This document shows positions 1 through 34,182 of a stretch of 34,182 nt of DNA, piece by piece. The stretch covers positions 43,830 to 78,011 of the forward strand of contig CP070722.1 of assembly GCA_020350785.1 (NCBI GenBank). The letters are read 5' to 3'. The notes under the pieces are model-generated. The model saw nothing but the letters and a program-made list of their open reading frames with translations. It was not told the DNA's origin and did not search any database. A program made the position numbers and the translations under genes. Each line of letters begins with the position of its first letter. The first letter of the stretch is position 1. The DNA is from Gemmatimonadota bacterium (GTDB lineage: Bacteria > Gemmatimonadota > Gemmatimonadetes > Palauibacterales > KS3-K002).

Positions 1-366
1 CGCTTGTGCAGCAAGGGTGCGGTAGCGTTCGACCGTGTGCCCCAAGTCGAGATCGATGCCCAGCTGTGTGGGCTTGACGGAAAGATAGGTATCAGACGAT
101 CGAGCGCGCGCCTGATCGAGCACGCCGGCGTAGTGTCGGGCGACTTCCTCAGCTTCCTCTGGCCTGGTGACGTTCTCTCCCAAGAGGGTGAGGATCGTCG
201 GGATCGACTTCTCAGCCAGTTCATCGGCGGCGGCGAAAGCGGAATCGATGTCTTCTCCGGGCATGAAGCGGCGAACGGCTTTCCGCGTGAAGCGGCGACG
301 CGTCACTTGAGCGGCCAGCCATTGGCTGCGAGAGCCACGTAGAAGGATCTCCCGGCTGAGGTTCAT
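1..366 (-). CDS. Proline dehydrogenase, N-terminal part (runs off left edge)
   Basis: The minus strand is open from an ATG at 366 to the window edge, giving the first 122 residues and no stop, so the gene is cut by the window. The peptide begins MNLSREILLRGS and contains AVRRFMPGEDIDSAFAAA and TLLGENVTRPEEAEEVARHY, followed by YLSVKPTQLGIDLD. This pattern is typical of monofunctional bacterial proline dehydrogenase, a FAD-dependent TIM-barrel enzyme that oxidises proline to pyrroline-5-carboxylate. The SVKPTQLG segment corresponds to an early barrel strand. An AGGAAAG-like ribosome binding site lies just upstream of the ATG. The FAD-binding and active-site regions are outside the window. The plus-strand frame over the same bases is a shadow. 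The family call is from recognised motifs and is fairly secure. Confidence 0.8.
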   Translation of the reverse strand, partial: MNLSREILLRGSRSQWLAAQVTRRRFTRKAVRRFMPGEDIDSAFAAADELAEKSIPTILTLLGENVTRPEEAEEVARHYAGVLDQARARSSDTYLSVKPTQLGIDLDLGHTVERYRTLAAQA

Positions 367-461
367 TAGATGCTTTCCTCCGATTGACTCGCTTGGGTTC
401 CAAGTCTTCCGGCCAACAAGCTAGCGAAGCGGAGTTGGGGAGGCCAGAAGACGAGGACGCG

Positions 462-1307
462 CTACAGGGCGCTGAGGGGCAGCGAAGGAGTCTCAGGGCC
501 GCCGGGTCGCACGCCGGCGGTCCAGGTCCCTGGCCAGAGCACGGCGCGGTTCTGGTAGAGGATTGCCGCACCTACGACGAGGAGGAAGACAGCGAAGGCC
601 CGCCGCAGCGCTTGTTGGGGAACGAAGCGGACAAAGTAGGTGCCGGTCAGGATCCCCATCATTGCGACTCCGGTGAAGATTCCCATGAAACTCCAGTCCA
701 CTTCCACCTGGCCAAGATATCCCAGGAAACCGGTCGCCGACTTCATGGCGATCACCAAGAGCGATGTGCCGACCGCCTGCTTGATTGGCACTCTGGCAAG
801 TAGCACGAGGGCGGGCACGATGAGGAAACCGCCACCGACCCCCACCAGGCCCGTCAGCACACCGACCGCCAGACCTTCGGCGGCTATGAGGAAGAAGGGC
901 AGCCGCCCCCGGTCAGCCAGGTGCAGATCGTGGTCGGTCGCGCCGACGCCGGGCACCCGACCACGCAGCATGAAGTAGGCTGCCGCCAGTACCACCAGCG
1001 CGAAGAGCACCAGCTGGGCGGCCCCGCTGAAAAAGGCGGACAAGCGCGCCCCAAGATAGGTGCCGATCATGGCGACCGCGCCGAACACCAGTGCTATGCG
1101 GAGATGAACGTTGCCGATGCGCCAGTGACCGATAGCCCCGGTGAGACTGGTTGCCCCAACCACGGCGAGGCTCATGGCGATGGACTCCTTCGCTCCATAG
1201 CCGATCACGTAGACGAAGATGGGCACCGTAAGGATCGAGCCTCCCCCGCCCAGGAGGCCGAGGGCGAGGCCGATCACGAAGCCCAGGCCCGTTCCAAGCG
1301 CTAGCAC
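462..1307 (-). CDS. TauE/SafE family sulfite/sulfonate exporter-like permease
   Basis: This encodes a 281-residue very hydrophobic protein with about eight predicted membrane segments in two repeats. Each repeat carries the glycine-rich motif of the family: GLLGGGGSILTVPIF near residue 18 and GLVGVGGGFLIVPALV near residue 155. These duplicated motifs define the TauE/SafE (DUF81) permeases, which are proposed to move sulfite, sulfoacetate or other small organic anions across the inner membrane. The substrate here cannot be read from sequence. The start is a GTG at 1307 with GGAAGG 8 bases upstream, and it places the first glycine-rich repeat at the usual N-terminal position. The gene is divergent from the CarH-like regulator, with about 227 bp between starts. 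The last 30 or so residues are proline-rich and probably not structured. Confidence 0.88.
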   Translation of the reverse strand: MLALGTGLGFVIGLALGLLGGGGSILTVPIFVYVIGYGAKESIAMSLAVVGATSLTGAIGHWRIGNVHLRIALVFGAVAMIGTYLGARLSAFFSGAAQLVLFALVVLAAAYFMLRGRVPGVGATDHDLHLADRGRLPFFLIAAEGLAVGVLTGLVGVGGGFLIVPALVLLARVPIKQAVGTSLLVIAMKSATGFLGYLGQVEVDWSFMGIFTGVAMMGILTGTYFVRFVPQQALRRAFAVFLLVVGAAILYQNRAVLWPGTWTAGVRPGGPETPSLPLSAL

Positions 1308-1493
1308 GTCAGCGACCTTCCGGCGCGGGGACGCCTGCCCCCTGTTTCGGTGCTGTGGCTTGCCATCGCGGGCTCGTACTCATCCTCTGCAGCTCCTCGC
1401 CGTTCGCGGATCGGAATCGCTCGGCAGAGAGAATAACACCCGAGCTCGGGCTGGCGGGAGAGGTCTGTGTCCAGGGGATGTCGCCGCGGCCTA

Positions 1494-1523
1494 TTGACTT
1501 GGGTGGAACGCAGCTACCATAGT
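1494..1523 (+). promoter_or_regulatory. Promoter-like sequence of the carH-like gene; transcript probably leaderless
   Basis: A -35-like TTGACT (1494-1499) is followed by an 18-bp spacer and CATAGT (1518-1523); TAGTGT at 1520 is an alternative -10. Transcription from either would begin about 1530-1535, at or next to the ATG at 1535. No Shine-Dalgarno sequence precedes that ATG, so the mRNA is probably leaderless. Inference from consensus matching only. Confidence 0.5.
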
Positions 1524-1533
1524 GTCTTAGACA
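1523..1533. promoter_or_regulatory. Perfect 11-bp palindrome TGTCTTAGACA at the carH-like start, candidate autoregulatory operator
   Basis: TGTCT and AGACA flank a single central base and lie between the -10 and the ATG of the MerR-family gene. The right half (TAGACA, 1528-1533) matches the TnnACA element also found upstream of rudS and the photolyase. A regulator bound here would block initiation. The palindrome is seen directly; its function is inferred. Confidence 0.45.
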
Positions 1534-1534
1534 A

Positions 1535-2479
1535 ATGATCGCCAACGAAGCTGAACTCCACCGTAAGCGCCATCCCATTCAGGTCGTCGCGCGCCGCACC
1601 GGGCTGACCGCTGATGTTCTGCGTGCCTGGGAGAAGCGCTATGGAGTCGTCGAGCCGGGCCGCTCGGAGGGCGGTCGGCGCCTCTATTCGGACGATGACA
1701 TCAAGCGCCTGAGGCTGCTTCGCCGGGCCAGCGAAAGCGGGCGTCGCATCAGCCAGGTCGCATCACTGACCACGGAAAAGCTGTCCGCCCTGGTCGAAGA
1801 AGATGATCGCGAGCAGGTGGCGGCAACCGTCGACTCGACCGCGGTGGCGGCCGAGGCGGCGGCGCCTCACCTCCAAGCGAGTCTGGACGCGGTGGATCGC
1901 TTGGACGCCAAGGGGCTGGAGGCGGCGCTCAATCGCGCGCTGCTGACCCTCAGTTCAGCGACGATGATCGACGGTGTGGCAGCTCCGCTGATGCGCCAGG
2001 TGGGTGAGCTTTGGAAGAACGGCAAGTTGCGACCGGCGCACGAGCACTTGGCCTCTGCCGTGGTGATTCGGATACTGGGCAAGCTGCTGGAGGCCGCCCA
2101 GCCGGCGGGTGCCGCGCCGGTTCTCGTGGTGGCCACGCCGGCCCGCCAGGCTCACGAATTCGGTGCGCTCTTCGCCGCGGCGACCGCCGCTTCGGAAGGG
2201 TGGCGGGTCACCTACTTGGGAGCCGACCTTCCGGCTGTCGACATCGCGGCGGCGGCCCTACAGAGCGAGGCCGCCGCGGTAGCCGTAAGCGTCGTGCCTC
2301 CGCTCGACGAGCGAGTGACTGACGAATTGAGAATCCTCAGGCGCGAACTCCCGGCCGTCACTCCAATCATCGTTGGTGGCTCGGCCTCCAATGCCCTTAA
2401 ACCGGTGTTGGAGGAGATCGATGCGATCCAGGTAGCGACGTTGGACGAGCTGCGCGCGAAGCTTGCCGAGCTCGCGTGA
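1535..2479 (+). CDS. carH: CarH-type MerR transcriptional regulator with B12-binding domain (probable light sensor)
   Basis: This is a 314-residue protein. A MerR winged-helix DNA-binding domain occupies about residues 14-80 (IQVVARRTGLTADVLRAWEK, then GGRRLYSDDDIKRL). A helical cap follows at about 115-185 and a Rossmann-type cobalamin domain at about 195-310. W160, E170 and H171 reproduce the W-x9-E-H motif of the Thermus CarH cap, where these residues enclose adenosylcobalamin. H207 in QAHEFGAL is at the position of the lower axial ligand. The usual D/E two residues before that His is Gln here. In characterised CarH proteins, dark AdoCbl-loaded tetramers repress DNA, and light breaks the Co-C bond and releases it. 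Conservation of all three cap residues supports photosensing over a B12-independent CarA-like role. It is convergent with rudS (6-bp gap) and heads an island of photodamage genes. Confidence 0.85.
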   Translation: MIANEAELHRKRHPIQVVARRTGLTADVLRAWEKRYGVVEPGRSEGGRRLYSDDDIKRLRLLRRASESGRRISQVASLTTEKLSALVEEDDREQVAATVDSTAVAAEAAAPHLQASLDAVDRLDAKGLEAALNRALLTLSSATMIDGVAAPLMRQVGELWKNGKLRPAHEHLASAVVIRILGKLLEAAQPAGAAPVLVVATPARQAHEFGALFAAATAASEGWRVTYLGADLPAVDIAAAALQSEAAAVAVSVVPPLDERVTDELRILRRELPAVTPIIVGGSASNALKPVLEEIDAIQVATLDELRAKLAELA

Positions 2480-2485
2480 AGGCGG

Positions 2486-3454
2486 TCAGACCTCCCTGCC
2501 TTTCCCTGAATCGCTGACGCTGCTCAACACCTCTGGGTAGGGATCGAAGAACGTCTGCGTAAGCAGGTACTCCTGGGCAAACCTCACTACCCAGGCCCGC
2601 AGTATCGACGTCAACGCGCTCACCGGGATGCGCCCGTTACGGTATTTTTCCAGCCAGGACTGGAAGAATGCCTTCTCACTCCGGCTCAACTGTTTAGAGA
2701 AGTACCCGGACACGTGCTGCAAAACGTTGATCACTGACGTCGACCGCGGCGCGCTCGCCAGCGCGGCCCTTAGGTTCCGCTCGTATTCCTCGACTACCCG
2801 TTGTAAGGGGGCTCGATCGCTATTGGCAACGATACGACCCAGGACCCTGAGCTGCTGCTGGTGATAGGCCATCAGCAGGAACTTGTGATCCGAGTGAAAG
2901 CCAATCAGGTCCCTCATCGTTGCACTTGCTTTCAGGATCCGGAAGCGAGCCAAGCAGAATAGCTTCGTGAGGAAGTGCTCGCGAATCCTGAAATTGCGTA
3001 GCCGACCTTCGTCCTCGATTGCCAGTCCTTGATACAGATCCAGGACACGGCCGCCGAAAAAGCCCGGCCCCCGTTTCGTCATCGCCGAGGGATCCCGGCC
3101 CTGATACAGCTTGACGTCACTAATGCCGCACGACGGCGAGCGGTTCTTCAAGATGAAGCCATCCACCTCCGACAAGCCGGCGAGGTAGCCGTCGGCGAAC
3201 TCTCGCATCTCCGCCGTCACATCACGATCCGTTTCCGGCTGCCAAAGACGCGCCTGCCCGTCTACCTCTACGATGCGGATCGGAGCACGCGGCACCCCGA
3301 GGCCGATCTCGAGCTCCGGGCAAACCGGCACGAATGTGACCCAGGGCTCGAGCTCACGTACGAAATCGTAAGGGATGACCTGCCCGTTATAGCGCACCGG
3401 CTCCAGCTCCAGACAGCGACTCAACACCACCACGGGTTTCGGCCATTCGCTCAT
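2486..3454 (-). CDS. rudS: RudS-like tRNA 4-thiouridine desulfidase (DUF523/TudS fused to DUF1722)
   Basis: This is a 322-residue two-domain protein. Residues 1 to about 150 form a DUF523/TudS domain with three conserved cysteines, C14 (SRCL), C45 (VCPELEIGLG) and C109 (SPSCG), expected to hold a [4Fe-4S] cluster that takes sulfur from thiouracil. Residues about 165-315 form DUF1722 (HFLTKLFCLARFR, FHSDHKFLLMAY, then the HVSGYFSKQLS segment). TudS-DUF1722 fusions named RudS have been reported to erase s4U from tRNA and reduce UVA-induced growth delay, with DUF1722 binding tRNA. That role fits a neighbourhood with photolyase and a CarH-type sensor. The ATG at 3454 has AGGAGAAGG seven bases upstream. 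It is divergent from the SDR gene, and their shared region carries the 11-bp repeat element. Confidence 0.88.
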   Translation of the reverse strand: MSEWPKPVVVLSRCLELEPVRYNGQVIPYDFVRELEPWVTFVPVCPELEIGLGVPRAPIRIVEVDGQARLWQPETDRDVTAEMREFADGYLAGLSEVDGFILKNRSPSCGISDVKLYQGRDPSAMTKRGPGFFGGRVLDLYQGLAIEDEGRLRNFRIREHFLTKLFCLARFRILKASATMRDLIGFHSDHKFLLMAYHQQQLRVLGRIVANSDRAPLQRVVEEYERNLRAALASAPRSTSVINVLQHVSGYFSKQLSRSEKAFFQSWLEKYRNGRIPVSALTSILRAWVVRFAQEYLLTQTFFDPYPEVLSSVSDSGKGREV

Positions 3455-3573
3455 CGGCGTGCCTTCTCCTCCGATTGTGCCAAGATTCTCCCTGGACGTA
3501 TCGCGGCCTTGGCCCCGAACCTCAGTGGGAAAGAAAATGTGGGTGTTCGTTCAGGGCAATGGGCGCGCGCTTC

Positions 3574-3590
3574 TGTCTATATTCTGTCCA
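3574..3590 (-). promoter_or_regulatory. Two TnnACA elements 11 bp apart, candidate CarH operator of rudS
   Basis: On the minus strand TGGACA (3590-3585) and TAGACA (3579-3574) start exactly 11 bp apart. They cover the proposed -10 and transcription start of rudS. Thermus CarH is reported to contact 11-bp pseudo-direct repeats of form nnTnnACAnn, and the spacing here matches. The match is seen; binding is inferred. Confidence 0.5.
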
Positions 3591-3618
3591 TATATCGGGG
3601 TTGACAGTCGGATGTCGA
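3589..3618 (-). promoter_or_regulatory. Promoter-like sequence for rudS
   Basis: The minus strand reads TCGACA (3618-3613), an 18-bp spacer, then TATATG (3594-3589). Predicted start is near 3582, leaving a leader of about 125 nt before the rudS ATG. The stretch ATATATGGACAGA (3595-3583) closely resembles ATATAACGGACAGA upstream of the photolyase operon. Confidence 0.4.
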
Positions 3619-3629
3619 ACCCCTGATAT
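3601..3629 (+). promoter_or_regulatory. Promoter-like sequence for the SDR-DUF2867 gene
   Basis: A consensus -35 TTGACA (3601-3606) is followed by a 17-bp spacer and GATATT (3624-3629, four of six matches to TATAAT). It overlaps the minus-strand rudS promoter, so one bound regulator could control both divergent genes. Confidence 0.45.
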
Positions 3630-3719
3630 TCTGGACAATCGATCGACAGAGGGAGCCCAGGACTCGACGTCATGCCTGGGCTCGCCGAAACCCTCGCGTC
3701 CGGAAGAGAGATTGGGTGA

Positions 3720-5213
3720 ATGAGCCAGCACGCTATGCTCACGGTAACCGGGACGGACCCGAAGCCGCTCACGCTGCTGACGGGAGCATCGGGCTATGTG
3801 GGCGGTCGGCTGCTCCACGCATTGGAGCGCCGGGGGGAGAGAGTTCGCTGTCTGGCTCGTCGGCCCGAGTTCATGCAGGCCAAGCTCGGCCCGCGGACTG
3901 AAGTTGTGCGGGGCGACGTACTGGACTACGAGACCCTGCGCCCGGCCATGGCCGGCGTGCAAACGGCGTACTACATGATTCACTCGATGGGCTCGGAGGG
4001 TGATTTCGAGAAGCAGGACCGTAGGGCGGCGGAAAACTTCGCGCGGGCTGCCCGCGAGGCGGGTGTGCGACGGATCATCTACCTGGGAGGGCTCGGTCGC
4101 GAGCCCGGGCTTTCGCGCCACCTGCGGAGCCGGCAGGAGGTCGGTCGCGTACTACGGGACTCGGGGTTAACGACCATCGAGTTTCGAGCTTCGATCGTCA
4201 TCGGTTCGGGCAGTCTTTCCTTCGAGATGATTCGGGCTCTGGTCGAGAAGCTGCCCGTGATGGTGACACCGCGCTGGGTGAGCAGCCGCGCCCAGCCCCT
4301 GGCCATCGAGGACCTCATCGACTACCTGGTAGCGGCTTTGGATGTGGATGTCGAAGGGAGCGCGATCTACGAAATCGGTGGGGCGGACTGTGTGTCTTAC
4401 CTGGAGATCATGAAAGAGTATGCGCGCATCCGGGGCTTGCGACGCGTCATGATACAGGTACCAATCTTGACCCCGCGGCTGTCGAGCCTCTGGCTTGGAC
4501 TGGTGACGCCGGTCTACGCGCGTGTCGGGCGCGAGCTCATAGAGAGCGTTCGGAACGCGACGGTGGCAGATGACCGGGCGGCGCTGGACCGGTTCGGGAT
4601 CCAGCCGCGCGGTAATCGAGCGGCGATCGAACGGGCTCTCGTCAACGAGGATCGCGAGTTCGCCGAGACGCGCTGGTCCGATGCTCTTTCCTCCGGTTCG
4701 ACGCAATCGTGGGGCGCCAAGTTCGGCTCGCGCATTGTGGATAACCGAACGATCGAGGTTAGGTACTCACCCAGCCAAGCGTTCCGGCCGATTCGACGGA
4801 TAGGTGGAGCCGTGGGCTGGTACTATGCCGACTGGTTGTGGCGCCTGCGGGGCTTCCTCGACCTGCTGGTGGGAGGCGTGGGCGTGCGTCGCGGCCGCCG
4901 GGACCCCGAGCACCTGGCGCCGGGTGAGACTTTGGATTTCTGGCGAGTCGAGAGCTACGAGCCTGATCGACTGCTGAGGCTTTACGCCGAGATGAAGCTG
5001 CCGGGCCGTGCCTGGCTGCAGTTCGAAGTGGAGCCCCACGAGGACGGATCGAGGATCTACCAGACCGCCATCTTCGACCCCGTTGGGGTCTTCGGCCTTG
5101 TCTACTGGTACGCCTTGTATCCGCTCCATCAATTCGTGTTTCGAGGGATGCTTCGCGGAATGGTGGCGGCGATTGAGGATGACGGGCGGCCGCTTGCGAG
5201 CACGACGCCCTAG
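3720..5213 (+). CDS. SDR-family NAD(P)-binding protein with C-terminal DUF2867
   Basis: This is a 497-residue protein. Residues about 17-300 form an atypical short-chain dehydrogenase/NmrA-like Rossmann domain with the dinucleotide motif TGASGYVGG and the segments VRGDVLDYETL and RIIYLGGLG. Residues about 330-485 match DUF2867 (GWYYADWLWRLRGFLD, DFWRVESYEPDRLLRLYAEM, then IYQTAIFDPVGVFGLVYWY). This architecture is often encoded near photolyases and CarH/LitR regulators, but its substrate is unknown. The active-site pattern is not the classical YxxxK. The ATG at 3720 has GGAAGAG 13-19 bases upstream. The gene is divergent from rudS and converges on the glycosylase gene, with both stop codons sharing the palindrome CTAG at 5210-5213. 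Confidence 0.85.
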   Translation: MSQHAMLTVTGTDPKPLTLLTGASGYVGGRLLHALERRGERVRCLARRPEFMQAKLGPRTEVVRGDVLDYETLRPAMAGVQTAYYMIHSMGSEGDFEKQDRRAAENFARAAREAGVRRIIYLGGLGREPGLSRHLRSRQEVGRVLRDSGLTTIEFRASIVIGSGSLSFEMIRALVEKLPVMVTPRWVSSRAQPLAIEDLIDYLVAALDVDVEGSAIYEIGGADCVSYLEIMKEYARIRGLRRVMIQVPILTPRLSSLWLGLVTPVYARVGRELIESVRNATVADDRAALDRFGIQPRGNRAAIERALVNEDREFAETRWSDALSSGSTQSWGAKFGSRIVDNRTIEVRYSPSQAFRPIRRIGGAVGWYYADWLWRLRGFLDLLVGGVGVRRGRRDPEHLAPGETLDFWRVESYEPDRLLRLYAEMKLPGRAWLQFEVEPHEDGSRIYQTAIFDPVGVFGLVYWYALYPLHQFVFRGMLRGMVAAIEDDGRPLASTTP

Positions 5214-6034
5214 TCTCGAACCATCGCGGTCTCTTTCGGAATCTCTTGGCAATTCGCGCAGAAGAACGAGGTCCGCTTCAGTTTTCCCTGGCGGATCATC
5301 GCGATAGGGGCGTTGCAGCGGAAGCAGAGCCGCCCGCTGCGCTGGTAAACCCAGTATCGCTCTCCCCCGCGTCGCAGGTTGCCGTTCAGCGTCACTACCG
5401 GCCCGGCCCGACGCGCGTTTTGCAGCATGAGTGGGATGAGAATGTCCCACAATCTCCCGACCTTGGACGGCGGAACGAGCCGCGTGGGTGTGCGTGGGTC
5501 GATGGCGGCGAGAAAAAGACCTTCCGACTTGAATATGTTGCCGATGCCGGCAACGATCTGCTGATCGAGTATGGCGTCCCCGATCGGGCGCTCGAGATGC
5601 TCTTGCAGGCGCCGCCAGGTCTCTTCGCGATCGAAAGACACATGCAGTAGGTCCGGCCCCAGCGCTCGCAGCTTCTCGTGCGATTCGAGTTCCTGGGCCG
5701 TGAGCAGCTCGACGACAGGGCCGTTGAAGAAGACCGCCTCGCGCTTTCGTGTGCGCAGGCGCAGCCTCACGTTCTTCTCGGGCTTGCGCAGCGCCATCTC
5801 CGGCGGCCCGAACTGCCACGAACCGTACATCATGGCGTGGCAGTGGATCGTGATATCGTTGGACAGATGCAAGAGAAGGTGCTTGCCGTGGGTGCCGATA
5901 CGGCACAACTCCGCGCCTGGCAGCATCGCGGCTCGCGTCGCCCAGCGCTGCGGGGCATCGACAGCTACCAGAGGCTCGCCGATCAGGGACCGTAAGGCGG
6001 TTGCCCAACGGAGGACGGAATGACCTTCCGCCAC
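5210..6034 (-). CDS. Fpg/Nei-family DNA glycosylase with Ala in place of catalytic Pro2
   Basis: This is a 274-residue protein of the formamidopyrimidine/endonuclease VIII family, which removes oxidised bases and nicks the abasic site. It begins M-A-E-G-H where the family normally has M-P-E-G. The E3 acid is kept, as are K in GTHGKHLLLHL, the helix-two-turn-helix (DQQIVAGIGNIFKSEGLF) and the C-terminal C-x2-C ... C-x2-C zinc finger (LCFRCN, FFCANCQ, with R before TSFFC). The start is a GTG at 6034 with GAGG about 10 bases upstream; no in-frame start restores a proline. Human NEIL3 works with an N-terminal valine, so activity is not excluded. It is the third gene of the photolyase operon, 20 bp after the TIGR01777 gene. 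Confidence 0.88.
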   Translation of the reverse strand: MAEGHSVLRWATALRSLIGEPLVAVDAPQRWATRAAMLPGAELCRIGTHGKHLLLHLSNDITIHCHAMMYGSWQFGPPEMALRKPEKNVRLRLRTRKREAVFFNGPVVELLTAQELESHEKLRALGPDLLHVSFDREETWRRLQEHLERPIGDAILDQQIVAGIGNIFKSEGLFLAAIDPRTPTRLVPPSKVGRLWDILIPLMLQNARRAGPVVTLNGNLRRGGERYWVYQRSGRLCFRCNAPIAMIRQGKLKRTSFFCANCQEIPKETAMVRD

Positions 6035-6054
6035 CGTCCCAGGCCTCGCGCGGC

Positions 6055-7428
6055 TCAGCGGCCCAGCTCGAAGCGCAGAGCGCCCTCGAGCTGGGGATGG
6101 TTGAAACGGAAACCGGAGTCGGCCAGGCGGTCCCCCGCTACGCGGGCACCGTCGAGAAACAACGCCTGGCCCAGCTCGCCGAAGAGGGCCTTCAAGACTG
6201 GCGCTGGAGCCGGTAAGATCGTGGGCCGACGAATAACCCTACCCAGCGCTTTCGTGAACACCCGATTCGTCACCGGATTGGGCGCAACCGCGTTGATTGG
6301 GCCGGCGAGGTCGTCGCGCCTCAGTAGGTGAAGGATAGAGCCGAGTAGGTCATCCAACGCGATCCAGCTCATGTACTGCCGGCCGCTGCCCAACGCACCA
6401 CCCAGCCCCAGCTGGAAAGGTAAGAGAATACGGTCCAGTAGACCGCCGCTAGCGGTGAGGACCAGACCGATACGCAGGTTGGCCACGCGGATCCCCGCCG
6501 CGCTGGCAGGCTGGGTCGCGGCCTCCCAGGCCTGGCAGAGCTCCGCCAGGAAGCCGGCTCCGGGCGGACTCGCCTCGGACACGCTGTGGTCGCCGCGATT
6601 GCCGTAGAAGCCAATCGCGGATGCCGCGATCAGCGTTCTGGGCGGATCCGACAGCTTTGCCAGAGATTCACAGAGCAGGCGCGTGCTGGCCTCCCGGCTG
6701 TCCCAGATCTCGCGCTTGACCTTACCCGTCCAGCGCGGGGCGACGAGGCTGCGCCCGGAAAGGTGCACGACCGCGTCGGCGCCGTCCAGGGCCGCCGAGT
6801 CGATCGCGCCGGTCGCCGGATCCCACCGCGCTTCCGACGCGCCGGGATGAGGTGGCCGGCGCACCAGCCGTATGACCTCGTGGCCGCCCGTGGTGAGAAA
6901 CGCCGTCAGGTTGCGCCCGATCAGCCCCGAGGCACCGCTGAGGACAATGCGCAGGGGTGCCCGACCGGGGTACTCACGGTGGCGCGCGATGTCGTCGGCG
7001 GTGCGACGATGGCGGAAGAGGAAGCCGCGATCCAGGTCCCGGGCCACGAGGCTGCCCGCGAGCCGTCGGCCCAGCGCGCCCAGCGGCAGCCGGTAAGCGA
7101 TCTCGTCTTCCAGGAACGAGCGCTCAGCGTCGGCTGGGATGACGCGATGCGTATGATGCCAGCTCTTGAACGGCCCCTTGACCTGCTCATCAACGAACTG
7201 GCGTCCTTCCTGATAGTCGCGATGGACCGCCACCCAGCGCAGGCGAAGCGGCCCCTTACGCATTTGGATGACGGTGCGAGCCCCGTTCTCGATACCTCCG
7301 CTTCGCTCCACGACCCTGACGTGCTCCCATGGCGGGACGAGCCTCTCCAGAGCACCGGGTCGAGTATGCCAAGCGAAGAGCTCGGCTGCCGGGGCCTTGA
7401 TGAGGGTTCGGCGCTCGTATATCGGCAC
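6055..7428 (-). CDS. SRPBCC domain fused to TIGR01777-family SDR epimerase-like protein
   Basis: This is a 457-residue fusion. Residues 1 to about 150 are a START-like SRPBCC ligand-binding domain (FAWHTRPGALERLVPPWE, FVDEQVKGPFKSWHHTH, LEDEIAYRLPLG). Residues about 160-457 are a TIGR01777 (YfcH/SDR39U1) atypical SDR, with GASGLIGRNL as the nucleotide-binding turn, AASAIGFYGNRGD, and the MSWIALDDLLGSI segment. The molecular function of the family is not established; members recur beside photolyases and light-responsive MerR regulators. It starts with ATG at 7428, three bases after the photolyase stop, so the two are very probably co-transcribed and translationally coupled. Plus-strand frames over this gene are shadows. 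Confidence 0.9.
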   Translation of the reverse strand: MPIYERRTLIKAPAAELFAWHTRPGALERLVPPWEHVRVVERSGGIENGARTVIQMRKGPLRLRWVAVHRDYQEGRQFVDEQVKGPFKSWHHTHRVIPADAERSFLEDEIAYRLPLGALGRRLAGSLVARDLDRGFLFRHRRTADDIARHREYPGRAPLRIVLSGASGLIGRNLTAFLTTGGHEVIRLVRRPPHPGASEARWDPATGAIDSAALDGADAVVHLSGRSLVAPRWTGKVKREIWDSREASTRLLCESLAKLSDPPRTLIAASAIGFYGNRGDHSVSEASPPGAGFLAELCQAWEAATQPASAAGIRVANLRIGLVLTASGGLLDRILLPFQLGLGGALGSGRQYMSWIALDDLLGSILHLLRRDDLAGPINAVAPNPVTNRVFTKALGRVIRRPTILPAPAPVLKALFGELGQALFLDGARVAGDRLADSGFRFNHPQLEGALRFELGR

Positions 7429-7431
7429 GGC

Positions 7432-8910
<1,479 letters not shown>

Positions 8911-9228
8911 CGTCGTCTCCTCGGGGTCAGTACGTGCTCTTTCCGTTGGGCCCCACCGCCAGCACGAGGTCGAGTGCCAAGTGCAACGCTGGCCCGTCGG
9001 GCAACCATGATGTTGGCCGCTCGGCGTCTCCACCACCAGGGCTGGCCCATGCGCCGGCCACCTTCCAGGACCTGCTGGAGCGGCCGCAGCCGCTCGATGT
9101 CCGCAGGCCCGGTTTGGCCTCGCCACGAGCCGGGTCGGCCGATGTTTTGTATGATATCTATCACTTAGCTTTTCACTGCTCCTTCTTGTTCAAGCCCTTC
9201 CTCCGCCAAGGAGTCCCCAGCATAGGTG
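8911..9228 (-). other. Long predicted 5' leader of the photolyase operon, no confident gene
   Basis: If the promoter at 9236-9275 is used, about 320 nt are transcribed before the photolyase ATG. The leader contains an ATG at 9223 opening a 16-residue frame (begins MLGTPWRRKG) that ends next to AAGGAG. It also contains a GTG-initiated frame at 9164 (begins MIDIIQNIG) that runs into the photolyase gene out of frame. Neither resembles a family I know. It may hold a leader peptide, a decayed small gene or a regulatory RNA structure. Confidence 0.35.
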
Positions 9229-9235
9229 TCTGTCC

Positions 9236-9275
9236 GTTATATGTCAAGTTATATAGATTGACAAAAACTTGACAA
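9236..9275 (-). promoter_or_regulatory. Two overlapping promoter-like sequences for the photolyase operon
   Basis: On the minus strand, TTGTCA (9264-9259), 17 bp and TATAAC (9241-9236) form one promoter. TTGTCA (9275-9270), 16 bp and TATAAC (9253-9248) form another, shifted by 11-12 bp. Both are good sigma-70-like matches. The region is AT-rich against a GC-rich background. Overlap with the TnnACA repeats suggests regulation. Confidence 0.55.
9258..9274 (+). promoter_or_regulatory. Two TTGACA (TnnACA) elements 11 bp apart, candidate CarH operator between photolyase and fasciclin genes
   Basis: TTGACA at 9258-9263 and 9269-9274 start exactly 11 bp apart on the plus strand. An inverted TTGACA lies at 9247-9242 on the minus strand and a partial CGGACA 11 bp beyond it (9236-9231). 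This arrangement fits the 11-bp nnTnnACAnn repeats described for CarH and sits on promoters of both directions. Repeats are seen; binding is inferred. Confidence 0.5.
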
Positions 9276-9297
9276 TCACAGAAAGGTCTCCTAGATT
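9269..9297 (+). promoter_or_regulatory. Promoter-like sequence for the fasciclin-domain gene
   Basis: Consensus -35 TTGACA (9269-9274), a 17-bp spacer and TAGATT (9292-9297). The -35 is also the second repeat of the candidate operator. Predicted leader is about 180 nt; it contains a short tandem run of GCTCGGC units near 9315-9332 and no other gene. Confidence 0.5.
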
Positions 9298-9480
9298 ATC
9301 CACCGTCTGGAGCGGCGCTCGGCGCTCGGCGCTGTGGCGGCGTGAAGCCCGGGCCTCGATTTGGCCCGCGCTGCTGCGGACCGTCTCCTGTGGGCGTTGC
9401 GATGAAGGGGTGAGATCGGGCGGGAATGAGGGGAAGTGGTGGTAGCTGTGAGGAAACTCAGACACTCGAGGGAGGAAGAC

Positions 9481-9975
9481 ATGCGTAAGCGAGTATTCGG
9501 CAGTCTCATTGCGTTGGCGTTGCTCATTAGTGCGGGCAACCCCGCCGTCGCGCAGGAGACGGACATTGTGGACACGGCGATCGGCGCCGGTTCGTTCGAG
9601 ACCTTAGTGGCGGCGGTGCAGGCTGCTGATCTGGTCGAGACGCTGAAGGGCGAGGGCCCGTTCACGGTGTTCGCACCCACCGACGATGCGTTCGCCAAGC
9701 TTCCGGCCGGCACGGTAGATGAGCTGTTGAAGCCGGAGAACAAGAGCAAGCTGCAGGCAATTTTGGCGTATCATGTCGTGTCGGGGAAGTACATGGCAGG
9801 CGATGTCGTCGGCATGTCTGACGCCAAGACCGTTCAGGGCGGCAAGGTCATGTTCAAGGTGAAGGATGGCACGGCGTACATCAACGATGCGAAGATCGTG
9901 AAGACCGACATTGCCACGAGCAATGGTGTGATCCACGTCATCGACAAGGTGATTCTGCCGGAAGGTAAGCACTAG
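9481..9975 (+). CDS. Secreted fasciclin (FAS1) domain protein
   Basis: This is a 164-residue protein with an N-terminal signal peptide ([19 protein letters not shown], likely cleaved after AVA at about residue 23) and one complete FAS1 domain. Recognisable elements are [19 protein letters not shown], the first FAS1 box [27 protein letters not shown] and the second box [14 protein letters not shown]. Single-domain bacterial FAS1 proteins are secreted and thought to act in adhesion or small-molecule binding; no enzyme activity is implied. I chose ATG 9481 over an in-frame ATG at 9436 because GGAGGAAG lies 4-11 bases upstream and the signal peptide starts there. It is divergent from the photolyase operon and may share its regulation. 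Confidence 0.92.
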
Positions 9976-9990
9976 AATCATCATCCTGCG

Positions 9991-10018
9991 CGTCGAGGGC
10001 GTGATGGCGCCCTTGACG
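9991..10018 (+). other. Strong hairpin after the fasciclin gene
   Basis: An 11-bp stem (9991-10001 with 10008-10018, one G-U pair) closes a 6-nt loop 15 bases after the stop codon. It has no T-tract, so it may protect the mRNA 3' end instead of terminating. Confidence 0.5.
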
Positions 10019-10085
10019 CTCCAGCGGGACGAGTATCGTCGTAGAGGGCCAGCAGTTCCAGGGCAGTTTCGGCCAGCCATCAGTC

Positions 10086-10120
10086 GGGGAGGGGGCAGAT
10101 GATGCCCTCTCCCCGTTTTT
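10086..10120 (+). terminator. Rho-independent terminator downstream of the fasciclin gene
   Basis: A 12-bp stem with one G-U pair (10086-10097 with 10103-10114) and a 5-nt loop is followed by G and five T (10116-10120). It separates the light-response island from the rhomboid/trehalose genes. Confidence 0.85.
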
Positions 10121-10255
10121 GTCGGACGCATCTTAGCGGGGTCGCCGACCTGGCGAGCCCCACAGACGCGAATCGCTGGGTCCCTCGCGAGGCCTGTGCT
10201 CATGGGATATATTCGGGCCCTGAACCCGTAAGGAAATGAAGAGCTTACAGATCCG

Positions 10256-11017
10256 ATGACGCGCTGGGTCTCACGACTCGTCTACGCCAACGTAGCGGTA
10301 TACCTGCTCACTGCCGTGCAGCCGGGCGTCGTTCCTGCCCTGTGGCTGGTGCCGGCCGCTATCCCCTACCGGCCCTGGACCGTTGTAACCTACATGTTCC
10401 TGCACGGGGGGCTGCTGCACCTGCTGTTCAACATGATTGGCCTCTTCTTCTTCGGTCCACGATTGGAGCAGCGTCTTGGGAGCCGGCATTTCCTGGGCCT
10501 TTACTTCGCCAGCGGGATCGCCGGAGCTTTGCTCTCGTTGCTGAGCCCGTACGCGAGGATCGTGGGTGCCTCGGGTGCGGTGTTCGGGGTTCTGCTGGGC
10601 TTCGCGCGTTACTGGCCGCGCGTACAGATCCTCATCTGGGGGATAGTTCCGATCGAGGCTCGCTTGCTGGTTCCGATCATGACCGCGCTCTCTCTGTTCG
10701 GTGGCTTCAGCGGCCGGTCTGGCGGCATCGCTCACTTCGCTCACCTAGGCGGCTTTCTGGGCGGTTACCTTTATCTCAAGTGGATGGAGCATCGCTCACC
10801 GGCACGTCGTTTCCAGAAGCAAGCGACAGCACCGATCCGCAAGAGCGCCGCGCGCCTGGGCGGCGACATCGAGCGCTGGGAGAAGATCCGGCCTGAAGAT
10901 CTGCACCCAGTAAATCGTGAGGAGCTGGACCGGGTCATGGAGAAGATCAGAGACAGCGGCGTGGGGAGCCTTACGGCCGACGAGCGCGCCTTTCTCGATC
11001 GATTCAGTCCGGGTTAG
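10256..11017 (+). CDS. Rhomboid-family intramembrane serine protease
   Basis: This is a 253-residue protein with about six membrane segments and a soluble C-terminal tail (residues about 180-253). The rhomboid core is intact: WTVVTYMFLHGGLLHLLFN (HxxxN oxyanion motif), the serine motif GASGAVFG at about residue 105, and the catalytic histidine in HFAHLGGFLGG at about residue 163. Ser and His form the catalytic dyad that cuts transmembrane substrates within the inner membrane. The substrate is unknown. The ATG at 10256 has only a weak ribosome site (GAAGAG). The stop is 24 bp before the PgmB-like gene, so it may head the plus-strand sugar operon, although a functional link to trehalose metabolism is not evident. 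Confidence 0.88.
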   Translation: MTRWVSRLVYANVAVYLLTAVQPGVVPALWLVPAAIPYRPWTVVTYMFLHGGLLHLLFNMIGLFFFGPRLEQRLGSRHFLGLYFASGIAGALLSLLSPYARIVGASGAVFGVLLGFARYWPRVQILIWGIVPIEARLLVPIMTALSLFGGFSGRSGGIAHFAHLGGFLGGYLYLKWMEHRSPARRFQKQATAPIRKSAARLGGDIERWEKIRPEDLHPVNREELDRVMEKIRDSGVGSLTADERAFLDRFSPG

Positions 11018-11041
11018 TGAGGAGAACAGGAAAGGGCAGTG

Positions 11042-11794
11042 ATGGTGGAGACCAGGACAATCAGCAGGGAGGATTTCGACGCAGTCATCTTTGACCTCGA
11101 CGGTGTCGTTACCCACACCGCCAGCGTTCACGCGCAATCGTGGAAGGCCGTCTTCGATCGGTTCCTCCGAAAGCATTCCGCCGAGCACGGCGAGCCGTTC
11201 GAGCCGTTCGTGATCGAGCGCGATTACGCCCAGTACGTAGATGGCAAGCCGCGCTACGATGGCGTGCGCAGCTTCTTGGCTTCCCGCGGCATCGAGATTC
11301 CCGAAGGCAATCCGAGCGACCCGCCGGATCGTGAGACGGTCTGTGGGCTGGGGAATCTGAAGAACGAGCTGTACAACGAGGAGTTGGAGTCGGGCGTCGA
11401 GGCGTTCGAGGATACCGTTTCGCAGATTCGCCGCTGGCGCGACTTGGGCCTCAAGACGGCTATCGTCTCTTCGAGCAAGAACTGCGCGGCCGTGTTGCGA
11501 GCCGCCGGCCTTACCGATCTGTTCGATGTTCGGGTTGACGGCATGGTGGCGGCGAAACTGGGTCTCGCGGGCAAGCCGGCGCCCGACATATTTCTCAAGG
11601 CGACCGAACTGCTGGGAGTCGAGCCGGCGCGGAGCGTCGTGTTCGAGGATGCAGTGTCAGGCGTTCAAGCGGGTCGGGCAGGAGGCTTCGGCTGGGTTGT
11701 CGGTGTGGATCGAGTCGGGGCGCGCGAGGCACTGCTGACCAACGGAGCCGACACCGTCGTGACGGATCTGAGGCAATTGCCGACGAGGGACTGA
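11042..11794 (+). CDS. pgmB: Beta-phosphoglucomutase-family HAD hydrolase
   Basis: This is a 250-residue haloacid-dehalogenase-superfamily protein of the beta-phosphoglucomutase type, which interconverts beta-glucose-1-phosphate and glucose-6-phosphate. Motif I is FDLDGVVT with D18 as nucleophile and D20 as acid/base. Motif II is VSSSKN, motif III is the lysine in GKPAPDIF, and motif IV is VVFEDAVSGVQAG. The cap domain (about residues 28-105) is the helical type of the subfamily. I use ATG 11042, with AGGAAAGGG ending 5 bases upstream; a GTG directly before it (11039) is possible. Immediate linkage to otsB and a GH65 phosphorylase, which releases beta-glucose-1-phosphate, supports this role over a general phosphatase. 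Confidence 0.88.
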   Translation: MVETRTISREDFDAVIFDLDGVVTHTASVHAQSWKAVFDRFLRKHSAEHGEPFEPFVIERDYAQYVDGKPRYDGVRSFLASRGIEIPEGNPSDPPDRETVCGLGNLKNELYNEELESGVEAFEDTVSQIRRWRDLGLKTAIVSSSKNCAAVLRAAGLTDLFDVRVDGMVAAKLGLAGKPAPDIFLKATELLGVEPARSVVFEDAVSGVQAGRAGGFGWVVGVDRVGAREALLTNGADTVVTDLRQLPTRD

Positions 11795-11799
11795 GTCCG

Positions 11800-12630
11800 A
11801 TGATCGAAGTGCATCCGGAAGGATCCAAGCTGGCCAGCGAACTGCCGTCGGCACTCGATAAGTGGGGCGAGATCTCGGAGCAGTTCAAGGATAGACGCCC
11901 CGCGGTGTTTCTGGACTATGATGGCACGCTCACGCCCATCGTCTCGCAGCCCGAGGATGCCATACTCTCGCAAGAGATGCGGGAGGTCCTGCGAGAACTG
12001 GCACGGCTGTGCACCGTCGCTGTCGTGAGCGGCCGTGATCGCGCCGATGTCGAGTCCCTGGTGGCGCTCGATGAGTTGGTTTACGCCGGCAGTCACGGTT
12101 TTGATATCAGAGGTCCGGCGGGCCTGCGCATGGAGCATGAGGGGGGACGTGAGATCCTGCCCGAGCTGGAGGAAGCGGAGCGCGAGTTGCAGGCTTTAGT
12201 CGAGACCGTACCCGGCGCAAGGGTCGAGCGCAAGAGGTTCGCCATAGCCAATCACTTTCGCAACGTCGCCGAAGGGGACGTTGCGCGGGTCGAGCAGGTG
12301 GTCCGCGAGGTGCTCGCCAGGCACGATCGTCTGCGCCTCTCTAGCGGCAAGAGAGTCTTGGAGCTGCGGCCGGACATCGCCTGGGACAAAGGTAGGGCGG
12401 TGCACTGGCTGCTGGAGGCGCTGGATCTCGTTGGAAACGGATTCCTTCCGTTCTATGTGGGTGATGATGTGACCGATGAGGATGCCTTCCACGCGATAGC
12501 CGGTCAGGGCGTGCCGATTCTGGTAGGCTCGCCGTCCTATCGTACCAACGCTGACTACGGCTTGAGAGACACGTTGGAAGTCCGGCGATTCCTGGAGCGG
12601 TTTGTGCAGGCGCTGAGGGAAGACCGATGA
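11800..12630 (+). CDS. otsB: Trehalose-6-phosphate phosphatase
   Basis: This is a 276-residue HAD-superfamily protein (type IIB cap) that dephosphorylates trehalose-6-phosphate to trehalose. Motif I is FLDYDGTLTPIV (D39, D41), followed by AVVSGRDRADVESL and the OtsB-typical AGSHGFDIRGP. The cap and substrate segment includes ERKRFAIANHFRNV and GKRVLELRP. Motif IV is FYVGDDVTDEDAF. Length is normal for the family. It begins 5 bp after the PgmB-like gene and its last four bases overlap the GH65 start (ATGA), indicating translational coupling. Its synthase partner OtsA lies about 18 kb away on the opposite strand at the other end of the cluster. Confidence 0.93.
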   Translation: MIEVHPEGSKLASELPSALDKWGEISEQFKDRRPAVFLDYDGTLTPIVSQPEDAILSQEMREVLRELARLCTVAVVSGRDRADVESLVALDELVYAGSHGFDIRGPAGLRMEHEGGREILPELEEAERELQALVETVPGARVERKRFAIANHFRNVAEGDVARVEQVVREVLARHDRLRLSSGKRVLELRPDIAWDKGRAVHWLLEALDLVGNGFLPFYVGDDVTDEDAFHAIAGQGVPILVGSPSYRTNADYGLRDTLEVRRFLERFVQALREDR

Positions 12631-15050
12631 CAGAGTGGACGCTCGTCTACGAAGGATGGGATCCGGGGCAGGAGCCTCTACGCGAGGCTCTCTGCACGTT
12701 GGGGAACGGGTATTTCGCTACGCGTGGAGCGTTGGAGATGGTGAGCGCCGGCGGCCCTCACTACCCCGGGACCTATCTCGCCGGCGGCTACAATCGGTTG
12801 AAGACCGAGGTCGCCGGTCGTGAGATCGAGAACGAAGACCTGGTCAACTTTCCGAACTGGCTGCTCCTGAGCTTTCGTCACGCCGACGGCGAGTGGCTTT
12901 CCCTCGACACGGTCGAGGTCGTCGAGTACCGCCAGGAGCTGAACTTGCGTAACGGCGTATTGGATCGCTTCATGCGCTTCCGCGACCCGACGGGCCGGGA
13001 GACATCTTTGCACGCTCGGCGCCTCGTCAGCATGGCGGACATGCATATGGCCGCTATCGAATGGACTCTGGTTGCGGAGAACTGGTCGGGTCGGATCGAG
13101 GTGAGATCGGCTCTCGATGGTACGGTCAGGAATCAAGGCGTGACCCGATACCACGAGTTGAACAGCCAGCACCTCGAGCCGCTGGAGACGGAGCGGGAGG
13201 GTGAGGACGGGATCTACCTTCTAGTCCAGACGGTGCAGTCGCACATCGAGATGGCGCAGGCCGCTCGCACCCGGGTACTCCAGGGTTCCGAGGCCGTTCC
13301 GAGCGAGCGGGTGACCAGCCAGAAGCCCGGTTACATCGAGCAGATTCTGAACTTCGATTGCGAACAGGGTCAGCCGCTGCGTATCGAGAAAGTGGTGGCT
13401 CTCTACACGTCTCGCGATTGGGCGATCGGCGCGCCGGGCCTCGGGGCCCGGCAGGCGATAAGTCGGGCGGGCTCGTTCGACGAACTTCTGCGCAGCCACA
13501 AGCTCTCCTGGCATCGTCTCTGGTACCGTTGTGACATCGAGCTTGAGGGTGTGCCGGACGCGCAGCTCGCGTTAAGAGCGCATATGTTCCATCTCCTACA
13601 GACCGTTTCACCGAATACGGTGGAACTCGACGTGGGTGTGCCGGCGCGCGGTCTGCACGGCGAGGCCTACCGTGGCCACATCTTCTGGGATGAGCTCTAC
13701 ATCTTTCCCTTCTTGGAGCTGCGAATGCCGGAGATCGCGCGTGCCTTGCTGATGTATCGCTATCGCCGGTTGGGTGAGGCGCGCAGAATCGCGCGGGAGT
13801 CGGGGTTTCGAGGCGCGCTCTATCCTTGGCAGAGTGGGAGCAACGGACGCGAAGAGACGCAGGTGATGCATCTCAACCCCGAGTCCGGCCGCTGGGTACC
13901 GGACGACACGCAACTGCAGCGTCACGTGAACGCCGCTATCGCATACAACGTATGGCGACACTATCAAGCCACCGGTCGACGGGAGTTCATCTGCTCCTTC
14001 GGCGCGACGATGATACTGGAGATCGCGCGGTTCTGGGCGAGCATTGCCACTTACAACCACGACCGTGAGCGATTCGAGATTCGCGGTGTCGTCGGCCCGG
14101 ACGAGTACCACACCGCCTATCCAGATAGCGACGAGCCCGGCCTCAACAACAACGCCTACACCAACTTGATGGCCTGCTGGGTACTTCAGTGCGCCGGCCG
14201 GGTGGTCGGTTTGCTGGACGACGCCTGCCGGCAGGAGCTTTTCGAGGACCTGCAGATCGGCGAGGATGAGGTCGAGACGTGGGATCAGGTGAGCCGCAAG
14301 CTCTTCGTGCCTTTCCACGATGATTTCATCATCAGTCAGTTCGAGGGATACGAGCGTCTGGAGGAGTTCGACTGGGAGGGCTACCGGGCGAAGTACGGCG
14401 ACATCCACCGCCTGGACCGCATCCTCGAGGCGGAAGGTGACACGGCGAACCGTTACAAGGTCAGCAAGCAGGCCGATGTGCTAATGCTCTTCTATCTGTT
14501 CTCGGCCGAGCGGCTCACGCAACTGTTCGAGTGGTTGGGCTACGACTTCGATCCGCGATGGATCCCCAAGAACATCGAGTATTACCTTCGCCGCACTTCC
14601 CATGGCTCTACGTTGAGCGCCATCATCAACTCGTGGGTGCAGGCGCGCTCGGACCGCGAGCGCTCCTGGCGCTGGTTCGGTGCGGCCGTGAAAAGCGATC
14701 TGGCGGACGTTCAGGGCGGCACGACACCCGAGGGCATTCACTTGGGAGCGATGGCGGGTACCGTCGATCTCGTGCAGCGCTGCTACAGTGGAATAGCGAT
14801 GCGCGAGGGAGTTCTCTGGCTGAACCCGGCGCTTCCCAAGGAGCTGACGAGCGTGCGGTCACGCATCCAGTACCGGGGCCATTGGTTCAGCCTGCACATC
14901 AACCACGACAAACTCGCGGTGTCGTTCGAAGGTGCTTGGGCCCCTTACGCTCGCATCGGTTTTGATGGGAAGATCTACACCTTCAAGCGCGGTGAGACCA
15001 AGGAGTTCGTCTTGGCGTCCAAGGTGCCCAGCGATCCGCCGTCAACTTAG
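12627..15050 (+). CDS. GH65 disaccharide phosphorylase (trehalose/kojibiose/maltose type)
   Basis: This is an 807-residue glycoside hydrolase family 65 protein with the usual order: N-terminal beta-sandwich (1 to about 270), linker helices, (alpha/alpha)6 barrel (about 320-690) and a small C-terminal beta domain. The general acid is E493 in GPDEYH, followed by LNNNAYTN. KQADVLMLFYLF and the phosphate-binding HGSTLS are kept. Position FWDELYIFPF replaces the more common FWDTE form; I believe this occurs in a subgroup near actinobacterial GH65 proteins. Such enzymes cleave an alpha-glucoside with phosphate to glucose and beta-glucose-1-phosphate, which the adjacent PgmB-like protein would convert. 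Linkage with OtsB favours trehalose as substrate, but kojibiose, nigerose or maltose cannot be excluded. It overlaps otsB by 4 bp and converges on glgP. Confidence 0.88.
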   Translation: MTEWTLVYEGWDPGQEPLREALCTLGNGYFATRGALEMVSAGGPHYPGTYLAGGYNRLKTEVAGREIENEDLVNFPNWLLLSFRHADGEWLSLDTVEVVEYRQELNLRNGVLDRFMRFRDPTGRETSLHARRLVSMADMHMAAIEWTLVAENWSGRIEVRSALDGTVRNQGVTRYHELNSQHLEPLETEREGEDGIYLLVQTVQSHIEMAQAARTRVLQGSEAVPSERVTSQKPGYIEQILNFDCEQGQPLRIEKVVALYTSRDWAIGAPGLGARQAISRAGSFDELLRSHKLSWHRLWYRCDIELEGVPDAQLALRAHMFHLLQTVSPNTVELDVGVPARGLHGEAYRGHIFWDELYIFPFLELRMPEIARALLMYRYRRLGEARRIARESGFRGALYPWQSGSNGREETQVMHLNPESGRWVPDDTQLQRHVNAAIAYNVWRHYQATGRREFICSFGATMILEIARFWASIATYNHDRERFEIRGVVGPDEYHTAYPDSDEPGLNNNAYTNLMACWVLQCAGRVVGLLDDACRQELFEDLQIGEDEVETWDQVSRKLFVPFHDDFIISQFEGYERLEEFDWEGYRAKYGDIHRLDRILEAEGDTANRYKVSKQADVLMLFYLFSAERLTQLFEWLGYDFDPRWIPKNIEYYLRRTSHGSTLSAIINSWVQARSDRERSWRWFGAAVKSDLADVQGGTTPEGIHLGAMAGTVDLVQRCYSGIAMREGVLWLNPALPKELTSVRSRIQYRGHWFSLHINHDKLAVSFEGAWAPYARIGFDGKIYTFKRGETKEFVLASKVPSDPPST

Positions 15051-15092
15051 CCCGGCGAGCCGCGCGGACCACTGATTGCTCTGAAGGTTCGC

Positions 15093-16835
15093 CTAAGGTG
15101 CGGTTGTGGAGAATTCCGGCTTACCGTTTCCCGGAATGTTATAGGCGTTGCGCACGTATTGTGACACGACGCGCTGGGTGTTGAAGAAAGATGCGTTGAG
15201 CGCGATCGCCGAGCGCATGACCTCTGCGTAAGCTCGTGGCTGCCGGTAGAACAGCGGAATCACGACGTTCTCCAGTTTGGCGTAGAGCGCGCCGACCTCC
15301 TCCGATTCGTCCGCTGGAACGTGGCGCCCGTTCTGGATCGCCCAACCCGTCACGCCCTCTATGTGCCCCTCGATCCACCAGCCATCGAGAATGCTCAGCG
15401 AGGGGATGCCGTTGCATGCCGCCTTCATCCCGCTCGTGCCGGAAGCCTCTCTGGGCGGCCTGGGTGTATTGAGCCAGAGATCCGTACCGGCGATCAGATT
15501 TTTGGCCAGAGCCCAATCGTAGTCTTCCAAGTAGACGATCCGCACGTCATCGCCCAGCTCCCTGGACGCGGCCAGTATGCGCTGGATCATCAACTTGCCT
15601 TCGCCGTCCCGCGGGTGGGCCTTACCCGCATAGATCACCTGGATGGGACCCGCCCGTTCGGCAACGCGCCGCAGGCGGACCGGATCCCTCAATAGCAGGT
15701 CGGCCCGCTTGTATGGTGTAGCCCGTCGCGCGAAGCCGATGGTGAAAGCCTCAGGATCGAGCTTGACGCCACTGTGACGCTTTACTTCCTGGAGCAGCAC
15801 GCGCTTGTTGGCCGAATGGGCGCCCTGGATCTCGGGGAGCGGAATATTGATGACATAGCGCAGGTAACGATTGTCATGACGCCAGCCGGGCACGTAACGA
15901 TCGTACAAGCGGGCGCAGGGAAGGGCCGTCCAGGTGGTGGCGTGCACGCCGTTCGTGATCGCCTGTACCGGATAGCCGGGAAACATGTCCAGCGAGACTT
16001 CCCCGTGTTTCATCGACACGCCGTTGACGTAGCGCGATAGACGCAGACCCACGTAAGTCATGTTCAGGGTGCTGTTCAGCAAACAGCCACTCGACTGCAG
16101 TATCGCCGTTCGCTCGGAGCCCAGGACTTCGAGGACCAGGTCGCGCGGAAACTGGTCGTGACCGGCGGGAACCGGTGTGTGCGTGGTGAACACGCATTTC
16201 TTCCGCACCGCCTCTATGTCTCTCTCCTGAATACTTCGATCTCCCATTTCCGCCAAGCGCGCTTCCAGGAGCGACAGCGTCAGAAGGGCGGAATGCCCCT
16301 CGTTCATGTGGTAGGTGAGCCGCGAATCGTATCCGAGCTCCTGGAGCACCGCGGCTCCCCCGAGCCCGAGGACGGCTTCCTGGCGCAGGCGATACCTCTG
16401 GTCACCCCCATACAGATGGTCGGTGAGCGCCCTGTCGCCGGGATCGTTTTCGGGAAGCGACGTGTCCAGCAGGAGCACGGGGACCGTATGGCCGTTGATC
16501 CCGGAAACGCGGAACAGCCAGGGCCGAATCCTCACGGGGCGCCCTTCGATCTCCACGGAGACCGAAACGGGTAGCGCCTCGAGCCGCTTCTCCGGCTTCC
16601 ACTCGTCCGGGGTCTCCATCTGCCAACCTTCGCCATCCAGCTCCTGCTGGAAGTAGCCCTTCCGGTGAAGCAGCGTGACCCCCACCATAGGCACCTCCAT
16701 ATCGGCGCCGGAGCGGAGGATGTCGCCTGCCAAGACACCGAGGCCGCCCGCGTAGGTCGGGATCTCGGGATCCAGGGCGATCTCCATCGAGAAGTAGGCT
16801 ACACTCGGTCGCTCGGTCAAAACGTTAAGCTGCAT
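15093..16835 (-). CDS. glgP: Short-form alpha-glucan (glycogen/maltodextrin) phosphorylase
   Basis: This is a 580-residue GT35 phosphorylase of the short form, without the N-terminal DUF3417 extension seen in longer bacterial homologues. The start VAYFSMEIALDPEIPTYAGGLGVLAGD is characteristic. NEGHSALL, TTHTPVPAGHDQFP, ITNGVHATTW and FARRATPYKRADLLL follow. The pyridoxal-phosphate lysine is K471 in EASGTSGMKAACNG. The enzyme releases alpha-glucose-1-phosphate from non-reducing ends of glycogen or maltodextrin, upstream of GlgX and MalQ. The ATG at 16835 has AGGAA five bases upstream. It is the last minus-strand gene of the cluster, 130 bp beyond the treY-like relic, and converges on the GH65 gene with 42 bp between stops. 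Confidence 0.93.
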   Translation of the reverse strand: MQLNVLTERPSVAYFSMEIALDPEIPTYAGGLGVLAGDILRSGADMEVPMVGVTLLHRKGYFQQELDGEGWQMETPDEWKPEKRLEALPVSVSVEIEGRPVRIRPWLFRVSGINGHTVPVLLLDTSLPENDPGDRALTDHLYGGDQRYRLRQEAVLGLGGAAVLQELGYDSRLTYHMNEGHSALLTLSLLEARLAEMGDRSIQERDIEAVRKKCVFTTHTPVPAGHDQFPRDLVLEVLGSERTAILQSSGCLLNSTLNMTYVGLRLSRYVNGVSMKHGEVSLDMFPGYPVQAITNGVHATTWTALPCARLYDRYVPGWRHDNRYLRYVINIPLPEIQGAHSANKRVLLQEVKRHSGVKLDPEAFTIGFARRATPYKRADLLLRDPVRLRRVAERAGPIQVIYAGKAHPRDGEGKLMIQRILAASRELGDDVRIVYLEDYDWALAKNLIAGTDLWLNTPRPPREASGTSGMKAACNGIPSLSILDGWWIEGHIEGVTGWAIQNGRHVPADESEEVGALYAKLENVVIPLFYRQPRAYAEVMRSAIALNASFFNTQRVVSQYVRNAYNIPGNGKPEFSTTAP

Positions 16836-16965
16836 ACAAATTCCTGGCCAGCCGTTGGCGGCGGTCCACGGATCCTTCCCGGTTGTCAGCGGAAGCCAGA
16901 GGTGCGGAGTCGCTGAACACTGGCAGGAACAGAAGCCCTGTCAAGGGCTCCGCTGTACAGACTCG
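16836..16965 (-). other. 130-bp gap before glgP with a 6-bp hairpin and a TTGACA
   Basis: AGCCCT and AGGGCT (16934-16939 and 16944-16949) form a hairpin with a GTCA loop. The same place reads TTGACA on the minus strand (16944-16939), but no good -10 follows at 16-18 bp. It may hold a weak internal promoter for glgP. Confidence 0.3.
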
Positions 16966-17316
16966 CTACTCTCGCTTGGTTGCCAGTGGCGGCTGCGCCA
17001 CAGTCAGGCTGGTCCGATCGCTCGACATCAACAGCACGACCGGCAAGGCTGTGAATGCCTTGTCGAGTTGGAGCCTTGCCGTCGCCGCTTCGGCGGTGCT
17101 TTTCACCTCCAGTCCGGACAGGGCGCAGTGCCATCTTCGGCCCGCCGGTTCATCAGGTAGGGCAAGTGATGTGCCGGTCCAGAGGTCGCTCACGAAGGCC
17201 ACATGGGGCGATGGCCTGTCAGGCGGGCCGCGAGTGACGACGTGCGGTTTGATTCGCCCAACAGGCGAAAGCGCGAGTCGAGCATGCAGGCGATAGGTGC
17301 CAAGTATGCGCTCCAA
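16966..17316 (-). pseudogene. Probable relic of the C-terminal end of treY (maltooligosyl trehalose synthase)
   Basis: A 116-codon minus-strand frame opens at a TTG (17316), 10 bp after malQ, and ends at 16966. It starts with an L-G-T-Y-R-L stretch and ends with WTGTSLALPDEPAGRRWHC, ALSGLEV, ARLQLDKAFTALPVVLL. The spacing of W-x-x-T-x-L-x-LP, W...L-[ST]-G and L...F-x-x-LPV-x-LL recalls the last 100 or so residues of TreY proteins, which end in the same beta-domain pattern. A full TreY needs about 800-900 residues, so at least 85 percent would be missing, including the catalytic GH13 core. The cluster encodes TreZ but no TreY, which makes decay or deletion of treY in place a reasonable reading. 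Alternatives are a small unknown gene or chance resemblance; the comparison is from memory. Confidence 0.5.
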
Positions 17317-17326
17317 GGGCCAGGCC

Positions 17327-19480
17327 CTACCTCCTGGATCTGTCGGCGAGGCTGGCGAGGGTCTTCGCTGGCGTGGGGTCGTCGCGCAGCCGCTCGAGCT
17401 TCGTGCCTGCGCGCCGCGACCAACTCCCGTACCGGTCGAGGCCGATACCAGGAAGGTTGAGGGGTTCGGTCTCGCCGGCCAAGTCGTCGAGCCAGACGCC
17501 GACCAGCGGTGCCGGCGTACGGCTCAGAAATCGATAGACCGCCGCACAGAGGCGATCGGGCGTGACTGAGTGATTCTCGGCCGGCAGGCAGCGCTCAGCC
17601 CTCAGACGCCGGATCAACGCACGACGTTCCACCTCACGGTCCAGCCGGGCGGCGTCCAGCTCTGCCGGTCTTGCCAACTCGCCCGCCTGCCGACGCAGTT
17701 CCAGGTCGCGCTCAATCCAGTATCCGGCGAGGGGAGGATGGTCGTGGGTATTGGCGGTGACCAGGGCGCGTCTCGAGTAGTCCCTGGAGGGCTTGAAGCC
17801 GCCGCGCCGATCGCGCTGGAAGTACAGGACACTTGACGAGAGAATGCCCCAGCGGGCCAGCCGGGAAGGAAGGCCCCGCGGAACCGTGCCCAGATCCTCG
17901 CCGACTATCATGGCGCTGTTGCGGTGGCTTTCCAGGGCCAAGATGCCCAGCAGGTCATTGGCGGGGAAGCGAACGTATGCGCCGTCCGTGGCCGGTCGGC
18001 CCCGGGGGACCCAGTACTGCCGGAATAGGCCCATCACGTGATCGATGCGCAACGCACCCGCATGTTCCAGCGCGTTGCGGAGTAGCAGGATCCAGTAGCG
18101 GTAGGCGCTGTCCCAAAGCATCCGCGGGTCCATGGGCGGAAAGCCCCAGTCTTGTCCCTCGGTCGAATAGGCGTCGGGCGGCGACCCGAGGGTGACTCCG
18201 TCCAGGAACAAGCCCGGGAAAGCCCAGGGATCGGCGCCCGTGCCGGCTGTGCCAATGGCGAGGTCGCCGTAGAGGCCGATTGGAAGGTGTGATGCGCTCT
18301 GTGCCGCCTTTCTCAACTGACGGTCGAACTCGAACTGCAGGTAGCGTTCCCTGTCTATCTCTTCCCACCACTTGTTTCGGAAAGCGTCGACCTCGTCCGA
18401 GCGCGCCTCTCGATAGGGGAGAGGCCAGGATTGAGGGTTGAAGTGGCCCTCCTCGCGGAGATGACGAGCCAGGACGACGAAGGTGGCAAAGTCGTTCAGC
18501 GCGTCGCCTTTGCCTTCCAGGTAGTTAGCGTAGTCCAGGCCTCGTCGGGTGCCGCCGGCGCCATGATTGCGGACGAAGGTCCTGTGTAGAGACTCGAACA
18601 CCCGGTTCTTGAGCTCCATCACGCCTGCGTAGTCGACGTGAGTCCTCTCCTGCAGACGGAGCAGCGAGTCTTTGAAGCCTCGAGATTGTATGAGGGCGCG
18701 GGCCTTTGGATCATCTTCCAGGTCCGGGATCGCGCTGACGTCGATATACAGCGGGTTGTGGAAGAGTCGGCTGACCGGACTGTAGGGACTGATATCGCCG
18801 TCGGAGTTGTTCAGCGAGTGAAGAGGATTGATTCCGACGAACGCGGCACCACACTCCTCCGCCCAGAGTACGAGCTCTTCCAGGTCGGACAGGTCGCCCA
18901 CGCCCCAGTCCTTGCGGCCACGGACCGTATAGAGATGGGTCCAGATTCCGAACTTCCTCTCCCGACACAGGTCTTCGAATCGGAGACAGGCGTCTGGGCT
19001 TACGATGAACGAGCTGGAGCCCTTCACCTCGACGGCATCGGAAGACAGTCCGATCTGCAGCCGGTGGTAGCCAACGTTCGGCGTCTCCGGGATTGGGAGA
19101 GTCACAGTGTTGCGGTCGGGTCGCGCCCGGATACGCCCCTCGTTGCGAAGCGTCGCGCCGCTTTCCAGCTGCAGCTCGACGATGTACTCGAGGGCGCGGT
19201 TCGCCAACGTTGCGGGGATGCTGATGGCTATTCGCCTGCACTCGGCGGAGTTGACCCGACGGACCATCACCGGGTCGATGAGGCAGCCTTCGGTTCTGGC
19301 CTGGCGTTCGGAGATGGAGCGCCTTGCCGTCGCCTCGTCACTGGCATCTATGCCCATAGCGGCCAGAAGCGCGACGCTGGTCTCATCCTTCGTGAGCTGT
19401 GTGACGCGGCGGTTGTCGACGTAGGAGGGTAGAATGCCCTCCGCTTCGGCGAGTTTGGCGAGTGCGGGACGTTTCGCCAA
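17327..19480 (-). CDS. malQ: 4-alpha-glucanotransferase (amylomaltase, GH77)
   Basis: This is a 717-residue GH77 protein. The N-terminal region (LAEAEGILPSYVDNRRV, TSVALLAAMGI, then a beta domain to about residue 165) is typical of bacterial MalQ. In the barrel, the nucleophile is D480 in LRIDHVMGLF and the acid/base glutamate lies in IVGEDLGTVP. YSPVSRLFHNPLYID and NTHDHPPLAGYW are also conserved. It transfers maltodextrin segments between alpha-1,4 glucans and releases glucose. The start is TTG at 19480, two bases after the glgB stop, with AAGG upstream; later ATG codons would remove the conserved N-terminal helix. A perfect AGGAGG in its last codons could serve the following frame. It acts with GlgP and GlgX in glycogen turnover. 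Confidence 0.93.
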   Translation of the reverse strand: MAKRPALAKLAEAEGILPSYVDNRRVTQLTKDETSVALLAAMGIDASDEATARRSISERQARTEGCLIDPVMVRRVNSAECRRIAISIPATLANRALEYIVELQLESGATLRNEGRIRARPDRNTVTLPIPETPNVGYHRLQIGLSSDAVEVKGSSSFIVSPDACLRFEDLCRERKFGIWTHLYTVRGRKDWGVGDLSDLEELVLWAEECGAAFVGINPLHSLNNSDGDISPYSPVSRLFHNPLYIDVSAIPDLEDDPKARALIQSRGFKDSLLRLQERTHVDYAGVMELKNRVFESLHRTFVRNHGAGGTRRGLDYANYLEGKGDALNDFATFVVLARHLREEGHFNPQSWPLPYREARSDEVDAFRNKWWEEIDRERYLQFEFDRQLRKAAQSASHLPIGLYGDLAIGTAGTGADPWAFPGLFLDGVTLGSPPDAYSTEGQDWGFPPMDPRMLWDSAYRYWILLLRNALEHAGALRIDHVMGLFRQYWVPRGRPATDGAYVRFPANDLLGILALESHRNSAMIVGEDLGTVPRGLPSRLARWGILSSSVLYFQRDRRGGFKPSRDYSRRALVTANTHDHPPLAGYWIERDLELRRQAGELARPAELDAARLDREVERRALIRRLRAERCLPAENHSVTPDRLCAAVYRFLSRTPAPLVGVWLDDLAGETEPLNLPGIGLDRYGSWSRRAGTKLERLRDDPTPAKTLASLADRSRR

Positions 19481-19482
19481 GG

Positions 19483-21696
19483 TCAGCCTTGCGGTGCCAG
19501 GATGAGAACCCCGAGCGGCGGCAGTCTCAGGTTCAACGATTGTGGTCGTCCATGAAAGCCGACCGAATCGCTGTCGTAATGCTTGGGTACTTTGTATTCG
19601 CTGCCACCGTACTTGCGCTCGTCGCTGCAGAGCAGCACGCGGTAGCGTCCTGCAGCGGGTACACCAATGCGGTAGTCATCGCGCGGTACTGGAGTGAGGT
19701 TGAGCACCACGACCACATGGTCGTCGCCGGCGTATCGGACAAAGGCGATCACGCTGTTGTCGCGATCGCTGCAGTCGATCCAGGAAAAGCCATCCGGCTG
19801 GCTGTCACGGCTCCAGAGGGGCGGCGTGCGCAGGTACAGGTGGCCGAGGTCGCAGAGGAAGCGCGCGAAGTCGGCTCGCTTGGGATCATCGGCCAGATGC
19901 CAGTCCAGGCTGGAGTCGTGATGCCATTCATTGAACGGCGCGAGCTCGGTTCCCATGAAGAGCAGGATCTTGCCTGGCCGCGTGTACTGGTAGGCGAGCA
20001 GGGCTCTGAGGTTGGCCAGCTTCTGCCAGTCATCTCCCGGCATCCTCGCGAGCAACGAGCCTTTGCCGTGCACGACCTCGTCGTGAGACAGCGGCATGAC
20101 GAAGCGCTCGCTGTACTCGTAGATCATCGCGAAGCTCAGTTGGTCAAGGTGCCATCTCCTGTGAACCGGATCCTTCTTGAAGTACTCTAGGGTGTCGTGC
20201 ATCCAGCCCATATTCCACTTGAAGCTGAACCCCAGCCCGCCCTCGGCCGTGGGGCGCGACACTCCAGGCCAGGCGGTCGATTCCTCGGCGATCATCATGC
20301 AACCCGGCTGTTCGGCAGCGACGATGTCATTCAGCCGCTTCAGGAAGTCCACCGCCTCGAGGTTCTCGCGTCCGCCGTAGATGTTGGGGATCCACTGACC
20401 CTCATCCCGGCTGTAGTCCAGGTACAGCATGGAAGCGACCGCGTCCACCCGCAGGCCGTCGACGTGAAATTCCTCAAGCCAGTAGAGGGCGTTGGCGATG
20501 AGGAAGTTCGCGACCTCCTTGCGCCCAAAGTTGAAGACCAGGGTCCCCCAGTCGGGATGCTCCCCCAAGCGGGGGTCCGCGTGCTCGTACAGGGCGGTGC
20601 CATCGAACTGGCGGAGCGCGAAGTCGTCCTTGGGGAAGTGCGCGGGCACCCAGTCGAGTATGACGCCGATTCCGTTCTCGTGGCAGGTATCGATGAGATA
20701 GCGCAAGTCGTCCGGAGTGCCGTAACGAGAGGTCGGCGCGTAGTAGCCGCTCACCTGGTAGCCCCAGGAGCCGGCGAAGGGGTGCTCGGCCACCGGGAGC
20801 AACTCGATGTGGGTGAAACCGAAACGCTTGACGTGCGCGACGAGCTTGGGCGCGATCTCTCTGTAGGTCAGCGGCCGGTTGCCCTCTTCCGGTACCCGCG
20901 CCCACGAGCCCAAATGGACCTCATAGATCGCCAACGGTTCGTGCTCGCTACGAAGTCGAGGTCGCGCCGCCATCCAGCTCTCGTCTCCCCAAAGATAGGA
21001 GGACTGGTAGACGCGCGAGGCGGTGCTGGGTGGCACCTCCATCGAGGATGCGAACGGATCGGTCTTCAGACGAATGTTCCCATCCCGCGTCTTGATCTCG
21101 TATTTGTAGAGCGCGCCAGCGCTGAGGCCCGGGATGAAGATCTCGAAGATTCCAGATGCTCCCAGTGAGCGCATGGGGTACAGGCGGCCGTCCCAGCGGC
21201 AGAAGTCACCGACCACGCTGACACGGCGGGCGTTGGGAGCCCAGACGGTGAAGGCGACGCCGTCCGTGCCGTCGACCTGTCGCGGGTGCGCCCCGAGTGC
21301 CCTCCACAGGCGCCGATGGGTCCCCTCGTTGAAGAGGTGTAGGTCCATGTCGCCCAGCGTCGGCAGGAAACGGTAAGGGTCTTCGCATTCCCACCTCTGG
21401 CCTCCGGCGAAATGGAACCTGAGCCGATATGAGATCGGCAGGCCGGCTCCACGAACATAGACAGCGAACAGACCCGCGTCATCCAGCTTCGACATCGACA
21501 ACGACTCTGAGCTGGGGAGTATGCACTCCGCTCTCTCGGCGTCGGGATGGAAAGCCCGGATCACCAAGCCGCTCTCCCCCGCGTGCTCGACTGGGTGAGC
21601 GCCGAGGATGGCATGCGGATCGTGGTGGTCGCCAGAGATCAGGCGCCGCGACTCGCCGGGCCGTACCTTGAGTATCCTCGTCAGGTCTCTATCCAC
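19483..21696 (-). CDS. glgB: 1,4-alpha-glucan branching enzyme (GH13_9)
   Basis: This is a 737-residue GlgB with an N1 domain (HHDPHAILGAHPVEHAG), a CBM48 domain (about residues 125-220, FTVWAPNARRVSVVGDFCRWDG), a GH13 barrel and a C-terminal beta domain. The catalytic triad is D418 (GLRVDAVASMLY), E471 (MIAEESTAWPG) and D539 (SHDEVVHGKGSLL); the 53- and 68-residue spacings equal those of the E. coli enzyme. It forms alpha-1,6 branches in glycogen from linear chains. No GlgA or GlgC is in the window, so the linear chains may come from the adjacent GlgE. The start is GTG at 21696, 22 bp after the glgX stop, with only a weak ribosome site. Confidence 0.96.
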   Translation of the reverse strand: MDRDLTRILKVRPGESRRLISGDHHDPHAILGAHPVEHAGESGLVIRAFHPDAERAECILPSSESLSMSKLDDAGLFAVYVRGAGLPISYRLRFHFAGGQRWECEDPYRFLPTLGDMDLHLFNEGTHRRLWRALGAHPRQVDGTDGVAFTVWAPNARRVSVVGDFCRWDGRLYPMRSLGASGIFEIFIPGLSAGALYKYEIKTRDGNIRLKTDPFASSMEVPPSTASRVYQSSYLWGDESWMAARPRLRSEHEPLAIYEVHLGSWARVPEEGNRPLTYREIAPKLVAHVKRFGFTHIELLPVAEHPFAGSWGYQVSGYYAPTSRYGTPDDLRYLIDTCHENGIGVILDWVPAHFPKDDFALRQFDGTALYEHADPRLGEHPDWGTLVFNFGRKEVANFLIANALYWLEEFHVDGLRVDAVASMLYLDYSRDEGQWIPNIYGGRENLEAVDFLKRLNDIVAAEQPGCMMIAEESTAWPGVSRPTAEGGLGFSFKWNMGWMHDTLEYFKKDPVHRRWHLDQLSFAMIYEYSERFVMPLSHDEVVHGKGSLLARMPGDDWQKLANLRALLAYQYTRPGKILLFMGTELAPFNEWHHDSSLDWHLADDPKRADFARFLCDLGHLYLRTPPLWSRDSQPDGFSWIDCSDRDNSVIAFVRYAGDDHVVVVLNLTPVPRDDYRIGVPAAGRYRVLLCSDERKYGGSEYKVPKHYDSDSVGFHGRPQSLNLRLPPLGVLILAPQG

Positions 21697-21718
21697 GGGC
21701 TGCTCTCGACTAGTTGTT

Positions 21719-23836
21719 CTATCGGCGTCTGCGCTCGTGTTGCAGGAGAATCAGCGAGTGCGCTACAAGCTGGATACCCGCACCTTTCACTGTGCGGTAA
21801 CCGTGCCTCGCGGTGCTGGCGACTTCTCTCCATACGCCGGGTTCATCGACTTCGGGCAGGGTGAAATATTTCGCTCGACTGCCCGCGTTCAAGAGCATCA
21901 GCAGTGTGTCACCTCGAATGGGACGCCCTTGCTCGTCCACCTCATCGGTCGCCTGACCTTGAACTAGCATGCCCAGAACGCGATTGTCGGGGCTCTTCCA
22001 GTCGGCCTCTTCCAGTTCTCTGCCGTCCGGCCTCAGCCAGGTGACATCCTTCACGCCGTTCTCACCGATCGGGCCGCCTCTGAAGAAGCCACGTCTACGC
22101 AGTACGGGATTGCGTGCGCGGATCGAGAATACGTGTCGGGTGAAGTCGAGTAGCGCTCGCCCGCGGTCACCGATATTCCAATCGACCCAAGAGATCTCGT
22201 TGTCCTGACAATAAGCGTTGTTGTTGCCGTACTGAGTCTTGCCAAGCTCGTCGCCGTGCGAGATCATGGGCACGCCTTGGGAGAAGGCGAGCGTGGCCAT
22301 GAAGTTACGCTTCATGCGCTCGCGCAACCTGACGATGTTCGCGGCATCGCTGGGACCCTCGATCCCCCAGTTGTTGCTGTAGTTCTCGTCGCTGCCATCG
22401 CGATTATCTTCGCCGTTGGCTTCGTTGTGCTTCTGGTTGTAGCTGACGAGGTCGTGCAGCGTGAATCCATCGTGGCAGGTTACGAAGTTGATGCTGGCAT
22501 ACGGATTTCGGCCGCCACGTCCGTACAGGTCGCTGCTGCCGGATAGGCGATATCCCAGTTCTGCGAGCTGTCCCGAGTCGCCACGCCAAAAACGGCGCAC
22601 GGTATCTCGGTAACGCCCGTTCCACTCCGCCCAGCCCGTCGGAAAGTTGCCGACCTGATAGCCGCCGGGACCTAGGTCCCAGGGCTCGGCAATCAGCTTC
22701 ACTTGCGAAAGCACGGGATCCTGCTGGATGATATCGAAGAACCAGGCCAAGCGGCCGACCTCGTAGAGCTCGCGAGCCAGGGCGGGTGCAAGGTCGAAGC
22801 GGAAGCCGTCGACGTGCATTTCCTGCACCCAGTAGCGCAGGCTGTCCATCATTAGCTGCATCGCTCGCGCATTGAGCATGTTCAGCGTGTTTCCGGTCCC
22901 TGTGAAGTCGATGTAGTAGCGGCGGTTCTCCGGGTTGAGGTGGTAGTAGGAGAGGTTGTCTATACCCCGGAAGGAGACTGTTGGCCCCAGGCGATTGCCC
23001 TCGCCCGTATGATTGTAAACGACGTCCAAGATGACCTCTATCCCCACGCTGTGCAGCGCTCGGACCATCATCTTGAACTCCTGCACTTGGGCGCCCAGGG
23101 CGCCGGTGGCGAAGCGCGAATCCGGAGCGAAGTAGCCGATCGTGTTGTAGCCCCAGTAGTTGGTCAGCCCACGCTGATGCAGGTGGCGTTCGTTCAAGAC
23201 GTGGTGAATCGGCATCAGCTCGACGGCGGTGACGCCGAGCTTGAGCAGGTGATCGATGATCGGTTCCGATGCCAGTGCCAAGTACGTTCCTCGGAGCGGC
23301 TCCGGGACGCCCGGGTGGTTCAGCGTCAGACCGCGGACGTGGCACTCGTAGATGACCGTCTGGTTCCAGCGCGTACGGGGCGGACGGTCGTCGCCCCAGG
23401 TGAACGCCGATTCGACGACCACGCACTTCGGCAAGTCGCCGGAGCTGTCACGTTTGTCCTGAGACAGATCCGCCGCCGGGTCGCCGGCGACGTAGCCGAA
23501 TAGGGTGTCGCTCCATTTGACGCGCCCACTAATCGCCTTAGCGTAAGGGTCGAACAGCATTTTTGCGGCGTTGAAGCGATGTCCTTCCTCGGGCTTGTAT
23601 GGCCCATGAACCCGATAGCCGTAGAGTTGGCCGGGCCGTACGTCCGGCAGATAGACGTGCCAGATGTTGTTGGTTCGCTCGCGCAGGGCGATCCGGGTGG
23701 ATACTTCGGCATCATCTGCGTGATCATACAGACATAGCTCCACGCCGGTCGCGTGCTCCGAGAAGAGGGCGAAATTAACCCCCTCACCGTCCCAGGTGGC
23801 ACCCAACGGATATGGTTGGCCTGGCCAGATTCGCAT
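21719..23836 (-). CDS. glgX: Glycogen debranching enzyme (GH13_11)
   Basis: This is a 705-residue GlgX/TreX-type enzyme that hydrolyses alpha-1,6 branches of limit dextrins. It begins [20 protein letters not shown] and has an N-terminal CBM48 domain (to about 150). Catalytic motifs are [14 protein letters not shown] (nucleophile), [17 protein letters not shown] (acid/base) and [17 protein letters not shown], with the family-typical [12 protein letters not shown] insert. A longer frame extends to 23983, but ATG 23836 is used because it matches the family N-terminus and forms a TGATG overlap with the treZ stop, implying translational coupling. With GlgP and MalQ it makes a glycogen breakdown set; TreX-type enzymes also feed TreY/TreZ, and TreY is absent here. 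Confidence 0.95.
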
Positions 23837-25695
23837 CAACGGTACTCCCGCGAGTAGGCGGCCGCGCTGTGGCCGCTCAGTTCGAGGATCACGATACCCA
23901 CTCCATCGCTTTGAAACGAGGAGGGCGCTGCCGTGCCTACGCCGCCGTACTTCACCTCGTCGCTGGCCAACTCGCGCCGCCAATCACCCCGCGGCAATTG
24001 CAGGCTGATGGGCAGCCGAGAGTCGCTCAGGTTGAAGAGCGCTAACGTGTCTCCGTGCTCGAGCTGGAATACGATCGCGAACCAACGGGACTCAGGATCG
24101 CTCTCCACTCGGAACGCTGCGGCACCCGGACGCAACGCCGGCCGCTCTCGGCGCAGCTTCAAGAGGTCCTTGTAGAGGCCCAGGATCTGGGAGTGCGGCG
24201 GACGGCGGCTGTTCTCGGGATTCAGGCGCGACCGCTCGAGCGTCTCGGGCGCGGCCGGGTCCGGGATAGGCACGCTCCAAGCAAACCGCTCGAACTCACG
24301 GGCCCGGCCCTCGCGCACCGCAGCTACCAGCTCTGAATCGCCGTGGTCCACGAAATAGAGGAACGGGTTCGTTTCGCCGTATTCCTGGCCCATGAACAGC
24401 AGCGGAATGTAAGGCGAGAGCAAGAGCAGGGAAGCGGCGAGTTTTTGCTGTTCGAACGGTACGAGTTGCGATAACCGCTCCCCTTGGGCACGGTTGCCAA
24501 CCTGATCGTGGTTCTGGGTGAAGACCACAAAGCGGTCTGCCGGCACATCGACTGCCGGGGCACCATGTCGGCGGCGTCGGTACACCGAGTAGCTACCGTC
24601 CAGCACGTAGCGATCGCTCACCGCCTTGGCTATCTCTCGGCTGCCATTGAAATCCACATAGTACCCATTCCGCTCGCCGGTCAGCGTGCTATGGACGGCA
24701 TGGTGGAAGTCGTCGCTCCAAGCAGCGTCCAACGCGAATCCACCGCGCTCCGAGTCGCGAACGAGCCGGGGGTCGTTCAAGTCGCTTTCCGCGATCACGT
24801 GTACGCGCCGGCCGAGAGAATCAGCCACGGCGTGCACTGCTGCGGCCAGTTCTTCGAGAATATGCCGCGCCCCGAAATCGAAGATCGCGTGTACCGCGTC
24901 AAGCCGCAGTCCATCGATGTGATACTCCGTCACCCAGTACAAGGCGTTTTCGATGAAGTACCTTCGCACCTCATCGCTCTCGGGCCCGTCGAAGTTTACG
25001 GCCTGACCCCAAGGTGTGCCGTAACGGTCCGTGAAGTAAGGGCCGAATTCGCTCAGGTAATTGCCTTCAGGACCCAGGTGGTTGTAGACGACATCCAGCA
25101 GGACGGCGATACCTTCGCCGTGTGCCGCGTCAACGAGGTGACGCAGTCCGTCCGGACCACCGTAGCTGTTCTGGGGGGCATAGGGGTAGGCACCGTCATA
25201 ACCCCAGTTGCGCATGCCCGGGAATTGCGCCACCGGCATCAGCTCGATCGCCGTAACGCCAAGCTCGCGAAGATGGGACAACCGGTCGGCGGCACCGGCA
25301 AAAGTGCCCGCCGGGCTGAACGTCGCAACGTGCAACTCGTAGATGACCAGGTCTGCCCTATCCAGGCCCCGCCAACTCGAATCGCTCCAGCGGAACGCGC
25401 GGGGATCAACCAGGCGCGACGGTCCATGAACACCGGCCGGCTGGTAGCGGCTAACCGGGTCGGGTCGATCTCTGGCATCATCCAAGCGGTAGTAGTATTC
25501 GGTTCCGGGAGGCAGATCGGGGACGAACGCCTCGAGCACGCCGCCCTGCTGGCTTTCCATTCGCACCTCGAACGGCGCGTCGGGCTTCAGGATCCGGACG
25601 GCAACTCGCCCAGCAGCAGGTGCCCAGACCGAGAAGCGCGAGGAGCCGTCGGGAAGGACGGTCGCTCCACGCTCGAGCGTCCAACCCTGAGACAT
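23836..25695 (-). CDS. treZ: Malto-oligosyltrehalose trehalohydrolase (GH13_10)
   Basis: This is a 619-residue TreZ. The N-terminal beta domain (RFSVWAPAAGRVAVRIL, LPPGTEYYYRLD) precedes the barrel with IYELHVATFSPAGTFAGA, MPVAQFPGMRNWGYDGAYPYA and LLDVVYNHLGPEGNYL. Catalytic motifs are [13 protein letters not shown] (nucleophile), HVIAESDLNDPR (acid/base) and FTQNHDQVGNRAQGER. It releases trehalose from maltooligosyltrehalose made by TreY. The start ATG 25695 forms a TGATG overlap with the treS-mak stop; the upstream extension to 25932 lies inside treS-mak and is a shadow. All catalytic elements are intact although TreY is missing from the window, so either TreY is elsewhere or TreZ has lost its supply. 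Confidence 0.95.
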   Translation of the reverse strand: MSQGWTLERGATVLPDGSSRFSVWAPAAGRVAVRILKPDAPFEVRMESQQGGVLEAFVPDLPPGTEYYYRLDDARDRPDPVSRYQPAGVHGPSRLVDPRAFRWSDSSWRGLDRADLVIYELHVATFSPAGTFAGAADRLSHLRELGVTAIELMPVAQFPGMRNWGYDGAYPYAPQNSYGGPDGLRHLVDAAHGEGIAVLLDVVYNHLGPEGNYLSEFGPYFTDRYGTPWGQAVNFDGPESDEVRRYFIENALYWVTEYHIDGLRLDAVHAIFDFGARHILEELAAAVHAVADSLGRRVHVIAESDLNDPRLVRDSERGGFALDAAWSDDFHHAVHSTLTGERNGYYVDFNGSREIAKAVSDRYVLDGSYSVYRRRRHGAPAVDVPADRFVVFTQNHDQVGNRAQGERLSQLVPFEQQKLAASLLLLSPYIPLLFMGQEYGETNPFLYFVDHGDSELVAAVREGRAREFERFAWSVPIPDPAAPETLERSRLNPENSRRPPHSQILGLYKDLLKLRRERPALRPGAAAFRVESDPESRWFAIVFQLEHGDTLALFNLSDSRLPISLQLPRGDWRRELASDEVKYGGVGTAAPSSFQSDGVGIVILELSGHSAAAYSREYR

Positions 25696-28600
25696 CAGTT
25701 GTCCGAATGTTCTGCCATGATGTCCAAGATGCCGCGCAGGGGGATCCCGATCCAGTCGGGTCGGTGGTTGAGCTCGTAGTCGAGCTCGTAGAGTGCCTTG
25801 TCGAGCACGCACAGGTCCAGCAACGCGGCCAGCTCGGACTCGCCCTTGGGTAGCAGGCCCGACTCTCCGGCAAGCTGCAGGTAGGCGCGGAGGAAGTCGA
25901 CCGCGACCCACCGATACCAGTACTGTGACCACGGTTCCAGGGTAGCCCTGTCCTCGGGGCGGACACGGCCTTCGATGAGCGCCGCAACCGAGGCGTAATG
26001 GAAAGAGCGTAGCATGCCTCCCACGTCCCGGAGCGGTGACCGCTTGAGGCGGCGCTCGCTAATGGAACGCATCGGTTCGCCCTCGAAGTCCATGATCAGG
26101 AAGTCTTTGCCAGTGAAGAGAACCTGCCCCAGATGGTAGTCGCCGTGGCAGCGCACCCGCAATCCTGTGATCTTTTTGTCCACGACCGAGCGCAAGCGCC
26201 TGTCGATCTCGTCCGACATACCGACTACCGCGCGGGCGTCGTCGCGTGTGCGCTCGGGGAGCTTAGGCGTGCGGCGGCGCAGCAACTGCAGCACCTGCTC
26301 AGCACGCGTTCGAGAGCTTTGATAGAGCGAGCGGCGATACATCACGTTGATGGGTTCGGGCGCGAAGGCTGCGTCATCTTGTCGTGAAGCGAGCGCTTCG
26401 TGAAGCTCCGCCGTCCGCTGTCCCAGCAAGCGGGCGAACTCGAGGTAACCACCGATCAGGTCGTGGGCCAGCTCGGGGATCTCCTCGCCTACATGGGCCA
26501 AAGGAGATCCTGTCGGAACATCGAGCGACGGGTGATCGGACGACCAAGCCAGGACGCGCTCGAAGAAGCCATCGACAACGTCGAGTGTGTATTTCCAGGC
26601 GTCACCCTCGTTGGGCACGAACGCTTGGAGCATGGCGAGCGTGAGAGGCTCCCCCTGCGGCTGAGCGTACTCTATGGCACCGGCAAGAGGGGGAATGTGC
26701 TGGAACCGCGTGCGCTCGGTCAAGAACCTGCCGATTTCGAGGTCGGGATTCACGCCGGGCTCCAGTCGCCGGAAGAGCTTGAGGATGAAGCGATCGCCGA
26801 AGACCACCGAAGTGTTGCTCTGTTCGGCGCTGAGAAGAGAGGGCCGAAGCAACTCATTCTCGTCGGCACCGCGAATCTGGCGGAAGCGCCGGGAGCGACT
26901 TGCCTTCAGCTGGCCGGTGCCGCCGCGAGGACTGCGGCGCTTTGTAACCAGGTCCAGGAGAGCGCTCGTGAAGCTCCCCTCGATGACTGCGTCGTAGAGT
27001 ACACCATCCACAGCCCCGTCACCGTCGGATACCCTCAGGCCGGCGATCACGGCGTGCGCGTGGTGCTCCAGGAGGTCGTGGCCGCGCTGTCCCATGGCAA
27101 AGCCCACGGTCAGCAGATAGGTCTCGGGTTCGCCCTCCGTGTAATGCACACTCGAAAGAGTGAGGTGCGAAATCGAGTCGTCGTGGCGAATCGGGACCGT
27201 GTCGGTGATCTCGACCGAGAGAAGGCGCCGGGCCTTGCTGGCGAACCAGCGACGCGATTGCAGAAACTTGGGCAGGAGCTCTTCCAGTTGCTTGAGTTCC
27301 GGATCACAGAACACGTTCTCCCAGGCGGTGCTGACCTTCAGTTGGGGCAGCTCGGCGCTTTCGATCCTAGTGGGCTCTGTCACGGCGGTCTTCTCAAGCT
27401 TGAACCAGTAGAAGTTGTGGGGTCCCAGGGTCAGGAAATAGGGCAGATCACCGATCGTGGGGAATTCGTTCCTTCCGAATACCTCCACGGGAACCAGGTC
27501 CTTGAATGCCGAGAGATCCAGTTCGACCGCCTGCACGAAGCGTGAGAGGTTCACGACCACCAGGATCGTCTCGCTCTCCCAGCGCCGTAGGAACACGAGC
27601 ACCTTGCGGTTCTCGGGGTGAAGGAACTCGATGGTCCCACGGCTGAAGGCGCGGAACCGCTTACGGACATCCAGGACTCGCTTCATCCACCAGAGCTGCG
27701 AGTGCGGATTATTCTGCTGCGCCTCGACGTTGATGGCTTCGTAGTGGTATTCGGGATCGATGATCACCGGCAAGTAGAGGCGCTGCGGGTTGCTGCGCGA
27801 GAACCCCGCGTTGCGGTCGGGGCTCCACTGCATGGGCGTCCGAACGCCGTCACGATCACCGACGTAGATGTTGTCGCCCATCCCGATCTCGTCGCCATAG
27901 TAGAGAACCGGGGTACCCGGCAGGGAGAGCAGAAGGCTGTTCATCAGCTCGATCTTGCGCCGATTGTGACCCAGGAGCGGCGCCAGTCGGCGCCGGATCC
28001 CCAGGTTGATGCGTGCCTGCGGGTCGTGGGCATAGACGCGGTACATGTAATCCCGGTCTTCGTCGGTGACCATTTCCAGAGTCAGCTCGTCGTGATTGCG
28101 CAGGAAGATGGCCCATTGGCTGCCCTCCGGGATCGGCGGTGTCTGGTCGAGGATGTCGACGACGGGGAAACGGTCCTCCATGTGCACGGCCATGAACAGC
28201 CGCGGCATGACGGGGAAGTGAAACGCCATGTGGCACTCGTCACCGTCGCCGAAGTACGTCACCGCATCTTCCGGCCACTGGTTCGCCTCCGCCAGCAGCA
28301 TCCGATCGCCGTACTTCGATTCTACGTGCCGGCGCAATTCTTTGAGAAACGCGTGAGTCTCGGGCAAATTTTCACAATTCGTGCCCTCGCGCTCATAAAG
28401 GTAGGGGACTGCATCGAGCCGCAAGCCATCGACTCCCAAGTCCAGCCAGAAATCGAGCACTTGGAATATCGCCTTGCGGACGGCAGGGTTATCGAAGTTG
28501 AGGTCCGGCTGGTGAGAGTAGAAACGATGCCAGTAGTAGGCTCCCGCAACGGGGTCCCATTCCCAATTCGAGTGCTCGAAGTCCTTGAAGATGATCCGCG

Positions 28601-29021
28601 TCTCCGAGTACTTGTCCGCCGTGTCGCTCCATACGTAGAAGTCGCGCAGCTGGCTCCCGGGTCGCGCCTGTCGCGCGCGCTGGAACCAGGGGTGCTGGTC
28701 CGAGGTGTGGTTGATGACCAGTTCGGTGATCACACGCAGCTCACGGCGATGCGCTTCCCGCAGGAAATGCCGAAAGTCCCGCAGCGTCCCGTATGCGGGA
28801 TGCACGCTCGTGTAGTCGGCGATGTCGTAGCCATCATCGCGCAGGGGCGAGGGATAGAAAGGCAGTAGCCAGAGCGCTGTCACGCCCAGATCCTGCAGAT
28901 AATCGAGCTTGGCGGTCAGCCCTTGGAAGTCGCCAATCCCGTCTCCATTACTGTCGTGAAAGGCCTTTACGTGCAGCTGGTAGATGACAGCGTCTTTATA
29001 CCAGAGGGTATCGGCGCTCAT
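25695..29021 (-). CDS. treS: Trehalose synthase fused to maltokinase (TreS-Mak)
   Basis: This is a 1108-residue fusion. Residues 1 to about 560 are TreS (GH13_16), which isomerises trehalose and maltose: [56 protein letters not shown] and [13 protein letters not shown] carry the three catalytic acids. Residues about 610-1108 are a maltokinase (Pep2-like) with an N-terminal cap ([17 protein letters not shown]) and the kinase catalytic [11 protein letters not shown] and DFEGEP metal site. The fusion channels trehalose to maltose to maltose-1-phosphate, the donor for GlgE next door. ATG 29021 overlaps the glgE stop (TAATG). The 32-residue upstream extension lies inside glgE and does not match the family. 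Confidence 0.96.
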
Positions 29022-31015
29022 TACTCTCGATCCCCCGTTTCCAGCTCTACGAGACGCAGGATATGTCCAACACGCTCCACCGGGCTCAGCCGGACGTAGT
29101 TGGGTGATCCCCGCCACGTGTAACGCTCGCCGGTCAATAGGTCTTCCACCTCGTACGTCTGATCCGATCCGATTCCCAGCTCGGCGATCGGGACGTGAAT
29201 CGTGGATTCCTGCTGCTGATGAGGGTCCATGTTCACAACGATCAGCAGCTCGTTGCCGGGAGCCGATTTTCGATAGAACAGGATCTGGTCGTTCTCGGAA
29301 TAGTGGAATGAGAGATTCGTAAGACTCTGTAAGGCCCGGTTCTCGCGTCGAATGCGATTGATCGACCGGATATCGGCGTTGATGTTATCAGGCGCATCCC
29401 AATCGCGATTCTTGATCTCGTACTTCTCCGAGTCGAGGTACTCCTCGCTGCCCGGCTCGCGCGGGACGTTCTCACAGAGCTCGAACCCGCTGTAAATGCC
29501 GTAGCTGGGCGAAAGCGTCGCTGCCAGCAAGAGCCGGATGCGAAACGCCGGCCGCCCGCCTGTCTGCAGGAATTCGTTCAGGATGTCGGGCGTGTTAGTG
29601 AATAGATTCGGCCTGAAGTACTCGGCGGCCTCGGTCTGAGTCAGCTCGATCATGTAACCGCGGAGCTCCAGAACGGTGTTCCGCCAGGTGAAGTACGTGT
29701 AGGATTGGGTGAAGCCCAACTTGGCAAGCGCTTTCATGCGCGCTGGCCGCGTGAACGCCTCGGACAAGAAGATCACGTCGGGGTGCTCATCCTGCAGCGC
29801 GGTGATGATCCACTCCCAGAAGGCGAAAGGCTTGGTGTGCGGGTTGTCGACGCGGAATATGCGGACACCCCTCTCGATCCAGAAATCGAAGACTTCCTTG
29901 CTGGCCTGCCAAAGCGCCTGTCGATTCTCGCTCCAGTAATTCAAGGGGTAGATATCCTCATACTTCTTGGGAGGATTCTCGGCGTACTTGATGCTTCCAT
30001 CGGGCCGAATGTGAAACCACTCGGGGTGCTCGGCGACCCAAGGGTGATCGGGCGAACACTGTAGCGCGTAGTCGAGCGCCACCTCGAGCCCCAGTCCCCG
30101 TGCCGTCTCTACGAAATGCTCGAAGTCGCGCAGCGTGCCCAACCGCGGCTCGACCGCGGTGTGACCGCCGTGCTCGCTGCCTATCGCCCAGGGACTGCCC
30201 GGATCTCCAGGTTTGGCCGCCAATCGGTTGTTGGGCCCCTTACGGTGCGTGCTCCCGATCGGATGGATGGGTGGCAGGTAGACGACGTCGAATCCCAGTG
30301 CGGCAAGACGCGGGAGTTGAAGCTCGGCGGTCTTGAAGGTCCCATGCTCGCCGGGGGCCGCGCCTTGCGAGCGCGGGAACATCTCGTACCAGGCGCCGAA
30401 GCGGGCGCGCTCCCGGTCAACGTACACGGAGAGAGCGCGGTGGTAGCGGACGATCGCGGCAGGCTCTGATCTCGACATGGCGCGTTCGAGTTCGCCGTCC
30501 AACGCGACGCTCGCCCTCTGGGCTGGGTAGATGCTCTCGTCCGCGAGCAGGTCGGCCACGACATCCAGCTTCAGACGGTCTGCTTCGGCGGCCCGCACGC
30601 TCGCATCACGCAACAGCAGGGCCCCCTCGAGCAACTCGGACGAGACATCCAGGCCTGCCGCCAGCTTCTTTCGCAGCTCGCTTCGCCAGGTCGCGAAGTA
30701 ATCCGGCCAGGCTTCGACTGTGTAGGACCAGCGGCCGATTCGATCCAGTACGAACGAGGTCTCGCAGCGATCGAAATTGACGTCGTAGCTCATTCGGTGC
30801 TGTGTCCACTGACTCGAATCGGGTGCGCGCACCAGCAGCCGGGCGGCAAGCGTGTCATGGCCCTCCTTGTAGACGATGGCGCTCACGTCGAAGGTATCGC
30901 CGACTACGCGCTTGACGGGGTGGCGGCCGCAGTCGATTTGCGGGGTGACCGTCTCTATGATGACGCCGGGAGGATCGGCCGTAATCACGGGTTCGGGCAT
31001 CTCATGGTCGTTCAT
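29021..31015 (-). CDS. glgE: Maltose-1-phosphate maltosyltransferase (GH13_3)
   Basis: This is a 664-residue GlgE, which extends alpha-1,4-glucan by two glucose units from alpha-maltose-1-phosphate. An N-terminal beta domain ([20 protein letters not shown]) and helical insert (about 110-180) precede the barrel. [32 protein letters not shown] and [20 protein letters not shown] form the donor site. The nucleophile is in [20 protein letters not shown] and the acid/base in [13 protein letters not shown] chose ATG 31015 (29 bp after the otsA stop) over an in-frame ATG at 31081, which would place 22 residues within otsA; no strong ribosome site is visible for either. With TreS-Mak and GlgB it completes the GlgE route to glycogen. 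Confidence 0.95.
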
Positions 31016-31044
31016 TCGTGGTCGTTCGGTCCGCGTTGTTGGAT

Positions 31045-32430
31045 TCAATCTGTAAGTGCCGCGAGGAAAGAGTCGGCCCAATCGTAGACGGTGTGGCGAC
31101 TGACCACCTCGCGCATTCGCTGCATCCGCCGGCTGACCTCGCGCTTGGGCAAGGAAAGGGCGAGAGCGATCATCTCGGTCAAGCCGTTCACGTCATGGGG
31201 GTTCACCATTAGAGCGGTCTGCAGTTCGCTGGCTGCTCCCGTGAACTCGCTGAGGACCAGGACGCCAGAACCGTCGCCATGTGCCGCCACGTATTCCTTG
31301 GCTACGAGATTCATGCCGTCGGCTAGCGGAGTGACCAGCAAGACCTCGGCGGCACGATAGAGCGCGACGAGTTCTTCGAAGGGCAGCTCGCGATGCAGGT
31401 ACTGGACAGGAATGAGTCCTACTTCTGCGAATTCGCCGTTTATCTGGCCAACGATCTCTTCGATGCGGCTGCGCAACTCGCGGTACTCCTGAATCCGCTC
31501 GCGACTGGGAACCGCGAGCTGGACCATTACGCACTCGCGCTTGAAGTCGCGGCGGCGCGCCAACAGCTCTTGGAATGCGCGCAGCCTGACGTCGATGCCC
31601 TTGGTGTAATCGAGCCGATCGACGCCCAGAACGATGCGACGTCCCTGTCCCACCTGCTGTTGCAGCTGCTTGGACCGCTCGATTACCCGGGGGTCCTCCG
31701 CCATGCGGTCGTAGCGTTCGAAGTCGATGGAAATTGGGAAGGCGCTGACCTGGAGGCTATGGCCGTGCAGGTGCACGATACTCTTTTCCGTGCGCGCATC
31801 GGTGTAGCGTCGCGCCAGGCTCAAGAAGTTCTGCGCGTCGCGCTGCGTCTGAAAGCCGACGACGTCGGCACCCATGATCCCTTCGAGAATCTGGCGACGC
31901 CAGGGCAGGCGACCGAACAACTCCTCGGGAGGCAAGGGGATGTGCAGGAAGAAGCCGATCCGCAGATCCGGACGCATCTGGCGGAGCAGAGACGGCACCA
32001 GCTGCAGGTGATAATCGTGCACCCAGACTCGCGAGTCAGGCGGTGCCGACTCGGCGGTAACGGTGGCGAAGCGCTTGTTGACGCTGACGTACGGCCGCCA
32101 CCAGTGGCGGTGGTATTCCGGCTGCCGGACTGCGTCGTGGTAAAGCGGCCAGATCGTGCCGTTGCAGAAACCGTAGTAGAATCGCTGCAGTTGGCTGCGC
32201 GAGATCGGAACGCAGACGTGTTTGATCCTGTCGTGCTCGAAGGGATCGGGCGCCTTCCCCGTGGTTCCCGTCCAACCGACCCAGGCGCCGCCCGCCCTCC
32301 GGACGATGGGGGTCAACGCGGATACCAGACCGCCGGGACTCCGCTTCCAGCGCGGGCCCTCCGTACCGCGGACTCGGGAAACCGGCAGCCGGTTGGCGAC
32401 GATCACGAGTGGCCTGTCTCTGCTCGGCAT
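31045..32430 (-). CDS. otsA: Trehalose-6-phosphate synthase (GT20)
   Basis: This is a 461-residue OtsA, a retaining glycosyltransferase that joins NDP-glucose and glucose-6-phosphate. Recognised segments are [24 protein letters not shown] (donor phosphate loop), [49 protein letters not shown] and [11 protein letters not shown]. Length is standard. It opens the long minus-strand operon and its product would be dephosphorylated by OtsB, encoded on the plus strand. The ATG at 32430 is the family-matching start, with only a weak purine-rich stretch (GAGAAG) 14-19 bases upstream. The nucleotide preference (ADP-, UDP- or GDP-glucose) cannot be read from these motifs. Confidence 0.95.
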
Positions 32431-32631
32431 GTTCGGCTGCGGGCTTCTCGTGGTGAGGTGATAGTCCGATCAGCTGCCCTGAACGCGATCTCCAGCCTAC
32501 GCCTCAACTTAACGAGCAGGGGCCACGGTGCAATCGATCGACCTTACGCACGCGATGTGGATGGGAGCCGGCGTGACGGCTGAATGACGGATCAGTTCGC
32601 CTTTGCAGGCCCGGTGCTGCGCCGAAAGGAC
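32431..32631 (-). other. Intergenic region upstream of otsA, no clear promoter
   Basis: This stretch must hold the promoter of the otsA-to-glgP operon if treT is terminated at the adjacent hairpin. I see no convincing -35/-10 pair and no gene. Confidence 0.3.
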
Positions 32632-32665
32632 GGGGCGTGGCACCCGGGTTCCGGCGCCACGCCCC
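32632..32665 (-). terminator. Long hairpin downstream of treT, probable terminator
   Basis: A perfect 10-bp GC-rich stem (32632-32641 with 32656-32665) encloses a 14-nt loop in which CCGG-GTT-CCGG (32644-32654) can pair again. It lies 28 bp after the treT stop. On the minus strand it is followed by GTCCTTTC and not a full T-tract, so termination may be incomplete. Confidence 0.6.
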
Positions 32666-32692
32666 TGTCGATCGCGAGGTGAGAGGGAGGCC

Positions 32693-33946
32693 TCAGGCCA
32701 GCGATCTGAATATTCGTAGGTAATCAGAGAGGTGGCGGGGGGTGAGGAAGCGCTCGCGCACCGTCTCGCGTGCCCGCTCACCCATCTCGCGTCGGCGCCT
32801 CGGGCTCTTCAGCAGCTCGACGACACGGTCGGCGCATTCCTCAACGCTCGTGACCAGGTATCCATTCACGCCGTCCTCGATCTGCTCGACAATACCACCG
32901 ACGCGGCCGCCGACCACCGGAGTTCGCTTCCACATGGCCTCGGCCACCACCAGGCCGAAACCCTCGCGGGTCGACTTCTGCACGACCACGTCTGCTCCGC
33001 TCTGAAAGGCGTTGATTTCCAGCGCGTGGGTGAGCTCGTCCCGGCTCAGCCGGTCGAGTGTGCTCAGCACATGGATGTCGGGATCGCCAGCGGCGTGTTC
33101 CAGGGTGCGGGCGTGATACTCGATGCCCTCCGGATCGTCATCCGCGATGTTGCCTGCCAGCGCCAGCTGAACGTCCTTGATCCGGCGTTTTGCCTGGCGA
33201 TAGCTGTCGATCACGCCGAGCGGGTCCTTCCAGGGGTCGAAACGGGAAACCTGAACTATCAGCGGCTGGGCGTTGGAGATGCCGAAGCGGCACGCCAGGA
33301 TCTGGCGGGCCAGGGCCGGCGATAGCGGTTCGTTCTTCGGTGTGAGCGGATTGATGGACGGGAAGACGAACTCGGTGCGCATGTTGCCGAGTCGCGGCGT
33401 CACATATCCTGGCATCGAATAAACGGCTAGCTCGAAGTACCCCATGAACGGCGCCAGGAAATCTATGGCGGCGTTTCCGGGGGTGGAGGTGTCGATGTGA
33501 CAGCGCCAGATCCAGCGGCCCGTACGCCGCCCGTCCAGCAGACCCAGCAAACCCACCGGCTGCGGGTCGTGCACCACGACGAAATCCCAGTCGCGCTGGA
33601 ACACCTGCATGTTGCGCTCGAGCGTGGAGAGATAGAGGGACCGGTCGGTCGGTAGAATCTCGACCTCCATCCCCTGCAGGCCGTTGTGCAGCCTCTTGGT
33701 GAGGTCGAAGAAGTCGTTCTCAGCCTCCAGGACGTGCCACTCAGCCTCGATCCCCAGACCTCGGCTCAGCGACACGAGGGTCGGCAGCATCTCGGCGACC
33801 CCGCCCCCGTACGCCGTGGCATTCAAGTGCAGCACACGAGAGCCCCGCAGCGGTGCGGCGAGCGCTTCGATCTCCGCCACGGCGCCTTCCCCGATCAGCC
33901 CCCCATAGTCCCGTATCGAACGCGGGACCGTATCCACCCGTCTCAT
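32693..33946 (-). CDS. treT: Trehalose glycosyltransferring synthase (TreT-type GT4)
   Basis: This is a 417-residue GT-B glycosyltransferase of family 4, close in length and motifs to TreT, which reversibly makes trehalose from NDP-glucose and free glucose. The N-terminal half has VLHLNATAYGGGVAEMLPTL (sugar-binding loop), WHVLEAENDFFDLTKRLHN, VVVHDPQPVGLL and WIWRCHIDTSTP. The C-terminal nucleotide domain has VSRFDPWKDPLGVIDSYR, ALEINAFQSGADVVVQKST and REGFGLVVAEAMWKRTPVVG (EX7E motif). AGGAGAG lies four bases before the ATG at 33946. It is separated from otsA by 262 bp with a terminator-like hairpin, so it may be its own unit. A related GT4 with another acceptor is possible but less likely in this setting. 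Confidence 0.88.
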   Translation of the reverse strand: MRRVDTVPRSIRDYGGLIGEGAVAEIEALAAPLRGSRVLHLNATAYGGGVAEMLPTLVSLSRGLGIEAEWHVLEAENDFFDLTKRLHNGLQGMEVEILPTDRSLYLSTLERNMQVFQRDWDFVVVHDPQPVGLLGLLDGRRTGRWIWRCHIDTSTPGNAAIDFLAPFMGYFELAVYSMPGYVTPRLGNMRTEFVFPSINPLTPKNEPLSPALARQILACRFGISNAQPLIVQVSRFDPWKDPLGVIDSYRQAKRRIKDVQLALAGNIADDDPEGIEYHARTLEHAAGDPDIHVLSTLDRLSRDELTHALEINAFQSGADVVVQKSTREGFGLVVAEAMWKRTPVVGGRVGGIVEQIEDGVNGYLVTSVEECADRVVELLKSPRRRREMGERARETVRERFLTPRHLSDYLRIFRSLA

Positions 33947-34182
33947 GTACGCTCTCCTCTGCGCTCAGGCGCGGCGGGTCGGCCCTCCAGAGACCCATGG
34001 TTGCAATAAAGGAGCCGCCGAGCGAACATAGCATCTAAGTCTTTGTAAATAGGAAAGTTAGAGGATATGTTCCGGACCTAACATGGCGATAAGGAGAGTA
34101 GGAATCGGTCGCAATGACAGACTGCCCGGCCGCGCCCTGGGCGGCTGAGATCTGTAAGATTCTATATCACAACAAGTTATGA
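33947..34182. other. Right-edge region upstream of treT
   Basis: AT-rich patches lie at 34022-34075 and 34150-34182. On the minus strand TGCTATGTT (34036-34028) resembles an extended -10 for treT, but no good -35 precedes it. A 22-codon plus-strand frame (34114-34182) has no recognisable product. I see no other gene. Confidence 0.3.

Follow-up and report, generated by a model that had tools for sequence, protein, structure and literature searches.

The window, a 34,182-nucleotide stretch of the genome of a Gemmatimonadota bacterium, encodes a CarH-type regulator, a RudS protein and a class II photolyase followed by two further genes on the same strand. A gene for a secreted fasciclin-domain protein points away from the photolyase gene. 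These genes and one decayed gene are as follows.

1535–2479, plus strand: CarH-type MerR-B12 regulator (CarH1); profile and structure matches
2486–3454, minus strand: RudS, 2-thiouracil desulfidase plus DUF1722; tRNA s4U desulfidase family, profile match
3720–5213, plus strand: SDR-DUF2867 oxidoreductase; profile match
5210–6034, minus strand: Nei/Fpg-like DNA glycosylase; profile match; ends the photolyase gene run
6055–7428, minus strand: TIGR01777/YfcH-like oxidoreductase; profile match; downstream of photolyase
7432–8910, minus strand: class II CPD photolyase; TIGR00591 (E 1e-107), PDB 8oet/2xry (E 1e-75); ATG at 8910
8930–9162, minus strand: decayed remnant of carH2; four collinear fragments in shifting frames, in the photolyase leader
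9481–9975, plus strand: secreted fasciclin-domain protein; PF02469 (E 9e-42); GGGAGG ribosome site before ATG 9481

The RudS family has been described previously (PMC11417400). The best bit score of the carH2 remnant is 33.9, compared with a maximum of 26.6 in shuffles. Intact carH2 genes lie between the putative operator described below and the photolyase gene in the related records L079 (11156–12061), L083 (3280–4191) and L085 (3421–4326). The three encoded proteins form a supported clade (100/99) in which Wx9ER replaces Wx9EH, and it is uncertain whether these paralogues act as B12 photoreceptors. A longer photolyase open reading frame that begins at GTG 9126 runs through the remnant. Because 8930–9162 holds decayed carH2 sequence, we place the photolyase start at ATG 8910; gene callers may miscall it at GTG 9126.

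Sequence features of CarH1

CarH1 is encoded about 7 kb from the repeats between the photolyase and fasciclin genes, by the only gene found in the genome with both MerR and B12-binding_2 domains. Its closest solved structures are those of CarH (3whp and 5c8d; E about 1e-29), and its MerR domain matches PF13411 with an E value of 1.8e-15. The recognition helix carries the RxWERRY-like sequence RAWEKRY (residues 30–36), with K in place of one R, and the helical B12 subdomain contains the Wx9EH motif (W160...E170 H171). Set against D/ExHx2G...SxT/V...GG, the B12-binding motif reads QxHxxG, with Gln for Asp/Glu and the ligand His207 present; SVV and GG are also found. CarH1 scores below the NCBIfam CarH equivalog cut-off (112.7 bits versus 400). 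The position of TtCarH His132, the upper ligand in the light state, is occupied by Lys in CarH1; His is common here, not universal, and was found in 34 of 83 relatives. Accounts of the TtCarH H132A variant conflict: in one it mostly stays assembled in light, whereas an earlier one had it dissociating (PMC10442372). Since CarH1 has Lys at this position, its mode of light release may differ.

Paired 11-bp repeats between the photolyase and fasciclin genes

CarH operators consist of tandem 11-bp repeats, nnnnTnnACAn, that overlap the -35 or -10 element and are bound in the dark by CarH loaded with adenosylcobalamin (AdoCbl) (PMC9304148). The intergenic region between the photolyase and fasciclin genes contains two TKGACA half-site pairs, one on each strand, facing outward, with half-sites 11 bp apart. 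These candidate operators and the promoter-like elements that they overlap are listed below.

9219–9247, minus strand: probable photolyase-operon promoter; -35 TTGACA at 9247–9242 (repeat 1), 17-bp spacer containing repeat 2, -10 TATGCT at 9224–9219
9231–9247, minus strand: candidate operator pair 1; direct repeats TTGACA (9247–9242) and CGGACA (9236–9231), 11 bp apart, toward photolyase; same element upstream of carH2-phr in L083 and L079
9258–9274, plus strand: candidate operator pair 2; direct repeats TTGACA (9258–9263) and TTGACA (9269–9274), 11 bp apart, toward fasciclin
9269–9297, plus strand: probable fasciclin promoter; -35 TTGACA (repeat 2), 17 bp, -10 TAGATT

The initial annotation had noted the plus-strand TTGACA repeat and the inverted TTGACA, and both stand where it placed them. 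The pairs fit the nnnnTnnACAn direct repeat, with CGGACA departing from it at the T. When positions 9165–9480 were shuffled with dinucleotide composition preserved (n = 3000), two TKGACA-N5-TKGACA pairs (at most one mismatch), as in the real sequence, appeared in 0/3000 shuffles and one pair appeared in 7. This result, together with conservation in relatives, shows that the repeats are not a product of chance; the initial annotation had judged their helical phasing hard to explain in that way. The whole window contains four such pairs (shuffles: mean 0.15, maximum 2), confined to the photolyase–fasciclin and rudS–SDR-DUF2867 intergenic regions. Genome-wide repeat counts come from pattern searches, which across all 4.09 Mb gave a single exact TTGACA-N5-TTGACA, the plus-strand pair TTGACAAAAACTTGACA. 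Matches to one site alone, at 1860657 and at 3459361, the latter near-palindromic, have no paired layout and were set aside.

The second intergenic region and the region preceding carH contain the following elements.

1468–1523, strand not assigned: degenerate candidate operator and carH promoter; minus-strand GCGACA-N5-TGGACA at 1484–1468, 9 bp before TTGACT-18-CATAGT
3574–3590, minus strand: candidate operator pair on the rudS side, TGGACA-N5-TAGACA; conserved in L079 and L080
3601–3630, plus strand: predicted SDR-DUF2867 promoter, TTGACA-18-GATATT
3632–3648, plus strand: candidate operator pair on the SDR-DUF2867 side, TGGACA-N5-TCGACA, directly 3' of the -10; same place in L079 and L080

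A motif of the photolyase–fasciclin region, ATATAACGGACAGA (9242–9229), had been likened to ATATATGGACAGA (3595–3583) on the rudS side. The likeness is genuine: at both places GGACAGA forms the half-site of a direct repeat with 11-bp spacing. The degenerate element before carH (1468–1499) is putatively autoregulatory; in relatives the corresponding element, equally far from the -35, is intact.

Overlap of the repeats with promoter-like elements

Both candidate operators overlap the -35 of a target promoter predicted by sequence. On the minus strand repeat 1 serves as the -35, and counterparts upstream of carH2-photolyase read TTGACA-17-TATCCT in L083 and TTGACA-17-TATCTT in L079. On the plus strand repeat 2 serves as the -35. 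The resulting TTGACA-17-TAGATT (-35 from 9269, -10 at 9292–9297), already proposed as a promoter from the initial reading, has the counterpart TTGACA-17-TAGCTT in L083. The same reading had assigned minus-strand promoters to two TTGTCA/TATAAC pairs. Both pairs exist (9275–9270 and 9253–9248, 16 bp apart; 9264–9259 and 9241–9236, 17 bp apart), but they are not conserved in L079 and L083, where TTGACA-17-TATNYT stands instead, and we rejected them as the photolyase promoter. That promoter is better read as TTGACA-17-TATGCT. The TTGTCA/TATAAC pairs are partly by-products of the half-site, which reads TTGACAA/TTGTCAA on either strand.

Both spacer arrangements recur elsewhere. Across 80 repeat pairs, a -10-like TANNNT lies exactly 17 bp from repeat 1 in 12 and from repeat 2 in 13, compared with 0–4 at other offsets. 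These peaks correspond to offset 23, as on the photolyase side, and offset 34, as on the fasciclin side. A repressor bound to repeats so placed would be expected to obstruct polymerase.

Strand arrangement and helical phasing of neighbouring pairs

Close neighbouring pairs on opposite strands are divergent without exception, with the left pair on the minus and the right pair on the plus strand (30/30). Their offsets cluster at 16, 25–27, 36–38, 56–58 and 67–70 bp (class centres 16, 27, 37, 57 and 69). A period of 10.5 bp fits best (R 0.90), a value reached by 0/20,000 random sets, including when duplicate offsets were collapsed, and the five class centres alone give p 0.005; these p-values serve as guides because related loci are not independent. 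Helical phasing had been claimed from the photolyase–fasciclin region by itself, and we consider it real because neighbouring pairs are always divergent with offsets that follow a 10.5-bp period. Neighbouring pairs on the same strand have offsets of 31–32, 41–43 and 83–84 bp. In this genome the divergent double pair occurs in five regions: photolyase–fasciclin, rudS/SDR, L014 (a second fasciclin gene), L105 (5297–5340; a DUF4397 lipoprotein/cupin region) and L015.

Conservation of the repeat pair and its linkage to carH

Relatives of the same family and order were compared, the related records being Gemmatimonadota. In these relatives TKGACA-N5-TKGACA lies upstream of carH, rudS, SDR-DUF2867, (carH2-)phr and fasciclin. 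Spacing 11 accounts for 34 pairs over 29 of these upstream regions (8360 bp in total), compared with 0.075 in shuffles; other spacings from 6 to 33 mostly gave 0–4 pairs, with secondary peaks at 28 (13 pairs) and 31 (8 pairs).

A second set comprised 68 additional carH loci spanning several phyla; their selection relied solely on the CarH protein and took no account of the motif. It contains 81 pairs at spacing 11, compared with 2–26 at the other spacings between 6 and 33 and 3 in a reversed-pattern control. Sufficient upstream sequence was available for 65 carH genes, and 39 of these have a motif pair within 300 bp upstream. A fasciclin gene is divergently adjacent to carH in 23 of the 65, and the motif is present in 22 of those 23. 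Over the 300 bp preceding carH the motif reaches 3.18/kb, compared with 0.018/kb elsewhere. The initial description of a repeat-rich divergent control region tied to a CarH-like protein and to rudS agrees with these comparative data. The motif, its conservation, spacing and phasing, its overlap with promoter-like elements and its linkage to carH are direct observations.

Strict co-occurrence of motif and carH was rejected, enrichment per genome being about twofold across 60 genomes. Twenty genomes with carH gave about 27 matches, and 40 in which no clear carH was present gave about 24 (control, about 6 and 4, respectively), so the motif also occurs outside carH genomes. Arrays of three tandem 11-bp repeats occur in genus g7 (L196:3055–3082 and L197:1707–1734), where no clear carH was found.

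Discussion

Positions 9219–9297 most likely constitute the divergent promoter-operator region of a regulon controlled by a CarH-type B12-photoreceptor repressor, with repression in the dark and relief in light. The paired 11-bp repeats would very probably act as a light-operated switch for a set of sun-protection genes, because phased repeats accompany these genes in many bacteria that are only distantly related. We infer that CarH is the binding protein and that the switch follows this dark/light logic. In the proposed mechanism, two opposite-strand repeat pairs would cover the -35 and spacer of the photolyase operon on the minus strand and the -35 of fasciclin on the plus strand. In the dark, adenosyl-B12-loaded CarH encoded at 1535–2479 would bind the repeats along a single helix face, keeping RNA polymerase off both promoters. 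Light would cleave the cofactor and cause CarH to release the DNA, allowing expression of the photolyase/YfcH/Nei operon and of fasciclin. Through the matching region at 3574–3648, rudS and SDR-DUF2867 would be expressed in concert.

The operators of Thermus thermophilus, Bacillus megaterium and myxobacteria share with this region the 11-bp direct TnnACA repeats over -35/-10 and a CarH gene within the regulon. Operators of this kind are already known, as is divergent CarH control, since a single CarH operator governs divergent promoters in Sorangium cellulosum (PMC9304148). The known operators form one tandem array of three to five repeats, with three or four in TtCarH and BmCarH operators (PMC9304148), whereas 9231–9274 carries two per strand. 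In myxobacteria, binding still occurs at operators where just one or two repeats are good and the others imperfect (PMC9304148). What differs here is the layout, in which pairs on opposite strands (or a second pair on the same strand) are phased at multiples of 10.5 bp, and the target set: known CarH targets are carotenoid genes, whereas those here are photolyase, RudS and fasciclin. The evidence is evenly balanced on whether this amounts to a distinct operator code of opposite-strand 11-bp pairs, always divergent and 16 + n × 10.5 bp apart, on which two CarH oligomers or one bridging tetramer on one helix face would shut both promoters. This reading would also make fasciclin a CarH target found widely across Gemmatimonadota, Acidobacteriota, Verrucomicrobiota and Pseudomonadota.

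The strongest competing explanation, which we regard as unlikely, accepts that CarH binds the repeats and holds that the switch is not the classical B12 light switch: CarH might sense oxygen, redox state or B12, or its light-sensing partner CarH2 might have been lost. The Lys in place of His132 in CarH1, the Wx9ER of the relatives' CarH2 and the decay of carH2 in this genome are consistent with such a change. However, CarH1 keeps Wx9EH and the lower-ligand His, and the targets include two light-stress genes, photolyase and RudS, that sit in light-responsive operons of other bacteria (PMC11417400), which favors a classical light switch.

It is less probable still, and in our view doubtful, that the repeats are operators of another MerR-type or unrelated regulator encoded beside carH, with CarH using other sites. 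Some genomes in which no clear carH is present do carry the motif: in L201, for example, it lies beside rudS/SDR, and in L196 it forms a three-repeat array. On the other hand, it is very strongly enriched directly upstream of carH in several phyla and matches experimentally defined CarH operators (PMC9304148), and the one other strong MerR_1 match in the genome (C1:3728352) has no B12-binding_2 match. A related precedent is the class II LitR of Pseudomonas (PplR/PmlR), a light-responsive repressor of the MerR/CarH family that controls photolyase and RudS-type genes (PMC9758184, PMC11417400). Class II LitR differs in having no full B12 domain, a LOV partner and the site TGTACA-N12-TGTACA, for which the window contains 0 matches with up to 2 mismatches allowed.

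Promoters of the RpoE-ChrR type have the consensus TGATC-N17-20-TAAG, and the window contains zero matches to it. Control by such an ECF sigma factor and its anti-sigma factor, responsive to singlet oxygen, is thus highly improbable here, although the RpoE regulon of R. sphaeroides includes similar genes, namely phrA, fasciclin RSP_1409, SDR and folE2 (PMC7074977). The promoters in the photolyase–fasciclin region instead look sigma-70-like. Chance origin of the repeats in an intergenic island that is AT-rich relative to the genome is refuted by their cross-genus conservation and by the shuffles, and its probability is negligible.

CarH-type control would thereby extend from carotenoid genes to DNA-repair, tRNA-repair and fasciclin genes in largely uncultured phyla, and fasciclin, whose role in bacteria is unknown, would gain a specific candidate regulator. 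Elsewhere, fasciclin genes are induced by light or singlet oxygen under other regulators (PMC7074977, PMC9861118). In Mycobacterium kansasii, the fasciclin-domain genes mpk83 and mpk70 are upregulated in light alongside photolyase (PMC9861118); a text search of that paper found no mention of CarH or LitR. A full-text literature search, with subscription papers outside its scope, found no paper linking CarH to bacterial fasciclin or to Gemmatimonadota. The spacing of the repeat pairs provides a rule amenable to direct test, using purified CarH on synthetic DNA.

Repeat pairs also lie beside other genes. Orthologues of the DUF4397 lipoprotein gene with a repeat pair are present in three other genomes (L186, L194 and L199), four in all, which suggests that this gene is a further member of the putative regulon. 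At L015:4989–5030 a repeat pair precedes a gene that by eye resembles RND-type efflux membrane-fusion proteins, and a pair at L188:2997–3024, in a different genus, lies upstream of a similar gene. Perfect repeat pairs also stand near genes that we named by eye rather than by profile search: one is folE-like, one encodes an amine-oxidase-like FAD protein and others encode CIA30-like proteins (L191:3000–3016; L190:3019–3035; L189/L198).
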